Source: Methanomassiliicoccus sp.
GTDB lineage: Archaea; Thermoplasmatota; Thermoplasmata; Methanomassiliicoccales; Methanomassiliicoccaceae
Reading direction: 5' to 3'
NCBI GenBank assembly: GCA_012719175.1
Contig: JAAYAX010000005.1
Coordinates: 186,001-250,000 of the forward strand
DNA length: 64,000 bases
In this document: piece by piece, positions 1-64,000 of the stretch
Position numbering within the stretch: position 1 is the stretch's first letter
Layout: the number at the start of each line of letters is the position of its first letter
Translations under genes and position numbers: made by a program
The notes under the pieces: model-generated
The model's database searches: none
The model's input: only the letters and a program-made list of their open reading frames with translations
What the model was told of the DNA's origin: nothing

Positions 1-659
1 CCCTGGCCCACCGTCCACCGAACGTTCACTATGGCCCGGCCCCGGCTGTCGAAGGAGGCCTTGTCCACCAACCCCTGGTATTCCGGCCAGATAGTGGAGA
101 TGTCCCCCTCCACGTAGAAGTTTTTCTCCGAACCGTACGCTAAAGGCCTCTTGCTGGACATCCTAACGAAGTACCAGTCATCAGTCACCAGGCGGGCATC
201 CTTCATGCGGAGCAGCCCCCAGGAATGGGTGGTCTTGCCCGACTTGGAAGGAGCTATGAGGGATACGCCCCTTCCCCCGATGTCCAGCGCGGCTCCGTGG
301 ACGGAGTGTATGTTGTGCTGGTCCTCCAGGATGTCTCCCGCCAGGGCCAGGGCGATACTCTTTACCCAGCCGTAGTAATCGATGTTGAAGAGGAAGGCCG
401 TGCGGGTCAGGGGATCGTACTTCACACCCGCCTGTTGCTGGGGATCGTTCAGGACGATCAGGCGTCCGTGGGAGCGCACGCTCTCCGCCATGCCGTAGAA
501 GTTGTTGTCCCATACCTGGTCAGTGCGCTCCTGGTCCGTCAGGAGGCGGATGCACGTCCCGTGCAGCTCGCACTTGGAGGAGTATAGGTAGCGGGCCTCG
601 TATCGTTCGAACAGCTCGTTGCGCTCGTCCGGCCCTATGAGTTCTAGGTGGTATCGCAT
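1..659 (-). CDS. HprK-like P-loop protein, partial (3' end outside window)
   Basis: The minus-strand frame opens at ATG 657-659 and stays open to the window edge, giving 219 codons with no stop, so the C-terminus is missing. About two thirds in there is a Walker A loop, APSKSGKTTHS, preceded by a strand of the form GRGVSLI. A second acidic motif, VTDDWYFV, follows about 20 residues later. This order (P-loop, then DDW) is what HPr kinase/phosphorylase-like and related PEP-carboxykinase-fold kinases show. The N-terminal 110 residues are not recognised. The gene lies 57 bp downstream of the citramalate synthase gene on the same strand, so co-transcription is possible. The substrate is unknown; no HPr or PTS gene is visible, so a classical HprK role is unlikely. 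Confidence 0.7.
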   Translation of the reverse strand, partial: MRYHLELIGPDERNELFERYEARYLYSSKCELHGTCIRLLTDQERTDQVWDNNFYGMAESVRSHGRLIVLNDPQQQAGVKYDPLTRTAFLFNIDYYGWVKSIALALAGDILEDQHNIHSVHGAALDIGGRGVSLIAPSKSGKTTHSWGLLRMKDARLVTDDWYFVRMSSKRPLAYGSEKNFYVEGDISTIWPEYQGLVDKASFDSRGRAIVNVRWTVGQ

Positions 660-716
660 CGCCCGATAGAGGGAGGTAGTTAAGTAAAAAGGTTGGCTCC
701 TGGCTTCGCCGTGGAT

Positions 717-2276
717 TTAGCTGGAAGATGGCTGGGAGCCCTTCATGAGCTTGTACTCCATGCTGTCCAGGAGCGCTATGAGCGAGGCCTCGATGACGTT
801 GGTGGACACGCCCACAGTGGTCCACGAGGCCTCCCCGTCGGTGGATCTAATCAGCACCCTGACCTTGGCACCGGTGGCGTCCTTGCTGTCGATGACCCGG
901 ACCTTGTAGTCGGCCAGGCGCACCTCGCGCAGCTCCGGGTAGAACCTCTCCAGGGCTTTGCGGACAGCGCGGTCCAGCGCGTTCACGGGACCGTTGCCGT
1001 TGGCGGCGGTGTGCTCCATCATCCCGGTGGAGTCGACGACCTTGATGCTCGCCTCCGAGGAGACGTTGTTCCCGGTCACATCGACGAAGATACGGAAGCC
1101 CTCGAGGCGGAACGGCGGCTTGATACCATCATTAAGACGGCGCACCAGCAGCTCGAAGGACGCGTCCGCCCCCTCGAACTGGTAGCCCTCCGACTCCATG
1201 TGCTTGAGGTGCTCCAGAACCTTCCGTCCGGACTCCTTCTCGGTGTCTATCCCGAACTCCTTCATCTTGGCCAGTATCGACGCCGTTCCCGAAAGCTCGG
1301 ACATCAATACCCGACGCTGGTTGCCCACCAGGCGGGGATCGATGTGCTCATAGGTCTTCTCGTCCTTCAGGAGCGCGTTCACGTGGACACCGGCCTTGTG
1401 CGCGAAGGCGCTACGCCCTACGTACGGGAGCTTAGGGTCTATGACCACGTTAGCGGTCTCGCTTATGAAGTTGGAGAGCGGGGTCAGGGACGTGAGGTCG
1501 GGGATGGATATCTTACGCCCCATCTTCAGCGTCAGAGTGGGCATGATGGAACAGAGGTTGGCATTGCCGCATCTCTCACCCAGTCCATTGATGGTGCCCT
1601 GCACCATGGTGACGCCCCCCTCCACGGCCGCCAGGGAGTTGGCTACCGCCAGGTCGGCATCGTTATGCGCGTGGATGCCCATGGGGAGGTCGAAGCGCTT
1701 GGCGACCACGTCCACGCACGTCCTGACGTCTCCGGGCAGCGTCCCGCCGTTGGTGTCGCACAGCACCAGCCAATCGGCACCAGCCTGGGCCGCCGCTTCC
1801 AAAGTAGAGAGCGCGTACTCCGGTGAGGCCTTGTAGCCGTCGAAGAAGTGCTCCGCGTCGTACACCACCTCCACCCCGCTCTTCTTGAGGAACCAGACGC
1901 TGTCGGAGATGAGCTCCAGGTTCTCCGGCAGAGGTATTTTCAGAGCGTTCCTAACATGGCGGTCCCAGCTCTTGCCGAATATCGCCACCGCGGGGGCCTT
2001 CGAGCCCACCAGCGAGCGGAGGTTAGCATCCTCCTCGGCGGTGATCCCGGCCTTACGGGTGCTTCCAAAGGCCACTAACTTCGCGTTCTCGAACCTCATC
2101 CGCGAGGCGGCCTCGAAGAAGGCCACATCCTTGGGGTTGGACCCTGGCCAGCCTCCCTCGATGTAATCGATCCCGAACTGGTCTAACCTTTTGGTTATGT
2201 CCAGCTTGTCCTCGGTCGAAAAAGACACACCCTCAGATTGGGTCCCGTCTCTAAGTGTGGTGTCGTAGATAGCCAC
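717..2276 (-). CDS. cimA: (R)-citramalate synthase
   Basis: Condenses pyruvate with acetyl-CoA to citramalate, the first step of the threonine-independent route to 2-oxobutyrate and isoleucine. At 519 residues it has the length of the long citramalate synthase family. The N-terminal TIM barrel opens with DTTLRDGTQSEG, and the metal-binding GIHAHNDADLA lies near residue 200. The last 130 residues resemble the LeuA allosteric dimer domain. The start is a GTG at 2274-2276. A TATA-like ATTTATTTATT lies about 15-25 bp upstream, suggesting a leaderless transcript separate from hom. 2-isopropylmalate synthase or homocitrate synthase are the alternatives; the DTTLRDGTQSEGVSFS opening favours CimA. 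Homoserine dehydrogenase and an ACT protein lie directly upstream on the same strand. Confidence 0.9.
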   Translation of the reverse strand: MAIYDTTLRDGTQSEGVSFSTEDKLDITKRLDQFGIDYIEGGWPGSNPKDVAFFEAASRMRFENAKLVAFGSTRKAGITAEEDANLRSLVGSKAPAVAIFGKSWDRHVRNALKIPLPENLELISDSVWFLKKSGVEVVYDAEHFFDGYKASPEYALSTLEAAAQAGADWLVLCDTNGGTLPGDVRTCVDVVAKRFDLPMGIHAHNDADLAVANSLAAVEGGVTMVQGTINGLGERCGNANLCSIMPTLTLKMGRKISIPDLTSLTPLSNFISETANVVIDPKLPYVGRSAFAHKAGVHVNALLKDEKTYEHIDPRLVGNQRRVLMSELSGTASILAKMKEFGIDTEKESGRKVLEHLKHMESEGYQFEGADASFELLVRRLNDGIKPPFRLEGFRIFVDVTGNNVSSEASIKVVDSTGMMEHTAANGNGPVNALDRAVRKALERFYPELREVRLADYKVRVIDSKDATGAKVRVLIRSTDGEASWTTVGVSTNVIEASLIALLDSMEYKLMKGSQPSSS

Positions 2277-2380
2277 TTTATTGGCTAATAAATAAATCCC
2301 GCGCCGTGCCTCTCATAGAACATCTACTCCAAGACAGGCATGTCAATAGCGAGAGGCGTTATTAATACCCTCTCCCGTAA

Positions 2381-3394
2381 TCATCGCCGCTTGCCGCGTC
2401 CCTCGCCCATCAGTGCCAGTAGGTCGCTCAGCACCGCGCTGGCCGTTTCCTTGCGGCCCGCGCCCCGGCCGGCCACGGTGATGTCCCCGGCGAGGTCGGT
2501 GATCAGCTGCACGATGTTCAACGTTCCCCCGATGGCCAGGGGATGACCGACCGGCACCATGCGGGGCGAGACCTCCACCCGCTTGTCGTTTATCTCGCCG
2601 ATGAGGCGCACCACCATGTGCTGCTCCGACGCCAGGGAGATGGCGTCCTCAGTGATACTACGGATTCCCGTGCGCAACACATCGTTGTAGGTGACGTCCC
2701 TCCCGAAGATGGCGTTGGCCAGTATGGCAACCTTGCACGCCGAGTCCACGCCGTCGATGTCGTAGCTGGGGTCCCGTTCGGCGATCCCCATCTCCTGCGC
2801 CTCCCTCAGCGCCTGCTCGAACGGGAGACCCTCGTCCTTCATACGGTTGAGGATGAAGTTGCACGTCCCATTGAGGATGCCCCTCAGCGAGAATATCTGC
2901 TCACCCCTGAGAAGCTCCCGGGAGAGGTTGATGACGGGCATGGCCCCTCCCACCGAGGCCTCGTACCGTAACTGGACCTTGTTCCTGGCCGCGGTGCTGG
3001 TGAGGTCCCGGAACTTCAGCGCCAAGGGACCTTTGTTAGACGTGACCACGTTCTTACCGGCATTGAGCGCCGTCTGTATGTAGGTTAGACCAGGCTCCGC
3101 ATCCACGATGTTGGTGGGCGTGGTATCGATCAAAGTGTCGAAGTCGTACTCCTCTATGAACTCCGGGGCCCCGTCGTCCAGAGGACGCTTGCCGACCTTC
3201 CCCGTCCCGGCCTTGCGGGCCACCAGCTCCTCGGGGTCCAAGCCCCGGGGGTCCTTGACCAGCGAGGAGGAGTCGAACACCCCTACGATGGTGACCTTCT
3301 GCCCGAAGCTCTTCTGGAAAAGCTCCTGGCGCATACCGATCACTTCGGCCACTCCCTGCCCCACGGTCCCGAATCCGGCGATGACCACCTTCAT
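2381..3394 (-). CDS. hom: Homoserine dehydrogenase
   Basis: Reduces aspartate semialdehyde to homoserine for threonine and methionine synthesis. The 337-residue protein has the N-terminal Rossmann motif GFGTVGQG (residues 7-14), a central TSNKGPLA segment, and the diagnostic NGTCNFILNRM followed by DPSYDIDGVDSACK. It lacks the fused C-terminal ACT domain of the long bacterial enzymes. Instead, a separate ACT protein is encoded immediately upstream: its TAG stop abuts this ATG with no intervening base, so translation is probably coupled and the pair probably acts as a regulated enzyme plus sensor. cimA follows 104 bp downstream. Confidence 0.93.
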   Translation of the reverse strand: MKVVIAGFGTVGQGVAEVIGMRQELFQKSFGQKVTIVGVFDSSSLVKDPRGLDPEELVARKAGTGKVGKRPLDDGAPEFIEEYDFDTLIDTTPTNIVDAEPGLTYIQTALNAGKNVVTSNKGPLALKFRDLTSTAARNKVQLRYEASVGGAMPVINLSRELLRGEQIFSLRGILNGTCNFILNRMKDEGLPFEQALREAQEMGIAERDPSYDIDGVDSACKVAILANAIFGRDVTYNDVLRTGIRSITEDAISLASEQHMVVRLIGEINDKRVEVSPRMVPVGHPLAIGGTLNIVQLITDLAGDITVAGRGAGRKETASAVLSDLLALMGEGRGKRR

Positions 3395-3889
3395 CTAATC
3401 CAGCCCCCTGATGAGCATGTAGTTGTGCTTGTCCGCCCGCTGCTTGAAGAAGGACTCCAGTGTTGACAAGGTCTCCTTCTTGGAAGCCTTCCCGGTGACC
3501 AGGGCGGCGCGCGACGAGGAGTTCGCCGTACCCGTGTAGCGTATCTCGATGGAGGCCACGTTCTCCATGGCGTCGAGGCCCTTGGTGATGCTCTCCAGCT
3601 CCTTGGAGCTTATGCTGCCCACGAGCAGGTACTGGATAGGGTAGGTCTCAAAGAAGGCGTCGATCTTGGCGATGTCCACCTCCCCTTCCTTCCAGGTGCT
3701 CAATATCTTGTCCAGTGACTGTTCTGAACGCACCTCGAAGATGACGTTGACGGTGATCCTACCGCCGATCCGGTCGTCATGGTGGTGCACCACACCTCTG
3801 ATGTTCCCGTCATACTTGGAGATCGGCTCCAGGGCCGCCACCAGCTGCCCGGGGATGTCCTTCAATCGCAGGTCTACGTTCACCTTCAC
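3395..3889 (-). CDS. ACT-domain amino-acid-sensing protein, partner of hom
   Basis: A small protein of about 164 residues with an N-terminal ACT-type beta-alpha-beta fold (KVNVDLRLKDIPGQLVAALEPI) and a second alpha/beta half containing SKELESITKGLDAMENVASI. ACT domains bind amino acids and control biosynthetic enzymes. A longer reading starts at ATG 3922, but the GTG at 3887-3889 has GAAGGTGA just upstream and begins where family similarity starts, so it is preferred. The TAG stop touches the hom ATG. I infer that it carries the feedback control that long homoserine dehydrogenases hold in their own C-terminus. Confidence 0.8.
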   Translation of the reverse strand: MKVNVDLRLKDIPGQLVAALEPISKYDGNIRGVVHHHDDRIGGRITVNVIFEVRSEQSLDKILSTWKEGEVDIAKIDAFFETYPIQYLLVGSISSKELESITKGLDAMENVASIEIRYTGTANSSSRAALVTGKASKKETLSTLESFFKQRADKHNYMLIRGLD

Positions 3890-4129
3890 ATGGTCACCTT
3901 CGTTACATCGAGCACACCGCATTCGGGATATTTGATAGTTGATGACTGGTCGATGATAGAAAAAGATTGAGACCTTTTATCTTTGAGCTGAGTAAGGAAT
4001 GATGTTCTGCGCCCTCTTTGCATCATTTTAGACATTGTTACTATTATGTTCACATCCTTGTTTTGGTTCGTAGAGTGCTTGGAAAATTTTCATCCAAAAT
4101 AAATATCAGGACGGTCGCTGGACCTCAGC

Positions 4130-4723
4130 ATGAGGCATCATCGTCTATTGGGAATAGCGATGTTCTTCCTCCTAGCCGCCATCCTGGTGGTACCAGGCTT
4201 GATCCAAGGGGCACAGGCCAAGCCCGTTGCTGGTGGGGGTAATGGAGATGGAACAGGCATTGTTGTCGTTCAGAGCGTTGCCCTGACGGCAGATGAGGTG
4301 AAATGGCTGAAATACCTGCGTGAGGAGGAGAAGGTGGCCAGGGACGTTTACACATACCTATATAGTAAGTGGGGGGCCCTCATTTTCAAGAACATAGCGG
4401 CCAGCGAGCAAAAGCATATGGATGCTATCAAGAACCTTCTGATGAAATATGGAGTTTCGGACCCTGCTGCGGGGAACGACTATGGGGTGTTCACGAACCA
4501 GGAGCTTCAGGTTCTGTATGACAAGCTCATCGTGGATGGGAGCGTCTCCAAGAGAGCGGCGCTCGAGGTAGGGGTTCTGATAGAAGAACTAGACATTGGA
4601 GATCTGGAAGAGGCCATGTCTGCCACGACGCACAACGATATCAAGAACGTCTACAGCAACCTCCTGCAGGGTTCATTCAACCACCTCGCGGCGTTCGAGA
4701 GCCAGTTAGCAAAGCTCGCTTGA
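4130..4723 (+). CDS. Secreted DUF2202 ferritin-like protein
   Basis: A 197-residue protein with an N-terminal signal peptide (hydrophobic residues 7-25 ending in AQA) and a DUF2202 domain. The ferritin-like helix motifs are visible: REEEKVARDVYTYLY, then SEQKHMDAIKNLL, then VLIEELDIGDLEEA near the end. These conserved Glu and His residues are the usual metal-ligand positions of the family. A short Gly-rich linker (GGGNGDGTG) separates the signal from the domain. A TATA-like AAATAAATATC lies about 30 bp upstream of the ATG. The function of the family is unknown; an extracytoplasmic metal-binding or redox role is an inference. The neighbours give no operon context. Confidence 0.85.
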   Translation: MRHHRLLGIAMFFLLAAILVVPGLIQGAQAKPVAGGGNGDGTGIVVVQSVALTADEVKWLKYLREEEKVARDVYTYLYSKWGALIFKNIAASEQKHMDAIKNLLMKYGVSDPAAGNDYGVFTNQELQVLYDKLIVDGSVSKRAALEVGVLIEELDIGDLEEAMSATTHNDIKNVYSNLLQGSFNHLAAFESQLAKLA

Positions 4724-5397
4724 AATCAATCAATGCTCGGAAAACCCCTTAGTTTCTCTTTCTATCCTCATTTCAAATCTAGAAAGTGACCTGTCAGGAA
4801 CCACGGGCAGGTGGGCATCGATCATAAAAAACAAGTATTCGAAGATGAGCCCTTCGATCATGTTTGACCCGGACCATGCATGATGTCTTGTTTGGTGCGG
4901 TCCTGGTCTCTGACCCGGTCGAGATCACCGCTTTCATTAGATGCTCCTCGTGATCCCGAATCCTCAGGTCCATTGCTGCTCTCTCTGTCTGTTGATGCGT
5001 CTGTACTGGATGCTCCATCATATTGGCTAATTAGTACCAGGGCTACGCCGGTGAAGATTAATGTTGCCACGATGCAAAACGCGATGAACGTGCGACCTAG
5101 GGACACCCTCACACCTGCCGTGGGAAAAATGCAACTGCTACATTTTCTTCTTTTCAATATATCGTTCGAAAATGTTGTTGGTTTTCTAATATGAAAGAGC
5201 GAATTGGGCTCATCCCGTCTTGTTGCTCCCTGGTTGAAAGTCGATTTTTTTTACCGTCCCTCGCTCATAGCCAGATCGGCACCATGCCATCCGTGGAACA
5301 AATAATGGAAGATGGCTGTAGGCCTGTCACCTTGTTCTCCTCAAGCGCGCTGATACACAACACCCTTACAAATTCGATGATCTAGTGAGAGCCAGAG
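4724..5397. other. Intergenic stretch, mostly unassigned
   Basis: Apart from the weak small membrane-protein frame, I see nothing in this stretch. It is more AT-rich than the flanking genes. Confidence 0.4.
4858..5157 (-). CDS. Possible small single-pass membrane protein
   Basis: An open frame of up to 99 codons that would encode a short basic N-terminus, one strong membrane helix (FIAFCIVATLIFTGVALVLIS) and a polar Ser/Asp/Glu/Arg-rich tail. The far-upstream start is TTG, with no ribosome site visible; a GTG at the VSLGRTF segment would give a shorter protein. No family is recognised. The hydrophobic helix followed by a low-complexity acidic tail is the main reason to keep it, since chance frames rarely have that layout. 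It sits alone between two unrelated units. Confidence 0.3.
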   Translation of the reverse strand: MKRRKCSSCIFPTAGVRVSLGRTFIAFCIVATLIFTGVALVLISQYDGASSTDASTDRESSNGPEDSGSRGASNESGDLDRVRDQDRTKQDIMHGPGQT

Positions 5398-5481
5398 CGC
5401 CGAGGGGGAGATTTGAACTCCCGAGTCCTTGCGGACACAAGCTTTCCAGGCTTGCGCCTTACCGGTCTGGGCCACCTCGGC
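5398..5481 (-). tRNA. tRNA-Ser (anticodon GGA)
   Basis: An 84-nt class II tRNA on the minus strand. The acceptor stem is GCCGAGG/CCTCGGC with discriminator G. The anticodon arm is CAAGC-CTGGAAA-GCTTG, giving anticodon GGA (UCC and UCU codons). The long variable arm contains GTCCGCAAGGAC, and the T arm reads GGGAG-TTCAAAT-CTCCC. No 3' CCA is encoded. TATA-like AT-rich sequence lies about 20-35 bp upstream and overlaps the last codons of the histidine kinase gene. Confidence 0.95.
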
Positions 5482-5506
5482 CTGGGTTTCCCCCTACCGC
5501 ATTTAA

Positions 5507-8464
5507 TCATTTAAATGTGTCGGGCTCTGGGTTCACCGTGGGACCTGGCTGCATTGCGTTCTTCACCACCAACGACAGTTCCTCGATCTTATATGGCTTG
5601 GGCACCACGCCCACGAACCCAAAGTTCTGGTAATCGGCCATCACAGGGTCGTTGGAGTAACCGGAGGAGACGATGGCCCGAGCCTGGGGGTCCATCTTCA
5701 ACAAGTGGCCGATGGTCTCCTTACCCCCCATCCCTCCGGGAACGGTCAGGTCCATGATGACGACATCGAACTTCCTTCCATCTTTCATTGCTTGTCCGTA
5801 AGCCCTGAGAGCCTCCTCTCCGTCATGGGCCACCTCGGTCTCATAGCCCAGGCCCTGGAGGATGTCCATGGTCACCTGCAGGATGAACTCCTCGTCATCC
5901 ATGATGAGCACCCTCCCCGTGCCTGATACTGGCCTGTCCGACCTCGGAGCGTCCCTGATCGGTTCGTCGGTCGCTGGGAGGTACACCGAGACCTTGGTGC
6001 CCTTCTTGACCTCCGAGGTGACCTCGATGGTCCCTCCGTGACGCTTGATGGTGGTGAACGTCACGGTCATGCCCAGCCCGGTACCGGTGGCCTTGGTGGT
6101 GTAGTAGGGATCGAAGATCCGCGGCAGGACATCGGAAGGTATGCCCTCCCCATGATCAATGAAGTCCACGTTGACATATCTGCCCTCGGTGTCGGGGCCG
6201 GGGCGCGAGAACACGTTGCGCACCACGATCTCCACCGATCCTTTCTCATGGCTCGCCTCCTGGGCATTGAACAGGATGTTCAGGAAGGCCCTGTTCATCT
6301 GCCCCTGGTCGATGTTGACCGGCCATATGTCATTAGGGCAGTCCAGCGACCAGGTGATGCTGGAACCGGTAAAGGCCAGTCGCGCAGTGTCCTCAAGCAG
6401 CCCGCGCAGAGTCGTCGGCTTCTGGATGGGCGCCCCTCCCTTGGACAGGGACAACAGCTCCTGGGCCACGAACTTGGCGCGGTCCATGGCCATCTCCATG
6501 TCGCTGATGCGCTCCCGAGAACGCTGCATCGAACCCTCGCTGTTCTCGATCTCCGTGCGCAGCAGGTACAGCTCGCCTACCACTGACGTCATGACGTTGT
6601 TGAAGTCGTGGGCGATGCCCCCTGCCAGCGTACCGATTGCCTCCAGGCGCCCGGCGTTGGCCTCGGCGATCTCTGCCCGGGCCTTCTCGGAGATGTCCCT
6701 GAAGGTGAACATCTTCCCCATGACCTCGCCCTTGTCGCTGGTCAGGGTGATGTAGCTGTACTCCATCTGCCATATCTGCCCGGAATTGTTCCTCATGGAC
6801 ACCCTGAGCGGTCCAGCCTGGTGCAGAGTGCGGTAATCGTCCCACTCATTCTCGGGAAGGGGGACCAGCTCCCTGATGTTCCTCCCTATGCCATACCTTC
6901 TGTTCACCCCTATTAGATCCTCGGCCGCCCTGTTCATTAGGACCACGCCGTCATGCTGGTCGACGCTTATCACGCCGTCGGTGATGGACTTGAGGGTGAT
7001 CTCCAGGTTCTCGTTGGTCCTGCTGAGCTCATCTAGTATCCTCTCCCTGTCCTTCTCCGCCCGGCGGCGGTCCGTAAGGTCCCTGCCGATGATGAAATAC
7101 GCTTCCTCACCCTCGAAGTTGAGAGTGGTCATGCTAAGCTCCACGTCCAGGACCGACTGGTTGGAGTGCATCAGTCTGCCCTCCCCTTCCAGCACCTTTC
7201 CCCCTTCCCCAGTCGTCTTGGCCGTGTTCCAGTCCCAGGGGGCATCGAGCACTTCGGTGATCCTCGTCCTCTTTATGTCATAGTCGTTTCTGCCCGTCAT
7301 CCTCAGGAAGGCGGGGTTCACCTCGATGATGGAAAGGTCCTTACTGCTCACCAGGATGATGGCGTTGGAGGAGCCTTCCACTAGTACCCTGTATCTCCGC
7401 TCCTTCATGACCAGTTCCTGCTCCGATCTGTCCAGGTTCTCCAGCATGATGTTGACCTGCTTACCCAGATCAGCGATCTCATCGTCCCCCAACGTGCTGA
7501 CCCGTTTCTCCTTGGATTGCCCCCTACCGATCCTGAAGACATCGTCCATCAAGATGTGCATCCTTGACAGCACAGCACGATCGACGAAGAGCAGCATGAG
7601 GAGGCAATTGATCGTGGCCGTGGTTATGATGGTGTGGAGGAGGAACATGCCAGTGCGCTGGCTTTGTTGGTACCAATCCCTTCCCACATCCAGGTTCATA
7701 ACGGCCGCGGGAACTCCGTTTAAGTCCGAGATGCTCCAGGAGCACAGCATGGTGGAGTCGTTGATGTTCTTAATCGTCAGTTCCTCAGGTCCGGTCCCCA
7801 GAGCCAAGCCGGGATCGTCCGGCTCGATCTCGATCCTCAGAGCATTGCCGAAGGTCTCGGTCAGCGATACCTCCACATTCTCATTTAGGTATACAGCCAT
7901 GATCATCTTGCCGCGAGCTGGACCGCTGCCGTCAGACCTCAGTATGGGGCAGGATGAGAGGATCACACTTCCGTCATCGTAGGACAGCACGCCGCTGGTC
8001 TCGTTCTCCATATCATAAATTATGCTTTCATCGCTCTGAATTGCGGCGAGCAGACCCGAAGGGACCTCCGAGGCCAGGGGGTCCTCGGGATCGGTAGCAT
8101 CCACGGACATATTGTAGATCAGATTGCTGGCAATATCGTATAGGAGGACAGCGTCCACTTCGTATCCGTACATCGTGTAGGCGTTGAGGTTGTTCTCAAT
8201 GTATGAGGCATTGTAATCCTCGAGATACGACCAGGTATCGTCCCAGTAGGAATAATCTCCGCACTTTATGTTCAGTATGTACTCTATATTGCCTAGACCG
8301 ACGCCGATCCGTTGTGCGGCGCTCCTGGCCTCCTCCTGGTCCATGGCCGTGGCCTGATCGTTCAGCATGCTCACGCCAACGGCGTTGAATATAAGGATGA
8401 ACAAAATGGTCATTGGGATCAAGATCAGCAAAACCTTGGTCCTGAGCTTCAACCTGGCCACCAC
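5507..8464 (-). CDS. Hybrid sensor histidine kinase (CHASE4-HAMP-PAS-PAS-HisKA-HATPase-REC)
   Basis: A 985-residue membrane sensor kinase. Order of parts: membrane helix 12-33; extracytoplasmic CHASE4-like sensor 45-265 (GDYSYWDDTWSYLED); membrane helix 273-296; HAMP 297-350; two PAS domains near 355-470 and 485-600; phosphoacceptor region with GGIAHDFNN (His 619); HATPase with NILFNAQEA, DHGEGI and TGTGLGMT; receiver domain 851-968 with DDEE at its start and the phospho-acceptor Asp in IMDLT (905). All catalytic residues look intact. The attached receiver suggests internal phosphorelay, although no output gene is adjacent. It is transcribed toward tRNA-Ser, whose promoter region it overlaps. 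The signal is unknown. Confidence 0.93.
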   Translation of the reverse strand: MVARLKLRTKVLLILIPMTILFILIFNAVGVSMLNDQATAMDQEEARSAAQRIGVGLGNIEYILNIKCGDYSYWDDTWSYLEDYNASYIENNLNAYTMYGYEVDAVLLYDIASNLIYNMSVDATDPEDPLASEVPSGLLAAIQSDESIIYDMENETSGVLSYDDGSVILSSCPILRSDGSGPARGKMIMAVYLNENVEVSLTETFGNALRIEIEPDDPGLALGTGPEELTIKNINDSTMLCSWSISDLNGVPAAVMNLDVGRDWYQQSQRTGMFLLHTIITTATINCLLMLLFVDRAVLSRMHILMDDVFRIGRGQSKEKRVSTLGDDEIADLGKQVNIMLENLDRSEQELVMKERRYRVLVEGSSNAIILVSSKDLSIIEVNPAFLRMTGRNDYDIKRTRITEVLDAPWDWNTAKTTGEGGKVLEGEGRLMHSNQSVLDVELSMTTLNFEGEEAYFIIGRDLTDRRRAEKDRERILDELSRTNENLEITLKSITDGVISVDQHDGVVLMNRAAEDLIGVNRRYGIGRNIRELVPLPENEWDDYRTLHQAGPLRVSMRNNSGQIWQMEYSYITLTSDKGEVMGKMFTFRDISEKARAEIAEANAGRLEAIGTLAGGIAHDFNNVMTSVVGELYLLRTEIENSEGSMQRSRERISDMEMAMDRAKFVAQELLSLSKGGAPIQKPTTLRGLLEDTARLAFTGSSITWSLDCPNDIWPVNIDQGQMNRAFLNILFNAQEASHEKGSVEIVVRNVFSRPGPDTEGRYVNVDFIDHGEGIPSDVLPRIFDPYYTTKATGTGLGMTVTFTTIKRHGGTIEVTSEVKKGTKVSVYLPATDEPIRDAPRSDRPVSGTGRVLIMDDEEFILQVTMDILQGLGYETEVAHDGEEALRAYGQAMKDGRKFDVVIMDLTVPGGMGGKETIGHLLKMDPQARAIVSSGYSNDPVMADYQNFGFVGVVPKPYKIEELSLVVKNAMQPGPTVNPEPDTFK

Positions 8465-8707
8465 CTTGGGACAAAATATTCCATTATAACGATGGCGGTC
8501 TCATTATTTTTTTTTGCAACTATGGCCAGAAGGTTATATTATATGGAATGATCTCTTTTTTCTATCGAATAATTGTCGTTCCTTCTTGTATAAGGTCCAA
8601 TCAGTAGACCCACGGCCGCTCGCATTGCCTTAACAACGCCGGTGCGATACTGGACAGACCGTAGACCGCGGCTGGCCGAATGTGCGACCGGCGGTGGATG
8701 TGGACGA

Positions 8708-9466
8708 TCAACAGCGGGAAAAGTTGTCCCGGATGGTCGGCCTTCCCCGTCTAGCAGCCACGATGGCCTCCAAGGACACTTCAAACGTGCTCAGGTCCTC
8801 CTCGAAGTACCTGTTCTTGGCCAGCAGCTCTCCCCTGGGTCCGCGGGCCTCTCCCCCTCCGAAGTAGACCTCGTTGAGCTGGGTCCCCACCTGGTTCTGG
8901 TACGCGACATAGGAGGTGGTCTCTATGGCCCTTGCGGTCAGCAGCTTTTCGAAATATTCGCGGGAGGTGAAGGGGGAGGCGGAGATGCAGACGATGGCCT
9001 CCGCTCCGTCCAGAGCGTAACCCATCGAAAGTTGGGGGAAGAACAGATCGTAGCAGATCACTACCCCGATCCGATGGCCCTCCACCTCCATGGTCCTTCC
9101 GGATGTGCCAGCGCTGAAGTACAGACCCTCCTCGAACGGTCCGAACGTGGCCAGGTTTACCTTATCATAGCACTGGACGGCATTGTGGGGGGATACCAGT
9201 ACCGCGCTGTTCCGCATCACTCCTGGCACGCGTTCATCCCATGTGGCCATGCCGAAAAGGATGTTGGTGTCCTGCTCCTCCGCCAGCCTCTGAACGGTGC
9301 GCACGCTCCTGCCGTCAATGCCCTCTGCGAGACGGAACACCTCGTCCCTGACCATATATCCAGTGAGGAACAGCTCCGGGAAGACGAAGAGGTCCGCGGA
9401 CGAGGTTTCCACGAGCCTCTTCATGCGGTCAAGGTTCTCTTGCTTGTCTCCGAGGGCACAGGGCAC
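8708..9466 (-). CDS. Nitrilase-superfamily carbon-nitrogen hydrolase
   Basis: An amidase of the CN-hydrolase fold with the Glu-Lys-Cys triad: Glu in FPELFLTGY, Lys in YDKVNL and Cys in VVICYDLFFPQ. The length (about 252-259 residues) is normal. The GTG at 9464-9466 is the first standard start, but it lies after the first beta strand: the frame upstream reads ACG-CGT-ATC-GCC-CTG-GCT-CAA, with ACG at 9485-9487 exactly where an ATG would give the classical RIALAQ opening, behind a GAGGTGG ribosome site. An in-frame TGA lies 12 nt farther upstream. So either ACG initiates, or the start was lost or misread. It is divergent from nadE (66 bp from ACG to ATG). As glutamine-dependent NAD synthetases carry a nitrilase-type glutaminase domain, this may be a separate partner amidase; generic amidase roles are equally possible. 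Confidence 0.85.
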   Translation of the reverse strand: MPCALGDKQENLDRMKRLVETSSADLFVFPELFLTGYMVRDEVFRLAEGIDGRSVRTVQRLAEEQDTNILFGMATWDERVPGVMRNSAVLVSPHNAVQCYDKVNLATFGPFEEGLYFSAGTSGRTMEVEGHRIGVVICYDLFFPQLSMGYALDGAEAIVCISASPFTSREYFEKLLTARAIETTSYVAYQNQVGTQLNEVYFGGGEARGPRGELLAKNRYFEEDLSTFEVSLEAIVAARRGRPTIRDNFSRC

Positions 9467-9553
9467 TTGAGCCAGGGCGATACGCGTTCTACCACCTCAT
9501 CCGAGTCACCTAATGTGACAAGAGCTAAAATAGAGTAGCATCATCCCATCTGC

Positions 9554-10354
9554 ATGAGGCCTCAGCTTAAAGAGCACGTTTGCCCAGCCATAATGAACTT
9601 CGTTCGTCAAAAGGTCGAGGAGAGTGGCGGCAGCGGTGTGGTCATAGGCCTCAGCGGAGGCATCGACTCCATGACCGTGTCCAAGATCTGCGCCGATGCC
9701 CTGGGGCCGGAGAAGGTGCTGAACATCTTCATGCCCTCCCACGCCTCCTCCGATGAGGACCGCAGGGACGCGGAGGACTTCTGCCACCGCATGGGGATGG
9801 AGCTTCTTGTGGTGGACATAGAGCCGGTGGTCCGTACGTTCCATTCCATACTGCCATCTTCAGATAGGAAGGAGCTCGCTGGCAATATCATGGCCCGATG
9901 CCGCATGATCGTGCTCTTCCACCATGCCAAGGTGCGCGGGAGGGTGGTGATGGGCACCAGTAACAAGAGCGAGCTGCTGATCGGGTACTTTACAAAGTTC
10001 GGCGACGGGGGCTCCGATTTCTGCCCCTTGGGAGATCTCTACAAAACGGAGGTACGGCAGCTCGCGGAGCTGATCAAGGTACCGCGCAATATCATCGATA
10101 AGGTCCCGTCCGCAGGACTGTGGGAAGGACAGACGGACGAGGGCGAGATGGGAATGAGCTACGATGATCTGGACCAGATACTGTACGGTATCGAGCGTTC
10201 ACTCACCAGCGAGGAGATCGCGGCTGAGACCGGCCTGTCCATGAATAAGGTGGAAAGGGTGTGGGCCATGCATCGTTGCTCCGTCCATAAGCGGAAGACC
10301 CCGCTCATACCTAAGCTAGGGATCCGGACCCTCGGTCTGGACTGGAGAGAGTGA
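9554..10354 (+). CDS. nadE: NH3-dependent NAD+ synthetase
   Basis: Amidates nicotinic acid adenine dinucleotide to NAD+ using ATP. The 266-residue protein has the PP-loop GLSGGIDSM (about residues 33-41), TSNKSELLIGYFTKFGDGG and the DLYKTEVRQLA segment, all diagnostic. There is no N-terminal glutaminase domain, so it uses ammonia or receives it from a partner; a nitrilase-family gene is divergent and 66-87 bp away. Its 3' end overlaps the convergent downstream gene by 39 bp. Confidence 0.95.
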   Translation: MRPQLKEHVCPAIMNFVRQKVEESGGSGVVIGLSGGIDSMTVSKICADALGPEKVLNIFMPSHASSDEDRRDAEDFCHRMGMELLVVDIEPVVRTFHSILPSSDRKELAGNIMARCRMIVLFHHAKVRGRVVMGTSNKSELLIGYFTKFGDGGSDFCPLGDLYKTEVRQLAELIKVPRNIIDKVPSAGLWEGQTDEGEMGMSYDDLDQILYGIERSLTSEEIAAETGLSMNKVERVWAMHRCSVHKRKTPLIPKLGIRTLGLDWRE

Positions 10355-10852
10355 CAGACGGGCCTCGATAGATCTTACCAGGGCATCGAGCTCCTCGGCG
10401 TCGAACACGATGCGGTCAGCCTTCTTTCCGAGAGCCCAGATAAATGGATGCTTCTCCCTCAGAACGATCTCGGCCAGGTCCTTCCTGCGGGTGGTCACGT
10501 AGAGCGTGGGCGAGCTCAGGCGGAAGTACACTCCCGTCCTGGAGGGGCCCCGTGGGACCCTTTCGATCGCCCTAATATCGCTCAAAGGTATCCTCGCCCT
10601 GAAATACCAACCCTGCCTGAGCAAGAGCGCCTCGTCCTCGAGCTCGTGGTCAGTGAACCACGGCGATATGCCCAGGACCGTCAAGAAGACGAAGCCCATG
10701 ATCACTATCGCCATGAGCGTGAGGAGGTCAGCGTTGATGGTCAGGAGGAGGTAGATGATGGTGATCAGGACCACCACCAATAGGACGAGGTTCGCGATGA
10801 ACGGCCTTTTTGAATATGAGAACGCCCTCCACACGGCAAGGGCAGACCGCAT
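10316..10852 (-). CDS. Two-helix membrane protein with PH-like domain
   Basis: A 178-residue protein with two adjacent N-terminal membrane helices (LVLLVVVLITIIYLLL and LMAIVIMGFVFLTVLGI). A soluble part follows, of the form LLLRQGWYFRARIPLSDIRAIERV and YVTTRRKDLAEIVL, resembling bacterial PH-like (DUF304-type) domains. Its last 13 codons overlap the 3' end of nadE on the other strand. It probably acts at the inner face of the membrane; the function is unknown. The family match is by pattern only. Confidence 0.75.
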   Translation of the reverse strand: MRSALAVWRAFSYSKRPFIANLVLLVVVLITIIYLLLTINADLLTLMAIVIMGFVFLTVLGISPWFTDHELEDEALLLRQGWYFRARIPLSDIRAIERVPRGPSRTGVYFRLSSPTLYVTTRRKDLAEIVLREKHPFIWALGKKADRIVFDAEELDALVRSIEARLSLSPVQTEGPDP

Positions 10853-10946
10853 CCAAGATTATCATCCTTTACAACCTCGTCCTAGGTAATGATAATGCTC
10901 GCCGATGGAAAGATTTAATAAAGACGTCTATATTTGCACCCCATAC

Positions 10947-11019
10947 GCTCCCGTAGTGTAGCGGCCAATCATGAAGCCCTCTCGAGGCTTCGACTCGGGT
11001 TCAAATCCCGACGGGAGCA
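10947..11019 (+). tRNA. tRNA-Glu (anticodon CTC)
   Basis: The acceptor stem GCTCCCG/CGGGAGC carries discriminator A and is followed by an encoded CCA (11020-11022). The anticodon arm AAGCC-CTCTCGA-GGCTT gives CTC. The T arm is TCGGG-TTCAAAT-CCCGA. A TATA-like AGATTTAATAAA lies about 25-36 bp upstream. Outside the acceptor stem it is almost identical to the tRNA-Asp at 48375-48447. Confidence 0.96.
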
Positions 11020-11022
11020 CCA

Positions 11023-11368
11023 CACTTATATCCAATTATCCTTTTTGGACTTATCCCACCACTCATCCGTATAGCCGATCCGGAGGAGAAATTGAACTTC
11101 TTTTTTAATGTTCTATGATAAGGTACGCCAACTTCGCCAGGACCTTGGCCAGCACTTGTTCTCAGTTCTTCGCCTTGTCAATCTACATGTTATTGGCTGG
11201 TACACGCCCCCACCTCATGATGGTGATCAGCTGGGGAGATAATCTTGAGGCCCATATCGATCAGGCTCTTACCTATGCGCTCGTTGCTATTGCCTCTGGT
11301 CCTCTTCGTTGCTGGCGGGCCAGGGTGGGCATTGAAGTATTTGGAGCCGGTTATCGAGGCCGATCAAC
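11023..11368. other. Intergenic stretch without recognised gene
   Basis: Between tRNA-Glu and the flavodoxin-fold gene I see no convincing coding frame or repeat. The last 40 bp probably hold the downstream ribosome site (GAGGCCGAT). Confidence 0.4.
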
Positions 11369-11917
11369 ATGAAAGTTATCGGCATCATCGCGAGCCCCCG
11401 CAAGAACGGCAACACCGAGACCCTGGTCCAGGAGGTCCTCGGCGGCGCCGCGGAGAACGGCAACCAGGTAGAGAGCTATAGACTAAGGGATATGGACCTT
11501 AAGGGTTGCCAAGCCTGCATGTACTGCAAGACCCATGATCACTGCAGGCAAGACGACGAACTGTCCAACATCATGGAGTCGATGAAGAGCGCCGACGCGG
11601 TGGTTTTCGGCTCTCCCATTTACTTCTGGGAGTTCGCCAGCCAGTTCCGGACGTTCATCGACCGCCTGTACATGTTCTTCAACCCCGATTTCACGGTGAA
11701 TCTGCCGATGGGAAAGAAGGCTATCGTCATCACCAGCCAGGGGAACCAGGATGTGAAGACGTTCGACAATGTGTTCGTGGACTTCGACAAGCTACTGACG
11801 ACCTACGGATTCAACAAGGCCGGAGCTATACACATGATCGCCGGCGCGAACCCGTCCGCGGCCCGGGAGATGCTAGACCTCATGGAGGAGGCCCGGTCCC
11901 TGGGTAGGGCGCTCTGA
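11369..11917 (+). CDS. Flavodoxin-fold NADPH-dependent FMN reductase family protein (copy 1)
   Basis: A 182-residue protein of the iron-sulfur-flavoprotein/FMN-reductase group. It opens with MKVIGIIASPRKNGNTETL, the phosphate-binding SPRKxGNT loop. It carries the CQACMYCKTHDHC cysteine cluster, which in relatives ligates a 4Fe-4S centre, and then GSPIYFWEFASQFRTFIDR, the flavin-binding GSPIY motif. It probably moves electrons between ferredoxin or NAD(P)H and an unidentified acceptor. An ungapped paralogue of equal length lies at 20968-21516. It stands alone, with no operon partner. Confidence 0.9.
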   Translation: MKVIGIIASPRKNGNTETLVQEVLGGAAENGNQVESYRLRDMDLKGCQACMYCKTHDHCRQDDELSNIMESMKSADAVVFGSPIYFWEFASQFRTFIDRLYMFFNPDFTVNLPMGKKAIVITSQGNQDVKTFDNVFVDFDKLLTTYGFNKAGAIHMIAGANPSAAREMLDLMEEARSLGRAL

Positions 11918-12015
11918 TCGTGACCGGATCTACCTGGACCCGGTCGCTCACCAAATAATGAAGAAGAAGGGAAGAGGACCTGCGAAGGCCTTTCTCTCCC
12001 TCCCGAGGTCGTATC

Positions 12016-12420
12016 TTAATGAAAGACGACCTTGGGCAGCTTCTTGGCCTGGACGATCCAGTCCTCTACCATGGTCTCGGCGGGGGTCCTCTTGACCAAG
12101 TTCATCTGGCCGTTGAGCTCTTCCATCTTCTTGGCGAGGTTGGGGGCCTTCCTCTGCGCCAGTTCGGGACAGCTGTCCACTCCGGCGGCCTCCAGGAGGT
12201 CCGCATACTCAGAACCTACTCCCTTGATCCTGAACAGATCAGCGTGGTTAGCCCACTCGAGCAACCACTCCTTCTTGATGCCGGTCTTCTTAGCGAGATC
12301 ATCCCTTCCCTTCGCCGGTCCGGCGACCTCCAGGAATTTTTCGATGGTATCGATGCCCGCTCCAGAAAGCAGCTCCACGCACTTTGGTTTAATTCCTTTG
12401 ATCTCGGTCATCTTTGCCAT
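12016..12420 (-). CDS. DUF4332 helix-hairpin-helix protein
   Basis: A 134-residue soluble protein with two helix-hairpin-helix-like units: IKGIKPKCVELLSGAGIDTIEKFLEVA and FRIKGVGSEYADLLEAAGVDSCPELA. This duplicated layout is that of DUF4332. Such motifs often contact DNA or mediate protein contacts, but no activity is known. It has a ribosome site (AAAGGTGAT) close before the ATG. The nearest neighbours are unrelated. Confidence 0.85.
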   Translation of the reverse strand: MAKMTEIKGIKPKCVELLSGAGIDTIEKFLEVAGPAKGRDDLAKKTGIKKEWLLEWANHADLFRIKGVGSEYADLLEAAGVDSCPELAQRKAPNLAKKMEELNGQMNLVKRTPAETMVEDWIVQAKKLPKVVFH

Positions 12421-13127
12421 GATCCATCACCTTTCACGGCTGGTTAGGTCCAACCATGGTGACCGTTTCATTTTCAAAAACGATATTAATAAGGTTGGTT
12501 CAAATTATCCAATTTAAAAATCTCAGGTCCGATAACCTGTACCGTATCATAAGCGCTATCAACAGGGATACGTTCTTGCCTATCAAAGAACTGAAAAGGA
12601 GAAATCGCTTGCTGGCCACCAATAGGGAAACTTCCCGATGAGAGTATCATGCTTCTGTCCCGAACATCCTGTAGCTATCATATCGTGCTAAATCATGCTA
12701 GAGATGATGATTTCGAGGCGATTAGAAAAAATACAGAGGTGCCTCGCCCTCGACATGGGGTTGATGTTGAGTCTAGGTGTTTTCTGTCGGATGTTCGTTA
12801 CTTGGGGAGGTTCTGATGATGGAGGTGAGGCGACCCCAACTTGTTGTTCTTCGATCCGTATTTAAGGGCCGTCCAGGTGTCGCTCTCTACCTTTTTCGTG
12901 CAGAGGGAAGGCTACCAAAAGTTCGGACCGATATGATGTGTGATATTTTTCAGCATATAAGTCTGTGATGAACGATTGATTCTTCCCATTTTCCCCTCTT
13001 GGGAACGCCATCCACATTATAGGGAACGCTGACTTCAGCCATGGTCGGCCTCATCACAGGCATGCATGGCGGGCATCGGAGCATCATGCAGTAAAAGATT
13101 ATAACATTTTAGAACGCATTTGTTATC
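12421..13127. other. Long intergenic stretch without recognised gene
   Basis: About 700 bp with several short frames of which none looks coding. A TATA-like AAAGATTATAAC near 13090-13101 probably serves the MBL-fold gene, giving a very short leader. I see no tRNA, array or terminal repeat. Confidence 0.4.
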
Positions 13128-13967
13128 ATGCACATAACCACGCTCATCGACAACTCTGAAGGGCAGGCTGGTCTGACGAACGAGTGGGGTTTGTCGCTCC
13201 ACCTAGAGGCCAACGGCAGGAAGATACTCTTCGATACTGGAAGTACGTCGGCCTTCGCTTCCAATGCGCAGAAGCTCAATATCGACCTCCGTGATGTCGA
13301 GGCAGCGGTCCTATCGCATGGTCACTATGATCACGGCGGAGGTCTAGGGGCATTCTTCTCGGCCAACGATGATGCGCCCCTCTACCTCAGGACGACCGCC
13401 GACGGGGACCATTACTACCGGATGCCGTTCATCAGGCGGTACATCGGTCTCGATAAGAACGTTCTCCAGGCCAATGGAGGGAGGCTGAGGTGGCTGAGCG
13501 AGGACACAGAGGTGGCTCCGGGCATCCACGCCCTGACCTCGATCCCCATCACTGAGCTTCGGCTCTATGTTGAGAAGAAGATCATGGTAAAAGAAGGGGA
13601 GAGGCTCGTTCCCGATGCGTTCAAGCATGAACTGGCACTTGTCGTTAAGGAGTCTGACGGCATCTCCGTCATGACTGGCTGCGGCCACCTGGGGGTCCTG
13701 AACATGGTCCAAGCGGCCAAAGCCAAGTGGCCGGATGAGCCCATCAAGGCGGTGATAGGGGGATTCCACGCCGTCAGCAACCCCATCACCAAGGGAATGG
13801 CCAGTTCCCCGTCGGGAATAGAACATATGGCAGAAAGGTTCAAGGTGCTGGGATGTCAACGAGTGATAAGCGGGCACTGCACCGGTAAGAAGGCCTCTGC
13901 CATCTTGAAGAAGGTGTTGAAGGATGATCATGATGTTCTGGCAACAGGAAAGGTCTTCGATATTTGA
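13128..13967 (+). CDS. MBL-fold metal-dependent hydrolase
   Basis: A 279-residue metallo-beta-lactamase-fold protein with the metal site SHGHYDHGGG (residues 63-72), DTGST upstream of it, and TGCGHLGVLN, GGFHAV and SGHCTGKKA in the C-terminal half. This arrangement matches the COG1237 group, which includes the ribofuranosyl-aminobenzene phosphate synthase of methanopterin synthesis. That specific activity cannot be assigned here because many members differ. Start ATG 13128 lies about 25-35 bp after a TATA-like element, so a short leader is likely. Confidence 0.87.
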   Translation: MHITTLIDNSEGQAGLTNEWGLSLHLEANGRKILFDTGSTSAFASNAQKLNIDLRDVEAAVLSHGHYDHGGGLGAFFSANDDAPLYLRTTADGDHYYRMPFIRRYIGLDKNVLQANGGRLRWLSEDTEVAPGIHALTSIPITELRLYVEKKIMVKEGERLVPDAFKHELALVVKESDGISVMTGCGHLGVLNMVQAAKAKWPDEPIKAVIGGFHAVSNPITKGMASSPSGIEHMAERFKVLGCQRVISGHCTGKKASAILKKVLKDDHDVLATGKVFDI

Positions 13968-14034
13968 CGGCCTGTGAGGGTTAAGATACAACATCGTTCG
14001 AACATCATTCAATGATCCGGCTTCCTTCTGGTCA

Positions 14035-14460
14035 TCAGTATCTATAGAGTTCGTCCAATCTTTTATCCAGTTTAGCGGATACTCTTCGAAGGTCCTCCTT
14101 GTCCTTGTCGTCCAGGCACTCCAGGAGTTGACCAAGTATCTTTTCCATAGCCGCTTCGGAAAAAAGGTAGGCCTCCCTTCCCTTGTCCGTAAGGTTCAAT
14201 TCATAGGTCCTGTTGCGCTCGCTCTTGTTCTCCACAAAGCCGTTCTCGATCAGAGTTTTCACCACCCTTGTCGTCAAGCCCTTATCGGCACCCGTGAGCG
14301 TGCACAGGTCCTTCATGGAAATGCCTTCGTTGTTACCGATCTCCATTATGAATGGTATCTGGGATGCCTTGAAATCCTTGTCCTTCAGTATCTTGTTTAC
14401 ATGGGCATCCATGAAGGATCTCATCTTCTTGGGGGAGATGAACAGGTCCCTGTCTCTCAT
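14035..14460 (-). CDS. MarR-family transcriptional regulator
   Basis: A 141-residue winged-helix protein. The MarR-type recognition helix region is DLCTLTGADKGLTTRVVKTLIENGF, followed by the wing KSERNRTYELNLTDKGREA and a C-terminal dimer helix. It is divergent from an MFS drug-efflux gene with 114 bp between them, the common arrangement of a local repressor and its pump. An AT-rich palindrome (ATATTAATAT) lies in the shared region. The ligand is unknown. Confidence 0.9.
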   Translation of the reverse strand: MRDRDLFISPKKMRSFMDAHVNKILKDKDFKASQIPFIMEIGNNEGISMKDLCTLTGADKGLTTRVVKTLIENGFVENKSERNRTYELNLTDKGREAYLFSEAAMEKILGQLLECLDDKDKEDLRRVSAKLDKRLDELYRY

Positions 14461-14574
14461 TCTATCACATCTTTAATGTCGTTCATAATATTAATATCAA
14501 TATGACTTGACTTATCAACAATCCTTAAATATCACCTCAGCTTGGGACGACATCGCTAACTTGGAGGTTAGTAT
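14461..14574. promoter_or_regulatory. Shared MarR/MFS divergent control region
   Basis: Holds the perfect palindrome ATATTAATAT (14488-14497) within a wider AT-rich run, close upstream of the MarR start, and a TATA-like TTAAATATC (14525-14533) for the MFS gene. A strong GGAGGT ribosome site (14563-14568) precedes the TTG start of the MFS gene. The palindrome could be the MarR site, or simply the MarR promoter itself. Confidence 0.5.
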
Positions 14575-16146
14575 TTGAAACTCAATAGCTCTATCAATTG
14601 GTCGACCATCGAACCAAAGCATCGGCGCATGATCATGGTGGGTCTGATGCTGGGGATGCTGGCCGCGTGCTTGGACGGAACCATCGTGTCCACATGCGGC
14701 ACGATCATCGCCGAGGACCTGGGCGGCCTCAGCCTTTACAGCTGGATGTTCACGGCCTACATGCTGTGTGAGACCATCGCCATTCCCATCGGCGGAAAGT
14801 TATCTGACCTCTATGGCAGGAAGCCGTTCTTCCTGCTGGGAATGGCCATGTTCCTAGGTGGCTCCATAGCTGCAGGATTATCCAACAGCATGGAGATGTT
14901 CATCATATGCCGGGCCGTACAAGGTGCTGGTGGCGGTATCTTAATTCCCGTTGCCACCGCTGCCATAGCCGACCTATACTCCCCTGTAGAGAGGGGCAAG
15001 ATGCAAGGCATAATGGGAGCTGTCTTCGGTCTCGGTACTGCCCTAGGCCCGGTCATCGGTGGCTTCATCACAGACTATATCAGCTGGCACTGGGTGTTCT
15101 ATCTCAACGTTCCTCTCGCGGCCATGGCCCTGTTCTTCACCTCCAGGCAGTTCCCCTCCATAGAGGTCGTTCACCGCAAAAAGATCGATTACACAGGCAT
15201 GTCCATCCTGGGGCTGTTCCTCCTGGACATTCTGCTGTTCTTCTCCTGGGCAGGTAACGATTTCGACTGGATCAGCACGGAATCGGGCATAATGGTGGCG
15301 GCCGCAGCGGCCCTGCTGGGGCTTTTCGTCCTCGTGGAGTTCAGGGCTGAGGACCCTGTGATCGCCCCGCGCCTGTTCAAGAACAGGACGTTCGTGTGCG
15401 GCGCCTTCAGCATGCTCGTGTTCGGTCTCGCCTTGACCGGCGCCCTGGCCTACCTTTCGATGTTCAGCATATTCATCTTCGGTCTGACGTCACGGGAGGC
15501 AGGTTACCTGACGATCGCCATGGTCGCAGGACTTATGATCACAGCGATGTCCAGCGGAAGATACGTACAAAGGACCGGGTACAGGCCATGGGTCATCGCC
15601 GGTCCGATCATCGCTTGCACGGCCATGATGCTCATGTCCACCCTCGGTCTGGGGGACAGCGTGTGGCTGCTCGCCGCCTACATGTTCCTTCTTGGCCTCG
15701 GCCTTGGCTGTGTGATGTCCGTCCTCATGGTGGCGGTCCAGAACAGTGCCAGACCTGAGGAGATGGGTATGACGACTTCGAGCGTCAACCTCTTCCGGGC
15801 GATCGGAGGAACGGTGGCCACCGGCGTGTTCTCCTTCCTCATCAACCTTAGATTGGATGATGAGCTGAGGCGGAATCTCGCCGAAGGGGTCTACTCCATC
15901 GTACCTCATAACACCGACGTGCTCGCTTACCTGTCGCTGATGCCGGAATACGCAGCCCAGATCCTGACGTCGTTCGCCAATAGCATGGATTTCGCCTTCA
16001 TGGTGGGCGGGGCATTAGTGCTGCTGATAGTCCTGGTAGCGCCGTTCCTGAAGGGTTACCTGGTGAATCCTGAACAGGAGGAGCTGAAGACCAAAACGAT
16101 CGTGGAAGTGAAGGACCTCCGCGGGTCGAAGAAGGAATCCCAGTAA
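14575..16146 (+). CDS. MFS drug-efflux transporter, 14-helix DHA2 type
   Basis: A 523-residue major facilitator with the motif GGKLSDLYGRKPFF after helix 2, the DHA2-type LDGTIVSTCGTIIAEDL in helix 1, and AVFGLGTALGPVIGGFI (motif C) in helix 5. About 14 membrane segments can be counted. The start is TTG with GGAGGT 6 bp upstream. Under probable control of the divergent MarR gene; exports an unknown compound, probably by proton antiport. A hairpin terminator follows the stop. Confidence 0.92.
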   Translation: MKLNSSINWSTIEPKHRRMIMVGLMLGMLAACLDGTIVSTCGTIIAEDLGGLSLYSWMFTAYMLCETIAIPIGGKLSDLYGRKPFFLLGMAMFLGGSIAAGLSNSMEMFIICRAVQGAGGGILIPVATAAIADLYSPVERGKMQGIMGAVFGLGTALGPVIGGFITDYISWHWVFYLNVPLAAMALFFTSRQFPSIEVVHRKKIDYTGMSILGLFLLDILLFFSWAGNDFDWISTESGIMVAAAAALLGLFVLVEFRAEDPVIAPRLFKNRTFVCGAFSMLVFGLALTGALAYLSMFSIFIFGLTSREAGYLTIAMVAGLMITAMSSGRYVQRTGYRPWVIAGPIIACTAMMLMSTLGLGDSVWLLAAYMFLLGLGLGCVMSVLMVAVQNSARPEEMGMTTSSVNLFRAIGGTVATGVFSFLINLRLDDELRRNLAEGVYSIVPHNTDVLAYLSLMPEYAAQILTSFANSMDFAFMVGGALVLLIVLVAPFLKGYLVNPEQEELKTKTIVEVKDLRGSKKESQ

Positions 16147-16155
16147 GATCCTTTT

Positions 16156-16192
16156 AAGGGCGAGGCCCTTCAAACTTCTTCTTTTTTCTCAA
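16156..16192 (+). terminator. Hairpin plus T-rich tract after the MFS gene
   Basis: AAGGGC-GAG-GCCCTT forms a 6-bp stem with a 3-nt loop at 16156-16170, followed by a C/T-rich tract containing TTTTTT. It starts 10 bp after the stop codon. Confidence 0.65.
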
Positions 16193-16619
16193 TATCTCAG
16201 CAGTTCACTCCGTTTTTTCACAGATCGTTCTATAGTGCTACGATGATACGGTTCGGCCAGCTCTACGATGGTTTTTTTATCAACATCGATACAAAATGCT
16301 CCTGAGCGACCGTCCGCCGTCGTCTTAGATAGAGCTGGTGAAACGCAATTAAATCCTGTTCTCGCTGGTCATCCACACCGGACATCTAAAGTTAAGACGA
16401 GCGGTCGATCGGGCACACCAAATTATTTCTACCTTCTTCTCACAAAGAGCGATGGGGTAGCTGCGAGGTAAATGCAGGTCCTGTGTCTTTAGCTTAGAGG
16501 GGTTGGTGGCGATCAAAGGACAATCAGGGAATAAGTAAAACAATTTATGAAGGGGTCAAGTATCAGGAACTCAGAGACAGGCTGATGCAGGCCCGTGAGT
16601 TCGAACAGAGAGTGTGTGT
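16193..16619. other. Intergenic stretch without recognised gene
   Basis: No convincing coding frame or repeat seen between the MFS terminator and the next surface-protein gene. Ribosome-site-like sequence before the ATG at 16620 is poor. Confidence 0.4.
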
Positions 16620-18515
16620 ATGAAGAAGAAAAGAGGGGCGTGCTCCTCGGTGGCAAAGGTCGCGGTCCTGATGGTCTCGTTTGCCATGGCCGTGGTCATG
16701 TTCGCAGCCGGCACTGGCGTGGCTACGGTAACGTTGGACGCCGAACAGCAACAGGTTAGCGAGGGGGCAAGCTTCTGGATATACACCATGGCCGTGGATC
16801 CCCGGGATCGGCCGCACATATTGTATCATGATTCCAGCAACATCTATCACTCGGTCAAAGAGGGAGGTACATGGCGTTCAAGCATGGTCGACTCCATATG
16901 GGAGAGCTTCGACCTCGCCTTGGGACCGGACGACGGCCTGAACCTCTGCTACCTACGCTACAACTACATGGATGATGATGTCGAGCTCGTTTACTCCACG
17001 AATACAGGGGGCACATGGGGAAGCGAGGTGTTGGCGACCGGATGGGATATAATCTCTCCTCAGATCGCGGTCGATGGCCATGGCAACGCCCATATATGCC
17101 ATCACACGGCGTCAGGCGACCTCGTCTATCGGACCAACTCCGGAGGTTCCTGGACGGACTCCACCTTGGTGGACGAGGTGGACACCAACAATGGTCAAAT
17201 ATTCATTAGGGGCGAGGATGTGGTGGGAATATTATATTCCGACGATACTAATGGACTTCTTAAGAGCGCTACCAAAGATGGGGGCAGTTGGAGCACACAG
17301 ACCATCGACGAAGGTGCTTCTAGTTATTCCCTCGCACTAACGCCAGGCGACCATGATAACGTCCATCTCTGCTACATGGTATCGGGCAATATGTTCAAAT
17401 ACGCCACCACCAAGGGCGGCCAGTGGTACAGCGAGGTCATCCCCGGTTCGGGAATGGCCAGTAACTACCAGATAGCCGCGGGACCTGACGATAAGGCCCA
17501 CGTGGTCTACGTTGACGATGTGGATGGTGACCTGAAGTATACCACCAACGCAGAGGGCACATGGAGCACCCATTTGATCGATCAGAGCGGTGACGTGGGC
17601 AACTGTCAGATTGCCGTGGGCTCGTCCGGGGACGTGCACATCGGTTTCAATTATCCGTATGGGGACCTAATGTATGCGACCAACTCCGATGGTGCTTGGA
17701 CCACCCATGTGGTGGAGCACACTGAGATCGGGGTCCTTAGTAGCGGTCCGCTCATCATCGGCCCGAAGGGCATGGTGCACATCGCCTATCAACGGTCAAT
17801 GACGAACGAGATATTCTACGGCAGCTTCACGCCGTCGGTCATCACCCGGCCCGGCCTCCCCGAGAACGTAACGGTCACCCCTCAGCAGGGATATGCCAAC
17901 ATCACTTGGTCTCCGCCGGCTAACAATGGAAGTGCGGACATAGTCGCCTACAAACTCTACCGAGGGCCGAACCTAACATCGATGATGACCTTGGCGATCG
18001 TGGAGGGTACCTCCTTCATGGACGCGGGCACGATAGAGGGCACGACCTATTACTATCAGGTGAGCGCCGTCAATAGGGAAGGGGAAGGGGAGAGGAGCTC
18101 CATCGTGAACATCACCTTAATGAACACTCCCTCAGCGCCGACCAACCTGACCTTGAGCAACGAGGACGATCATATCCTGCTGCATTGGGAGCCCCCTACC
18201 GATGACGGAGGCTCTCCGGTCACCGGGTACAATATATTCCGCGGCGTGAACGATTCCGCCCTGGATCTGCTCACCACTGTGGACAACACATCGTTTGAGG
18301 ACTTCCAGGTCCTGGAGGGAGTCACCTATTACTACGCCGTCGTGGCCACCAACGACCTGGGCGCTGGCTCGACCTCTGAGGCGGTCAATGGTGCCATTAT
18401 TGTGAATGCCCCCTCGCAAACAGAGGGCCTACTGCCTCTAGCGGGTATGGCCATCGCCGGTGTGGTCGCGGTGACCGGGGTGCTCCTGTGGAGGAGAGGG
18501 AGATCCAAAGGGTGA
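16620..18515 (+). CDS. Anchored surface protein: beta-propeller repeats plus two FN3 domains
   Basis: A 631-residue secreted protein. A signal peptide or anchor helix (VAVLMVSFAMAVVMFAAGTGVA) is followed by about eight repeats of 40-45 residues of the kind IAVDGHGNAHICHH...GDLVYRTNSGGSW, which resemble blades of a BNR-like beta-propeller. Two FN3 domains follow (starting near PENVTVTPQQGYANITW and PTNLTLSNEDDHILLHW), then a C-terminal helix LLPLAGMAIAGVVAVTGVLLW with a basic RRGRSKG tail, so it is anchored facing out. A GTG lies two codons upstream of the chosen ATG. No enzyme motif is visible; an adhesive or scaffolding role is an inference. Confidence 0.85.
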   Translation: MKKKRGACSSVAKVAVLMVSFAMAVVMFAAGTGVATVTLDAEQQQVSEGASFWIYTMAVDPRDRPHILYHDSSNIYHSVKEGGTWRSSMVDSIWESFDLALGPDDGLNLCYLRYNYMDDDVELVYSTNTGGTWGSEVLATGWDIISPQIAVDGHGNAHICHHTASGDLVYRTNSGGSWTDSTLVDEVDTNNGQIFIRGEDVVGILYSDDTNGLLKSATKDGGSWSTQTIDEGASSYSLALTPGDHDNVHLCYMVSGNMFKYATTKGGQWYSEVIPGSGMASNYQIAAGPDDKAHVVYVDDVDGDLKYTTNAEGTWSTHLIDQSGDVGNCQIAVGSSGDVHIGFNYPYGDLMYATNSDGAWTTHVVEHTEIGVLSSGPLIIGPKGMVHIAYQRSMTNEIFYGSFTPSVITRPGLPENVTVTPQQGYANITWSPPANNGSADIVAYKLYRGPNLTSMMTLAIVEGTSFMDAGTIEGTTYYYQVSAVNREGEGERSSIVNITLMNTPSAPTNLTLSNEDDHILLHWEPPTDDGGSPVTGYNIFRGVNDSALDLLTTVDNTSFEDFQVLEGVTYYYAVVATNDLGAGSTSEAVNGAIIVNAPSQTEGLLPLAGMAIAGVVAVTGVLLWRRGRSKG

Positions 18516-18686
18516 GGCATGCGAGGTACCGCGTTGTAGAATGCCCATGTTCCCTTGCCTCTACCCCATCTCCATTCAGAATAGGCGAAAGGACATGAAC
18601 ATCATAGCCTGGATGCACCTAGGGCCTCCTGGAGCTGCATAAAAAAAGAGATAAAAAATTTGAGAAAGGGGGTGTTTGTTCACCCT

Positions 18687-20450
18687 TTACTTCTTGCGTC
18701 TCATGAACCAGACGCCACCGACCACAGCAGCTACCACGACTGCCGCGATACCGCCGAGCACTAAGGGGTTACTCAGCAGCGAGCCGAGATCGTCGGAGCT
18801 AGAGGCACCAACCGCAAAGGTGGTCTCGCCCGTCAATACGGCATCTGCATCGTTGGTGGCTTTGATCGCCAGAGTGTGGTCTCCCTCGCTCAAGCCCGTA
18901 AAGGTCACTGATGTGGCGTTGGGGTCCAGCTCAATGTAGTTGCCGCCATCGAGCGAGTACTCGAGCTTGACAATGCTACCCTCACCGGCCACGGTGAAAT
19001 CGACAGTGACATTGTTGCCGGAGAATGGCGTGTCGGTGTTCTGGAACACGATTCCAGGCTGTCCCGAGGAGATAGCGAAAACCTCCTCATGTATGGCCTC
19101 GGTGTTTCCGGCCATATCCTTGGCATAATATTCCACGGTGTGAGTGCCAGTTGTGGCTATTCCCACAGGCCGGGAATATGCTGCCCACGTGCCACCATCA
19201 ATACGATATAGGGTCTGGTTGACGCCTGATCCGCTGTCCGTGGAGGTGAGTGAGAACGCCGCCGCACCCAGGTATTGTCCACTGCTCAGGTCCCCAGACA
19301 CTTGTATCGTTGTCGATGGAAGGACCGTATCAACGATGGTGGTGGCATCTGCCACGTCTCGTTTCGTCTCGGTCCAGTTGCTGATCTCCTTGCCCTGGGT
19401 GAAGAACTCGTACGTCCCATCCTGGGTGGCCTCGAACATTATGGGGCTGGTGACGAAGGCACCGAACGGCTTCTCGACGGTGGTGTACTTGGCCCAGTTA
19501 CCGGTGCCGTTGACACGGTACCATAGATAGACCCAATCCATGGTGAGGCGAAGGGGATCGTTATCCTCGAAGGGGACAGGGAAAGAGCTGGTGGTCTGGT
19601 AGGGGCTGAGATCGCCCACGGAGGTGATGAGGGGCACCGCCGTCACGGGATCGGTGCCGACCACGGTGATATCGTCCAGGTACACTCCTTCCTTCATCGC
19701 CGTCTGGAACTGCGGGTTGTTGTGGACTCCATAGGATATGAAGGCCTCAACGGGATCTCCATCCTGTGGAGGGGTATCGCCGGAGACGAACTCGAAGCCT
19801 ACCCACGTAAGGGTGTTGGGCAATGTGAGCGTCACCGGTAGCCAGGACTTGGCGAGGGCCTGCTCCTGCGTGCAGGTCCACACGACATGCTTCGTCAGGC
19901 TAGTGTTGCTGCCCGTGTAGTAGAAGGCGCTGAGGAAATCATACCCCACGGCCGTTCCGGTCTCGGGCCTCTTCGCGTCCGATATTCCGGTATCAGAGTA
20001 GAACCAGAACGTCATGGTGATATTGTTGTAATATGTCGCTCCGGAAACATATTTGCGCATGACCGCATCCATGTCAGTATCGTAGCGCATAACAAGGTTC
20101 GCTGGATCTCCACCACCGCCATTGCTGAGTATATCGGCGTTCAATGGCTGGACGCCGGTGCCGTTGAGGTAGTGAGTATTATACCCGCTCTTCGCGCAGT
20201 AAATGGAAAAACTGCCACTATGGGCTGTGTGCGTGGTGCGACACCACGTATCCGTGCTGGATTCAGGATTGTTATCCCTCTTGTCCCATTGCACATTCCA
20301 CTCTTCAAAGGTGCCCTCCTCCGCACCCTCGCTGATGAATGTCTTCTCTGCCGGCGTATCGGCCGCAGAGATCCCGGTCGAAAATACCGTCATGATCAAT
20401 AGTGTACACAATAGTAACACTAGAGCGGAACACAACTTGCCAGTGGTCAC
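18687..20450 (-). CDS. Anchored surface protein with OmpL47-like domain
   Basis: A 587-residue secreted protein. The signal peptide (ALVLLLCTLLIMTVFSTGISA) is followed by a jelly-roll-like region starting at GAEEGTFEEWNVQWDKRD and ending with EGVYLDDITVVG, the layout of carbohydrate-binding-like beta-sandwich modules. Next is an OmpL47-like domain (SGSGVNQTLYRIDGGTW ... YYAKDMAGN), then an Ig-like domain, and a C-terminal helix PLVLGGIAAVVVAAVVGGVWF with FMRRKK. The GTG start has AGAGGTCC immediately before it. It converges on the propeller-FN3 protein. Its ligand is unknown. Confidence 0.85.
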   Translation of the reverse strand: MTTGKLCSALVLLLCTLLIMTVFSTGISAADTPAEKTFISEGAEEGTFEEWNVQWDKRDNNPESSTDTWCRTTHTAHSGSFSIYCAKSGYNTHYLNGTGVQPLNADILSNGGGGDPANLVMRYDTDMDAVMRKYVSGATYYNNITMTFWFYSDTGISDAKRPETGTAVGYDFLSAFYYTGSNTSLTKHVVWTCTQEQALAKSWLPVTLTLPNTLTWVGFEFVSGDTPPQDGDPVEAFISYGVHNNPQFQTAMKEGVYLDDITVVGTDPVTAVPLITSVGDLSPYQTTSSFPVPFEDNDPLRLTMDWVYLWYRVNGTGNWAKYTTVEKPFGAFVTSPIMFEATQDGTYEFFTQGKEISNWTETKRDVADATTIVDTVLPSTTIQVSGDLSSGQYLGAAAFSLTSTDSGSGVNQTLYRIDGGTWAAYSRPVGIATTGTHTVEYYAKDMAGNTEAIHEEVFAISSGQPGIVFQNTDTPFSGNNVTVDFTVAGEGSIVKLEYSLDGGNYIELDPNATSVTFTGLSEGDHTLAIKATNDADAVLTGETTFAVGASSSDDLGSLLSNPLVLGGIAAVVVAAVVGGVWFMRRKK

Positions 20451-20967
20451 GGACCTCTAATCATCATTGGACTTTCTTAATACTTTCCGGAGAATAGTTC
20501 GCCTATGGGGTGCTTTTCGACATTCATCGAACGATCAACCCGTCCCTGCGCAATAGCGCTCTCCACTGGTTAGGATCAGCTCTTCAAGCCTATGGGTTCG
20601 AAGCATCAAGGATCAGGAGCGAACCACCCACAGGGGAGGGGGTGAGGAACGTTCGATCCCGAGAGGATACGTGATGACGCAATTAAGAATCGACGATCTA
20701 AACGCCCCGGTTTCCACGCTCTTTATTAAAATGATCGAAGGTCCAGAGCGAGCCCAAGTAAAAGGTGATAGGTCCTCATCCAGCGTTCTTTCGCCAGCCA
20801 ATATTTCTTTGACTTTGCCTGCTCTAAAAAACAAAGACAGATCTCTACACTTGATCGTCACTGGCCTTCTAGCCCCTATAGGTGTGCTGGCCATCAGGTC
20901 GTTAGTTGGTATAAATAATTATTGTAATATATAGTTGTAAGGGCATGGGCATCTGGGTCGCGATATC
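20451..20967. other. Intergenic stretch without recognised gene
   Basis: No supported gene. TATA-like sequences (GGTATAAATAATTA near 20909 and AATATATAG near 20928) probably drive the following flavodoxin-fold gene. Confidence 0.45.
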
Positions 20968-21516
20968 ATGAAGGTGATCGGTATCATGGCAAGCCCTCGC
21001 AAGGGCGGTAATGTGGACACGCTTGTGCAGGAAGTGCTCGACGGGGCCTTGTTGGCAGGACACCAGGTAGAGAAGTTCGGCCTGAACGAGATGAAATATT
21101 CCGGATGCCAGGCATGCATGTTCTGCAAGAAGAGCGGCCGATGTAGGCAGCATGATGATCTCGTCACCCTCATGTATGCCATGGAGGGGGCGGATGCCGT
21201 CGTGTTCGGGTCCCCGATATACTACTTCCAGTTCTGCAGTCAATTCCGCACTTTCATCGATAGGCTGTACATGTTCCTAGACGCTGATTTCAAGGTCCGC
21301 CTGGCGCCTGGAAAGAAGGCCGTGGTGATCACCAGCCAAGGGAATCCGGATGCCAATATGTTCGACCCGGTCTTCAACGAGTTCGACATGGTGTTGAAGA
21401 TGTACGGCTTTCAGATCAAAGGAGAGATCCACCTGGATGATGGTGAGAACCCATCAACAGCGAGAATGCGAACCGAACTGCTGAAGGAGGCTAGGTCATT
21501 GGGTGCGAGCCTGTGA
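20968..21516 (+). CDS. Flavodoxin-fold NADPH-dependent FMN reductase family protein (copy 2)
   Basis: Same length (182 residues) as the protein at 11369-11917 and alignable to it without gaps. It shares MKVIGIxASPRKxGN, the CQACMFCKKSGRC cluster and GSPIYYFQFCSQFRTFIDR. The cysteine cluster spacing is unchanged, so any Fe-S centre should be retained. Differences concentrate in the C-terminal third, where substrate contacts usually lie, suggesting diverged partners. It is transcribed alone from an AT-rich promoter region. Confidence 0.9.
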   Translation: MKVIGIMASPRKGGNVDTLVQEVLDGALLAGHQVEKFGLNEMKYSGCQACMFCKKSGRCRQHDDLVTLMYAMEGADAVVFGSPIYYFQFCSQFRTFIDRLYMFLDADFKVRLAPGKKAVVITSQGNPDANMFDPVFNEFDMVLKMYGFQIKGEIHLDDGENPSTARMRTELLKEARSLGASL

Positions 21517-21694
21517 CCCCCTTCATTTTTTTTATATTTCATAAAATATTTTTAATAACGATCGATCGGACTAAGATGATCGATGGCTTAAGATCCAATT
21601 AAAGATCGGCATTTAGATCGGCCCTTGAAAATCACTTTAAAAAAATTTAATAAAAATTACTATATATGGTGAATCAAAATCTAATTCGACTGCA

Positions 21695-22921
21695 ATGCTC
21701 TCCAAAGACGAATTGTTGAGAGATACATTATATTTCATTGCCCAGCAGGGGTGGGTGGAATCCGGAAAATCATATCTTAATTCCCTTGTTGAGTTCCTTG
21801 GCAAATCTTTGGAGGTAGAATACGCTCTCGTCGATGAGCTCATGCCCTCAGGAACGAGGGCCAAGACCATCGGACTTTACGCCAACGGGGCGGTCGTTCA
21901 CAACATCGAGTATGATCTGGCGACCACTCCCTGCGAGAATGTGATGGATAAGAAGCTCTGCGTTTTCAATTGCGGCGTTCAGGCGCTCTTTCCCGATGAT
22001 GACTTGCTGGTCCAGATGAACGTGGACTCATACATGGGCATTCCTCTCTGGGACTCCAAAGGGAAGCCCATAGGCCTGATCGCCATCATGGGGAACAAAC
22101 CGATCGAGGACATTGAGCTTGCGAAGAACGTATTGCAGATCGTGGCCCTGAGGACCGCCCACGAGATAGAGAGACAGCGTGACGATGAGGCCTTGGCGGA
22201 GTACTACAGCCAGCTAGAAGAGACCGTGATCGAACGGACCAAGGACCTTAAGGACGCCAATCAGCGGTTGGAGAAGGCCAACTTCGAGATAATGTCCATC
22301 AATGACAAGCTCTACACCATGGTAGGCATCACTTACCATGATATTACAAACCAGCTAATGGTCCTGAACGGCTCCTTAGCATTGATAAGTAATCGACCTT
22401 TGGATGAAAAGGTCAAGGAATCGATATCGAGAATGGATCGTTCGGTCAATATCATTTCTAGAACCCTCGAGCTATCCAAGGACTATGCTCGGGTTGCCGT
22501 GAAGGAACCGGAATGGCAACAGCTAACTCCAATATTGGAGAAGTTGAACAATCCCCGCATACCTATCAGGGCCGATGTTAAGGGGCTGTCCATCCTTGCT
22601 GACCCCCTCCTTCCCAAAGTGTTCTTCAACTTAATGGACAATGCTGAGAAGCACGGAACCGGCGTAGACCGGATCACCGTTAACCATTGTTCGGAAGGGA
22701 ATGTCCTCAAAATCATCTGGGAGGACAATGGTAAGGGGATATCCGCAGACAAGAAGGGATCCATATTCGAGCGCAATCCGACGGATGAGCGGGTCCATGG
22801 ACTCTACCTCATACGAAAAATTTTGAATGTGACGGGCATCGGAATGGAGGAGGACGGGATCTACGGTAAAGGTGCGCGCTTCACCATAAGCGTCCCCCCT
22901 GGCGCATATCGATCATCTTAA
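21695..22921 (+). CDS. Soluble GAF-domain sensor histidine kinase
   Basis: A 408-residue kinase without membrane helices. The N-terminal 160 residues form a GAF-like sensor (CENVMDKKLCVFNCGVQALFP, YMGIPLWDSKGKPIGLIAIM). A coiled-coil linker (SQLEETVIERTKDLKDANQRL) leads to a phosphoacceptor helix with TYHDITNQL (His 216), then a HATPase domain with NLMDNAEKHG, EDNGKGI and a reduced G2 box HGLYLIRKI. The GAF segment has four Cys residues, which could bind a metal or sense redox state. A receiver partner is not adjacent. The AT-rich upstream sequence includes TACTATATAT near 21659-21668. Confidence 0.88.
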   Translation: MLSKDELLRDTLYFIAQQGWVESGKSYLNSLVEFLGKSLEVEYALVDELMPSGTRAKTIGLYANGAVVHNIEYDLATTPCENVMDKKLCVFNCGVQALFPDDDLLVQMNVDSYMGIPLWDSKGKPIGLIAIMGNKPIEDIELAKNVLQIVALRTAHEIERQRDDEALAEYYSQLEETVIERTKDLKDANQRLEKANFEIMSINDKLYTMVGITYHDITNQLMVLNGSLALISNRPLDEKVKESISRMDRSVNIISRTLELSKDYARVAVKEPEWQQLTPILEKLNNPRIPIRADVKGLSILADPLLPKVFFNLMDNAEKHGTGVDRITVNHCSEGNVLKIIWEDNGKGISADKKGSIFERNPTDERVHGLYLIRKILNVTGIGMEEDGIYGKGARFTISVPPGAYRSS

Positions 22922-23136
22922 GTTTACACCTCCGATTCAACAAAACACATTGAATGACCTGTTCAGCAATGAGCGAAGACGTCCTTGATGGCCTGTTTAC
23001 ATCAATTCGTTGTAGGGACTTCCCTGGCCATGTGGCTAAAGCCCTATCCCTCAATAATTCGCTCCCATCCTGCAACTATGGTCTCAGAGGTTAATATTAT
23101 ATGGCTTTAAAGGCTCCCTGGTCGGAGGATGGAACC

Positions 23137-23679
23137 ATGGCGATATCCAAAAAGGTTCTCCTGATCATAGGGGTTTTTGCTGCTGCGGCGATTATCATCG
23201 TGGCTGCGGCGAGTTTGAATGGGAAAGAGAGAGAAGTCATTGATGTCAAGGAGGGTTCTGACGATCAAGGAAATACCGAGACCATCGATGTACCAGATAA
23301 AACGACAACGACGGTGCACCAAGCATCCAACTTACAGATGTCCACAGTCGTCAACGAGATCATTTCTGTGAACGGATCGGAAAGCTCGCCTCTGGAGATC
23401 AAAGCGGACCCTTTCGAGGGGAACCGGTATGTGATCTTGAACGTGAGTGTTACGAACCATCTCGAGGAAGAGCTCAGCATCATATCCGATAGCTGGAACC
23501 TTTACACCTCCGACGATCTGATGAACACCATCACTGCCAATGTCGCGAGCGATATTCCGGACGTCATACCTGCCGGGGGAACAGTAACCTTCCACATGCC
23601 CTTCGAGATCGTCGCAGATGCCGCCCCCACCATGCTAGAATACTGGGGGGCGGACCCTCTCATAGTAGATCTGGTCTGA
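23137..23679 (+). CDS. Membrane-anchored DUF4352-like protein
   Basis: About 180 residues. A single N-terminal helix (KVLLIIGVFAAAAIIIVAAASL) is followed by a polar linker and one Ig-like beta-sandwich of the DUF4352 type: FEGNRYVILNVSVTNHLEEELSI and VIPAGGTVTFHMPFEI. No lipobox Cys is present, so it is held by the uncleaved helix. The start at ATG 23137 has GGAGGATG upstream, better than the in-frame ATG 36 bp earlier. Function unknown. Confidence 0.75.
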   Translation: MAISKKVLLIIGVFAAAAIIIVAAASLNGKEREVIDVKEGSDDQGNTETIDVPDKTTTTVHQASNLQMSTVVNEIISVNGSESSPLEIKADPFEGNRYVILNVSVTNHLEEELSIISDSWNLYTSDDLMNTITANVASDIPDVIPAGGTVTFHMPFEIVADAAPTMLEYWGADPLIVDLV

Positions 23680-23880
23680 TGTCATCCTTTCCCTCCGCGG
23701 CGGCGATCGCCGAGGAGAGCTGGAACTACCAGGCCTGATCGCCGGAGGAGCGTGCTAAATACTGAGCTTATCATCGATCCCCCTATGCAAGATATTTGCT
23801 GCCGGAGGTCGACGGAGGACGGCGACAAGCCTGGATGTGTTTGTACTACGGGCTACCGATATCGCAATTCACTTCCGCCA

Positions 23881-24213
23881 TTAGAACGGTCCTTTCAGTG
23901 TCGGTAGGATCCATCCGACGATCGCTGCCAGTATCCATACGATGATCGCTATGAGCAGGGCCTTGAGCCAACCGATCTTGTACAGGGCCTTCAGCGCCAA
24001 CAACCATACGACGCCTCCCACGATCGCAGCCAGTAAACCGTCTCCTAGGATCCAATAAACCAGAGTATAGATCACAGTCCCCACGATCGCTGCGATAAGG
24101 GCGGTGACCAATCCCTCCTTCTCTCCGGTCAACTTGGTTACAATGTAGATCACCAGCGTGCTGACGATCAATGCAGCAAGGAAACCAATTGCAGTATCGA
24201 ACAATTCGGCCAT
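23881..24213 (-). CDS. Small four-helix membrane protein
   Basis: A 110-residue, almost entirely hydrophobic protein with about four membrane segments rich in Ala, Ile, Leu and Gly (FLAALIVSTLVIYIVT; LVTALIAAIVGTVIYTLVYWIL; LLAAIVGGVVWLLAL; ALLIAIIVWILAAIVGWIL). A short charged loop TGEKEG separates the first two. No family is recognised with confidence; similar small proteins are common in archaeal membranes. Confidence 0.65.
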   Translation of the reverse strand: MAELFDTAIGFLAALIVSTLVIYIVTKLTGEKEGLVTALIAAIVGTVIYTLVYWILGDGLLAAIVGGVVWLLALKALYKIGWLKALLIAIIVWILAAIVGWILPTLKGPF

Positions 24214-24548
24214 GGTCGAACTATCTGTTCTAAAGATATTAAAAATGGACGAAGCAAGTTAGTAATAAGAAATCAACATGGGGGTGGACCAGAACGAAAC
24301 TTTGCTTTTCAACCTCATTTTGTTAATGTCTCTAGGTCAATAACGTTCCTGATTCCGAAAACAACAAGGATTTAAACACCTCGATAAATGGTCGGCAGAT
24401 GATATCGTCCCCCACCGGAAGTAGGTCAAACTCCGGCTGCGAGCATCGGCACCCGCTCCTAGCGACCGTGATGTTACTACTGCTTCCGAAGATAGATGTC
24501 GCCTTTCCCAATCGTCGTCGGAAAGGCGTCACGGGGAAAACGGACGAT

Positions 24549-25628
24549 ATGAACAAAGAGGAGCGAAAGACGATCCTCTGGGAGGAACGTAGGATCGTCC
24601 TTTTTGACAAGAACCTGTTCCTACCAACGGTCAGCATTGAGCTGCCCCGTGGGGAGGCCGATGCCGCAGGAGCCGTCGTGGAATTGGACACTGACATCCT
24701 CGCAGATACGCGGGAGGGGTTGGACCTTCCCACACTGGACTATGATCCGGTCACGACCGCGAGACCTGAGGAGGCTGTGGAGGACCTTTCCCTGACAGAG
24801 CTCTCAACGCTACCTTCCCCGGTAGGTGGTGAGCAAAACGATACCCTCGAGGCCATGGATGATGAAGCCAGCGATGAGCCTCTGGATAAGACCATGCCCA
24901 GTATGTTACCATCCGATGACGGCTTAGGGATGGTGGAGGAGGGCGACGTCGTGGCATCTTCTCCTCAGCATATGGATGACCTGCCTCTCGTCGTGGACGG
25001 GCCGATGGAATCCATCTCCGGAGGTGCGCTGGTGCTGGTAGAGGGGGAGAAGGGCCAGAAGGCCCGGGAGCTGCTGCAACAGGTCGCCCTTGGGATCCTA
25101 GAGAACGGCCGATCGGTAACCTACGTCACCACCTCACAGTCCGTCCAGGGCTTAGTGATGGAGATGTTCGGAAGGGACCAACGCATCGCCACCTATCTCC
25201 CTGACCGTCGCCTACTGTGCGTGCCGGTCTTTCCGCTTATCGAGGGCAGAGGAACCCGTGACGGCCTCCTGGACAAGCTGATGGGCTCAGAGCAGCTTCA
25301 GACGTCAGACGTCCTCATCATAGACTCCCTGTCCGATTTCCTGGGGGATCGCTTCGAAGAGGCCAACTGCATTAGGTTCCTGGAATTCGTTCAGAACCTG
25401 AACGGCATGGGCAAAGCGGTGTTCTTGGTGGTCAACGACGGTCAGAAGGGAATACTCCCCCTGAGGCTGGAATCAGAACTGCAGCTATCTCTGCCCTCCG
25501 GAGAGGAGGGAATCTTGCAGATAAAGAGGTACCAGCAGGCTCACCAGGGTGCTTCGGAATTTCTACGTTTTCAGGTCCATCCCCGGGCCGGGGTGCTCAC
25601 CCATCCCCTCATCGTTGAACCCCAGTGA
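24549..25628 (+). CDS. ArlH/FlaH-like RecA-fold protein with degenerate Walker A
   Basis: About 360 residues. The first 155 are acidic and low in complexity. Residues about 159-359 resemble archaellum ATPase ArlH: GALVLVEGEKGQKARELLQQ, then SVTYVTTSQSVQGLVMEM, LLCVPVFPLIEG and the Walker B strand DVLIIDSLSDFL. The Walker A position reads EGEKGQKARE instead of a GxxxxGKS/T loop, so ATP hydrolysis is doubtful. No arlI, arlJ or archaellin gene is in the window. An ATG at 24399 would add 50 residues and lies at the expected distance from a TATA-like ATTTAAAC (24370-24377), so the longer form cannot be excluded. It is followed by the giant FN3 protein. Confidence 0.7.
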   Translation: MNKEERKTILWEERRIVLFDKNLFLPTVSIELPRGEADAAGAVVELDTDILADTREGLDLPTLDYDPVTTARPEEAVEDLSLTELSTLPSPVGGEQNDTLEAMDDEASDEPLDKTMPSMLPSDDGLGMVEEGDVVASSPQHMDDLPLVVDGPMESISGGALVLVEGEKGQKARELLQQVALGILENGRSVTYVTTSQSVQGLVMEMFGRDQRIATYLPDRRLLCVPVFPLIEGRGTRDGLLDKLMGSEQLQTSDVLIIDSLSDFLGDRFEEANCIRFLEFVQNLNGMGKAVFLVVNDGQKGILPLRLESELQLSLPSGEEGILQIKRYQQAHQGASEFLRFQVHPRAGVLTHPLIVEPQ

Positions 25629-25743
25629 GGGACGTCTGATGCAGGCCATGGTGGTTTTTATCGACTATCATAGATGATAGTCAGTCGAATACCTACAAAT
25701 ATCCCACTTTTCGCTGCTTGACAGGATAAAGGGAGCTATCGAA

Positions 25744-28700
25744 GTGAGTTCTAGGCCTACCGCTCAGCGAATATTTGCTGTTCTGATGCTGTGTTGCATC
25801 CTTCTGGCGGCCATCCCTCCTGTGGATGGATATTTGGCTCCCTCTGCTCCCGTTCTCGAGATCGAATCTACTGGCAGCGGCATGGTAAGTTTAAAGTGGA
25901 CCCTCCCCAACGACAATGGCTCCCCCATAACCGGTTATAACATATACAGAGGGGAGGCGCCCGGCACGGAGACCTACTTCGACTCCGTTCAGGAGGAAGA
26001 TATCCTCATCTACACCAACACTGGATTGGTCAACGGCAGGACCTATTATTACCAGGTGGCCGCGGTAAATGAAGCGGGCCCGGGAGAGATGTCCAACGAG
26101 GTGTCCGCCACACCCCTCTCAGTACCTGGCGTCCCTTCTGCCTTCGAGGGGTCATCGGGCGTATCCAGCATCACCTTGACCTGGCTTGCCCCCTATGATG
26201 ATGGTGGCCTGCCTGTAATACAGTACAAGATCTACCGCAGCGCCACCTCCGGCACCGAGATCTTCCTGGCCAATACCACCGTTACCACTTTCACCGATAC
26301 CGGTCTGACCATCGGTAGGGTGTACTACTACATGGTCAGCGCCGAGAATGCTTTCGGAGAGGGCGGGTGTACCGAGGAGATCTTGGTGACGGTCGCCGAC
26401 GTTCCAGGCCCTGTCACCGGCCTTATGGCGGTGGCCGGCAACGCGTCTGTGACCCTCAACTGGACGGCGCCCAGCCACACCGGGGGCACCCCTATCACGG
26501 GCTATCTGATCTACCGCGGTACGGAGAGCGGCCAGGAGACGTTCCTATGGAACACCGCCACCTTGAACTTCAAGGATACCGACCTCATCAACGGACAGAC
26601 CTACTACTACAAAGTAAGGGTGTCCAACAGCAATGGTGCCGGACAGCCGTCCGGTGAGGTCTCCTCCACCCCCTTGACCACACCGTACGCCCCCACGGAC
26701 CTGCTGGCCACAAGGGCCGATCAGGCTGCCATACTCACATGGTTGGCGCCGACCGTAGACGGCGGCACCTCCATACTGTACTATCGGATCTATCGCGGCA
26801 CCACTCCAGGAACGGAGATATTCATCTCCAACTCCACGATCACCTCGTTCATGGACAACGGTCTTACCAACGGTAGGACCTACTATTATCTGGTAAGCGC
26901 GGTCACGGGGGCCGGCGAGGGTACCAAATCCTATACTGTCAGTGTCGTGCCGGCGACCGTGCCCGAGGCACCCTCGCAGGTGACCGCTGCAGGCTCAGCA
27001 GCCAAGGTGACCCTGTCCTGGAACACGCCCTCCAGCGGTGGTTCCACAATCTTGCGCTATAATGTATATTGGAGCGTGACCCCCACCGGTGCCACCAACC
27101 GCATCGATACCCTTACCAATGCCACCACCTTCGTCCATTCCGAGCTGACCAATGGAGTGAGGTATTACTACACCATATCCGCGGTGACCGCCATCGGTGA
27201 GGGTCCCCGATCCCCCACCGTGTTCGCCACCCCCCTCAGCGTCCCTTCCGCCCCCTCGGAGCTTACCGCGGTTGGCGGGGCCAAGAGCATCACCCTGACG
27301 TGGACGGCCCCCAGCGACGGCGGGACTGCTGTCACCGGTTACAAGATCTATCGCGGTTCCGCCTCTGGAGGGGAATCGTTGTTGAAGCTGATAGGGCCGA
27401 ACACCACCTACGTGGATCCAGGCCTGCCGGACAACATGCTTTACTATTACAAGATACGGGCGATCAACAGCCAAGGCGATGGCCCCATATCCTCGGAGGT
27501 CTCTGCTCGCACCATTGACAAGCCGGGAGCACCTCAGAACGTCATCGTCTCCAGCGGTGACTCCTTCGCCACGTTAAGTTGGTCGGCGCCCTCTTACAGC
27601 GGCGGCTCCTCAGTAATCGGCTACAACGTATATCGTAACACCTCAGGCAGTTGGAGCCTGGTCGCCTCCCTCGTCCCCTCCCCGTACCTTGACACCGGTC
27701 TGCAGAACGGTCACCAATATGGCTACATCGTTCGGGCGGTGAACGGCCTGGGCGAAGGCTCGTCCTCGGAGGAGGTCCAGGTCATGCCCGCTCGCGTGCC
27801 GGACGCACCCGCGCTCGCAGCCATCGGCGGCCTGCGCTCTGTCAATCTGACATGGACCGCTCCCTCGTTCAACGGAGGAACGAACATCACTGGGTATGCC
27901 ATCTATCGTGGGGTAGCCTCTGGTCAGGAGGTCTTCTTCGCCTCAGTCGGCAACATCTTCACCTTCCTGGACAGCGGCCTGTCGGACGGGACGGCCTATT
28001 ACTACCGCATCACCGCCCTAAACGAGAGGGGAGAGGGGTCGCCCTCACTCGAGGTCAGCGCCACCACGCTGGGCCTTCCGGGAAAGCCTGTGAACCTTTC
28101 GGTGCAGCCCACCGGTGTGAACATGCACCTGTCATGGGCCCCATCTTCCACCAATGGAGGAGCGGAGATAACCTCCTATCGAGTGTACCGTGGGACCAGT
28201 GCCGAGAGCATGATATCTATCGCTCAGGTCACTGATACAGAATATGACGACCCAGATCCGGAGAACGGTGTGAGCTACATCTACTCTGTATCGGCCAATA
28301 ACATGGTCGGTGAAGGTCAGGCCGATACGGCCTCGGCAGTCATGATACGGGCCCCAGGGGAGCCGCAATCACTGACCATCACCCCATCATCACATCGCAT
28401 CACCCTGACGTGGAGCGCCCCTGCCGACCTGGGCGGCAGCTACCTCGTAGGTTACCGCATCTACCGCGCGCTATCCACGGGGCCGGTGGAGACCATTGCC
28501 GCCGTGAACGGGACCGAGTATATCGACAACGGGCTGGAGAACGGCATCACCCATCACTACTGGGTATCGGCGGTCAACTCCCTCTTCGAAGGTGAGACCA
28601 ATGGACCTCTATCAGCGGTGCCGGCCAACGTGCCCTCCAAGGTCGTCAGCGTGTCCATCGTCCCTGGAGTGAGGCAATCGGCCTTGAGCTGGGAGGCCCC

Positions 28701-29883
28701 CTTCAACGGCGGATCTAGCATAACCAGCTACAAGATCTACCGTTCATCGTCGGAGAGCGGCGCTTACAAGCTAGTTATCAGCACCGCCGCATTCATGTTC
28801 ACAGACACCGGATTGCTGGACTCTACCACCTACTGGTACCGCGTTAGCGCGGTAAACCCGGTGGGCGAGGGGGCGATGTCCGATGCCATGTCCTCCGCCA
28901 CCTTGACACCTCCTTCGAAGGTGACCGGCCTTATCGCCACATCTGGTGATGGGCAAATTCAACTTCAATGGGATGAGGCCGAATCCGGTGATGGGTCGGA
29001 CATAACCTACAGGGTGTACTCCTCTACAGCCCCCGGTGGGGAGACATTGTTGACAACGGTCAGCATCAACAACTATCTCAACATCGATCTGGTGAACGGA
29101 AGGAGCTACTACTATCAGGTCAGCGCTGTGAACGCCACGGGTGAGGGAATGAGGTCAGATGAGGTATCGGCCGTTCCCACCACCGTCCCCGGCTCACCTG
29201 TCAATCTCAGGGCCAACCCCGGCGACGGGCTAATCATCCTCTCCTGGAGCCTGCCCTACAATAACGGGGGCGCCACCATTATAGGATACAAGCTGTACTG
29301 GAGCATCATCCCCAATGGTAGCTACGAGATGGTCCCTGTCACCGGGAGCAGCTACGTTCATACTGGCCTCGAGAACGGGGTCACCTATTATTACAAGGTC
29401 TCGGCCGTCAACCAGGTGGGAGAGGGGCCCATGTCGGCCGCCATCACCTCAGAACCTGTGGCCAAACCGCTCGCTGTCGTCGATCTCCTAGCAGCCAGGA
29501 CGAACGGGAACATCATCCTTACCTGGACCGATCCGAATCCCTCCTCTGCGGACATCCTCGGTTACCGTATATACAGGGGCATTCAGAGCGGGAGCGAGAC
29601 GTTGTACGACGTGAGCTCCTCGACGACCTATACGGACGAGTACGCGGAGAGCGGCGTACCATACTACTACATGGTCACCGCCCTCAACTCCACCTCGGAG
29701 AGCAATCCCTCCAACGAGGTCAGCGTGGTACCCGGGTCCTCTTCACAGAGCTTGCATGGGGAAGAGGGGATCCAGATGACGGAGATCGTGATGATGGCCG
29801 CCGGTGTCATGATAGCGGTGGGTACGGTCTTCATCCTGGTGGGAAAGGGCATACTATCGTTCAGACGGGCACCTAACAAGTGA
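25744..29883 (+). CDS. Giant anchored surface protein with 14 FN3 domains
   Basis: A 1379-residue secreted protein. The signal peptide (IFAVLMLCCILLAAIPPVDG) is followed by 14 fibronectin type III domains of about 90 residues. Each has a core like ITLTWxAPxxxGGxxITGYxIYRG and an end like NGxTYYYxVSAVNxxGEGxxS, then a Pro-rich joint such as VPGxP. A C-terminal membrane helix (IVMMAAGVMIAVGTVFILVGKGIL) and a basic FRRAPNK tail anchor it. The start is GTG at 25744. The domains diverge from one another, so the array is not a recent expansion. Extended fibres or stalks for cell contact are the likely role, by analogy with FN3 arrays. Confidence 0.9.
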   Translation: MSSRPTAQRIFAVLMLCCILLAAIPPVDGYLAPSAPVLEIESTGSGMVSLKWTLPNDNGSPITGYNIYRGEAPGTETYFDSVQEEDILIYTNTGLVNGRTYYYQVAAVNEAGPGEMSNEVSATPLSVPGVPSAFEGSSGVSSITLTWLAPYDDGGLPVIQYKIYRSATSGTEIFLANTTVTTFTDTGLTIGRVYYYMVSAENAFGEGGCTEEILVTVADVPGPVTGLMAVAGNASVTLNWTAPSHTGGTPITGYLIYRGTESGQETFLWNTATLNFKDTDLINGQTYYYKVRVSNSNGAGQPSGEVSSTPLTTPYAPTDLLATRADQAAILTWLAPTVDGGTSILYYRIYRGTTPGTEIFISNSTITSFMDNGLTNGRTYYYLVSAVTGAGEGTKSYTVSVVPATVPEAPSQVTAAGSAAKVTLSWNTPSSGGSTILRYNVYWSVTPTGATNRIDTLTNATTFVHSELTNGVRYYYTISAVTAIGEGPRSPTVFATPLSVPSAPSELTAVGGAKSITLTWTAPSDGGTAVTGYKIYRGSASGGESLLKLIGPNTTYVDPGLPDNMLYYYKIRAINSQGDGPISSEVSARTIDKPGAPQNVIVSSGDSFATLSWSAPSYSGGSSVIGYNVYRNTSGSWSLVASLVPSPYLDTGLQNGHQYGYIVRAVNGLGEGSSSEEVQVMPARVPDAPALAAIGGLRSVNLTWTAPSFNGGTNITGYAIYRGVASGQEVFFASVGNIFTFLDSGLSDGTAYYYRITALNERGEGSPSLEVSATTLGLPGKPVNLSVQPTGVNMHLSWAPSSTNGGAEITSYRVYRGTSAESMISIAQVTDTEYDDPDPENGVSYIYSVSANNMVGEGQADTASAVMIRAPGEPQSLTITPSSHRITLTWSAPADLGGSYLVGYRIYRALSTGPVETIAAVNGTEYIDNGLENGITHHYWVSAVNSLFEGETNGPLSAVPANVPSKVVSVSIVPGVRQSALSWEAPFNGGSSITSYKIYRSSSESGAYKLVISTAAFMFTDTGLLDSTTYWYRVSAVNPVGEGAMSDAMSSATLTPPSKVTGLIATSGDGQIQLQWDEAESGDGSDITYRVYSSTAPGGETLLTTVSINNYLNIDLVNGRSYYYQVSAVNATGEGMRSDEVSAVPTTVPGSPVNLRANPGDGLIILSWSLPYNNGGATIIGYKLYWSIIPNGSYEMVPVTGSSYVHTGLENGVTYYYKVSAVNQVGEGPMSAAITSEPVAKPLAVVDLLAARTNGNIILTWTDPNPSSADILGYRIYRGIQSGSETLYDVSSSTTYTDEYAESGVPYYYMVTALNSTSESNPSNEVSVVPGSSSQSLHGEEGIQMTEIVMMAAGVMIAVGTVFILVGKGILSFRRAPNK

Positions 29884-30078
29884 GAACGGTCTCGATATGG
29901 ATTCACAACCCTTCTTCCAAGAAAAGGGAGAGTGAATATGATGAGGCCTATCGATTATTTTTCAGGCCCATATGTCGTTCCTCGTAGAACTGACAGAAAA
30001 TCGCCGATGCGATGAACGAGGAAAAACAAGAAGCTAGGTCCCCGAAGGGGGACGAATCGTTTTATTGATCAGAACGGT

Positions 30079-30609
30079 CTAATCAAAGTTCTTCTTGAAC
30101 AGGGCCATTCCGTCCAGGATGCATTGGATGCCAGACTTCTTACCCTCCCATCCCAGGACCTCGGTGTTCTTGCCCTCTTCCAGGTGCTTGTAGGTTCGGA
30201 AGAACTCTGCGATCTCATCGAGGTAGTGCGTCGGAAGGTCAGTAAGGTCAAGGTACTCCCTGGTTCGAGGGTCCTTAACAGCTACACATAGTACCTTATC
30301 GTCAGCACCGTTCTCGTCCCGCATCCTCAGCACACCAATGGGCCGGGCCTCGATGATGCATCCTGTGAAGGTCGCCTCGGACATGACCACCATGGCATCG
30401 ATGGCGTCACCATCCTCGTAGAACGTTCGGGGAACCATGCCGTACTCCAGAGGGAAGACCACGCTTGAATGCAGGACCCTGTCCAGTATGATGGCGTCAT
30501 GCTCCTTGGACACCTCATACTTGTTCTTACTGCCTTTGGGGGTCTCAACGATCACGTTGATCAGGTTAGGCGGGTCCTTGCCCACAGGCAGTTCTTTCCA
30601 CATTGTCAT
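30079..30609 (-). CDS. ppa: Inorganic pyrophosphatase, family I
   Basis: Hydrolyses pyrophosphate in the cytoplasm and pulls biosynthetic reactions forward. About 176 residues, typical for family I. Visible active-site parts: ETPKGSKNKYEV, FPLEYGMVPRTFYEDGDAIDAMV (the DxDxxD-type metal site) and DPRTREYLDLTDLP. A longer frame opens at 30645, but ATG 30607-30609 gives the normal family start (MTMWKELPVG). It is followed by no coupled gene. Sec61 beta lies 122 bp upstream on the same strand. Confidence 0.93.
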   Translation of the reverse strand: MTMWKELPVGKDPPNLINVIVETPKGSKNKYEVSKEHDAIILDRVLHSSVVFPLEYGMVPRTFYEDGDAIDAMVVMSEATFTGCIIEARPIGVLRMRDENGADDKVLCVAVKDPRTREYLDLTDLPTHYLDEIAEFFRTYKHLEEGKNTEVLGWEGKKSGIQCILDGMALFKKNFD

Positions 30610-30731
30610 ATTATCCACTTCGACCCTGCACCATGCAGGTCCCATTTAATGTTTTTTACAGAGAATCGAGATACTGAGAGAAATAATGATGGTGTGCGGT
30701 TACGCACGATCATTGGAATTATTTTATTTTA

Positions 30732-30902
30732 TTAGACCGGCCAGATGAACTTAGCCAGTGATACTATGGCAACAAGGGCAATGATACTTCCCACCACGAA
30801 CCAGGGCTTCAGGACCGGCCCTTTCTCCACCTCATTGTCAAAGTAACGTATCAGACCAGCCGCGGACTGGAATCCTGTGTTCTTCTTGCTCTTCGCTGGC
30901 AT
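30732..30902 (-). CDS. Preprotein translocase subunit Sec61 beta
   Basis: A 56-residue protein, the third subunit of the archaeal SecYE-beta channel. The N-terminus MPAKSKKNTGFQSAAGLIRY contains the conserved TGFQSAAGLIRYFDNE motif, followed by one C-terminal membrane helix (FVVGSIIALVAIVSLAKFIW). Size and layout match archaeal Sec61 beta closely. A TATA-like ATTATATAAC lies about 30 bp upstream of the ATG. The next gene upstream, at 30956, is of unknown function. Confidence 0.92.
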   Translation of the reverse strand: MPAKSKKNTGFQSAAGLIRYFDNEVEKGPVLKPWFVVGSIIALVAIVSLAKFIWPV

Positions 30903-30955
30903 AGGGATCCAACAGTGAGTACTCTTGATGTTATATAATCTTGTTGAACTGGAAC

Positions 30956-31324
30956 CTAAACGACAAGAGGCCTATCAGCAAGGTCCTCGTCATAGCCCAT
31001 AACGACCATACGGTCAGGCCCTTTTATTCGTTTCATCTTGGCCTTTTCCTCTTCCATCCTCTTGGCCGGCACGATGATGCCTAACTTTATGCCTTGGCCC
31101 AAAATATCATAATACTCCACGCTTCTTCTTGGCAGAGCGATGGACTTTGGTGATTCAATGAAATCCGTTTCCAATACTCTGTTGTTCATCTGGACCGACA
31201 AGATGGCTCGATCCTCCAACAACTCCTGGGTCACCACCGCCCCAGGCCTCTCCGCCTGAAGTTGATGTGCACGTCGGACCGCAATGGTTTTAATGGTAGG
31301 AATCGTCGTCATAAAGGAATACAT
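30956..31324 (-). CDS. Unknown soluble protein beside Sec61 beta
   Basis: A frame of 122 residues, or 118 if translation begins at the internal ATG giving MTTIPTIKTIAV. It is a charged alpha/beta protein without membrane helices, cysteines or recognised motifs. Segments such as QLQAERPGAVVTQELLEDRAIL and KRMEEEKAKMKRIKGPDRMVVMG suggest helices and strands in alternation. Amino acid composition looks coding, and the frame is not overlapped by another plausible gene. It is divergent from LysRS (122 bp) and precedes Sec61 beta on the same strand. Confidence 0.6.
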   Translation of the reverse strand: MYSFMTTIPTIKTIAVRRAHQLQAERPGAVVTQELLEDRAILSVQMNNRVLETDFIESPKSIALPRRSVEYYDILGQGIKLGIIVPAKRMEEEKAKMKRIKGPDRMVVMGYDEDLADRPLVV

Positions 31325-31446
31325 AGGTAACGGTATGTTAAAATCTTTTGTTTTTTGATTTACGGTTGTTCACAGCGAGTAAAAAACCTCCTGCGGTCCC
31401 AAGATAAGTTTATTAGAGCGCGGCCTGTTCGCATCTGCCTGATATC

Positions 31447-32991
31447 ATGCACTGGGCAGACGTAGAGGCGAACAACCTGCTGTCACGAGGCAGGAAGCAC
31501 CTCATCAATACTGGCATCACCCCCTCGGGCACACTTCACGTGGGAACCCTCAGAGAGGCCATCACCGCCGAGGCGGTCCGCAAGGCCCTCTCGGACAAGG
31601 ATGCCGATGTGCGCATGATCTACCTTGTGGATTCATGGGACCCCTTGAGGAAGCGCTATCCTTTCCTTCCAGAGAGCTATGAAGCGGAGGTGGGCAAGCC
31701 CTTGGCCTACATACCATGCCCCTGCGGGGAACATAAGAACTATGCCCAGCACTACATCCAGCCGTTCCTGGACTCCATAAAGGAGCTTGGCATTCATTGC
31801 GATGTGCTGTGGACCCATGAGCAGTATGAGCTCGGTCGCTTCGCGGAAGTGATCGATACTGCCATTCGCAAGAAGGATGATATCGCCAGGATATTGAAGG
31901 AGGTTAGTGGCAGGGACCTCCCCAAGGACTTCTTCCCGTACTCACCGCGTTGCGAGAGCTGCGGGCGCCTCACTCACGCCAAGGTCACCGGGTACGAGCA
32001 TCCGTATGTGACATATCAGTGCGCTTGCGGACACACCGGCGAGGCCGATATTCGCAAGGCTGACGGCAAGATGCCATGGAGGATCGAGTGGGCCGCCAAA
32101 TGGAAGGTGTTCGATGTGACCTGTGAACCCTTCGGAAAGGACCACGCGGCGGCAGGCGGCTCCTATGACACCGGCGTGAGGCTTGCCAAGGAGATCTTCG
32201 AGTTCGAAGCTCCCTACCCCATCCCCTATGAGTTCGTCCAGTTGAAGGGCAAGGGGCAGATGCATAAGTCCACCGGGTCGACCGTCACCGGGGTGGACGC
32301 CCTGCGCATCACCCCCGCATCGGTCATGAACTACATCGTCCTCCGGGTGAACCCCTCACGTCACATCGATTACGATGCCGGCCTGGGAATCCTGGACATG
32401 GTGGACGAGTACGATCGAGTGGAATGCATGTACTACTCGGGCCAGTGCGAGGAACGGGACCGTGACCTCCTCCGCGCCTACGAGCTATCTCAACCGGAGA
32501 AGGCGCGCTCCAGCCTACCTCTGCAGGTGCCCTACCGGCACCTGGTATCCCTGGTACAGATCACGGACGGCTTCGATGGCGTCCTGGCCACGCTCCGCCG
32601 CATGGGGGCGGTCCCCGACACCGCGTCCCCGGAGGACCTGGCAATCCTGAAGCAGAGGGTCGAATGCGTTCGATACTGGCTCAACAGCTTCGCTCCCGAT
32701 GAGGTGAAGTTCGCAGTATGCGAGTGCATGCCCTCCTGCGAACTGTCCGAGCAGGAGAAGAGCTTCCTCAAGGAGCTCCTCGCCGCTATGGAAGGTGTGG
32801 AGTGGAAGGGCGAGACCATACATGATGCCATGTATGGGTGTGCCAAGGGAGCCCCCATAGGGGCTCGCGGCGGGTTCCAGGTTTTATACAAGATCTTCTG
32901 CAATCAAAAGCAGGGGCCACGCCTGGGATTCTTCCTGTCCACCCTGGACAGGGACTTCGTGTTGGCAAGGATCAGAGAGGCCTCCTGCTGA
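31447..32991 (+). CDS. lysS: Lysyl-tRNA synthetase, class I
   Basis: Charges tRNA-Lys. The 514-residue protein has the class I HIGH-type motif PSGTLHVG (about residues 26-33) and the KMSKS-type QMHKSTGS (about 276-283), so it is the archaeal class I enzyme, not the class II form. Two Cys pairs (CESCGRLTH and CACGHTG) form a probable zinc-binding insertion. The C-terminal third is the helical anticodon domain. A TATA-like GTTTATTAG (31408-31416) lies about 31-39 bp before ATG 31447. No neighbour is functionally linked. Confidence 0.96.
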   Translation: MHWADVEANNLLSRGRKHLINTGITPSGTLHVGTLREAITAEAVRKALSDKDADVRMIYLVDSWDPLRKRYPFLPESYEAEVGKPLAYIPCPCGEHKNYAQHYIQPFLDSIKELGIHCDVLWTHEQYELGRFAEVIDTAIRKKDDIARILKEVSGRDLPKDFFPYSPRCESCGRLTHAKVTGYEHPYVTYQCACGHTGEADIRKADGKMPWRIEWAAKWKVFDVTCEPFGKDHAAAGGSYDTGVRLAKEIFEFEAPYPIPYEFVQLKGKGQMHKSTGSTVTGVDALRITPASVMNYIVLRVNPSRHIDYDAGLGILDMVDEYDRVECMYYSGQCEERDRDLLRAYELSQPEKARSSLPLQVPYRHLVSLVQITDGFDGVLATLRRMGAVPDTASPEDLAILKQRVECVRYWLNSFAPDEVKFAVCECMPSCELSEQEKSFLKELLAAMEGVEWKGETIHDAMYGCAKGAPIGARGGFQVLYKIFCNQKQGPRLGFFLSTLDRDFVLARIREASC

Positions 32992-33130
32992 GTACATCGG
33001 TGAAGGATAGAACGATCCGCCAACCCTCCTTACTTTCTTTTGTGGCCAGACCTTTCATGGCCCAATCGCTCCGACGCTCCATGCCGCCCCATATGCCTGT
33101 AGGCATGTCGTATGGAATTTGTTGATTCTC

Positions 33131-33145
33131 TTTAGGAATCCTAAA
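33131..33145. promoter_or_regulatory. Perfect palindrome TTTAGGA-A-TCCTAAA, candidate metal-repressor operator
   Basis: Two 7-bp arms around one central base, 84 bp upstream of the broken feoA. The TTAGG/CCTAA core is what DtxR/IdeR-type iron and manganese repressors bind. It lies next to a TATA-like TTTACATAG (33146-33154), where a bound repressor would block TBP. A second inverted repeat, CTAAT-CCGAA-ATTAG, follows at 33170-33184. Confidence 0.65.
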
Positions 33146-33228
33146 TTTACATAGTACATCACGATTTAGCTAATCCGAAATTAGATTTTGGCTCATCTAA
33201 ATGTGTTGATAAGATGGTCGACCTATAT

Positions 33229-33452
33229 ATGAACAGGCTAGAGCCTGGTAGGAATGGGACCAGAAGACGTATCGAAGTAAGGGCTCAATATGGCAGAGGA
33301 TGGCGGAGATGGGCCTAACGACTGGGGCAGAGGCGACCAGGGTCCGTCGTGCTCCCATGAACGATCCCCTGGAGTTCCAAGTTCGAGGCTATCACATCAC
33401 GCTCAGGGACAGCGAGGCGGCCACAGTGCTGCTGGACTGTAAGGAGGTCTGA
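33229..33452 (+). pseudogene. feoA: feoA homologue interrupted by a one-base frameshift
   Basis: Two adjacent frames make one FeoA-type SH3-like domain. The first, from ATG 33229, reads MNRLEPGRNGTRRRIE and then loses similarity. The second, ending with TGA 33450-33452, reads WQRMAEMGLTTGAEATRVRR and VRGYHITLRDSEAATVLL, the standard FeoA core. The frames join if one base is restored near 33276, in GAAGTAAGG. FeoA proteins assist the ferrous iron transporter FeoB. The break may be real decay or a sequencing error. A second feoA-like gene starts one base after its stop. Confidence 0.75.
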
Positions 33453-33453
33453 G

Positions 33454-33681
33454 ATGTCGAAAGAGATCCCTCTGTCAATGGTCAACGAAGGCCAGGAAGG
33501 AATGGTGCAGTCTGTCAAGGGGAAGACCTGGTACGCCAATCGCCTAAGGGAGATGGGTTTCGTTGACAAGGCCAAGGGGATGGTCATCAGAGCGGACGGT
33601 CAAGGCCATATCGTAGGGATCAACGGGACCCGCCTGGCCTTGAGCAAAAGTCTAGCCGATCAGATCCTGGTCACATACTGA
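33454..33681 (+). CDS. FeoA-like small SH3-fold protein (intact copy)
   Basis: A 75-residue protein with the FeoA pattern: LSMVNEGQEGMVQSVKGK, a central ANRLREMGFVDKAKGMVI, and a terminal GTRLALSKSLADQILV. It starts one base after the stop of the frameshifted feoA, with AAGGAGGT upstream as ribosome site, so the two were co-transcribed. FeoA domains bind FeoB or act alone as regulators. No feoB is found within the window. Confidence 0.88.
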   Translation: MSKEIPLSMVNEGQEGMVQSVKGKTWYANRLREMGFVDKAKGMVIRADGQGHIVGINGTRLALSKSLADQILVTY

Positions 33682-33739
33682 GGGCCAGCTATGGCAGATG
33701 CCTTGGAGGCATACCTGCTTATGAGCGGGGATTTAGAAT

Positions 33740-33886
33740 GTGACGGAACTGGAGGGTTGTTCTTCCAACAAATTTGTGGGCTGCCACTGCGGTGGAAGCA
33801 AGAATGGTTGTGATCTTTCCCCCAGCTGGACCAACGCCTACGTACTGACCGATAAGGGCAAGAGAGTCGGGGAAAGCGATAGCTGA
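33740..33886 (+). CDS. Short Cys-rich protein at the end of the feo cluster
   Basis: A 48-residue frame from GTG 33740 to TGA 33886, below the length usually called. It has four Cys in CSSNKFVGCHCGGSKNGC (5 counting all within the first half), then a polar tail ending LTDKGKRVGESDS. The cysteine spacing suggests metal or Fe-S binding, as in small proteins attached to feo operons. A GGGGAT ribosome-like site lies about 9 bp upstream. A competing frame starts at ATG 33691, so the assignment is tentative. Confidence 0.4.
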   Translation: MTELEGCSSNKFVGCHCGGSKNGCDLSPSWTNAYVLTDKGKRVGESDS

Positions 33887-34044
33887 GGCGGCAAGCGCAG
33901 CTTGGAGCCCGAGACCGATTTCTCTCTTTTTTCCTATACGAGCTCGGCCCGCCTCTTTCACGACCAGGCATCAGGGACCGGCACTGTGCAGGACCTGATC
34001 GTCCATGACGCGATCACGGTGAACGGTCCAGGATTCACAGGTCT

Positions 34045-35145
34045 CTACTTCAGGAGCCCGAACTCGCTGAGCTTGTCCGGAAGATAGGTATCGGTGACGT
34101 AGTCCAGCCCGTACTTGGCCAATGCCTGCTGTTCCGACTTCCGCCCGAGCTTCAGCATCAGGTCGATCTCCCCCTTCCAAAAGTCAGTATTGAACCGGGG
34201 GTCCTTGAGCTCGGCGTTAAGAGCCCTCGTATCCATGTCGGTGAGCTTGTCCGTCGGCAGGTCATAGTTCTCGATGTCCGAGGCGGTGATGCCGATGTAC
34301 TCCGCGCTAGGTGTCGCCAGGTACTCTGAGAGGTGGGCTGTCTTGATAGCTCCGTAAGCTATGGAGGCATAGATCCTGAAGGACCACGGGTCGCCGTCGG
34401 TGAATACGATGACCGGCAGATGCAGGTCTTCATTCAGCCTCTTGACGAAACGGCGGGTGGACCGAGCCGGCTGTCCCTTCAGGTGCACCAGGACGGCATC
34501 GAAGTTCTCGTCGAACCCGTTCTCCACCAGCCTGTCGAACATACCGCCGGTCTCGATGGCGATCACGAACTTGGCGGAGCTGTCCTTGAGGTCGAGCTTC
34601 TCCTTCTCCACGTTGTAAGGGATGCCGTATCCGGAATCACCGACGTCGTCGCGGCAGTTCAGCTTCTTCTGCTTTCCCTTGCGGTCCGTCTCCACCAGGT
34701 TGATATCCCCTATCACCCTGGCACCATCCTCCTCGGGACGCAACTTGAAATCCTCGCGAAGGCACTGGGTGACGATCTCCAAGTCCTCTGCGAGCAGATT
34801 GGACTCGCCCTGGGAGTGGAACTTGGCCCGTCCCCATCCTTCGGATATGTAATAGGCCTCTCTCAGGGTGGACGACTTATTGGTCTCGATCATCTCCTGG
34901 ATGAGCTCGAGCATGTAGGAGGTGCGGAGAAGCATCAGCGCCCCCTTCACCTTTTTAGCGGAGCGGGCACCTCTCAGGTCCCCATACTTCCACACGTTGC
35001 TGCGGGTATCGAACTTGATGTTGGCCTTGGTACGGAGGGGCAGCACCATCTTAGGCACCTTGCCCTCGTCAAGCTGTTTGTAGATAGATTCAGAGATGGA
35101 GTAGAGCCGCTTAATGGCCTCGGTGTTGCGCTTATTGCTCATCAT
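34045..35145 (-). CDS. top6A: DNA topoisomerase VI subunit A
   Basis: The cleaving subunit of the type IIB topoisomerase, related to Spo11. At 366 residues it is full length. The catalytic tyrosine is in [11 protein letters not shown] (Tyr 98 or 99). The Toprim acidic residues are in [11 protein letters not shown] and TDGDPWSF. Its start overlaps the end of top6B by 14 bp, so the two are translationally coupled and made together for the A2B2 enzyme that relaxes and decatenates DNA. Its presence excludes Thermoplasmatales-type genomes, which use gyrase alone. Confidence 0.97.
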
Positions 35146-37135
35146 TCAGGTCCTCTCCCGCCTCATCGTAGTCTGGCTCCTCATCCTCTTCCTCTTCCAC
35201 CGTAGGCGCCACGGCCGGCGCCTCCACCTCGGTGAAGTTCACACCTTGGAGGTCCCAGTCCCCGGGAAGGGGATCGGCCCCCATGACGTCGACAGGGTTG
35301 ATCCCGGACACGAAAACCTCGGTTTCGGAGAAGACCTCTGAGTCAATGCCCTTGAGGTCGAAGCTTACCTCGTACATCGCCGTGGAGGGTATGCGGGGCA
35401 GCTCCCAGGTTACTTTTCCCTCCTCCTTGACATCCATCGGCTTGAGGTTGCACGATGCAATGTCCAGGCTTCCCTTCGGCAGAACGGTGTGGATGCGAAA
35501 CTTCTGTTGCTTGGGGGTGTAATTGTAGACTAGCACCTTTACCCGGTGTCGACCCTTATCGTAGGTCACCGCGTCATCGATCCAAACTACGTTCATGATC
35601 TTGGTCAGGGTCCCCCTCAGATCAGGAACGGGCTTGCCCACGATCTTGGCGGTCTTCTCCGCCATCAGCGGAATGATCACTTGCACGATCTCGAACTTGG
35701 AACGGGTCTTGGTCTTCCTCTCTTTCTTGTTGAGATGGGTCTTAAGGCTCCTCCCGCAGGCCTTCAATGCCAGGGAGATCTCCTCCTGGATGATGGGCAC
35801 GGAGGCGATGGCCTCCTTGGCCTCGGAAGTGAAGGGGATCTTGGTGGATGCGACATGCACAAGTATGATGGCCGGTCCAAAGGGTATGCCCGAGCCTCCC
35901 CTCTGTTCCAGCCCATAGCGCCTCCAGTCCGTGCTCTCGATGGCCTTGGTGACCACGCAGGCACCCTGCTGATACAGCAAGGGTACTCGGTTCGCGAACC
36001 GGAGGATCTGCACTGGCTGGTCCGAGGATAGGTCTCCTCCATACACGATCCCCACCTCCACCAGGAAGGGGTTACCGGTGTGGACCTTAGGCTCCCTGCT
36101 CACAGGAGGAGCGTAGAACTCCGGCTTCACGTCCGCCAGCACGTGCTTCAGACCCTTGCGGATGAGATTCTCTCCAATGGGGGAAAGGCAGTCCACCTGA
36201 GGGGCCATTATCTTCACCTTGGATATCCCCTCCAGGAGCTGCTTGGACGAGTCCAGTGAAAGGTTCGACGGTTTGGTCGTCTCCGGTAACCCGGATGCGT
36301 TGCATATCTCCTTGGCCACTCTCTCGGATATCCTGTTGAAATCGTTCTGCAGGAACTTGACCAGGCTCTTCTCCTTGGTTACCTTGATCATGTTCATAAG
36401 AGTGCCCAGCTCGATGCCGTCAGGATGTGGCTTTATCTCCTTGGCAAGAGGGGGCATCTGCTCGGTCGCCCTGCCAAAGATGTAGCGCTTTCCATCAGGG
36501 TCAATGAACGTCAGGGTGGCATGGGGGTTCACGATGGCCGTTTGTCGGAGGTACTCGATGACCGACTGCCTTCCCGTGACGTACCGCCCGTTCATGTAGA
36601 ACTCCACCCGCGTACCGTGGGCCTTCTCGTTCCAGGGTACGAAATCCTCCCGGAGGATCACCGGAGCGTTCTTCTTGGTGTCAATGATGATGTCAATTTC
36701 CTTCGCCGCCTCCGCCCCTTCCACCTTGGAGCGGGCCGTGGCCGCCTTCCCCGTGGTTATTTGTCCGAACATGATGGTGGCGGAGATGCCGATACCCTGC
36801 TGGCCACGTGACTGGCGGACGGCGTGGAACCTGGAGCCGTACAGGAGTCGACCGAAAACATTGGGCATGGAGGTGGAAACTATACCTGGTCCATTATCCT
36901 CGATCATGACCCGGTACTCCTTCTGGTCAACCTTGTCGATGCTCACGATGATGTCCGGAATGATCTGGGCCTCCTCGCAGGCGTCCAAGGAGTTGTCAAC
37001 CCCCTCCTTGATGCCCATTATGAGCGATTTGACAGGCGAATCGAAACCAAGGATCTGACGGTTCTTTTCGAAGAACTCGGAGACAGAGATCTCCTTCTGG
37101 CTCTTAGCTAGTTTATGAGCTGTAGTAGAGGCCAT
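35132..37135 (-). CDS. top6B: DNA topoisomerase VI subunit B
   Basis: The ATPase subunit of topo VI. The 667-residue protein has the GHKL ATP site: [13 protein letters not shown] (N box), EDNGPGI (G1) and [10 protein letters not shown] (G2), followed by the helix-two-turn-helix and transducer domains, and an acidic C-terminal tail rich in Glu and Asp. A TATA box (37159-37165 on the minus strand) lies 24-30 bp before the ATG, which would make the mRNA leaderless, yet a GAGGT motif also precedes the ATG. top6A overlaps its 3' end. Confidence 0.97.
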
Positions 37136-37158
37136 CCCATTACCTCAATGAAATAGGG

Positions 37159-37165
37159 TATAAAA
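37159..37165 (-). promoter_or_regulatory. TATA box of the top6BA operon
   Basis: TTTTATA on the minus strand, 24-30 bp from the top6B ATG. This predicts transcription starting at or next to the start codon. Confidence 0.6.
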
Positions 37166-37194
37166 GGTTTGAGCGCGGAGCGGTGAAAATGGGC

Positions 37195-38196
37195 TCAGTC
37201 CTCGAACTCCTTTCCGCAGTTCCAGCAGGTCTTGGCCTTCTCGTCCACGGTAGCCCCGCACTCTGTGCACACGAACTCATCCTTCTTCTTGACCGGGGCC
37301 GCTGGCTCATCCTTGGACTCGTCGAACTTCTCCCCGCACTGGGGACACTTGGACGCGCTGCTAGGTACCTCGGCCCCGCACTCGGAGCAGATAAACTTCT
37401 CCTCCGTGCCCTCCTTTCCGGGTGCTGGGAGGCTGGTTCCCCTCTTCTTCTGCGCCTCTGCCAACCGGGCCTTGGACTTGTCGGTCCACCAGCTCAGGAT
37501 CAGCAACAGGAAGTATAACAGCCCCACCTCCAAGAACAGGGCAAGGATTAGCCTAGGTAGCAATTGCGCATAAAGTTCTGCATCGGAGAGGTGAAAGGGG
37601 CCATAGTTGGCCGTCTTAGTGGTGATCCAGCCATCTCCGCTATTGGCCGTGAAATAGTAGTAGTACGCGGTCCTGTTCTGCAAGGTTCCGCTGAACGTGA
37701 ACAGAGTGCCTCCTGTAGATTCGCTCCCTGTCATTGTGTTGTTGGACACGAGTGTTCCCGTCAATGCATCGAATATCACTACTCTGACATCGGAATAGCT
37801 AGCATTGGTCACAAGCACGGTGAAGGTGTGGACCGTGTTAGCGTCCCCGTTGAAGGGATCCACCGTACCGTTGATCAGGGTGCCGTCGTTAGAGCTGAGG
37901 GGGTTGTTGGCGGAGGCCTTCTGTCCCTCCACCAGCGAGAACGCGTAGGGGAAGGCCAATAGCAGGATCAGTATTATGCCCCAGACCGCCAGTTTCTTCC
38001 GGGACCTCATCCCGAAATAGTATGGTATGTAGTATCCGGCCAGAGCGACCAGCAAGAGGCCGAAGCAGAGAAGGTAAGAGGAATACACGAGCAATAGCGA
38101 ACAGACAATGAAGGTCAGGGCCAGGCCGATGTAGATGGCGTATTTGTTCTCCCTGAACCTCAAGAACCTGCTCTTGAGATCGTCCTGCGTCGACAT
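37195..38196 (-). CDS. Membrane protein with two C-terminal zinc ribbons
   Basis: A 333-residue protein. Three N-terminal membrane helices precede an extracytoplasmic Ig-like domain of about 130 residues (VHTFTVLVTNASYSDVRVVIF) and one more helix (LILALFLEVGLLYFLLLILSWW). The cytoplasmic tail ends in two zinc ribbons: CSECGAEVPSSASKCPQCGEKF and CTECGATVDEKAKTCWNCGKEF, each CxxC-x(11)-CxxC-like. Such ribbons in archaeal membrane proteins usually mediate contacts. It lies upstream of top6B on the same strand, but a separate TATA box intervenes. Confidence 0.8.
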   Translation of the reverse strand: MSTQDDLKSRFLRFRENKYAIYIGLALTFIVCSLLLVYSSYLLCFGLLLVALAGYYIPYYFGMRSRKKLAVWGIILILLLAFPYAFSLVEGQKASANNPLSSNDGTLINGTVDPFNGDANTVHTFTVLVTNASYSDVRVVIFDALTGTLVSNNTMTGSESTGGTLFTFSGTLQNRTAYYYYFTANSGDGWITTKTANYGPFHLSDAELYAQLLPRLILALFLEVGLLYFLLLILSWWTDKSKARLAEAQKKRGTSLPAPGKEGTEEKFICSECGAEVPSSASKCPQCGEKFDESKDEPAAPVKKKDEFVCTECGATVDEKAKTCWNCGKEFED

Positions 38197-38299
38197 TGGT
38201 TCCTGGCATCATACTGAGGGGTATAAACCTTATGTACGATAGGAGGGGACCACATCGGAGACTCGCGAGATGATGAACGAAGGGGGGCAGCGAGGTCGG

Positions 38300-38775
38300 G
38301 AAGGGAGCTCCTGCGGCCTGCAGCCCTCCAGGAGGTCCGTCTCGCCAATGGGGAGAAGTTCACCCTGTGCGTGGACATGGACCGCCTGAGGACGGAGATT
38401 CTCCGCCTGGCCCCCGAGGACAAGGACCTCATTGATACATTGGTAAGGCACATGGAGGCTTTTTAGCCGGATCGACGTGCCGTTGGACGTAGGGATAAGG
38501 AGGATGCTTCCCGCGCTGGGTCTCACCCGCCTGTTCAAGAAATACTCTATGACGGGGCAGGTTCTGGCGATGCGCTTAAGCAACCCCCGGATGCGGTAGC
38601 CCTTCGACCTGGCATTCTCCTGGGACGAGCGGTCGGTGCCCTTCACTATGTGGTCTGCTGCTACTATCGGCGACGGCTATTCCGCCTATCGATGGGCGGT
38701 AGTAGGCCACTGGCAGAGGACCTGGAGCAAAGGCATCCCTTCCTGGGAGACAACATAGTTTATCCCCCTCGACCT
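38300..38775 (+). pseudogene. Decayed phytoene-desaturase-like FAD oxidoreductase
   Basis: Three collinear fragments in three frames match the middle of the phytoene dehydrogenase/NAD(P)-FAD oxidoreductase family. Fragment 1: LANGEKFTLCVDMDRLRTEI and LAPEDKDLIDTLVRHMEAF, ending at TAG 38464-38466. Fragment 2: LFKKYSMTGQVLAMRLSNPRMR, an in-frame TAG, then PFDLAFSWDERSVPFTMW and TIGDGYSAY. Fragment 3 (from 38707): PLAEDLEQRHPFLGDNIVYPP. The FAD-binding N-terminus and the C-terminal half are missing. Several independent lesions rule out a single sequencing error. Confidence 0.75.
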
Positions 38776-38795
38776 GACATTAGTGGCTGGTAAGC

Positions 38796-39740
38796 ATGAC
38801 GACAGCAGTGGTAGCCATTGGCGGGAACGCCATACTGAAGAAAGGCCAGCCGGCCACCAGGGAGAACCAGCAGAGGAACCTGGAGGAGACATGCCGCCAC
38901 ATTGCATCCATAGTGGAGGCGGGGTACAACATCACGCTCACCCATGGGAACGGCCCCCAGGTGGGAGATATCCTGATCCAGAACGAGGTCGCCCGTAACG
39001 AGGTCCCTCCCATGCCCTTGGACGTGTGCGTAGCGGAATCTCAGGGGCTCGTCGGCTTCATGCTGCAGCAGGCCCTGACCGAGGCGCTGCGCAAGGCATG
39101 CTGCGACCGCATCGTTCCCTGCGTCCTCACCCGCGTGGTGGTGGACGAGGAGGATGGGGCCTTCAGGGAACCAAGCAAGCCGATCGGCCCGTACTATGGC
39201 CAGGTGGAGGCAGAGAGGCTCACCAACGAAAGGGGCTGGCATCTCCATGAGGACCCCTCGCGGGGAGGGTGGAGGAGAGTGGTACCCTCTCCCCGACCCA
39301 TCACCATCGTGGAAGCACCGGCGATCGGGCGGCTGGTGCGCAGCGGCAACGATCTGGTCATCGCCGTAGGGGGAGGGGGCATACCCGTGGTGTGGAAGGA
39401 AGGACGCATGGAAGGGGTGGAGGCGGTGGTGGACAAGGACCTCGCCGCCGCCTGCCTGGCCAAGAGCCTAAAGGACGACCTGTTGGTGATGCTGACCGAC
39501 GTCGAGGGCGCGTACGTGGGATATGGCACCGCTAGGGAGAGGATGCTGGGAACGGTGACGGCAGAGGAGGCTGAGAGGCATTTAAATGAGGGAGAGTTCC
39601 CGCCGGGTTCGATGGGTCCCAAGGTGGAGGCGGCGATAGATTTCGTTAGGTCGGGCGGGGAGCGGGCGATAATCACCACACCGGAACTTTTACATACGGC
39701 ATTGTCAAGTAAGGCGGGAACCCAAATCGTCAACCGGTGA
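38796..39740 (+). CDS. arcC: Carbamate kinase
   Basis: Interconverts carbamoyl phosphate plus ADP with carbamate plus ATP. The 314-residue protein has AIGGNAILKKGQ at the start, LTHGNGPQVGDIL, then VAVGGGGIPV-like IAVGGGGIPVVW, and the C-terminal GSMGPKVEAAIDFV, all diagnostic for the amino-acid-kinase fold family. No arginine deiminase or ornithine transcarbamoylase gene is adjacent, so the direction (ATP from carbamoyl phosphate, or supply of it) is not shown. It is followed after 4 bp by the DRG GTPase. Confidence 0.94.
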   Translation: MTTAVVAIGGNAILKKGQPATRENQQRNLEETCRHIASIVEAGYNITLTHGNGPQVGDILIQNEVARNEVPPMPLDVCVAESQGLVGFMLQQALTEALRKACCDRIVPCVLTRVVVDEEDGAFREPSKPIGPYYGQVEAERLTNERGWHLHEDPSRGGWRRVVPSPRPITIVEAPAIGRLVRSGNDLVIAVGGGGIPVVWKEGRMEGVEAVVDKDLAAACLAKSLKDDLLVMLTDVEGAYVGYGTARERMLGTVTAEEAERHLNEGEFPPGSMGPKVEAAIDFVRSGGERAIITTPELLHTALSSKAGTQIVNR

Positions 39741-39744
39741 ACGT

Positions 39745-40860
39745 GTGGCCCTTACCATAGATGAACAGATCAAGGCGATCGAGGATGAGATTCTCAAGAC
39801 GCAGAAGAACAAGAAGACCGAGGGCCACATAGGTCTTCTGAAGGCCAAGATCGCCCGCCTCAAGATGGAGCAGGAAAAGCGGCGCGCGGCCTCGGGCGGT
39901 GGCGCTCAGGGATACTCCGTGAAGAAATCGGGGAACGCCACCGTCGCCCTGGTGGGCTTCCCCAGTGTGGGGAAGTCGACCTTGCTGAACAAGCTCACCG
40001 GCGCCAAGAGCGAGGTGGCCGCATACGCTTTCACCACTCTCGACGTCATCCCTGGAATAATGTATCACAAGTTCGCCAAGATACAGGTACTGGACATGCC
40101 CGGCCTGATCCGCGACGCTTCTCGCGGAAAGGGTCGTGGAAGAGAGGTCCTGGCAGTGGTGCGCACATCGGACCTGATCCTGTTCGTGATCGACGTGTAC
40201 GACATGAACATCGACGTTCTGGTGAACGAGCTCTACAACACCGGCATCCGGTTGAACACCCATCCTCCCAACGTGGTCATCACCAAGACCGAGAAGGGAG
40301 GCATCGAGGTCAAGCCCACCGTGGCCCTGACCAAGATCACGCAGGAGATGGCCTCGGACATGGTGGGCGCCTACGGCTACGTGAACGCCGAGGTCATCAT
40401 CCGCGAGGACATCGACGAGGAGCAGCTCATTGACGTCCTGACTGGCAACAGAGTCTACCTGCGATCGGTCACGGTGGTGAACAAGATCGACCTTGTGGAC
40501 GAGGTGCACTTGCAGAGGATCAAGGAGAAAATGCGCGCATGGGACCCCATCTACGTTGCCGCCAACAAGGACCTGGGCGTGGAGGACCTCAAGGAGGCCA
40601 TCTACAAGAAGCTGGACTTCATACATGTGTTCTTGAAGCCTCAGGGGCAGGATGCCGACATGAAAGAGCCCATGGTCATCATGGGAGGCTCCACCGTGGG
40701 GGATCTGTGCGACCGCATCCACCGGTCGTTCCGCCGAAACTTCCGCTATGCCACGGTTTGGGGGAAATCCGCCAAGTTCCCCGGTCAAACAGTGGGCACG
40801 GAGCACGTCCTGATGAACGGCGATATCATAACCATCGTGGTGAAGCGGGGCGGCGAGTGA
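39745..40860 (+). CDS. DRG-family GTPase with TGS domain
   Basis: A 371-residue Obg-related GTPase of the archaeal/eukaryotic DRG type, tied to translation and ribosomes. An N-terminal coiled coil (KAIEDEILKTQKNKKTEGHI) precedes G1 GFPSVGKST, G2 FTTLD, G3 DMPG and G4 NKID. The last 80 residues form the TGS domain (GGSTVGDLCDRIHRSFRRNF). The start is GTG, 4 bp after the carbamate kinase stop, so the two probably share a transcript. Confidence 0.95.
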   Translation: MALTIDEQIKAIEDEILKTQKNKKTEGHIGLLKAKIARLKMEQEKRRAASGGGAQGYSVKKSGNATVALVGFPSVGKSTLLNKLTGAKSEVAAYAFTTLDVIPGIMYHKFAKIQVLDMPGLIRDASRGKGRGREVLAVVRTSDLILFVIDVYDMNIDVLVNELYNTGIRLNTHPPNVVITKTEKGGIEVKPTVALTKITQEMASDMVGAYGYVNAEVIIREDIDEEQLIDVLTGNRVYLRSVTVVNKIDLVDEVHLQRIKEKMRAWDPIYVAANKDLGVEDLKEAIYKKLDFIHVFLKPQGQDADMKEPMVIMGGSTVGDLCDRIHRSFRRNFRYATVWGKSAKFPGQTVGTEHVLMNGDIITIVVKRGGE

Positions 40861-40930
40861 AACAGGGTCCGCTGCCACATTGACGGGGAAGCGGGCTAGT
40901 CCGATCGGCGAAGCACCGAGATAATGTCCT

Positions 40931-41563
40931 TCAAAGGTCAGTGCATAGGCGGATCAGCTTGTCTATCTGCACGGCCATGGCGTCCCTGATGGCCAATGCG
41001 TCAGTGCCCCTCTCCCGGCTCGTCCGCTCCAGGTATGAGGGGAACCAGCTGGAGACATGGTTGGAGGGCTGGGGGAGGAATACGAACATCAGCCCTTCGG
41101 GCGGATAATGCGTTCTTACCCAGTTCTGGGCCACATCTCCCAGGGCTACTATCCCCTGGACGCCCTCTTCCAGTAGAGCGTCGACCTCTTCTCGCACGAG
41201 ATCTCGACCGCGGTCCCGGCCCTCTTCCTGGGGCGACGGGTTGAGGTATACCAGATGTCCGTAGCGGAACAGCTTATGCAGCTGCTCCATCTTTTCTTCT
41301 TCTTGGGCATCCCACATCTCCTCAAAGAAGCGCTGGACCCTGACCAGGAGCCTGCCGGGCTCCCCCGCCGCGAAGATCATCCTCCTGGCTGATTCCTCGT
41401 CAAAGGTCCTGCTGACATGATAGATGGGTATGAGGCCGGGAGATGGGGACTCGGCCACGATAATGACCTTGACCGTGGGTGGACGGGGCACCACTACCCG
41501 GCTCTCTGTCGGCCCGCATGCTTCGTTCCGACCTTTTCTTGCACCTTCCTCACCCATGCTCAT
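40931..41563 (-). CDS. Unknown protein, possibly uracil-DNA-glycosylase-like fold
   Basis: A 210-residue soluble protein. The motif VIIVAESPSPG follows an N-terminal disordered stretch and resembles motif 1 (GEAPG) of uracil-DNA-glycosylase-like proteins. A late FLPQPSNHVSSWF could correspond to the HPS motif, and IVALGDVAQNW to the central strand seen in family 4/5 enzymes. Spacing fits that fold, but the catalytic residues are altered and Fe-S cysteines are absent. It is divergent from hisS. The start may lie downstream, near the KVIIVAE segment. Confidence 0.6.
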   Translation of the reverse strand: MSMGEEGARKGRNEACGPTESRVVVPRPPTVKVIIVAESPSPGLIPIYHVSRTFDEESARRMIFAAGEPGRLLVRVQRFFEEMWDAQEEEKMEQLHKLFRYGHLVYLNPSPQEEGRDRGRDLVREEVDALLEEGVQGIVALGDVAQNWVRTHYPPEGLMFVFLPQPSNHVSSWFPSYLERTSRERGTDALAIRDAMAVQIDKLIRLCTDL

Positions 41564-41632
41564 CGATATGGCGCATGGGATAGCGTCGATTAATCCTTTC
41601 CCTTTTTAGGCCAGGTGAGCGGCAGGAAATGA

Positions 41633-41639
41633 TTTTATA
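41633..41639 (+). promoter_or_regulatory. TATA box of hisS
   Basis: TTTTATA 23-29 bp upstream of ATG 41662, the spacing expected for an archaeal core promoter with a leaderless start. Confidence 0.6.
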
Positions 41640-41661
41640 ACCTCATCACATGTTGGCGGCG

Positions 41662-42906
41662 ATGATTCAGAGGCCCCGGGGGACCCGCGATTTCGGTCCT
41701 GAGGAGATGGAAAAAAGGCGCTCTCTGGAGAGCAGGATGCGGCAGGAAGCGGCCTTGTTCGGATTCCGTGAGGTCGCGACACCGATCTTCGAGCATACCG
41801 AGCTTTTCACCATCAAGTCTGGCCCTAACGTCGTGGAGGAGATATACGCCTTCACGGACAAGGGAGGTCGGGACATTTCGTTGCGCCCGGAGCTGACAGC
41901 ACCGGTCATGCGCTTCTACGTCAATGAACTTACCAATTACCCGCGACCCCTCAAGATGTTCTACTTCGGCCAGTGCTTCCGCTACGAGCGTCCGCAGTCA
42001 GGCCGGTTCAGAGAGTTCTACCAGTTCGGTGCCGAGCTCATAGGAAACCCCGGACCGGAGAGCGATGCCGAGGTCATCGCTCTGGCCGCCTCGATAATGA
42101 GGCGGGTGGGGCTCAAGGACTACCACATCCGGATTGGCCACATAGGCGTCCTCCGGGGGCTTCTGGCCAGCTCAGGGGTGGAAGGGGCCTCGGCAGCGCC
42201 CATCCTCCAGAAACTGGACAAGAAGGAGTATGAGGAGGCATCGGCACGTATGGCCGAGGCCGATATATCCGCCGAGGAGGCGGAGAGGATAATCGAGATC
42301 ACCAAGACCTCGGGTCCCAGGGATGTATTGGACAAGATCCAGGGGGAGGCCAGGGACCATCTCCTGGAGGTCTTCAAGATATTATCCTACTACGGGTTCA
42401 ACAATGTGCAGGTGGACCTGGGGGTCGTCCGCGGCCTAGATTACTACACAGGGATGGTGTTCGAGATGGATGCCCCTGTCCTGGGCGCGGAGAAGCAGAT
42501 ATGCGGCGGAGGATCGTATTCCCTGACAGAGCTTTTCGGTGGGGAGAGGACCTTCTCCACGGGTTTCGGGATTGGCTTCGACCGCACGCTCCTGGCGCTG
42601 GAGAGGGAGGGCTACCAGGCCCCGTTCCATGTCATTGACGCTTTCGTGATACCGGTAACCCCCTCAATGAAGGAGGAGGCTTTCCAGATAGCGGCCCAGC
42701 TGCGGAGGGAAGGTGTACCGACGGAGATCGACCTAATGGGCCGAAGCCTCTCCAAGAACTTCAAGCACGCCGCCTCCCTGAACGCCCGCAAGGTCATAAT
42801 TGTGGGGGAGAAGGAGCTGGCCCAGGGAGCCGTGGCCATAAGGGACATGTCATCTGGGGATCAGAGGTTGGTCAGGAAGGAAGACCTGAGGTCAGAGTTC
42901 CAGTAG
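41662..42906 (+). CDS. hisS: Histidyl-tRNA synthetase
   Basis: Charges tRNA-His. Class II enzyme of about 414 residues: motif 1 region IQRPRGTRDFGPEEM, motif 2 FRYERPQSGRFREFYQFG, the HisA box VVRGLDYYTGMVFE and motif 3 GFGIGFDRTLLAL, then the anticodon-binding domain. An in-frame ATG lies four codons upstream (41650), but a TATA box at 41633-41639 puts transcription initiation at about 41660, which favours ATG 41662 and a leaderless mRNA. Confidence 0.96.
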   Translation: MIQRPRGTRDFGPEEMEKRRSLESRMRQEAALFGFREVATPIFEHTELFTIKSGPNVVEEIYAFTDKGGRDISLRPELTAPVMRFYVNELTNYPRPLKMFYFGQCFRYERPQSGRFREFYQFGAELIGNPGPESDAEVIALAASIMRRVGLKDYHIRIGHIGVLRGLLASSGVEGASAAPILQKLDKKEYEEASARMAEADISAEEAERIIEITKTSGPRDVLDKIQGEARDHLLEVFKILSYYGFNNVQVDLGVVRGLDYYTGMVFEMDAPVLGAEKQICGGGSYSLTELFGGERTFSTGFGIGFDRTLLALEREGYQAPFHVIDAFVIPVTPSMKEEAFQIAAQLRREGVPTEIDLMGRSLSKNFKHAASLNARKVIIVGEKELAQGAVAIRDMSSGDQRLVRKEDLRSEFQ

Positions 42907-42913
42907 ATTGAAA

Positions 42914-42995
42914 AGTGCCCGGGACCGGCGCATGTGGGGATTCGGAGGAAAAACGACTGTTCAGGAGGAGAGTTGAGCAACCGACCCCGGGCACT
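42914..42995 (-). ncRNA. Candidate small RNA with 15-bp stem and anti-Shine-Dalgarno loop
   Basis: The arms AGTGCCCGGG (42914-42923) and CCCGGGCACT (42986-42995) are perfectly complementary. On the minus-strand transcript the stem extends by GUCGG/CCGGU through two G-U pairs; on the plus strand these would be A-C mismatches, so the minus strand is favoured. A TATA box (TTATATA, 43019-43025) lies 24-30 bp before the predicted first base at 42995, and a short T run follows the stem. The 52-nt pyrimidine-rich loop holds CUCCUCC and CCUCC, both complementary to Shine-Dalgarno GGAGG. No known family fits. A bidirectional terminator between hisS and dodecin is the alternative. Confidence 0.45.
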
Positions 42996-43018
42996 AAAAA
43001 TATCTAATATAGCTCTTC

Positions 43019-43025
43019 TATATAA
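43019..43025 (-). promoter_or_regulatory. TATA box of the candidate small RNA
   Basis: TTATATA on the minus strand with an A-rich stretch (AAAAC) just upstream that could act as BRE. Its spacing of 24-30 bp to base 42995 is canonical. Confidence 0.5.
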
Positions 43026-43104
43026 GTTTTGTTCCTGAGCTGAATTCATCTATCGATATAATCGCTGTATGCCGTTATGCAGATACGACGTCTAGGGTCC
43101 GATC

Positions 43105-43320
43105 TTAGTCTTCTGTCTCTACATCGAAGTAAATTCGCATTAGTGCTCGGTATTCCACGATCCTGTCATCCTTCACCTTGCACTCGGTCTCCACCATCCT
43201 TGCCCATCGTATCCCGCGCACGGTCTTTGCGGCCACTTCGATCGCGTTCTGGGCGGCCTCATCAAAGCTCGAGGAGGATATGCCCACGACCTCGATGATT
43301 TTCTGAACCATATCCATCAC
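43105..43320 (-). CDS. Dodecin, flavin-binding protein
   Basis: A 71-residue protein (69-70 with a later ATG) with the dodecin pattern VQKIIEVVGISSSSFDEAAQNAI followed by VRGIRWARMVE and a terminal strand IVEYRALMRIYFDVE. Dodecins form hollow dodecamers that store flavin. The Trp in GIRWARMV is the residue that stacks on the flavin. Gene is single; the candidate small RNA lies downstream on the same strand but has its own promoter. Confidence 0.93.
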   Translation of the reverse strand: MMDMVQKIIEVVGISSSSFDEAAQNAIEVAAKTVRGIRWARMVETECKVKDDRIVEYRALMRIYFDVETED

Positions 43321-43348
43321 TGAAGAGGTATAGTGACTTATAACACAA

Positions 43349-43798
43349 TTAAGGATTGGGTCGTCCGTGGGGCTGCAGGGACCTCATAACGTCCTGCTCC
43401 CGGTTAAGCAGCTCGTCCGCCCGGGCCACCATGGGATGCTCCCTCCGTACGTTCCGGAAGGTGACCTGTCTGAACCTGGCCATACGCTCCCTCAGCTCAT
43501 TGAGGAACGGCTGCAGGTTGGAGGCCTTGCACCGATATTTTCCGTTGACCTGGCGCACCATGACCTCAGAATCGCTGATGACCTCCACCTCGGTAGCCCC
43601 CAGGTCCTCGGCCTCCTTTAGCGCTGCTATCGCCCCGCTGTATTCCGCCTCGTTGTTGGTCATCCTTCCCAGGTAGCGGCCGTATTCCCTGATGACCCTG
43701 CCCGCTTCATCAGTGATCACTACCGCGAAGGCAGCGGGTCCGGGATTGCCCCGCGAGCCGCCATCAGTGTAGATGAATAGCTTCATCCTGGACCTCAT
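43349..43798 (-). CDS. rnhA: Ribonuclease HI
   Basis: Cuts RNA in RNA-DNA hybrids. All four catalytic acids are present: FIYTDGGSRGNPG, NNEAEYSGAI, ISDSEVMVRQV and ARADELLN. About 149 residues from ATG 43796-43798, which overlaps the panD stop as ATGA, giving translational coupling. A longer frame to 43837 is less likely. The C-terminal tail after the last Asp is short and charged. This bacterial-type RNase HI occurs only in some archaea. Confidence 0.93.
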   Translation of the reverse strand: MRSRMKLFIYTDGGSRGNPGPAAFAVVITDEAGRVIREYGRYLGRMTNNEAEYSGAIAALKEAEDLGATEVEVISDSEVMVRQVNGKYRCKASNLQPFLNELRERMARFRQVTFRNVRREHPMVARADELLNREQDVMRSLQPHGRPNP

Positions 43799-44160
43799 GC
43801 TTTCCCAGGCCGGGGAGCCCTTAAGGTCTCCGTCCACCGGTTCTCATCGTCAACGAGGACGATGCGAGGCTCTATGGGCGCGTCCGCCAGCTCGAAGGCC
43901 ATGATGATCAAGCGGTCGCCCACACGGACCAGTCTGGCAGCGGCCCCGTTCACGCATATTATGCCCGAGCCCGCCTCTCCGGAGACCACATAGGTCTCGA
44001 ACCGTGCCCCGTTGTTGACGTCGGAGATGAGAACCTTCTCACCTGGCCATATGTCCGCCTCCTCCAGAAGAGAGCTGTCTATGATAATGCTCCCGATGTA
44101 GTCAGGGTCGGCCTGAGTGACCACGGCACGGTGGATCTTACCCCGAAGGAGAACGCGCAT
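43795..44160 (-). CDS. panD: Aspartate 1-decarboxylase, PanD type
   Basis: Makes beta-alanine for pantothenate and CoA. The 121-residue protein has KIHRAVVTQADPDYIGSIIID, with the Gly-Ser pair at about 24-25 where the proenzyme self-cleaves to form the pyruvoyl group, then NNGARFETYVVSGEAGSG and NGAAARLVRVGD. All are standard PanD features. Many archaea use the PLP enzyme MfnA instead, so a bacterial-type PanD suggests transfer. It is coupled to rnhA by an ATGA overlap. Confidence 0.93.
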   Translation of the reverse strand: MRVLLRGKIHRAVVTQADPDYIGSIIIDSSLLEEADIWPGEKVLISDVNNGARFETYVVSGEAGSGIICVNGAAARLVRVGDRLIIMAFELADAPIEPRIVLVDDENRWTETLRAPRPGKA

Positions 44161-44341
44161 GATTGCATTGATGGTCCTTTAGTTGAAGAAACTTTTCCTT
44201 GAAGCATAACCAGGCTCGGAGGTTTACCGTGAGAGCATATTAGAGATGTATCTTCCACCATGAAGAAGTTATTTTAGCGATATGTCTATCTGCTCCTGCT
44301 CATCGGCCTCACAGGGCCGTTAGCTAGACAAGGGGATAAAC

Positions 44342-45283
44342 ATGAGCAAAAAAGCGATAGCAGCAATGTTGGTAGTGGCCGTGCTGGTAGTGGCCAGCGC
44401 AGCGGTCGCTATGATATATTTGAACAAGGACAACGCCAGCGATGGCACCACGGGGACCATATCCGTCCTGGACGACCGAGGAAAGGCCGTGAACCTGACG
44501 GGAGCACCAGAGAGGATCGTATCCCTGGGTTCCGCATTCACGGAGATTATCTTCGATCTTGATGCCAAGGATAAGGTCGTGGCCGCGGACAAGTCGTCCA
44601 TGTGGCTAGTGGAGAACACCACAGGCACGGAGAACATCACCAACCTGCAGGGCGTAAGCACTCTGAGCGTGGAGTCGATACTGGCCCTTGACCCTGATCT
44701 GGTGGTCATATGGAACTTCGGCATGTATTCCACCTTCATCACCAATATGGAAAGCTCCGGGATCCCCGTGGCCGCTTTCTACCCCAAGAACGTGACCACC
44801 ATCCTGGAGACCATAGACAAGCTTGGGGAGCTGATAGGTGAGAAGACGAAAGCCCAGGCGATGGTCTCCGATATGAATGCCCGCATCGATGCGGTCCTGG
44901 AGAAGACGGCCAATATCTCGGAGAGCGAAAGGCCGAAGGTCTACCTGGAGCTGGCCTCATACGGGGGAACGACGGTGGGGAACGGCACCATGTCCAACGA
45001 TCTCATCGAGATGGCCGGGGGAGTGAACATCTTCAATAACGGGACCAAGAACTGGGTGGCCTCCACGGAGAGCATCGTGGAGAAGAATCCTGACATCATT
45101 GTAATCGAGGATGCCAGCACCAAGAGCAATGACGACCTCAAGGCTAACTTGGGATCGACAGTGGCCGCGGTGTCGGGCGATAAGATCTACCGGATCGACG
45201 GTACCACCCTGACCACCAGCCCCAGCGTCGTCGAGGCCCTGGAGAACATGGCCAAGTGGTTCCATCCAACGCTCTTCCAGTAG
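44342..45283 (+). CDS. ABC importer substrate-binding protein, iron/cobalamin type
   Basis: A 313-residue class III binding protein. An N-terminal helix (AIAAMLVVAVLVVASAAVAMIYL) without a lipobox Cys anchors it outside the cell. The binding fold has RIVSLGSAFTEIIFDL, LDPDLVVIW, a linking helix, and VSGDKIYRIDG with SPSVVEALENMAKWF at the end, typical of BtuF/FecB proteins. Glu in the TEIIF and ALENM segments are the positions that contact the permease. GGGGATAAAC precedes the ATG. Permease and ATPase genes follow. Ligand (cobalamin, haem or siderophore) is not decidable. Confidence 0.9.
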   Translation: MSKKAIAAMLVVAVLVVASAAVAMIYLNKDNASDGTTGTISVLDDRGKAVNLTGAPERIVSLGSAFTEIIFDLDAKDKVVAADKSSMWLVENTTGTENITNLQGVSTLSVESILALDPDLVVIWNFGMYSTFITNMESSGIPVAAFYPKNVTTILETIDKLGELIGEKTKAQAMVSDMNARIDAVLEKTANISESERPKVYLELASYGGTTVGNGTMSNDLIEMAGGVNIFNNGTKNWVASTESIVEKNPDIIVIEDASTKSNDDLKANLGSTVAAVSGDKIYRIDGTTLTTSPSVVEALENMAKWFHPTLFQ

Positions 45284-45360
45284 GGCCTCAAACCTTTTCC
45301 GTTTTTACTTTATCTCGATCAGAGGATGGTCTTTAATGCCTAAGGAACATCGGGGTGCGG

Positions 45361-46401
45361 ATGGCTGCTGAGGACATAGCCGAGCTCCAGAGGGCCAAGT
45401 ACAAGAGATGGTCCCTTATCATCGTATTCATGGTGCTGGCGCTTTTCGCCGCCATCATAATCTGTCTCAGCATCGGTGTGGTGAGCATACCCTTCGACCA
45501 GGTCATCTCCATCCTGATGGGCGGGGGAAGCGATAGGGACAGGCACATCATATTCAACCTGCGACTTCCCCGGGTGCTTCTGGGAGTCATCGTGGGCGCA
45601 TCCCTGGCAGTTGCCGGTGCCACCATGCAGGGTCTGTTCCGGAACCCCATGGCCTCGCCTTCGGTCATCGGCATCTCCGCCGGCGCGGCTTTCGGCGCAT
45701 CCCTGGCGCTGGTACTAGGAGTGTCCTGGGTCAGTGGGGCTTTCGCCATACCGGCCATGGCCTTCCTCTTCGCATTCATCACGCTGTTCCTCGTGTACGC
45801 CGTGTCCCGGGACCGCCGCGGGTATGTGCCCGTGGAGACGTTATTGTTGGCAGGGATCGCCATCGGGGCCCTGTTCAATGCCCTGGTCTCGGCCTTGCAA
45901 TACTTCGCGGGAGACAAGCTGTCAGGCGTGGTGTTCTGGCTCATGGGCGGTTTGAACAACGCCACCTGGGACCAGATCCTTATTTCCATTCCCGCTGTGA
46001 TACTGGGCTGCGCGGTCATCATGATGCTCTCCCGGGACCTCAACGCCATCATGGTGGGGGAGGAGCAGGCCGGAAACCTGGGGATAAACGTGAACCAGAT
46101 ACGCATGGTCCTGCTCCTGGCGGCATCCCTGGTCACCGCCATCGCTGTTTCCGTGGCCGGCACCATAGGCTTCGTTGGCCTCATAATCCCTCACGTGTTA
46201 CGAATACTGGTGGGACCGGACCACCGCGTTCTGCTGCCCGCATCCATCATCGGGGGGGCATTGTTCATGGTCGCCACAGATACTCTGGCCAGGACCATCA
46301 TCGCGCCGGCGGAGCTGCCGGTAGGGATAATCACCTCGTTACTGGGGGCGCCATTCTTCATCTACCTGCTGATGTCCCGCAAGAAGTCCATGGGGTGGTA
46401 G
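45361..46401 (+). CDS. ABC importer permease, BtuC/FecCD type
   Basis: About 346 residues with roughly ten membrane segments. It carries the family signatures LRLPRVLLGVIVGASLAVAG, GLFRNPMASPSVIGISAGA and TIGFVGLIIPHVLRILVGPDH. The track of hydrophobic helices is complete. ATG 45361 is two codons downstream of an alternative GTG. The gap from the binding-protein gene is about 75 bp, and the ATPase begins one base after its stop, so one operon is likely. Confidence 0.94.
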   Translation: MAAEDIAELQRAKYKRWSLIIVFMVLALFAAIIICLSIGVVSIPFDQVISILMGGGSDRDRHIIFNLRLPRVLLGVIVGASLAVAGATMQGLFRNPMASPSVIGISAGAAFGASLALVLGVSWVSGAFAIPAMAFLFAFITLFLVYAVSRDRRGYVPVETLLLAGIAIGALFNALVSALQYFAGDKLSGVVFWLMGGLNNATWDQILISIPAVILGCAVIMMLSRDLNAIMVGEEQAGNLGINVNQIRMVLLLAASLVTAIAVSVAGTIGFVGLIIPHVLRILVGPDHRVLLPASIIGGALFMVATDTLARTIIAPAELPVGIITSLLGAPFFIYLLMSRKKSMGW

Positions 46402-46402
46402 G

Positions 46403-47206
46403 ATGAAGCTCTCAGTACATGGCCTGAGCTTCCGTTATGGGAGCAGCGACGCCATCTCCAACATTGAGCTGGAGGCCAGCGAGGGGGACGTCATCGGGAT
46501 ACTAGGACCCAATGGATCGGGCAAGACGACCCTGCTCAAGTGCCTGAACCGTTCTCTGACGCCCCGGGCGGGGACGGTCATGATCGATGATGTCGACAGC
46601 CAGACTCTGACAAGGAAGGAGCTCGCCACTAGGATGGGGACCGTACCCCAGAGCGTGAACATCACCTTCCCGTTCACCGCCTTGGACATCGTGATGATGG
46701 GCCGCCTTCCGGAGCTGAAAAGGTTCGAGTCGGAAAGCAGGAGGGACATGGACATCGTGAAGGAGGCCATGGCCATGACCAATACCGTCCAGTTCGCCGA
46801 CCGGCCCATGGACCAGCTCAGCGGCGGTGAAAGGCAGAGAGTGATCATAGCCAGAGCCTTGGCCCAGAAGCCCAAGGTGCTCCTTCTCGATGAGCCGACC
46901 CTGCACCTGGACGTCAATCATCAGCTGGAGATACTGGACCTCATAACGGCCCTTGCCAGGAAGGAGAGGCTCATCGTCATCATCGTCACCCATGACCTGG
47001 CGTTGGCCGCGCGCTATTGCACCAAGGTCCTTCTCATGCAGAACGGATGCATCCAGGCGGCGGGAGAGGTCACGGATGTGATGACGACGGAGAACCTGCG
47101 GAAGGTCTTCCTCATCGAAGCCTCAGTGTACTTTGACGAGCGAATAGGTGCCTACAGTGTCTCTATATTGCGCTCCACTCGCTCGGATGAGCCCGAAGAT
47201 CGGTAG
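46403..47206 (+). CDS. ABC importer ATPase, BtuD/FecE type
   Basis: A 267-residue ATP-binding subunit with Walker A GPNGSGKTT, Q-loop near VPQSVNITFPF, signature LSGGERQRVIIARAL, Walker B VLLLDEPT and switch His in IVTHDLALAA. It drives the importer encoded by the two genes upstream. Start ATG 46403 is one base beyond the permease stop. Confidence 0.95.
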   Translation: MKLSVHGLSFRYGSSDAISNIELEASEGDVIGILGPNGSGKTTLLKCLNRSLTPRAGTVMIDDVDSQTLTRKELATRMGTVPQSVNITFPFTALDIVMMGRLPELKRFESESRRDMDIVKEAMAMTNTVQFADRPMDQLSGGERQRVIIARALAQKPKVLLLDEPTLHLDVNHQLEILDLITALARKERLIVIIVTHDLALAARYCTKVLLMQNGCIQAAGEVTDVMTTENLRKVFLIEASVYFDERIGAYSVSILRSTRSDEPEDR

Positions 47207-47262
47207 TGACGTCCTTCAGGCAGTTATTTAGGCCTTCCTCATTGATATAGGGTCGTTCTCGG

Positions 47263-48354
47263 ATGAGCGGCACCACCAGCTTCCTCTATCACCCCGACTT
47301 CCTGCTCTACCAGTTCGGCCCAGGACATCCGTTCCAGCCGGTGCGGGCAATTCACACCTTGGAGACCTTGATGGATGCAGGGATCATCGACGGCGTTGAC
47401 GCCCATATCGTCGAGCCCGAGGGAGTGGACATGCAGGACCTCAACCGCGTCCATCCCCCGGCATTCGTGGCCCAGGTGGAGAACGCCTGTGCTGAGTACG
47501 ATCTACTGGACCACGGGGACACGCCCGGAAGCCCCGAGCTCTTCCAAGGGGCACTCATGGCAGTGGGCGCGTCCGTTCGAGGGGCCAGGGGCATCATGGA
47601 GGGGGAGTTCGAACACGCCTTCAATCCCGCGGGGGGCCTCCATCATGCCAAACCCACGAGCGCTTCCGGTTTCTGTGTCTTCAACGACCTGGCCGTCACC
47701 GTGCAGTACCTTCGCGAGAGGCACGGCGTGGAGCGGGTGGCGGTGATCGACATCGATGGCCATCACGGGGATGGGACCCAGGGCATCTTCTACGGGGAGA
47801 AGGTGCTGACCATATCTCTGCACCGCCACGGACATGGATTCTACCCCGGCAGCGGCACAGTAGATGAAAGGGGGGAGGGACAAGGCCAGGGGTTCAACAT
47901 AAACATCCCCCTGCCCGCAGGCACTGATGACGCTCACTATCTGGATGCCTACAGGACGGTGGTGGTGCCTGCCCTGCGGGCGTATGCCCCGGAGTTCATA
48001 ATCCATCAGTTCGGGGCCGACGGTCATCGTCAGGACCCGTTGGTGGGCCTGGGGCTGACCACCCGAACCTACGTGAAGGTGGCGGCCATCACACACTCCC
48101 TGGCGCACGAGCTGTGCGATGGACGGTACTTAGTAACGGGAGGTGGCGGCTATGATCTCGATGCCACCCGCAGGACATGGTCCCTGATGTTCGCACAAGT
48201 ATGCGGTGGCAGCGGGACGATGGGAAAGTTGGCCGTTCTTCATGATAGGGAGGTATCGAGAATGAATGACGAGGACGCGGCACTCACCGAGGCTATCACC
48301 AAGGAGCAGGAAATGGTGGCCGTGGACATGTTGGAGCGCTCGATGATGAGATAG
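47263..48354 (+). CDS. Histone-deacetylase-like / AcuC family deacetylase
   Basis: A 363-residue arginase-fold hydrolase. The zinc and catalytic motifs are present: GGLHHAKPTSASGFCVFND, the DIDGHHGDGTQGIFY metal site, QFGADGHRQDPL and GGGGYDLDATRRTW with the catalytic Tyr equivalent. Family members remove acetyl groups from lysines, polyamines or acetoin-pathway enzymes. Substrate here is unknown; protein lysine deacetylation, including chromatin proteins, is an inference. It stands alone between the ABC operon and tRNA-Asp. Confidence 0.92.
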   Translation: MSGTTSFLYHPDFLLYQFGPGHPFQPVRAIHTLETLMDAGIIDGVDAHIVEPEGVDMQDLNRVHPPAFVAQVENACAEYDLLDHGDTPGSPELFQGALMAVGASVRGARGIMEGEFEHAFNPAGGLHHAKPTSASGFCVFNDLAVTVQYLRERHGVERVAVIDIDGHHGDGTQGIFYGEKVLTISLHRHGHGFYPGSGTVDERGEGQGQGFNINIPLPAGTDDAHYLDAYRTVVVPALRAYAPEFIIHQFGADGHRQDPLVGLGLTTRTYVKVAAITHSLAHELCDGRYLVTGGGGYDLDATRRTWSLMFAQVCGGSGTMGKLAVLHDREVSRMNDEDAALTEAITKEQEMVAVDMLERSMMR

Positions 48355-48374
48355 TAGAAGAAGAGAGCGAATGG

Positions 48375-48447
48375 CGCCCTGGTCGGGATTTGAACCCGAG
48401 TCGAAGCCTCGACAGGGCTTCATGATAGGCCGCTACACTACCAGGGC
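48375..48447 (-). tRNA. tRNA-Asp (anticodon GTC)
   Basis: The acceptor stem GCCCTGG/CCAGGGC has discriminator G, followed by an encoded CCA (48372-48374). The anticodon arm AAGCC-CTGTCGA-GGCTT gives GTC. T arm: TCGGG-TTCAAAT-CCCGA. A TATATA run lies about 28-34 bp upstream on the minus strand. The body matches tRNA-Glu at 10947 except for the acceptor stem, one D-loop base and the middle of the anticodon. Confidence 0.96.
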
Positions 48448-48669
48448 GTGCTTTTGACCCAAATATGTTAGTCCTATATATGGCTTTTCAAACTCGAGGC
48501 CGCGAGGAGCACGGTCCGTCAACACACTGGCCATGTATTCTTAGAAACGGTTTTGCTTAACGACCCGCGCTTGTCGCGTGTGGCGTCTAGGGCCGCTCGC
48601 TCTTCTTGAAAAAGATGCGATAAGACGACACTACATTTATGTGACCGACCCTGGTTATCGCTCACGTCG

Positions 48670-49494
48670 ATGACTATGGACGGAAAGTTGAGGGTCAGCG
48701 ATTACATGGTCAGGGAGGTCGTTTATATCGATCCTGACTACACTGTCGAGCAGGCGAGGCAGAAGCTCATAGCCACGGAGTTCCACGGACTTCCGGTGGC
48801 GGAGGACGGGCACATCATTGGTTTCGTAACTGCCAAGGAACTGCTGAGGGCCATCGATCGTCCCCAGGTCAAGGTCCGGGACATAATCAAGGTTGGGACC
48901 ATCACCGTCTCCCCGGACATGGACATTGATGATGCGTCCAGGGTCCTGTTCCGTTACGGTCTCCGCAACGTGCCCGTGGTGGACGAGAACGGCATCGCCG
49001 TGGGCGTCCTCTCCAACATCGACATAATCAGGTCCCACATCGAGAAGGCGACCCCCAACAAGATCAACATGCTCAAGACCTTTCTGGAAAAGAAGCATGG
49101 GGTCAACATCACCATCCGCAGAAGGATAATCTCCATAGAGTCCATCAGGCCCACTCAGCACGAGGTGTTCGCCGACGAGCTGAGGGGGAGGCAGTATGAG
49201 ATAAAGAGGGGTCTGGTGGAGCCCCTCATCGTGGTTCAGAAGAAGGGTTACTACGTTTTGGTGGACGGCCACCACCGCGTCCTGGCGGCCAGGGATATGG
49301 GGGTCCGTCAGTTCCAGGCGTTCGTGCTGGAGCCGGACCGGGACATCGACCTGGGCCTGGAGAGGTCGGCCAAAGAGATGGGGATAACTTCGCTGGACGA
49401 CGTGAAGATCATCCAGGGCTCACACCATCCCCTGGTCCAGGTCTACACCAGGCTGCTGAAGGATGAGGTGCCGATGAGCACCACCCGTCAGTAG
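48670..49494 (+). CDS. CBS-pair protein fused to a ParB/SerK-like domain
   Basis: A 274-residue protein. Residues about 7-125 hold two CBS motifs (VSDYMVREVVYIDPDYTVEQA and VRDIIKVGTITVSPDMDIDDA), which usually bind adenosyl nucleotides. Residues about 155-240 form a ParB/Srx-type domain with IESIRPTQHEVFADEL and the nucleotide-binding LVDGHHRVLAARDMG. In Thermococcus a related ParB-fold protein is a free serine kinase, so phosphotransfer is possible; a DNA partition role is less likely because no HTH is visible. CBS fusion suggests control by the energy state. Confidence 0.85.
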   Translation: MTMDGKLRVSDYMVREVVYIDPDYTVEQARQKLIATEFHGLPVAEDGHIIGFVTAKELLRAIDRPQVKVRDIIKVGTITVSPDMDIDDASRVLFRYGLRNVPVVDENGIAVGVLSNIDIIRSHIEKATPNKINMLKTFLEKKHGVNITIRRRIISIESIRPTQHEVFADELRGRQYEIKRGLVEPLIVVQKKGYYVLVDGHHRVLAARDMGVRQFQAFVLEPDRDIDLGLERSAKEMGITSLDDVKIIQGSHHPLVQVYTRLLKDEVPMSTTRQ

Positions 49495-49505
49495 TGCCCG
49501 TGCCC

Positions 49506-51797
49506 TTACTTCTGCCTGCGGATGGACTCCAGGACCATGCGCTGTTCGGCCGCTGCCACGTAGTTTATGGTGGTCAACACGGTGTCCGCGTTCAGTGAGA
49601 TGGAGTCGATGCCCGCCCGTACCAGGAACTCGCAGAACTCCGGGTACACGGACGGTGCCTGACCGCATATGCCCACGGGCACGCCCTTGTTGTGAGCATG
49701 CTTGATGAGGTGGGCGATGGCGCGCTTGATGGCGGGGCTCCTCTCGTCGAAGTAGCCCATGCGGCCCAGAATGTCCGAGTCCCGGTCCGCGCCCATGGTC
49801 AGCTGCGTCAGGTCGTTGGAACCGATGGAGAAGCCGTCGCAGTGCTCCGCGAACTCCTCGGCCATGAACACGATGACGGGGACCTCGGCCATGAGGTACA
49901 GCTTGAAGTCGTTGCCGCGGTACAGGCCGACGTCGTTCATCATCCTCTCGATCTTGACGACCTCATCGACGGTGCGCACGAACGGCAGCATAATCCACAC
50001 ATTGGTCAGCCCCATCTCTTCCCGCGCCTTCTTGATCGCCTTCAGCTCAGCGAGGAAGGCGTCATGGTACGACTCGGAGACGTAGCGGGAGCAGCCGCGC
50101 CATCCGATCATGGGGTTCTGTTCCTTCGGTTCGTACCTGGCGCCGCCCTTCATGTCGCGGTACTCGTTGGTCTTGAAGTCGCTGGTGCGCAGGATGATGG
50201 GTCTTGGGAAGAACGCCTTAGCGACGGTGGCGATGCCCTGGCTGAGCTTATCGATGAGCTCCCTCTCCCTTCCCTGCTCGATGAGGGCGCAGGGATGCTC
50301 TTGGATGTACGAGGTGAACAGGAACTCGATGCGCATGAGACCGACACCCTGGACGGGCAGCTTGGCATACTCCTCGGCCTTCTGCGGCACGCCGACGTTG
50401 ACCATGATCTTGGTGCCGGTGATCGGGGCCGAAGCGGCCATCGTAGCGACGGGGGCCGAAGCGGGCTTGTCCTCCTTGTCCAGCCCCTCGTAGACCACGC
50501 CGGTCTGACCGTGGACGGTAACTTCCATGCCGTTCTTGAGGACCTCGGTAGCATTCTTGGCGCCCACGATGCACGGGATGCCAAGCTCCCTGGCGACGAT
50601 GGCCGCATGACAGGTCATGCCGCCCTCGTCGGTGATGATGGCCGAAGTTCGGGTCATCGCCGGGACCATGTCCGGGGTGGTCATCTGGGTGACCATGATA
50701 TCTCCCTGCTTCACCACGTCCAGGCTCATGTCCTCCTGGTAGATACGGACCGGACCACTGGCCTTCCCTGGGCTGGCCCCCAGTCCCTTGACCAGGATCG
50801 TCCTCGAGGCCTCGATCTTGTCCTCGGCCTTCACGTTCTTGTCCTTGGACAGGGTGGTGACCGGGCGTGCCTGGACGATGTACATGCTCCCTCCCTCCAT
50901 GGCCCACTCGATGTCCATGGGGCGGTCGTAGTGCATCTCTATCTGGTTCCCCACCTCCGCGAGGTCCAAGATCTGCTCGTCGGTCATCTTTTGCTTAGTT
51001 GCCAGGTCCTGAGGTATGTCCTGCCTCATGCACTCGCCGCTCTCCCCCCGGACCAGTTTCCAGGTCTGGTTGGAAATGCGGCGGTTGAGTATCTTGCGGT
51101 GGAATTTGTCCACCACATAGGTGTCGGGGGTGACCTTGCCTCCCACTAGAGCTTCCCCCAACCCATAGCCTGCCTCGATGATGATGTGCGGAAGCTCGGA
51201 GTTGGGATCGATGGTGAACATTATCCCGGAGATGTCGGAGTTGACCATGCGCTGGACAACCACGGCCAGCTTGACCTTGTCGTGCTCGAAGTTCTTGGAC
51301 ACACGGTATGCCAGTGCTCGTGGGGTGAACAAGGATGCCCAGCATCTCTTGACGCTCTTCAGAAGAGACTCCGGTCCAGACACGTTGAGATAGGTGTCCT
51401 GCTGCCCGGCGAAGGATGCCGTCGGAAGGTCCTCGGCCGTGGCGCTGGAACGGACCGCCACCAGAGGGTACTTACCCTTCCCCAGCTTCTTGTACTCCTC
51501 GACAACCGAGGCCTCCAGGTCCTTGGGCACATCCCCTTCCTCGAAGGCCTTGCGGATCTTTCCTGACGCCTCCTGCAGGGCAGCGTCAGAAGATACGTCC
51601 AATCCTGATAGGGCCTCGGAGATGATGTCCTTGAGATTGTTTTGCTTCAAGTAATAATCGTAAGACTCGGTGGTGAGCACGAATCCCGGCGGAACTTCGA
51701 AGCCCGCGGATGTGAGCTCTCCTAGGTTGGCCGCCTTACCACCTGCGATCGGAATATCGTTCACTCCAAGGTTCTTGATGCTCATTAACCGTTTCAT
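49506..51797 (-). CDS. ppsA: Phosphoenolpyruvate synthase
   Basis: Converts pyruvate plus ATP to PEP, AMP and phosphate, the entry to gluconeogenesis. About 763 residues: N-terminal ATP-grasp domain (IAGGKAANLGELTSAGF), central phospho-His domain GGMTCHAAIVARELGIPC with the catalytic His, and the C-terminal PEP/pyruvate TIM barrel (IGSNDLTQLTMGADRD, GICGQAPS). A longer frame to 51845 exists, but ATG 51795-51797 has GGGGATC upstream and opens at the family start. With POR it joins acetyl-CoA to sugar synthesis. Confidence 0.96.
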   Translation of the reverse strand: MKRLMSIKNLGVNDIPIAGGKAANLGELTSAGFEVPPGFVLTTESYDYYLKQNNLKDIISEALSGLDVSSDAALQEASGKIRKAFEEGDVPKDLEASVVEEYKKLGKGKYPLVAVRSSATAEDLPTASFAGQQDTYLNVSGPESLLKSVKRCWASLFTPRALAYRVSKNFEHDKVKLAVVVQRMVNSDISGIMFTIDPNSELPHIIIEAGYGLGEALVGGKVTPDTYVVDKFHRKILNRRISNQTWKLVRGESGECMRQDIPQDLATKQKMTDEQILDLAEVGNQIEMHYDRPMDIEWAMEGGSMYIVQARPVTTLSKDKNVKAEDKIEASRTILVKGLGASPGKASGPVRIYQEDMSLDVVKQGDIMVTQMTTPDMVPAMTRTSAIITDEGGMTCHAAIVARELGIPCIVGAKNATEVLKNGMEVTVHGQTGVVYEGLDKEDKPASAPVATMAASAPITGTKIMVNVGVPQKAEEYAKLPVQGVGLMRIEFLFTSYIQEHPCALIEQGRERELIDKLSQGIATVAKAFFPRPIILRTSDFKTNEYRDMKGGARYEPKEQNPMIGWRGCSRYVSESYHDAFLAELKAIKKAREEMGLTNVWIMLPFVRTVDEVVKIERMMNDVGLYRGNDFKLYLMAEVPVIVFMAEEFAEHCDGFSIGSNDLTQLTMGADRDSDILGRMGYFDERSPAIKRAIAHLIKHAHNKGVPVGICGQAPSVYPEFCEFLVRAGIDSISLNADTVLTTINYVAAAEQRMVLESIRRQK

Positions 51798-51928
51798 TTT
51801 TAGATCCCCGGTCGGTCTCCTGACATAGCATGGAGCATTGGTCACATAATGTCGTTGGTAATAAATTTAATTGAACGGAGGACGGGGCCAGTGTAATATT
51901 GCCTCAGTTCTCACTTCTGGCCTCATGT

Positions 51929-53791
51929 TCAGAGGTAGATCTCGGGCGTTAGCTCGAACCGCTCCTGTACACCATGCTGGCGCAGGCTGGAGATGAGGTT
52001 GGAGGTGAGGAGGACGATGTCCACTACCTGGAAGATGGTATCGGGATAGTGCTTCTCGGCGATGAGCTTGAACCGCCGTAGCATCTCCGCGGAGACAAGC
52101 TCGTTCGCGAAATTCACACATATGGATATGTGCGCGGCCCCCTCCCTCCTCAGCGCTTCCACGACCATCAGCACAGGTCCCACATCTATACGGTCATCAT
52201 CCGTCTTCAGCAACAGACCTCTATCGGACCCCACCATCAAGCAAACGTAGTCCGAGCCGGGAACCTCGATCCTTCGCACTTCGCCCCCCCTCGTGGTCAA
52301 GGTCCGCATAATATCGTTCCACTCCTCAGGCCAGTCCTTCTTGGCCGGCCGCTCCCGCCTCACCACATCCAGGACCTTCACGAACGTTGCCGGAGGGATC
52401 CCGTTCTCCTTTAAGAAGGATAGTTTCCTTAGGCCTGCGATCCCCTCATTGTCCGGTGGTCGATCTTCCCCTTCTGTCGCTGATGGCCGCTGTCGTGACA
52501 GCCACTCCTTGGTCGAGGCATTGAGGACCTTCCACTCATCATCGCAAAAGCCCAACAGCTCCTCACCCAGAGGGATGCCATCCACTATGGCCGACCGCAA
52601 CACCTGGTTCTTTATTGCCCTCATCGTGTTCCAGGATCCCAGGACCAGCCTCTTGCCGTAGGTGGTCTGATAGTGCGTGGCCAGGAGATTTACTATCTCC
52701 ACCTGCGCGAGCATGGTGCGGTCACCGTTCCCGGCCAGGGTCTTGGCCCACTTAACGCACTCCGCCCCTGAGGCCGCCGAATCGTTCGCAAGTTTCCTCA
52801 TGTGCGCCTCATGCATCTCCTGAGGTCGCCCCGGGGACGGCTCCATGGTGGCCATGCTTCGCAGCTGCGCCATACGAAGGCGGCATACCAGGTAGTGGCA
52901 GGCCATCTGGATCTGAGGGTCTGGTGGCCCCGTGCCCTCCTGCACCCGCATGAGGCCCTCGACCTGATCGGTTATGGACTGGATCTGTTCCACCCTCAGT
53001 TCCTGAAGGTAGTGACTCTGGACGATAGGGAAATAATGCTCTTCCAGGAGGGGTCGCATGAACTCCACCATGACACGCCCGACCGCTTCTTTGGAGGCCG
53101 GATCGGTGGGTCCCCGGAACACAAGGTTCAACCTCGTGGAGAAGCTAAAGAAGCTCACGGTGGCGGCGTTGACATTGAAACCCTTTGCCCGGTTGAGATC
53201 GGCCATGGTGCCTTGGTACCTTTCCATCATCTGGGCGAACTCCCGGGGATCATAGGGTCTCATTCCCTGCCTCTCAACCAGCTTAGCTAGGGATTGGGTC
53301 AGGGCGGTGAAGGCCTCGTTAGGCTCCTCCTGGGCCTTCTCCCGGTACTTCAGCCACAGGTAGTTGTGCTCCATATGAAGGCTGGAGCTTCGGTCCTGCC
53401 CATCGACGAAATACGAGAGCGTGCGCAGGAACTGGTCATCAATGCTCTTCATCAGGGCTCTCGTCGTGGGACTGCCCGGCTCCTGATTCAGCGCATCGTT
53501 GGCCTCTTTGTATAGCAGTCCAAAGGTCCTCTCCTGTTCCGAGCCTGCTGACCCTCCGCTGCCTAGATAATTCCGGGAGAGGCGGCTTGATCCTACGGTC
53601 TCCTCTTTATCCCTACCTGCAGCGATGGCCGATCCGCCCGTCGGTCTCCCTTTGCCCCTTCTGCCCCCGTGAAGGCTCATTCCCCCACGTCTCCGGAGGA
53701 GGCGGTCGAACAACAAGATGACCACCACCATGATGACAAGGAGCACCAGCAAGTTGACGATGAACTCCTCCGGTCCGAACAGCGAGGCCAT
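51929..53791 (-). CDS. Large unknown protein with N-terminal membrane anchor
   Basis: A 620-residue protein of no recognised family. Residues about 9-29 form one membrane helix (FIVNLLVLLVIMVVVILLF) followed by a basic, Gly-rich linker (RRRGGMSLHGGRRGKGR), so most of the protein is cytoplasmic. Residues about 85-420 look mainly helical and charged. The last 150 residues have alternating strands and helices (YVCLMVGSDRGLLLKTDDD; AAHISICVNFANELVSAEML). No nucleotide-binding motif, zinc site or repeat is visible. Codon use looks like that of the neighbours. It is transcribed toward ppsA's start region but ends 132 bp before it, and has its own upstream AT-rich region. Confidence 0.8.
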   Translation of the reverse strand: MASLFGPEEFIVNLLVLLVIMVVVILLFDRLLRRRGGMSLHGGRRGKGRPTGGSAIAAGRDKEETVGSSRLSRNYLGSGGSAGSEQERTFGLLYKEANDALNQEPGSPTTRALMKSIDDQFLRTLSYFVDGQDRSSSLHMEHNYLWLKYREKAQEEPNEAFTALTQSLAKLVERQGMRPYDPREFAQMMERYQGTMADLNRAKGFNVNAATVSFFSFSTRLNLVFRGPTDPASKEAVGRVMVEFMRPLLEEHYFPIVQSHYLQELRVEQIQSITDQVEGLMRVQEGTGPPDPQIQMACHYLVCRLRMAQLRSMATMEPSPGRPQEMHEAHMRKLANDSAASGAECVKWAKTLAGNGDRTMLAQVEIVNLLATHYQTTYGKRLVLGSWNTMRAIKNQVLRSAIVDGIPLGEELLGFCDDEWKVLNASTKEWLSRQRPSATEGEDRPPDNEGIAGLRKLSFLKENGIPPATFVKVLDVVRRERPAKKDWPEEWNDIMRTLTTRGGEVRRIEVPGSDYVCLMVGSDRGLLLKTDDDRIDVGPVLMVVEALRREGAAHISICVNFANELVSAEMLRRFKLIAEKHYPDTIFQVVDIVLLTSNLISSLRQHGVQERFELTPEIYL

Positions 53792-53984
53792 TATCCATAC
53801 ACCTGAACTAAGGTCCTCATATAGTAATACAGAGAACCTCTATAAAACGAAAGGTGATGTTATCTCACCTCGATACTGACCCAAAATCCTTGTTTGATCG
53901 GCCCTCGATAACGTCCGAATACCCCGTGTTTTTTTCGAAAATCCAACAAAAGAGGGCCTAGATTGGGCTGTTTTTAAGATAAGG

Positions 53985-53993
53985 TTATATATT
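53985..53993 (+). promoter_or_regulatory. TATA box of the por operon
   Basis: TTATATATT, 35-43 bp upstream of the TTG start of porG. It predicts a leader of about 10 nt carrying the GCGAGG ribosome-like motif. Confidence 0.55.
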
Positions 53994-54027
53994 TTCAAGA
54001 ATACACGGAGCCCAGCGAGGGACTAAG

Positions 54028-54588
54028 TTGAGGACATTGGAGATCAGATGGCACGGCAGGGGTGGCCAAGGGGTCGTCACCGCCAACGAGATCCTGGCCG
54101 GCGCCGCTCTGGAAGAGGGCAAGTACATGAAAGCGTTCCCGGAGTTCGGTCCGGAGAGGATGGGTGCACCCATAAGGGCTTTCGCCCGTGTGTCCGATGA
54201 GCCGGTCAAGGTTCATAGTCAGGTCTACTTCCCTGACTATGTGGTCGTTCTGGACCCTACCCTCATCGGCAACGTGAACATGTTGGAAGGCATGAGGCCG
54301 GATGGCGCTCTCATCGCCAACTATCCTGATGGCAAGGACAACCTGCGCCGGGCCCTGGCCACGGACCTCGACGTTCATGCCGTGAACGCCACCAAGATCG
54401 CCATGGAGACCGTGGGTAAGCCGCTTGCCAACACTGCGATGCTGGGAGCGCTCGTGAAGATCTCTAACGTGGTCGACCTGGAGAGCGTCAAGAAGGAGCT
54501 CCGCACCAAGCTGGGCGCGAAGCTGCCGGCCAAGGTCGTGGACAAGAACGTCCTCAGCGTCGAACGGGCGTACGAGGAGGTGGACTGA
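54028..54588 (+). CDS. porG: Pyruvate:ferredoxin oxidoreductase, gamma subunit
   Basis: First gene of a four-subunit 2-oxoacid:ferredoxin oxidoreductase that makes acetyl-CoA, CO2 and reduced ferredoxin from pyruvate. The 186-residue protein has WHGRGGQGVVTANEILA and FPEFGPERMGAPIRAF, standard for the gamma domain. The start is TTG. The order gamma-delta-alpha-beta is that of archaeal POR and VOR; POR is preferred but the 2-oxoisovalerate enzyme is not excluded. Its TGA overlaps the porD ATG. Confidence 0.92.
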   Translation: MRTLEIRWHGRGGQGVVTANEILAGAALEEGKYMKAFPEFGPERMGAPIRAFARVSDEPVKVHSQVYFPDYVVVLDPTLIGNVNMLEGMRPDGALIANYPDGKDNLRRALATDLDVHAVNATKIAMETVGKPLANTAMLGALVKISNVVDLESVKKELRTKLGAKLPAKVVDKNVLSVERAYEEVD

Positions 54589-54851
54589 TGCCTGCGAAGA
54601 TTTCCGTGATCATGAAGCCCGGCACTGCCAAGGAATATGAGACCGGCTCGTGGAGGTCCATGCGCCCTGTGATCGACAAGGACAAGTGCATCAACTGTAT
54701 GCTATGCTGGATGTACTGTCCGGACAACTCCGTCCTGGTCGAGAAAGGGGAGATGAAGGGGTTCAGGTACTCGCACTGCAAGGGCTGCGGCATATGCGCC
54801 AACCAGTGTCCCAAGAAAGCTATTACCATGGTCGAGGAGGGAAAGGAATGA
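54588..54851 (+). CDS. porD: Pyruvate:ferredoxin oxidoreductase, delta (ferredoxin) subunit
   Basis: An 87-residue 2x4Fe-4S ferredoxin-like subunit that carries electrons from the TPP centre to ferredoxin. Both cluster motifs are complete: CINCMLCWMYCP and CKGCGICANQCP. It overlaps porG by one base (TGATG) and porA as ATGA. Confidence 0.95.
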   Translation: MPAKISVIMKPGTAKEYETGSWRSMRPVIDKDKCINCMLCWMYCPDNSVLVEKGEMKGFRYSHCKGCGICANQCPKKAITMVEEGKE

Positions 54852-56008
54852 AAAGATTGGCAGTCAACGGTGACCAGGCGGTCGCCCTATCATGGAAGCA
54901 AATAAACCCGGATGTCTGCGCATCCTATCCCATCACTCCACAGACCATAATTGTGGAGGCGTTCTCCGAATATGTCGCCGACGGAGCGGTCGACACCGAG
55001 TACGTGTGCTCGGAATCGGAGCACAGCTCCATGAGCATCTGCATAGGTGCCAGCGCCGCGGGCGGGAGAACGGTCACAGCTACCGCATCAGCAGGCCTGG
55101 CATTCATGTGGGAGATGCTGTACATCGCTGCCTCCATGCGCCTTCCGGTGGTCATGACGGTGGCCAACCGGGCACTGTCCGGACCTATCAACATCCACTG
55201 CGATCACTCCGACGCCATGGGCGCAAGGGACAGCGGATGGGTGCAACTGTTCGCCGAGAACGTCCAGGAGGCCTATGACAACTCCATAATGTCCTTCCGG
55301 ATCGCCGAGCACATGGATGTCCGCCTGCCGGTCATGAACTGCCTGGATGGGTTCATCGTCACCCACGCCATCGAGTCCCTGACTCCCATGTCCGATGAGC
55401 AGGTCAAGAATTTTGTCGGTGAGTTCAAGGCGGTCCATCCTCTCCTCAACACCAAGGATCCGCATGCCTTCGGTCCCTTCGACATGCCTGAGTACTACTA
55501 CGAGCACAAGTACCAGCAGGCCATGGCAATGAACAATGTCCTCCCGGTGATCAAAGAGGTCTCTGAGGAGTTCGAAAAGATCACGGGCCGTCATTATGAC
55601 TTCATCGAGACCTACCGGACCGAGGACGCCGATTACGTGGCCATTGCCATGGGCTCCACCGCCGGCACCATGAAGGCAGTGGTGGACGACCTGAGGAAGG
55701 AAGGCCACAAGGTCGGTTGCATCAAGCTACGGGTCTTTCGTCCGTTCCCTTACCAGGACGTGGCCAAGGCCACCGAGGGCAAGAAGGCCGTGGCGGTCAT
55801 GGACCGGGCCATCAGCTTCGGTGCCAGCGGCCCCCTGTTCGCCGATGTGCGCGCTGCGGAGTTCGAGAACCGCATCCACCCCCGCACCGTGAACTATGTC
55901 TACGGCCTCGGCGGGCGCGATGTCGGTGTCGAGGACCTTAAGATCGTGTTCAAGCAACTGGAGTCTGGAAGTGCCAAGACCATCAACTACCTGGGGGTGA
56001 AGCAATGA
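54848..56008 (+). CDS. porA: Pyruvate:ferredoxin oxidoreductase, alpha subunit
   Basis: The 386-residue subunit with the pyrimidine-binding part of the TPP site. Visible are ASYPITPQTIIVEAFSEY, EYVCSESEHSSMSICIGAS and the C-terminal domain II strands YVAIAMGSTAGTMKAVVDDL and VGCIKLRVFRPFP. A longer in-frame reading starting at 54650 runs across porD and is not used, because ATG 54848 overlaps the porD stop as ATGA. The stop in turn overlaps the porB ATG. Confidence 0.95.
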   Translation: MKRLAVNGDQAVALSWKQINPDVCASYPITPQTIIVEAFSEYVADGAVDTEYVCSESEHSSMSICIGASAAGGRTVTATASAGLAFMWEMLYIAASMRLPVVMTVANRALSGPINIHCDHSDAMGARDSGWVQLFAENVQEAYDNSIMSFRIAEHMDVRLPVMNCLDGFIVTHAIESLTPMSDEQVKNFVGEFKAVHPLLNTKDPHAFGPFDMPEYYYEHKYQQAMAMNNVLPVIKEVSEEFEKITGRHYDFIETYRTEDADYVAIAMGSTAGTMKAVVDDLRKEGHKVGCIKLRVFRPFPYQDVAKATEGKKAVAVMDRAISFGASGPLFADVRAAEFENRIHPRTVNYVYGLGGRDVGVEDLKIVFKQLESGSAKTINYLGVKQ

Positions 56009-56946
56009 TATCGATAAAGGAGATGGCGGACATTCCGGTCAAGCTCACCGAAGGTCACCGCCTGTGCGCAGGCTGCGCCGAACCTATCATCGCTAAGCAG
56101 GTCCTTCTGGGGACCGATAAGCCAGTGGTCGTTTCCAATGCCACGGGATGTTTCGAAGTCTCCACCTCTGGCTATCCCTACAACGCATGGAACGTGCCAT
56201 GGATCCACAGCGCTTTCGAGAACGCGGCGGCCACAATATCCGGCGTCGAGTCAGCGTACCGTGTCCTGAAGCGTAAAGGCAAGATAAAGGACGATATCCG
56301 CTTTGTGACCTTTGCCGGCGATGGGGCCACCTATGACATCGGGTTCCAGGCCCTTTCAGGAGCCATAGAGCGGGGCCACCAGTTCCTGTTCGTGTGCTTC
56401 AACAATGAGGCCTACATGAACACTGGTATCCAGAGAAGCAGTGCTACCAGCCTGGGTGCGGCCACCACCACCTGTCCTTCCGGTTCCTGTATCCCTGGAA
56501 AGAGGGAACTACCCAAGGACATCACCAAGATCATCGCCGCCCACGACATACCATTTGCGGCCCAGGCCTCCCCTCATAACTGGAAGGACCTGATAGAGAA
56601 GTCCGCCAAGGGCTTCGAGGCCAACGGTCCGGCCTTCCTGAACGTGATCTCGCCCTGCCCCCGCGGATGGAGGCATGAATCCGCAATGACCATTGAGATC
56701 GCCAAGCTAGCGGTGGAGACCTGCATGTGGCCCCTCTATGAGTTCGAGAACGGGAAGTGGAAGCTCACCGGGGAGACCAAGCGCATCGCCGAGGGGACCA
56801 AGGAGAAGCGTCCCATACAGGATTGGATCAAGTCCCAGGGACGGTTCAAGCATCTCCTCGATCCCCAGTGGAAAACTGTGGCCGACACGGTCCAGGAGAA
56901 CGTCGACAAGAAGTGGGAAGAGCTGATGAAGCTGTCCAAACAGTGA
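56005..56946 (+). CDS. porB: Pyruvate:ferredoxin oxidoreductase, beta subunit
   Basis: The 313-residue TPP-pyrophosphate-binding subunit. CAGCAEP near the N-terminus and later Cys residues bind the proximal 4Fe-4S cluster; FAGDGATYDIGFQALSGA is the GDG-x-N type TPP motif with the metal site completed by FNNEAYMNTGIQRS. NVISPCPRGW supplies the last Cys. It begins inside the porA stop (ATGA). The four overlaps in this operon imply strictly coupled translation. Confidence 0.95.
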   Translation: MISIKEMADIPVKLTEGHRLCAGCAEPIIAKQVLLGTDKPVVVSNATGCFEVSTSGYPYNAWNVPWIHSAFENAAATISGVESAYRVLKRKGKIKDDIRFVTFAGDGATYDIGFQALSGAIERGHQFLFVCFNNEAYMNTGIQRSSATSLGAATTTCPSGSCIPGKRELPKDITKIIAAHDIPFAAQASPHNWKDLIEKSAKGFEANGPAFLNVISPCPRGWRHESAMTIEIAKLAVETCMWPLYEFENGKWKLTGETKRIAEGTKEKRPIQDWIKSQGRFKHLLDPQWKTVADTVQENVDKKWEELMKLSKQ

Positions 56947-57023
56947 GAGCTCCCCTCTCACCCTTTCCTTTATTTTAAATAATATAAATAATAAGATGAT
57001 TTAAAAATGGGTTAGGAAGAAGG

Positions 57024-57746
57024 TTATTTCGCCTGCCCCTGCCGGCAGGAAGGTATGGCCTTTTCCTGCAGTTTCTCCAGCACCTCGACTATGTGTGGCA
57101 GCTGATCTGCCTTGAAACCCAGCATCATCTCCTCGGGGGCGATGTCCGTGGACCTGCGGCAGCCGTAGCATCCCATGGACAGATTGGGAACGCCCGTGGT
57201 GTAAGGAAGGACGGTGGAGTCCACGCAGCTCGCCTGGAACGATGCCGTTTGGATGGTGATCCGGCCGCCCTTATCGTACGTTGATGCCGCCGGCATCAGC
57301 CAGTATAGCTGCTCGGGGGTCCCCACGACCACGATGACGTCCGGCTCGTACTTGACCTTGCTGAGGGGGCACACAAGGGTGGCCTCCAAGCTCCCAGGTT
57401 CCAGGGATGGCCTAACTTCGATGGTGTGCTTGGCCGCTTCTTCGTTGGCGAACATGCCCAGGGCGAAGTGGAACTGCCCTGAAGCAACCTTTTCAGGCGT
57501 AGGCATGAGGCCCAGGGCGGAAGCGCCCACCGGGCAGGCGTGCTTGTTCTGAGGCATGAGCAAGCACTCCCCCTTCCGGGCCTTCATGATCGATTGGCAA
57601 TGCCGCAGGTTCTTCTCCGGTTCGGGGACCCCTTCCGGCAGGGGCTCTCCCTTCTTAATCAGCTTGATCGCCACCGGTTCGTTCTTCAGGCCCAATATCT
57701 CCACCATCTTCTTAGAGCATGCTTCATAGTCGACCATGATTAACAC
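57024..57746 (-). CDS. DUF169 family protein
   Basis: A 240-residue protein of DUF169. Visible hallmarks are EPVAIKLIKKGEPLPEGV, CQSIMKARKGECLLMPQNKHACPVGA and the later CVDSTVLPYTTGVPNLSMGCYGCRR, with conserved Cys residues that may bind Fe-S or a metal. The usual start is ATG of MVDYEAC, three codons in. Function unknown; members often sit near redox and tetrapyrrole genes. It converges on porB. Confidence 0.85.
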   Translation of the reverse strand: MLIMVDYEACSKKMVEILGLKNEPVAIKLIKKGEPLPEGVPEPEKNLRHCQSIMKARKGECLLMPQNKHACPVGASALGLMPTPEKVASGQFHFALGMFANEEAAKHTIEVRPSLEPGSLEATLVCPLSKVKYEPDVIVVVGTPEQLYWLMPAASTYDKGGRITIQTASFQASCVDSTVLPYTTGVPNLSMGCYGCRRSTDIAPEEMMLGFKADQLPHIVEVLEKLQEKAIPSCRQGQAK

Positions 57747-57942
57747 TGTGAAATCCCCATCTCAACTAAATAAACCTTCATGTGTTCCGAGGCACTCTGC
57801 GATCCTTCGACTGAGGTTCCGACCTCTTGAAGTGGCCCGTACAGGCAAGCTCGTCGATGCCATTTATTCACAGATCCCCGCATCGCCGGACGGCTTATAA
57901 TCAGGTGAAAGATTTGAATAGCGAGCTGGGGTTGCTTTTAGC

Positions 57943-58671
57943 ATGACCTCAAATTCCACGAAGGAGGCCACCCAAGGCCTCCAGGAGCAGATGGGCCAGA
58001 TAGCGCTCTCGGGCGGAGCGTTCAGGTTCGGTTGTGCGGACATACGATCCCTTCATGATCTGCAGGTCGGCGACCCTTCGACACTTGACTACCCTAGCGC
58101 GGTCTCCTTCGCCGTGGAGATCCCCCCCGCCGCCGCCATGGCCTCCTTGACGTCTCCCAGCGAGGAGATGAGGGAGGCGTACAAGCAATGCAACAAGAAG
58201 CTGAAGCAGATCGGCGCACAGATAGTGGAATCGCTGACGGCGGCAGGATTCCAGGCACGTTTCGTGGACCCGGCCGAAAGGATCGTCCCAGAGAAATTAT
58301 TGGGCCCCATATCGCACAAGGCCGTGGCATATCTTTCCGGGATCGGCTGGATCGGGAAGAACGGTCTCCTCATAACAGAAGAGCACGGTCCCCGCTTCAG
58401 GATGGGCACGGTCCTGACCAACATTTCCATCGTGGAGAACCCTGCACCGCTGGAATGCCAATGCGGGGAGTGCACCCTGTGCATCGACGAATGCCCCACC
58501 AAGTCTCTGAGGGGACCTCCGGAGTACCAGTATCACCCTATGGACAGGGAGGAGGTCATCGACTGGGCAAAATGCGGCAGGTATGAGAAGGCACTGATAG
58601 GTGACGGTTCCCGCCCGGAGAAGGCGTGTGGCCGATGCATCTCGGTGTGCCCCAAGTCCAAACTGAGCTAG
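57943..58671 (+). CDS. QueG-like double 4Fe-4S protein
   Basis: A 242-residue protein resembling the C-terminal half of epoxyqueuosine reductase and related reductive enzymes. YLSGIGWIGKNGLLITEEHGPRFRMGTVL is typical. Two cluster motifs follow: CQCGECTLCIDECPTKSL and CGRCISVCPKSK. The long N-terminal cobalamin-binding part of true QueG is not full here, so a precise function is not assigned. It is probably a ferredoxin-linked reductase. Ends just before a convergent hypC. Confidence 0.8.
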   Translation: MTSNSTKEATQGLQEQMGQIALSGGAFRFGCADIRSLHDLQVGDPSTLDYPSAVSFAVEIPPAAAMASLTSPSEEMREAYKQCNKKLKQIGAQIVESLTAAGFQARFVDPAERIVPEKLLGPISHKAVAYLSGIGWIGKNGLLITEEHGPRFRMGTVLTNISIVENPAPLECQCGECTLCIDECPTKSLRGPPEYQYHPMDREEVIDWAKCGRYEKALIGDGSRPEKACGRCISVCPKSKLS

Positions 58672-58703
58672 GAGCAATAAAAGAGGGGATCGGGAATCCC
58701 CTT

Positions 58704-58928
58704 CTACAGTTCTTCCTCTTGGTCAAGGAGTTCGTTCCACAGCTCCAGCGTCTCCTTGGCCTCTTCCTCATCCATTTTCTCGATGGCAAAACCAGCATGG
58801 ACAACGACCCATTCCCCCACGAGCGCTTCCACCAGGGAGACGTTGACCTTTCTGACCACTCCGCCAAAGTCCACATCGGCCTGGTTGCCATCAATGGACG
58901 TTACCTTACCGGGTACAGCTAAGCACAT
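58704..58928 (-). CDS. hypC: Hydrogenase assembly chaperone HypC
   Basis: A 74-residue protein with the essential N-terminal MCLAVPGKV, whose Cys binds the Fe(CN)2CO unit together with HypD, and VSLVEALVGEWVVVHAGFAI in the OB-fold. It is an accessory protein for NiFe-hydrogenase maturation. No other hyp or hydrogenase gene is in the window. It follows the NAC gene by 7 bp on the same strand. Confidence 0.95.
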   Translation of the reverse strand: MCLAVPGKVTSIDGNQADVDFGGVVRKVNVSLVEALVGEWVVVHAGFAIEKMDEEEAKETLELWNELLDQEEEL

Positions 58929-58935
58929 GTGAACC

Positions 58936-59310
58936 TCACGATGACATTATGTTCAGGATCGCCTCGGCCGGTTGGCCGCCGCTCTCCTTAAGGGCCTTTG
59001 TTGCCTGCTCCCTGGAGCATCCGGTCTGCCCCATGACCAGCTCAATATCCTCTTCCGGTAGGGATGCCTCCGCGGGTTTGCTGGCGGGCGCGGCAGATCT
59101 CGGCGATACAGTGGCCTCCCCTATCACCTGAAAGGTCTTCTGCCCCTGCACTTCCATGACGGTGACGGCAGCTTCCCGGATGACATACTCCTTATCTTGA
59201 GTGCGGATTATGACCTCCTCCACTCCCTGGAGATCCTCAGTGGTGATGCCCATCCGCTTCATAGCCTGCTTCATCTGGCGGGGATTAACACCCCTCATCC
59301 CTGGCATCAT
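58936..59310 (-). CDS. nac: Nascent polypeptide-associated complex protein
   Basis: A 124-residue archaeal alpha-NAC homologue that binds emerging chains at the ribosome. NAC domain: PRQMKQAMKRMGITTEDLQGVEEVIIRT and KTFQVIGEATV. C-terminal UBA domain: EEDIELVMGQTGCSREQATKALKESGGQPAEAI. Starts with Met-rich MMPGMRGVNPRQ. hypC follows closely on the same strand. Confidence 0.95.
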   Translation of the reverse strand: MMPGMRGVNPRQMKQAMKRMGITTEDLQGVEEVIIRTQDKEYVIREAAVTVMEVQGQKTFQVIGEATVSPRSAAPASKPAEASLPEEDIELVMGQTGCSREQATKALKESGGQPAEAILNIMSS

Positions 59311-59556
59311 GGTAACGGCTATCTGATTAATCCAAGGTAGTTAAATGTTTTCGGCTTGTGGCATCGGTCAGCGGATGTTTCTTTCTTCCGTGCACCTACA
59401 CATTTTCGGATCGACGGCGCAGATGTCACTCGCCATTGGACCGATCGACAGTGATTGATAAAAATTGATGATAAGGAACGAGCTGATGCCAGACATGGCA
59501 ACCCAGGCTGCCACGCTGGCTTGTTCCTTTTTTTGCCTGCAGCTCGACCTTTTTCC

Positions 59557-60987
59557 TTACAGGTCGTAGTATCTCATGTATTCCGCAGGATGGGGTACAC
59601 GTTCGATCTCTTCCGCCTCCTTGCGCTTCTTCTTGATCCAGTGAAGCAGCAGCTCCTGAGGGAACACCCCGCCCTTGGTGAGATAGTCGTGATCCTTTTC
59701 CAGGGCGTCGAGGGCTTCAGTTAGCGTTCTCGGAAGGCCCTGAATCTTTTCCTTATCCTCCTTGCTCAGGTTGTAGAGGTTGAAATCGAACGGTCCCCAG
59801 TAATGGTCGGCCGGATCTATCTTGTTCAATATCCCGTCGAGACCGGCCATGAGAATGGCGGAGTAGGCGAAATACGGATTGCAGGTGGCATCGGGGTTCC
59901 TCAACTCGAAGCGCTTGGTCTCGGGTGATTTTGCGTATGCCGGGATCCTGATGACCGCGCTCCGGTTGGCAGTTGCGTACCCGATAGTCACCGGGGCTTC
60001 GAAGCCAGGTATCAACCGCTTGTAGGAATTGGTCGAAGGGTTCGTAAGGGCGCAGAGGGAGGCGATATGCTTCAGCAACCCTCCAATGAAGTAATGTGCG
60101 GTCTTGCTCAGGCCAGAGTAGCCGTCCGCGTCATAGAAGATGGGCTTGCCCTCCTTCATCAGCAGCATGTGGACATGCATGCCGTTGCCCGCCTCGTTGT
60201 AAATGGGCTTGGGCATGAAAGTCGCCGTCTTTCCCTCTGAAGCAGCGCAGTTCTTCACGACATACTTTATGATCATGGTGTTGTCGGCCATTGTGCTCAT
60301 CTTGCCAAGCTCCACCTCAATTTCCAGCTGGCCCGATCCACCGACCTCGTGATGATGATACTTAACGGGTACGCCCCAATCCTCCAGGAGGATGCACATC
60401 TTGCTGCGTAGGTTGAAGGTGATGTCCTTGGGAACATCAATGTGGTAACCTCCCTTCTGGCTCACCTGATAACCATTGTTTTCCGATGTTGCTTTCCCGC
60501 TGTTCCATTCTGCCTGCATGGTGTCTGCGCGGCAGCTTATGCAGTGGGACTTTACCTCGTAGGAGACGTTGTCAAAAATGTTGAACTCGAACTCGGGTCC
60601 AATGATCATCACATCGGCGATACCCTGTTCTTTCATGTACCTCTCGGCTGCCTTGGCGATGTTGCGTGGGTACTGGTCGAAGGGCTTGTTCTCCTTCCCT
60701 ATGACCATAACATCTCCGATCATGCTTACGGTGGGGTTCTCGGCGAACGGATCCACGGCCATCGAGGAGATGTCGGGGATGAATACCATGTCGCTCTTCT
60801 CCACCGGAGCATAGCCATAGTTTGAACCATCGAAACCGATCCCGAACTGAAAGATCGATTCCTTGAACTTGGAAGCAGGGATCGTAAGATGACGCCATCT
60901 GCCGTCCAGATCAATCATCTTGAAGTCGATCATCTTAATATTGTTGGCCTTTATGAATTCCTGCGCTTCTTCGAAGGTCTCGTACAT
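59557..60987 (-). CDS. glnA: Glutamine synthetase, long variant
   Basis: A 476-residue class I glutamine synthetase. Active-site parts: FGIGFDGSNYGYAPVEKSDM, GPEFEFNIF, KGGYHIDVPKD, YHHHEVGGSGQLEIEVELG, NGMHVHMLL and FELRNPDATCNPYFAYSAIL. Near residue 400 it has FNLYNLSKED, in the place where bacterial enzymes carry the adenylylated Tyr. It is about 28 residues longer than the second copy at 61191-62537 and differs in the DGSN site; possibly it acts on other substrates or conditions. Both copies lie on the same strand, 203 bp apart. Confidence 0.93.
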   Translation of the reverse strand: MYETFEEAQEFIKANNIKMIDFKMIDLDGRWRHLTIPASKFKESIFQFGIGFDGSNYGYAPVEKSDMVFIPDISSMAVDPFAENPTVSMIGDVMVIGKENKPFDQYPRNIAKAAERYMKEQGIADVMIIGPEFEFNIFDNVSYEVKSHCISCRADTMQAEWNSGKATSENNGYQVSQKGGYHIDVPKDITFNLRSKMCILLEDWGVPVKYHHHEVGGSGQLEIEVELGKMSTMADNTMIIKYVVKNCAASEGKTATFMPKPIYNEAGNGMHVHMLLMKEGKPIFYDADGYSGLSKTAHYFIGGLLKHIASLCALTNPSTNSYKRLIPGFEAPVTIGYATANRSAVIRIPAYAKSPETKRFELRNPDATCNPYFAYSAILMAGLDGILNKIDPADHYWGPFDFNLYNLSKEDKEKIQGLPRTLTEALDALEKDHDYLTKGGVFPQELLLHWIKKKRKEAEEIERVPHPAEYMRYYDL

Positions 60988-61190
60988 GATAACCGCTTTC
61001 GGGCCTCATCATCTCACGTAATAAAAAACTTGTCTTTTTCTAAAAAAACTGACCTTCTATCGATTGTGCATAGCGAAAAAGGAAGGTTCGACCGTTCTCG
61101 GCGAGGCCTTTTTTGCTTTTTTTTAGACGGCCTTAGGTTACGATGAACCCGTTAGCACCTTGAACGGAGGGAAGGTGTTTGTGGGAAACC

Positions 61191-62537
61191 TCAGAGGACG
61201 TGGAGGTACCTCTGGAGTTCCCAGTCTGTGACATGGGTCCTATAGTTGTCCCATTCGTCCCCCTTGATCTTGAGGTAGTGGTTGAAGGCATGCTCGCCGA
61301 GAGTTCTCCGGACCAGATCGCTCTGGGACATCACTTCCAGAGCAGCCCCAAGGCTCTCGGGCAGCGAGTCGATACCATTGTTGGCCCTCTCGCTCTTGTC
61401 CATGCTGTAGATGTCCTTCTCCACGGGCTCGGGCGGCATGATATCGTTCTCTATACCGTCCAGGCCGGCCGCGATCATCACAGCGAACTGTAGGTAGGGA
61501 TTGCCAGCCGGGTCAGGGTTACGCATCTCCATCCTAGTCTTGGGGCCCCTACCTGCAGGGACCCTGATGAGCGCAGACCGGTTCATGTTGGCCCAGGATA
61601 TGTAGCACGGAGCCTCATAGCCAGGCACCAGGCGTTTGAAGGAGTTGACGTTGGAGTTGAGTATGGCGCAGATTTCTTTTGCGTGGTGGAGGAGACCACC
61701 AAGGTACTTGAGGGCGTTATCGCTTAGGCCGAACGCGCCATCGGGGTCGTCGAAGGCGTTCTTGCCGTTGGTCAGTGCCAGGCTCTGGTGGACGTGCATA
61801 CCCGAGCCGTTCTGGCCATACAGGGGCTTGGGCATGAAGCTCGCGAACTGACCATGCTGGAGAGCTATGGTCTTGACCGCCAGCTTGAACGTCATCAGGC
61901 GGTCGGCGACCGTGAGAGCGTCGTTGTACCTCATATCCACTTCGTGCTGGCCGGGGGCGACCTCGTGATGGGAGGCCTCGGTGTCAAAGCCCATCTCATC
62001 AAGGTTAAGCATGGTCTCCTTCCTGACGATCTCCCCCTTGTCTAAGGCCATGAGATCGAAGTAACCGGCGGAATCTGAAGGTGCTGCCATGGGGTTGCCC
62101 TGAGCGTCCACGTTGAACAGGAAGAACTCGAACTCAGGGCCAAGGTTGCATATGTAACCCTTCTCTTTGGCCTTATCGACCATCTTTTCCAGCACCCAGC
62201 GGGGATCGCCCTTGAACCTGTTGCCAGAGTGATCGAAGATCTGGCAGAACAGGCGGGCGGTCTTCAGACGCCCGTTGCAGGTCCAGGGATATATCTGGAA
62301 GGATGAGAGGATGGGGGTGGCCCTCATGTCTGATTCCTCTATGGTGGCGTAGCCTAGGATTGAGGAACCATCTATGAAGACCCCTTCATCGAGGGCCTTC
62401 TCAAGGTTTGAGGAAGGAATGGCAACGGTCTTGATAGTGCCAAGTATGTCAGAGAATTGCATCTCTATGAACTTGATCTCTCTGTCTTTGACGATTCTGA
62501 TAATATCCTCTTTTGAATAATCATGGTTGGCTGCCAT
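61191..62537 (-). CDS. glnA: Glutamine synthetase, standard type
   Basis: A 448-residue enzyme of the GSI-alpha type. Motifs: DGVFIDGSSILGYATIEESDM-like site, PEFEFFLFN, ASHHEVAPGQHEVDM, GSGMHVHQSLA and MRNPDPAGNPYLQFAVMIAAG. The adenylylation region reads KDIYSMDKSER. Assimilates ammonia into glutamine. The long variant follows on the same strand. An alaX gene lies upstream on this strand, and an Lrp/AsnC regulator is divergent beyond it. Confidence 0.96.
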   Translation of the reverse strand: MAANHDYSKEDIIRIVKDREIKFIEMQFSDILGTIKTVAIPSSNLEKALDEGVFIDGSSILGYATIEESDMRATPILSSFQIYPWTCNGRLKTARLFCQIFDHSGNRFKGDPRWVLEKMVDKAKEKGYICNLGPEFEFFLFNVDAQGNPMAAPSDSAGYFDLMALDKGEIVRKETMLNLDEMGFDTEASHHEVAPGQHEVDMRYNDALTVADRLMTFKLAVKTIALQHGQFASFMPKPLYGQNGSGMHVHQSLALTNGKNAFDDPDGAFGLSDNALKYLGGLLHHAKEICAILNSNVNSFKRLVPGYEAPCYISWANMNRSALIRVPAGRGPKTRMEMRNPDPAGNPYLQFAVMIAAGLDGIENDIMPPEPVEKDIYSMDKSERANNGIDSLPESLGAALEVMSQSDLVRRTLGEHAFNHYLKIKGDEWDNYRTHVTDWELQRYLHVL

Positions 62538-62607
62538 AATTGGAGGATAAGTAACAACTTATTAAATGTTTTTCTAGTAATACCGATAATAAGTGTACAT
62601 TTGTCGA

Positions 62608-63804
62608 TTATTCTTGCCATTTTTTCTCTATAGTCTTAGTAATCTCTGCAAGAGAGCTAGACATACATCTCTCCGCGTGATCCCTTCCTTGTACCCCGCC
62701 TGTGGCGAATGTGCTCTTCCCTCCCCCCTTTCCGCCCACCACTTCCAATGTCCTCCTCAGTATGGAAGCGCAGTCCACTCTGATATCTGGATGGCAGGCG
62801 ATCACCAACATGAAGTTGTCTCCTACAGAGCCAAGCGCGCATACCGAGGGTTCCTTGATCATTCTGTTGGCGGTGTCAATGAGGGCCTTCTTGTCCATGT
62901 TCTCGAACAACCCCGAGTACAGTTTGATCCCCCGTATGTAGGATGGTACCAGGTCGGCCAGTACCTTCGTCTCATAGTGCTTGATGGTGGCCTTTCGTCT
63001 CTCATTCTCTTGCAGGAGGTTCTCCAACGCGCTGAGGAGGTCCTGTGGACGAGATCCAAGGGCATCCGAGGCACGTAGGGCAGCTACCGAGAGGTCCATG
63101 GCCTTCCGTATGGCCTTATCTCCCACTTCGAACTCCACCTCCAGGTCCGCCACGGGATGGGCGGATTTTAGCGATGGCACTAGGATCATGCCCAGCTCCC
63201 TGGTGTTGTGGACATGGACCCCTGCGCATGCCGCCCGATCAACGTCCCCGATCTCGATAATCCGGACCCCATCCTCATGGATACGTTCAAGTTTCACTCT
63301 GGACTCAGATATCAGGGGATCGTCCCTACCGACGATCTTCTCTTTTATCTCCAAGGAGGATTCGATCGCCTCCTGCGCCTTCCGCTGGGCCTGGGAGACC
63401 ATGTTCCAGTCCAATGGGCCGTTGACCATCAGGGCTTTCTTCTCCGGGGTGATGGAGATCTTTACCAGGTGCAGGTCCGGACACAGCTTCGAGAGCTGGG
63501 AGAACAGCAGGTGCTCGCCCGTATGGCCTTTCATCATTTCATAGCGTCGAACCCAATCGATCTTACCGGTCACAGCATCCCCGACGTTCCGCCCATGACC
63601 CGGGACCCGGTGCATTACCAGATTATTCTCTTTCTTGACCTCCGTGACAGGCAGGTCAGAGATCGTTCCAGTATCAGCGACCTGACCTCCTCCCCCCGGA
63701 TAGAACGCGCTCCGATCCAGAATGAGCCACTCACCATTTATCTCGGTGACCGCAGCTTCGAACTCCTGGCAGTAGGGATCGGAAAGATATAAGCGGGCCG
63801 TCAT
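62608..63804 (-). CDS. AlaX-type alanyl-tRNA editing protein with DHHA1 domain
   Basis: Hydrolyses mischarged tRNA-Ala (Ser or Gly). About 398 residues, the long AlaX form. The start region MTARLYLSDPYCQEFEA leads to GGGGQVADTGTI, then the zinc site GHTGEHLLFSQL and CAGVHVHNT, which supply the HxxxH and CxxxH ligands. The C-terminal third is a DHHA1 domain (VVGGKGGGKSTFATGG). It has no aminoacylation domain, so it is not AlaRS. The longer frame to 63828 lacks a better start. Confidence 0.9.
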   Translation of the reverse strand: MTARLYLSDPYCQEFEAAVTEINGEWLILDRSAFYPGGGGQVADTGTISDLPVTEVKKENNLVMHRVPGHGRNVGDAVTGKIDWVRRYEMMKGHTGEHLLFSQLSKLCPDLHLVKISITPEKKALMVNGPLDWNMVSQAQRKAQEAIESSLEIKEKIVGRDDPLISESRVKLERIHEDGVRIIEIGDVDRAACAGVHVHNTRELGMILVPSLKSAHPVADLEVEFEVGDKAIRKAMDLSVAALRASDALGSRPQDLLSALENLLQENERRKATIKHYETKVLADLVPSYIRGIKLYSGLFENMDKKALIDTANRMIKEPSVCALGSVGDNFMLVIACHPDIRVDCASILRRTLEVVGGKGGGKSTFATGGVQGRDHAERCMSSSLAEITKTIEKKWQE

Positions 63805-63961
63805 TAGATCGTCAAAGAGGTAAAACAATTAGAACACTTTAACGCTATCCAGAAGATTCTCAATTGGACACCCATTGACTGAAAGCCAGGACGGCCGTTT
63901 CTTTGCAAAGCTAATAGATTCAAATACTCTGTTAGATATTAGACATTTGTCCATTTGGTCG

Positions 63962-64000
63962 ATGTCCATGCTTGATGAGCTCGATAAGCGAATAATTGAA
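63962..64000 (+). CDS. Lrp/AsnC-family regulator, partial (5' end only)
   Basis: From ATG 63962 the frame stays open to the window edge and reads MSMLDELDKRIIE, the typical opening of Lrp/AsnC winged-helix regulators (LDxxDxxIL). Only 13 codons are visible, so the call rests on a short match. The AT-rich upstream region (63880-63960) has TATA-like sequence. Such proteins commonly control glutamine synthetase and amino acid genes, which lie next to it. Confidence 0.6.
   Translation, partial: MSMLDELDKRIIE

Follow-up and report, generated by a model that had tools for sequence, protein, structure and literature searches.

The gene pair and the canonical arl operon

The window, a stretch of 64,000 nucleotides on contig C5 of a Methanomassiliicoccus sp. 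genome, carries on its forward strand a gene for a protein with an ArlH-like domain, which we call pseudo-ArlH, followed by a gene for a giant FN3 surface protein. A preliminary description had placed the first gene at 24549–25628. That frame is present and reads as described, but the gene more likely begins at an ATG at 24399, to which the reading frame stays open, and extends over 24399–25628 (409 aa). We favor this start because, in addition to the open frame, the island at 24345–24401, which ends at the ATG, is the same at 57 of 57 bases in the orthologue L087 (77% identical), because a TATA-like TTTAAA (24371–24376) lies ∼25 bp 5′ of the ATG, and because the codons of 24471–24548 evolve as coding sequence (dN/dS 0.20). 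Such a distance is the usual spacing between a TATA-like box and the start in leaderless archaeal genes. Past the ATG, identity to L087 drops to 51 of 66 bases (24402–24467), and the 24 codons of 24399–24470 give a weak dN/dS estimate of 0.76 against the L087 genome. The gene is probably leaderless, with the conserved island as its putative promoter.

The N-terminal tail contains a hydrophobic stretch, LLATVMLLLLPKIDVAF, then RRRK (24456–24524), with a 17-residue mean hydropathy of 2.0. It is a candidate membrane-associating segment that includes Pro, Lys, and Asp and would form a marginal membrane helix. Further along lie the conserved motif IVLFDKNLFLPTVSIELP (24594–24647), modeled with two short strands (E41–44 and E53–57) at low confidence (pLDDT ∼40), and an acidic linker (24648–24965) that is probably disordered, judging by its net charge, a dN/dS of 0.50, and a pLDDT below 50. 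The 185 residues ahead of the domain, counted from 24471, carry a net charge of −26. What had been described as an acidic 155-residue extension is indeed acidic, but it is longer (∼190 aa), and the hydrophobic/basic segment and the motif show that it is not acidic throughout. We infer that the tail may serve as a membrane tether.

The FN3 gene (25744–29883) encodes 1379 aa with 14 fn3 stretches (Pfam E 3e-116), and hydropathy peaks suggest a hydrophobic signal-like N-terminus and a C-terminal anchor. Ahead of it is a conserved intergenic island (25652–25743; 89 of 92 bases the same as in L087) with a TATA-like stretch and a perfect 9 bp palindrome, GACTATCAT-AG-ATGATAGTC (25663–25682). The gene probably has a separate promoter, and this promoter-like island makes co-transcription with pseudo-ArlH questionable. 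Allowing up to 2 mismatches, we found no other genomic copy of the palindrome; we rejected it as a regulon marker, as the 3 other genome matches, each with 3 mismatches, equaled a backwards control in number.

The genome (2.42 Mb, 16 contigs, 99.6% complete) yielded one further ArlH match, on contig C7, in an operon that reads arlCDE-F-G-H-I-J. Canonical ArlH is followed there by ArlI (670 bits; cutoff 550) and by ArlJ, the best match at 457 bits and under the 550 cutoff; the ArlCDE-, ArlF-, and ArlG-like frames, as well as CheD- and CheC-like frames beyond, are named by position and resemblance. The arlJ search of the genome gave this single match, outside the window. The earlier view of an orphan gene with no arlI or arlJ is correct for the window alone but not for the genome, and, given the canonical arl operon on C7, the gene in the window is the genome's second ArlH. 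A 2016 survey (PMC4858521) describes FlaH as single copy per archaellated genome, from which two ArlH copies in one genome depart, and describes Methanomassiliicoccus as nonmotile and without secretion ATPases. Although it carries arl genes, the lineage is thus at most putatively motile. Another genome, G370, has three arlH and three arlJ matches (C76, C79, C101), apparently several arl sets.

The ArlH-like domain and its ATP site

The last ∼220 residues of the protein read from 24549–25628 form an ArlH/KaiC-like RecA-fold domain (24966–25625), as indicated by profile and structure-profile searches, AlphaFold, Foldseek, and VIA. The top family is ArlH (NF006320, 2.1e-25, 89.7 bits; NF052589, 1.8e-24, 86.7 bits), with both scores below the 215-bit cutoffs. 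On NF052589, the relatives in G232 and G288 score 151.9 and 56.1 bits, and the genome's own canonical ArlH, at 221.6 bits, exceeds the 215 cutoff. In Pfam, the 359-aa protein matched no family up to E 10. In a profile search of solved structures, M. jannaschii ArlH (4wia, 7.4e-41) came ahead of S. acidocaldarius ArlH (4yds, 1.5e-7) and two RadA chains (∼4e-4). The AlphaFold model has a mean pLDDT of 53 and a pTM of 0.51, with most of the domain at ∼60–87 and values below 55 in the tail and the final ∼40 residues of the domain; an ArlH fold is favored in this model because its input alignment contained canonical ArlH rows. Foldseek placed 4wia first (E 1.1e-13), as did VIA (Z 21.2, rmsd 3.5, 204 residues), in which 4yds (Z 19.1) tied with KaiC-type chains (17.6–19.0 in the rows shown; best non-ArlH 19.0). 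The core residues E191, G192, T217, T221, M232, P252, V253, P255, and R332, numbered from 24471, are conserved in five or six of the six relatives. The proposal that the C-terminal part has an ArlH fold is thus upheld, with ArlH as both the best family match and the best solved structure by sequence and fold, and the structural comparison suggested at the time led to 4wia rather than to another family. From sequence and model, the protein keeps the ArlH/KaiC core fold.

The ATP site was compared in an alignment of 64 ArlH-type frames from the examined loci, comprising 6 of the window kind, 2 truncated, and 56 canonical (22 from the order and 34 from other lineages). The last Gly and the Ser of Walker A (GxxxxG[KR]S) are retained in all 56 canonical rows, and the R and S of GSGRS are present in all 22 from the order. 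At this position, the window protein reads VEGEKGQKARE, the destroyed Walker A itself being EGEKGQKARE (25041–25070), where the genome's canonical ArlH has EGGEGSGRSV. The six pseudo-ArlH sequences read EKGQKARE, EKGKKARE, EKGKRARE, KKGSGVEQ, SDTDIINN, and PDPLPVNK; all have lost the Walker A R/K and S positions, and all retain the EG ahead of the loop. Loss of the Walker A site, first seen in the window sequence, is therefore clear, and none of the clade's six members has an intact P-loop, which the preliminary description had named as a refutation. A Walker B-like strand, DVLIIDS (25308–25328), keeps its Asp in the alignment; this residue is present in 56 of 56 canonical rows and in 4 of 6 pseudo-ArlH sequences, including that of the window, and is Asn in G288 and G447. 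Among the six, the E of STE survives in L039 only. The C-terminal IEIT, each residue of which occurs in 21 or 22 of the order's 22 canonical rows, is lost in 6 of 6. Canonical ArlH of the order itself reads GxxG[ST]GRS, with Arg replacing the Walker A Lys in 22 of 22 rows (L002 included), and all 34 rows of other lineages have Lys. ArlH throughout the order may thus have relaxed ATP handling.

With these changes, the window protein would hardly bind ATP. In P. furiosus FlaH (PMC6011876), K39A and D126N strongly reduced affinity for both nucleotide and FlaI, and the suggestion of a nucleotide-independent scaffold would, by analogy, fit these data. Since the published FlaH mutants defective in nucleotide binding have a weak hold on FlaI too, pseudo-ArlH may have quit the motor altogether.

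Distribution, descent, and selection

A profile search gave strong long-frame pseudo-ArlH matches in 6 of 147 Methanomassiliicoccales genomes, from three genera and two families: G000, G012, and G009 (g1, f1), G232 (g19, f3), and G288 and G447 (g22, f3). The G009 copy ends at a contig end. The fusion that the preliminary description proposed to look for elsewhere is thus present in other members of the order. A phylum sample of 389 genomes included three of the carriers; the other matches listed for it all span the domain alone or nearly so. Long frames from the phylum search in G561, G489, and G472 proved to be canonical ArlH with intact P-loops. By eye, those in G055 and G023 seem to be fortuitous matches within high-GC frames; G178 holds a KaiC-like frame with GEPGTLKS. 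Six weak long-frame matches within the order, among those listed (G294, G170, G376, G235, G308, and G285; E ∼1e-6 to 1e-8), were not counted as relatives because all are without an FLPT-like motif and five have a zinc-ribbon-like CPRCG near the start; the sixth, whose start is missing, has CDRCGE. Proteins of ∼500 aa with a weak KaiC-like profile match, a zinc-ribbon-like N-terminus, and no consensus GxxxxGK[ST] recur within the order, encoded at L134 (291–1772), L137 (125–1645), and L138 (103–1593).

Of the five relatives whose N-terminus is complete, four have the tail motif in its strict form (IVLF-x-FLPTVxIxL type) and the fifth (L040) has a shorter FLPT form; the motif is absent from all other predicted proteins of the examined loci (248,355 residues, duplicates included). 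Loss of the P-loop and presence of the motif both recur in three genera, which goes beyond chance. The hydrophobic stretch in g1 and G232 has 17-residue means of 1.9–2.2 (L003 2.2, L039 1.9) and is followed by RRRK or KKNRSRKRK, and in G288 and G447 (L040 and L062) the hydropathy maximum within the first 200 residues is only 1.1. In a tree built without the P-loop columns, the six sequences form one group (88/78) within the order's ArlH branch (100/99). The group stays when g22 or G232 is left out (SH-aLRT 82 and 92) and is broken, by 2 changes, without the three g1 sequences. The branches of pseudo-ArlH are long, and a single origin, likely on this evidence, falls short of proof for that reason; the common tail motif is independent support. 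From the sequences, pseudo-ArlH is a clade defined by a dead P-loop, a long tail with the IVLF..FLPT motif, and descent from the order's ArlH, and the window gene belongs to it. In the titles and abstract openings of the ArlH/FlaH literature, we found no report of a second ArlH of this kind; the divergent environmental sequences annotated as ArlH that are mentioned in PMC12153180 are different in kind.

The pseudo-ArlH/FN3 pair occurs in G000, G009, and G012, and in G010, G011, and G014 the slot between a 110-aa membrane protein and a pyrophosphatase is occupied by other genes. At L110 (14458–16026), L111 (8192–9532), L112 (8031–9371), and L113 (7853–8902), in relatives without the pair, a charged low-complexity protein adjoins the pyrophosphatase. 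In G232, a 1655-aa FN3 protein lies 95 bp downstream of the pseudo-ArlH gene. The window FN3 protein has this neighbor as its best match in G232 (440.6 bits; 4 of 43 first-look candidates scored), and in the reverse direction the G232 protein matches the neighbor in G000 at 617 bits vs 485 for the next protein, with all 23 candidates scored. The reciprocal best match is good evidence short of proof, because 36 of 147 genomes in the order encode FN3 proteins and great length by itself tends to raise scores. In G288, the pseudo-ArlH gene adjoins a REC-PAS gene (PAS above the cutoff), followed by arlJ, with che-like genes past the operon. The frame that follows pseudo-ArlH in G447 matches the end of the G288 REC-PAS protein, and at that point the contig ends. 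Both g22 genomes (L076 2473–3573; L075 5277–5717 and 8603–9010) have a hemerythrin 5′ of pseudo-arlH, named by resemblance in G288, and 3′ of it a REC-PAS protein ending in FYGPD, visible at its end only in L075; two genes separate the hemerythrin from pseudo-ArlH in G447. Recurrence of the pair in another family (f1 and f3), with the FN3 proteins as mutual best matches, strengthens the suggested link to the downstream surface protein. The pair is absent in g22, however, and the G288 gene is found close to arlJ. Across the order, 23 of 147 genomes gave an arlJ match, as did 5 of the 6 carriers (Fisher p 3e-4, kinship ignored); the sole carrier without a detected arlJ is G447, whose genome is 64% complete.

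Codon comparison with the L087 genome gives a dN/dS of 0.086 for the domain, 0.12 for the 40 codons after 24548, and 0.50 for the linker; the same two genomes give 0.018 for canonical arlH and 0.10 for the FN3 gene. These values indicate that pseudo-ArlH is under purifying selection, looser than that on canonical arlH. A pseudogene reading is contradicted by these ratios, and with a domain dN/dS of 0.09, pseudo-ArlH is not a decaying gene.

Proposed role and comparison with known systems

In published models (PMC8978795 and PMC12024892), ATP-bound ArlH stimulates ArlI, autophosphorylation releases ArlH, and ArlH binds the ArlCDE ring, which has no membrane tether. On this view, it is through ATP binding and autophosphorylation that ArlH takes the archaellum from assembly to rotation; what keeps the motor in position is left open (PMC12024892). 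Against this background, we propose that the ArlH gene was duplicated within Methanomassiliicoccales and that one copy would have lost its ATP site and C-terminal signature, acquired the long N-terminal tail, and been retained by selection. Because its product can hardly bind ATP, pseudo-ArlH should stay out of the ATP-gated cycle of ArlH. The retained core would dock on an ArlH partner, which could be ArlH or else the ArlCDE ring. The tail would tie the protein to the membrane and, for two genera of the three, bring it close to the FN3 surface protein of the adjoining gene, and pseudo-ArlH might then act as a fixed anchor or brake. Such an ArlH-derived, ATP-blind adaptor of the archaellum/cell-surface machinery is the likeliest role, though we regard the chances for and against it as evenly balanced, and the docking partner, the tether, and the anchor or brake function are each put forward as what the sequences may imply. 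Counted against the adaptor are the position outside the arl operon in g1 and g19, the absence of the FN3 neighbor in g22, and G447 with no detected arlJ. A more specific version, in which a membrane-tethered, ATP-blind, nonphosphorylatable ArlH paralogue is a permanent anchor, or stator clutch, from ArlH or the ArlCDE ring to the FN3 surface protein, and so gives the tether that euryarchaeal ArlCDE lacks, seems distinctly unlikely to us; were it true, it would be a previously undescribed kind of archaellum accessory part, a prospect we hold to be just as slim.

The same retained core and lost ATP site are what one would expect of a poison subunit, and canonical ArlH coexists with pseudo-ArlH in 5 of 6 carriers, so that pseudo-ArlH could be a decoy or dominant-negative regulator that enters ArlH rings or competes for ArlCDE and turns the motor off, for example during FN3-mediated attachment. 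We consider this doubtful, as loss of the C-terminal IEITEVSG signature and of several canonical-conserved residues would weaken ring insertion. Pseudo-ArlH might instead have left the archaellum to be solely a cytosolic partner of the FN3 protein in adhesion or surface assembly: the FN3 gene directly adjoins it in g1 and g19 with best matches both ways, and the pair is present in G000, G009, and G012, its slot being filled by other genes in G010, G011, and G014. This reading is unlikely, since G288 and G447 have no FN3 neighbor, the G288 gene is near arlJ, and arlJ accompanies all but one of the carriers.

Two further explanations turn on the altered site itself. A sensor that still binds nucleotide or another ligand there would be in keeping with the Walker B Asp in four of six sequences, including that of the window, and with the invariant EG ahead of the loop; loss of the Walker A Arg/Lys and Ser in all six, and of the Asp as well in G288 and G447, makes this quite improbable. 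The ATP-site loss, the long branches, and the patchy distribution could also be those of a decaying duplicate without function, which we find barely credible given the dN/dS of 0.086 in the domain and 0.12–0.20 in the N-terminal motifs, the invariant promoter island, and the lack of a stop within the match in all six carriers (one of which ends at a contig end). A natural ArlH copy that has no ATP site and is kept by selection would separate the structural from the nucleotide role of ArlH and can serve directly to test which surfaces of ArlH are important.

Among known systems, pseudo-ArlH is closest to ArlH (FlaH; 4wia and 4yds; NF052589 and NF006320), with which it shares the RecA/KaiC-like domain, the core residues, and the Walker B Asp, and within whose branch in the order it is nested. 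It differs in having no Walker A and no C-terminal IEITEVSG, and in its added N-terminal tail of ∼190 residues. It is also the second ArlH of its genome, and in g1 and g19 its gene lies apart from the arl operon. KaiC and the archaeal KaiC-like ATPases, such as PH0284 and PH0186, have the same fold (Z ∼17.6 to 19.0 in the rows shown), but they match less well than the best ArlH chain, and in the window protein the ATP site is lost. By analogy only with the rings described in PMC12024892 and PMC8978795, the proposed membrane-tethered static element by ArlH/ArlI would resemble ArlX, the membrane-tethered ring of crenarchaea, and its proposed static position adjoining ArlH/ArlI would resemble that of the untethered ArlCDE ring.

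Follow-up and report, generated by a model that had tools for sequence, protein, structure and literature searches.

Just beyond hisS in the 64,000-nt stretch of DNA analysed here (the window) lies what is, almost certainly, a conserved, structured and independently transcribed RNA gene. From the single locus, the preliminary description of this DNA had proposed an RNA gene on the minus strand, served by a promoter of its own; homologues, their TATA-like boxes and the G-U pairs of their stems now back that proposal. The observation holds up and extends further than first described: on the evidence of sequence comparison, the RNA family is ancient within the archaeal class Thermoplasmata.

Table 1. 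Features of the hisS-linked RNA locus (window coordinates)
Feature	Position	Strand	Basis or remark
Candidate small RNA, hisS-linked copy	42914-42995	-	Homologues detected with DNA queries and with covariance models
Predicted RNA ends	5' about 42995-42998; 3' in T run, about 42910-42913	-	Inferred from TATA distance and stem
TATA box TTATATA, inside CTTATATAGAAG	43019-43025	-	Putative own promoter of candidate RNA
Terminal stem, 5' arm, 15 bp	42981-42995	-	Compensatory changes
Terminal stem, 3' arm	42914-42928	-	Compensatory changes
Loop motif A, CUCAACUCUCCUCCU	42963-42977	-	Near-invariant, alignment A1; core CUCCUCC at 42964-42970
Loop motif B, UUUUUCCUCCGAAUCCCCAC	42934-42953	-	Near-invariant; cores CCUCC at 42944-42948 and UCCCC at 42936-42940
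hisS, histidyl-tRNA synthetase	41650-42906	+	Pfam PF13393, E 1e-61; convergent with RNA; synteny
Dodecin gene, outside RNA, upstream on same strand	43105-43320	-	Pfam PF07311, E 2.2e-21

Every element of the initial account can be read directly from the sequence at its stated coordinates. Perfect 10-bp arms (AGTGCCCGGG, 42914-42923, and CCCGGGCACT, 42986-42995) stand 62 nt apart and, on the minus strand only, are extended by G-U pairs to a 15-bp helix that the plus strand lacks, enclosing a loop of 52 nt (42929-42980). The loop contains both CUCCUCC and a second CCUCC, and the TATA box is positioned 24-30 bp upstream of 42995. The T run claimed to follow the stem is present at its position, but consists of merely four T (GGGCACTTTTC). 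Nevertheless, the hairpin alone is not significant, despite its low folding energy on both strands (z of -3.1 for minus and -3.9 for plus), because repeat counts fall within chance expectation: the window has 4 close-spaced 10-bp inverted repeats, whereas its shuffled counterparts average 5.9, and about 4 15-bp helices allowing G-U occur per shuffled window. Since the inverted repeat is unremarkable in itself, the case for an RNA rests on comparison with other genomes.

When the 136-bp region was used as a DNA query against 41 related genomes, 16 matched, including all seven genomes of the genus (its own among them) and 14 of the 15 of the taxonomic family. The alignment comprises three blocks, namely the TATA box in a conserved setting, a stem of variable sequence and two near-invariant loop segments (CUCAACUCUCCUCCU and UUUUCCUCCGAAUCCCCAC), such that the loop is better conserved than the stem. 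In most relatives of the family the TATA region reads TTATATAGAAG or, in the majority, TTTATATAGAAG. More widely, a TATA-like stretch of 8 nt precedes the stem in the 70 homologues, as a rule by 24-35 nt, and the gene at the 5' side of the hisS-linked RNA varies among relatives (dodecin in the window). Both the intergenic position and the promoter are thus those of an independent gene.

A covariance-model search of related genomes, the check proposed in the preliminary description, returned homologues in which the stem is kept and compensated and the CCUCC loops are conserved. In an alignment of 17 sequences the stem is paired in 96.9% of cells and 8 of the 15 pairs have changed on both sides, and none of 500 shuffles reached these stem-pairing values. 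Extending the comparison to 76 model matches, a set that includes six rows that are weak opposite-strand matches, gave both-side changes at 14/15 pairs (167 such cells, compared with 45 in shuffles); the figure for a cleaned set of 61 sequences was 13/15. Sliding the partner by one base abolished the covariation signal each time. The shuffle counts ignore relatedness, but common descent alone is an unlikely cause because many pairs and pair types change. The clearest case is genome G007, of the same family (L228:1578-1661; G007:C1:233077-233160), where the whole stem has been replaced while the loops ACUUUUCCUCCUAAGC and AAUCCCCAC are kept, providing a natural test of structure versus sequence.

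The same homologues identify the transcribed strand. Read as minus-strand RNA, the stems of the 70 contain 142 G-U pairs in addition to 1069 Watson-Crick pairs (1211 in total), and since these G-U pairs would be A-C mismatches in a plus-strand transcript, the minus strand is taken to be the RNA. Consistent with this, the TATA-like box sits upstream of the minus-strand RNA, and no T run follows the stem on the plus strand. A plus-strand RNA with a GGA-rich loop would fold well, but we noticed no conserved plus-strand promoter, and such an RNA is at odds with the G-U pairs. A small protein was rejected because homologue lengths differ by non-multiples of three.

The conserved loop sequences are predicted to be largely single stranded, with mean unpaired probabilities of 0.84 for the UCCUCC core, 0.91 for the UCCCC core and, averaged over the entire loop, 0.72. 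Each core is found in 68 of the 70 homologues. Two relatives, L096 and L099 (family f3, genus g6), have lost CCUCC and retained AAUCCCC, a point that counts against Shine-Dalgarno masking. In some divergent members (e.g. L089, L097 and L116) a small hairpin inside the loop carries UCCUCC at its tip, and these inner hairpins differ in stem sequence, so that a changed stem presents the same UCCUCC core.

Covariance model R1 matched 40 of 147 genomes in the order Methanomassiliicoccales and 39 of 250 in the class; a later model, R2, built from 61 homologues, raised the number in the order to 50/147. In a phylum-wide sample the R2 matches were confined to Thermoplasmata, save one marginal match, and in a scan of a named genome collection the supported hits belonged to Methanomassiliicoccales, Sysuiplasma and other Thermoplasmata. 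Pattern matches in Brockarchaeota, bacteria, one viral contig and others received no support from the models as members of the family. The viral contig (IMGVR_UViG_3300029922_001130, L223:5168-5244) contains a hairpin of the form GGGCGCUCAA...UUGAGCGCCC, closed around a CUUUCCUCCUUUC loop, as a weak model match (E 0.06), perhaps by chance or as a viral mimic. Most genomes of family f2 of the order have no detectable copy, although such absences are soft because the multi-genome searches used strict filters. Where present, the RNA occurs in one or two copies per genome.

Comparison of neighbours over 59 loci revealed two genomic sites. At 39 the RNA lies at most 141 nt upstream of the gene for the archaeal CCA-adding enzyme (cca, identified by its Pfam domains), on the same strand and in several orders; this is probably the older site. 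At 18 loci, all in Methanomassiliicoccales and including that of the window, hisS is the convergent neighbour, its stop codon adjoining the RNA in nearly all. Several genomes carry both. The window genome has no credible second copy, the one weak match (E 0.4, L186) lacking the loops, and its region upstream of cca (L187:1101-1500), where most relatives carry the RNA, is empty; it therefore appears to have lost the cca-linked copy.

The loop cores suggest a function at ribosome-binding sites. We sampled about 464 kb of the genome (the window plus twenty 20-kb stretches), choosing starts regardless of Shine-Dalgarno sequences. In the interval 15-10 nt before the leftmost ATG, GGAGG peaks at 20 against about 3 per bin and GGGGA at 7 against about 1; because both are enriched there, the complements of the two cores are Shine-Dalgarno elements in this genome. 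TATA-like sites in the same sample are most frequent between -40 and -30, where leaderless genes should have them; the start-site peaks thus bear out the earlier claim of a genome mixing Shine-Dalgarno-led genes with likely leaderless ones. Predicted pairing with the RNA was slightly better at start regions than in coding regions (mean -14.2 vs -13.2 kcal/mol). However, when the flanks of motif A were shuffled and CUCCUCCU kept, pairing with start regions was no weaker than for the real motif (192 vs 208), and conservation of CUCAAC and CGAAUCCCCACC is therefore not explained by Shine-Dalgarno pairing. Indeed, loop conservation runs longer than anti-Shine-Dalgarno pairing requires, and these long invariant flanks would be compatible with a partner such as a protein or the ribosome.

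A single mRNA target with long complementarity in the genome itself was rejected (83 matches vs 81 in the control). Among 25 relatives there was no recurrent extended target, nearly all close matches being the RNA's own copies, and the sole near match elsewhere, in G135, was antisense inside a coding region. In most relatives the complement of motif B, GGTGGGGATT, outnumbers its reverse, an excess to which the RNA's own copies contribute part. The 16S 3' end of this genome reads GGAUCACCUCCU, and pairing with the 3' part of 16S was no better than that of shuffled motifs.

These results are consistent with a model whereby leftward transcription from the TATA promoter would yield a non-coding RNA of about 82-90 nt, closed by a terminal stem of 15-18 bp that keeps a large loop open. 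Two C-rich stretches, around UCCUCC and UCCCC, would be left single stranded in this loop and could pair with the G-rich Shine-Dalgarno sites (GGAGG, GGGGA) of several mRNAs, blocking ribosome binding and so turning down translation of some genes. Gene, strand, promoter, stem and conserved unpaired loops follow from the comparison of sequences, whereas expression of the RNA, its pairing with mRNAs and their repression are what we infer. Of the original proposal, a minus-strand regulator of Shine-Dalgarno-led mRNAs, the RNA gene, the selected stem and the conserved CCUCC loops have stood; the motif flanks gave no gain in pairing with start regions. Masking of multiple Shine-Dalgarno sites is nonetheless the best single explanation, leading the field with about an even chance of being correct, and it is favoured because bacterial RNAs share the design and Methanosarcina mazei offers an archaeal precedent.

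A close bacterial parallel is the alpha-r14 or 'cuckoo' sRNAs (NfeR1) of alphaproteobacteria, with ultraconserved unpaired C-rich anti-Shine-Dalgarno motifs on variable stems (PMC10746234). Both designs combine conserved unpaired C-rich motifs with freely varying stem sequence. However, alpha-r14 has three separate hairpins with CCUCCUCCC, whereas the Thermoplasmata RNA has one long terminal stem and one large loop with two different motifs; alpha-r14 is bacterial, and sequence homology is not expected. Membership of that family was rejected, given the single closing stem and the motif CUCCUCCU or UUUCCUCCU, and the likeness is at most an analogy. LhrC, RsaE and FsrA of Gram-positive bacteria are UCCC-motif sRNAs, and the UCCC motifs of LhrC bind Shine-Dalgarno sites (PMC4132741). 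They are alike in having several redundant unpaired motifs of UCCC type, but have other folds, smaller conserved motifs and experimentally shown targets. In archaea, the intergenic sRNA154 and sRNA41 of M. mazei are reported to mask ribosome-binding sites; sRNA154, reported to be conserved in Methanosarcina and to form two stem-loops, carries an anti-RBS sequence in one loop (PMC5867862). The earlier claim of an unreported kind of archaeal RNA was therefore too strong. The Thermoplasmata family differs from them in spanning a class.

Known RNA families gave no match. At gathering score Rfam 15 identified only tRNAs in the window, and searches of five loci returned nothing at E up to 1. A C/D or H/ACA guide RNA was rejected, as the aligned homologues had neither a conserved RUGAUGA/CUGA pair nor an unpaired ACA tail (by eye), and there was no Rfam match. 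In the open-access literature searched we found no account of the family. The idea of such a function is not new, but the family, the range of genomes it covers and a design in which one clamp stem presents two different C-rich segments look new.

To our knowledge, few archaeal small RNAs are conserved beyond the genus and hardly any has a known mechanism. A class-wide RNA that combines a clear promoter with a compensated stem and loops that hardly vary has strong claims to be a regulator of importance, and would allow tests of how Shine-Dalgarno-led mRNAs are controlled in archaea that also use leaderless ones. The covariance model is ready for use on existing Methanomassiliicoccales RNA-seq.

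Several other readings have to be set against Shine-Dalgarno masking. The loop segments might bind a protein or contact the ribosome rather than act as mRNA seeds, with the stem as a closing clamp, in a housekeeping RNA-protein particle. The near-invariant segments CUCAACUYUCCUCCU and AAUCCCCAC are longer than a Shine-Dalgarno complement, the flanks give no help in mRNA pairing, no long complementary target was found and genomes carry just one or two copies, all of which would suit a particle. Set against this, the two most conserved cores complement enriched Shine-Dalgarno sequences, bacterial anti-Shine-Dalgarno sRNAs likewise have ultraconserved loops and the neighbourhood suggests no protein partner; we regard a particle as possible, though rather unlikely. 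Alternatively, the RNA could be a cis-acting leader regulating cca, with the hisS-linked copies as transposed descendants. The proximity of 39/59 loci to cca, on the same strand in several orders, speaks for this. But the hisS-linked copies, the window's included, have no downstream same-strand gene and yet keep the same loops and promoter, and the RNA has its own TATA at both sites. Moreover, inspection by eye places a separate TATA-like sequence about 25-40 nt ahead of the start codon of many cca genes, which makes it less likely that the RNA is just a cca leader. We consider a leader function very unlikely.

A transcription terminator, or a chance hairpin, ending hisS would account for a strong hairpin on either strand that starts a few bases past the hisS stop codon and for a repeat within chance expectation. 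It is contradicted by the conserved loop and promoter. Read in the direction of hisS, the stem runs into A rather than T, the G-U pairs exist for the other strand only, conservation is higher in the loop than in the stem, and homologues occur elsewhere, upstream of cca. A scan for intrinsic terminators found none here, the loop being 52 nt and the T run lying only opposite to the hisS strand, and this explanation is very improbable indeed. More speculatively, the family may be an undescribed core RNA of Thermoplasmata that predates the split of several orders, either serving as a decoy for the 16S anti-Shine-Dalgarno end in general or belonging to a ribosome-linked particle. It would then set how translation is divided between Shine-Dalgarno-led and leaderless mRNAs, instead of controlling a few target genes; we think this unlikely.

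Finally, we noted that the bases between the TATA box and the RNA start (AGAAGGGCAGAATTAGG) are also conserved at loci of family f1 (e.g. L006, L010-L012 and L014). This conservation exceeds what a plain archaeal promoter would need, and possibly marks a regulator site.
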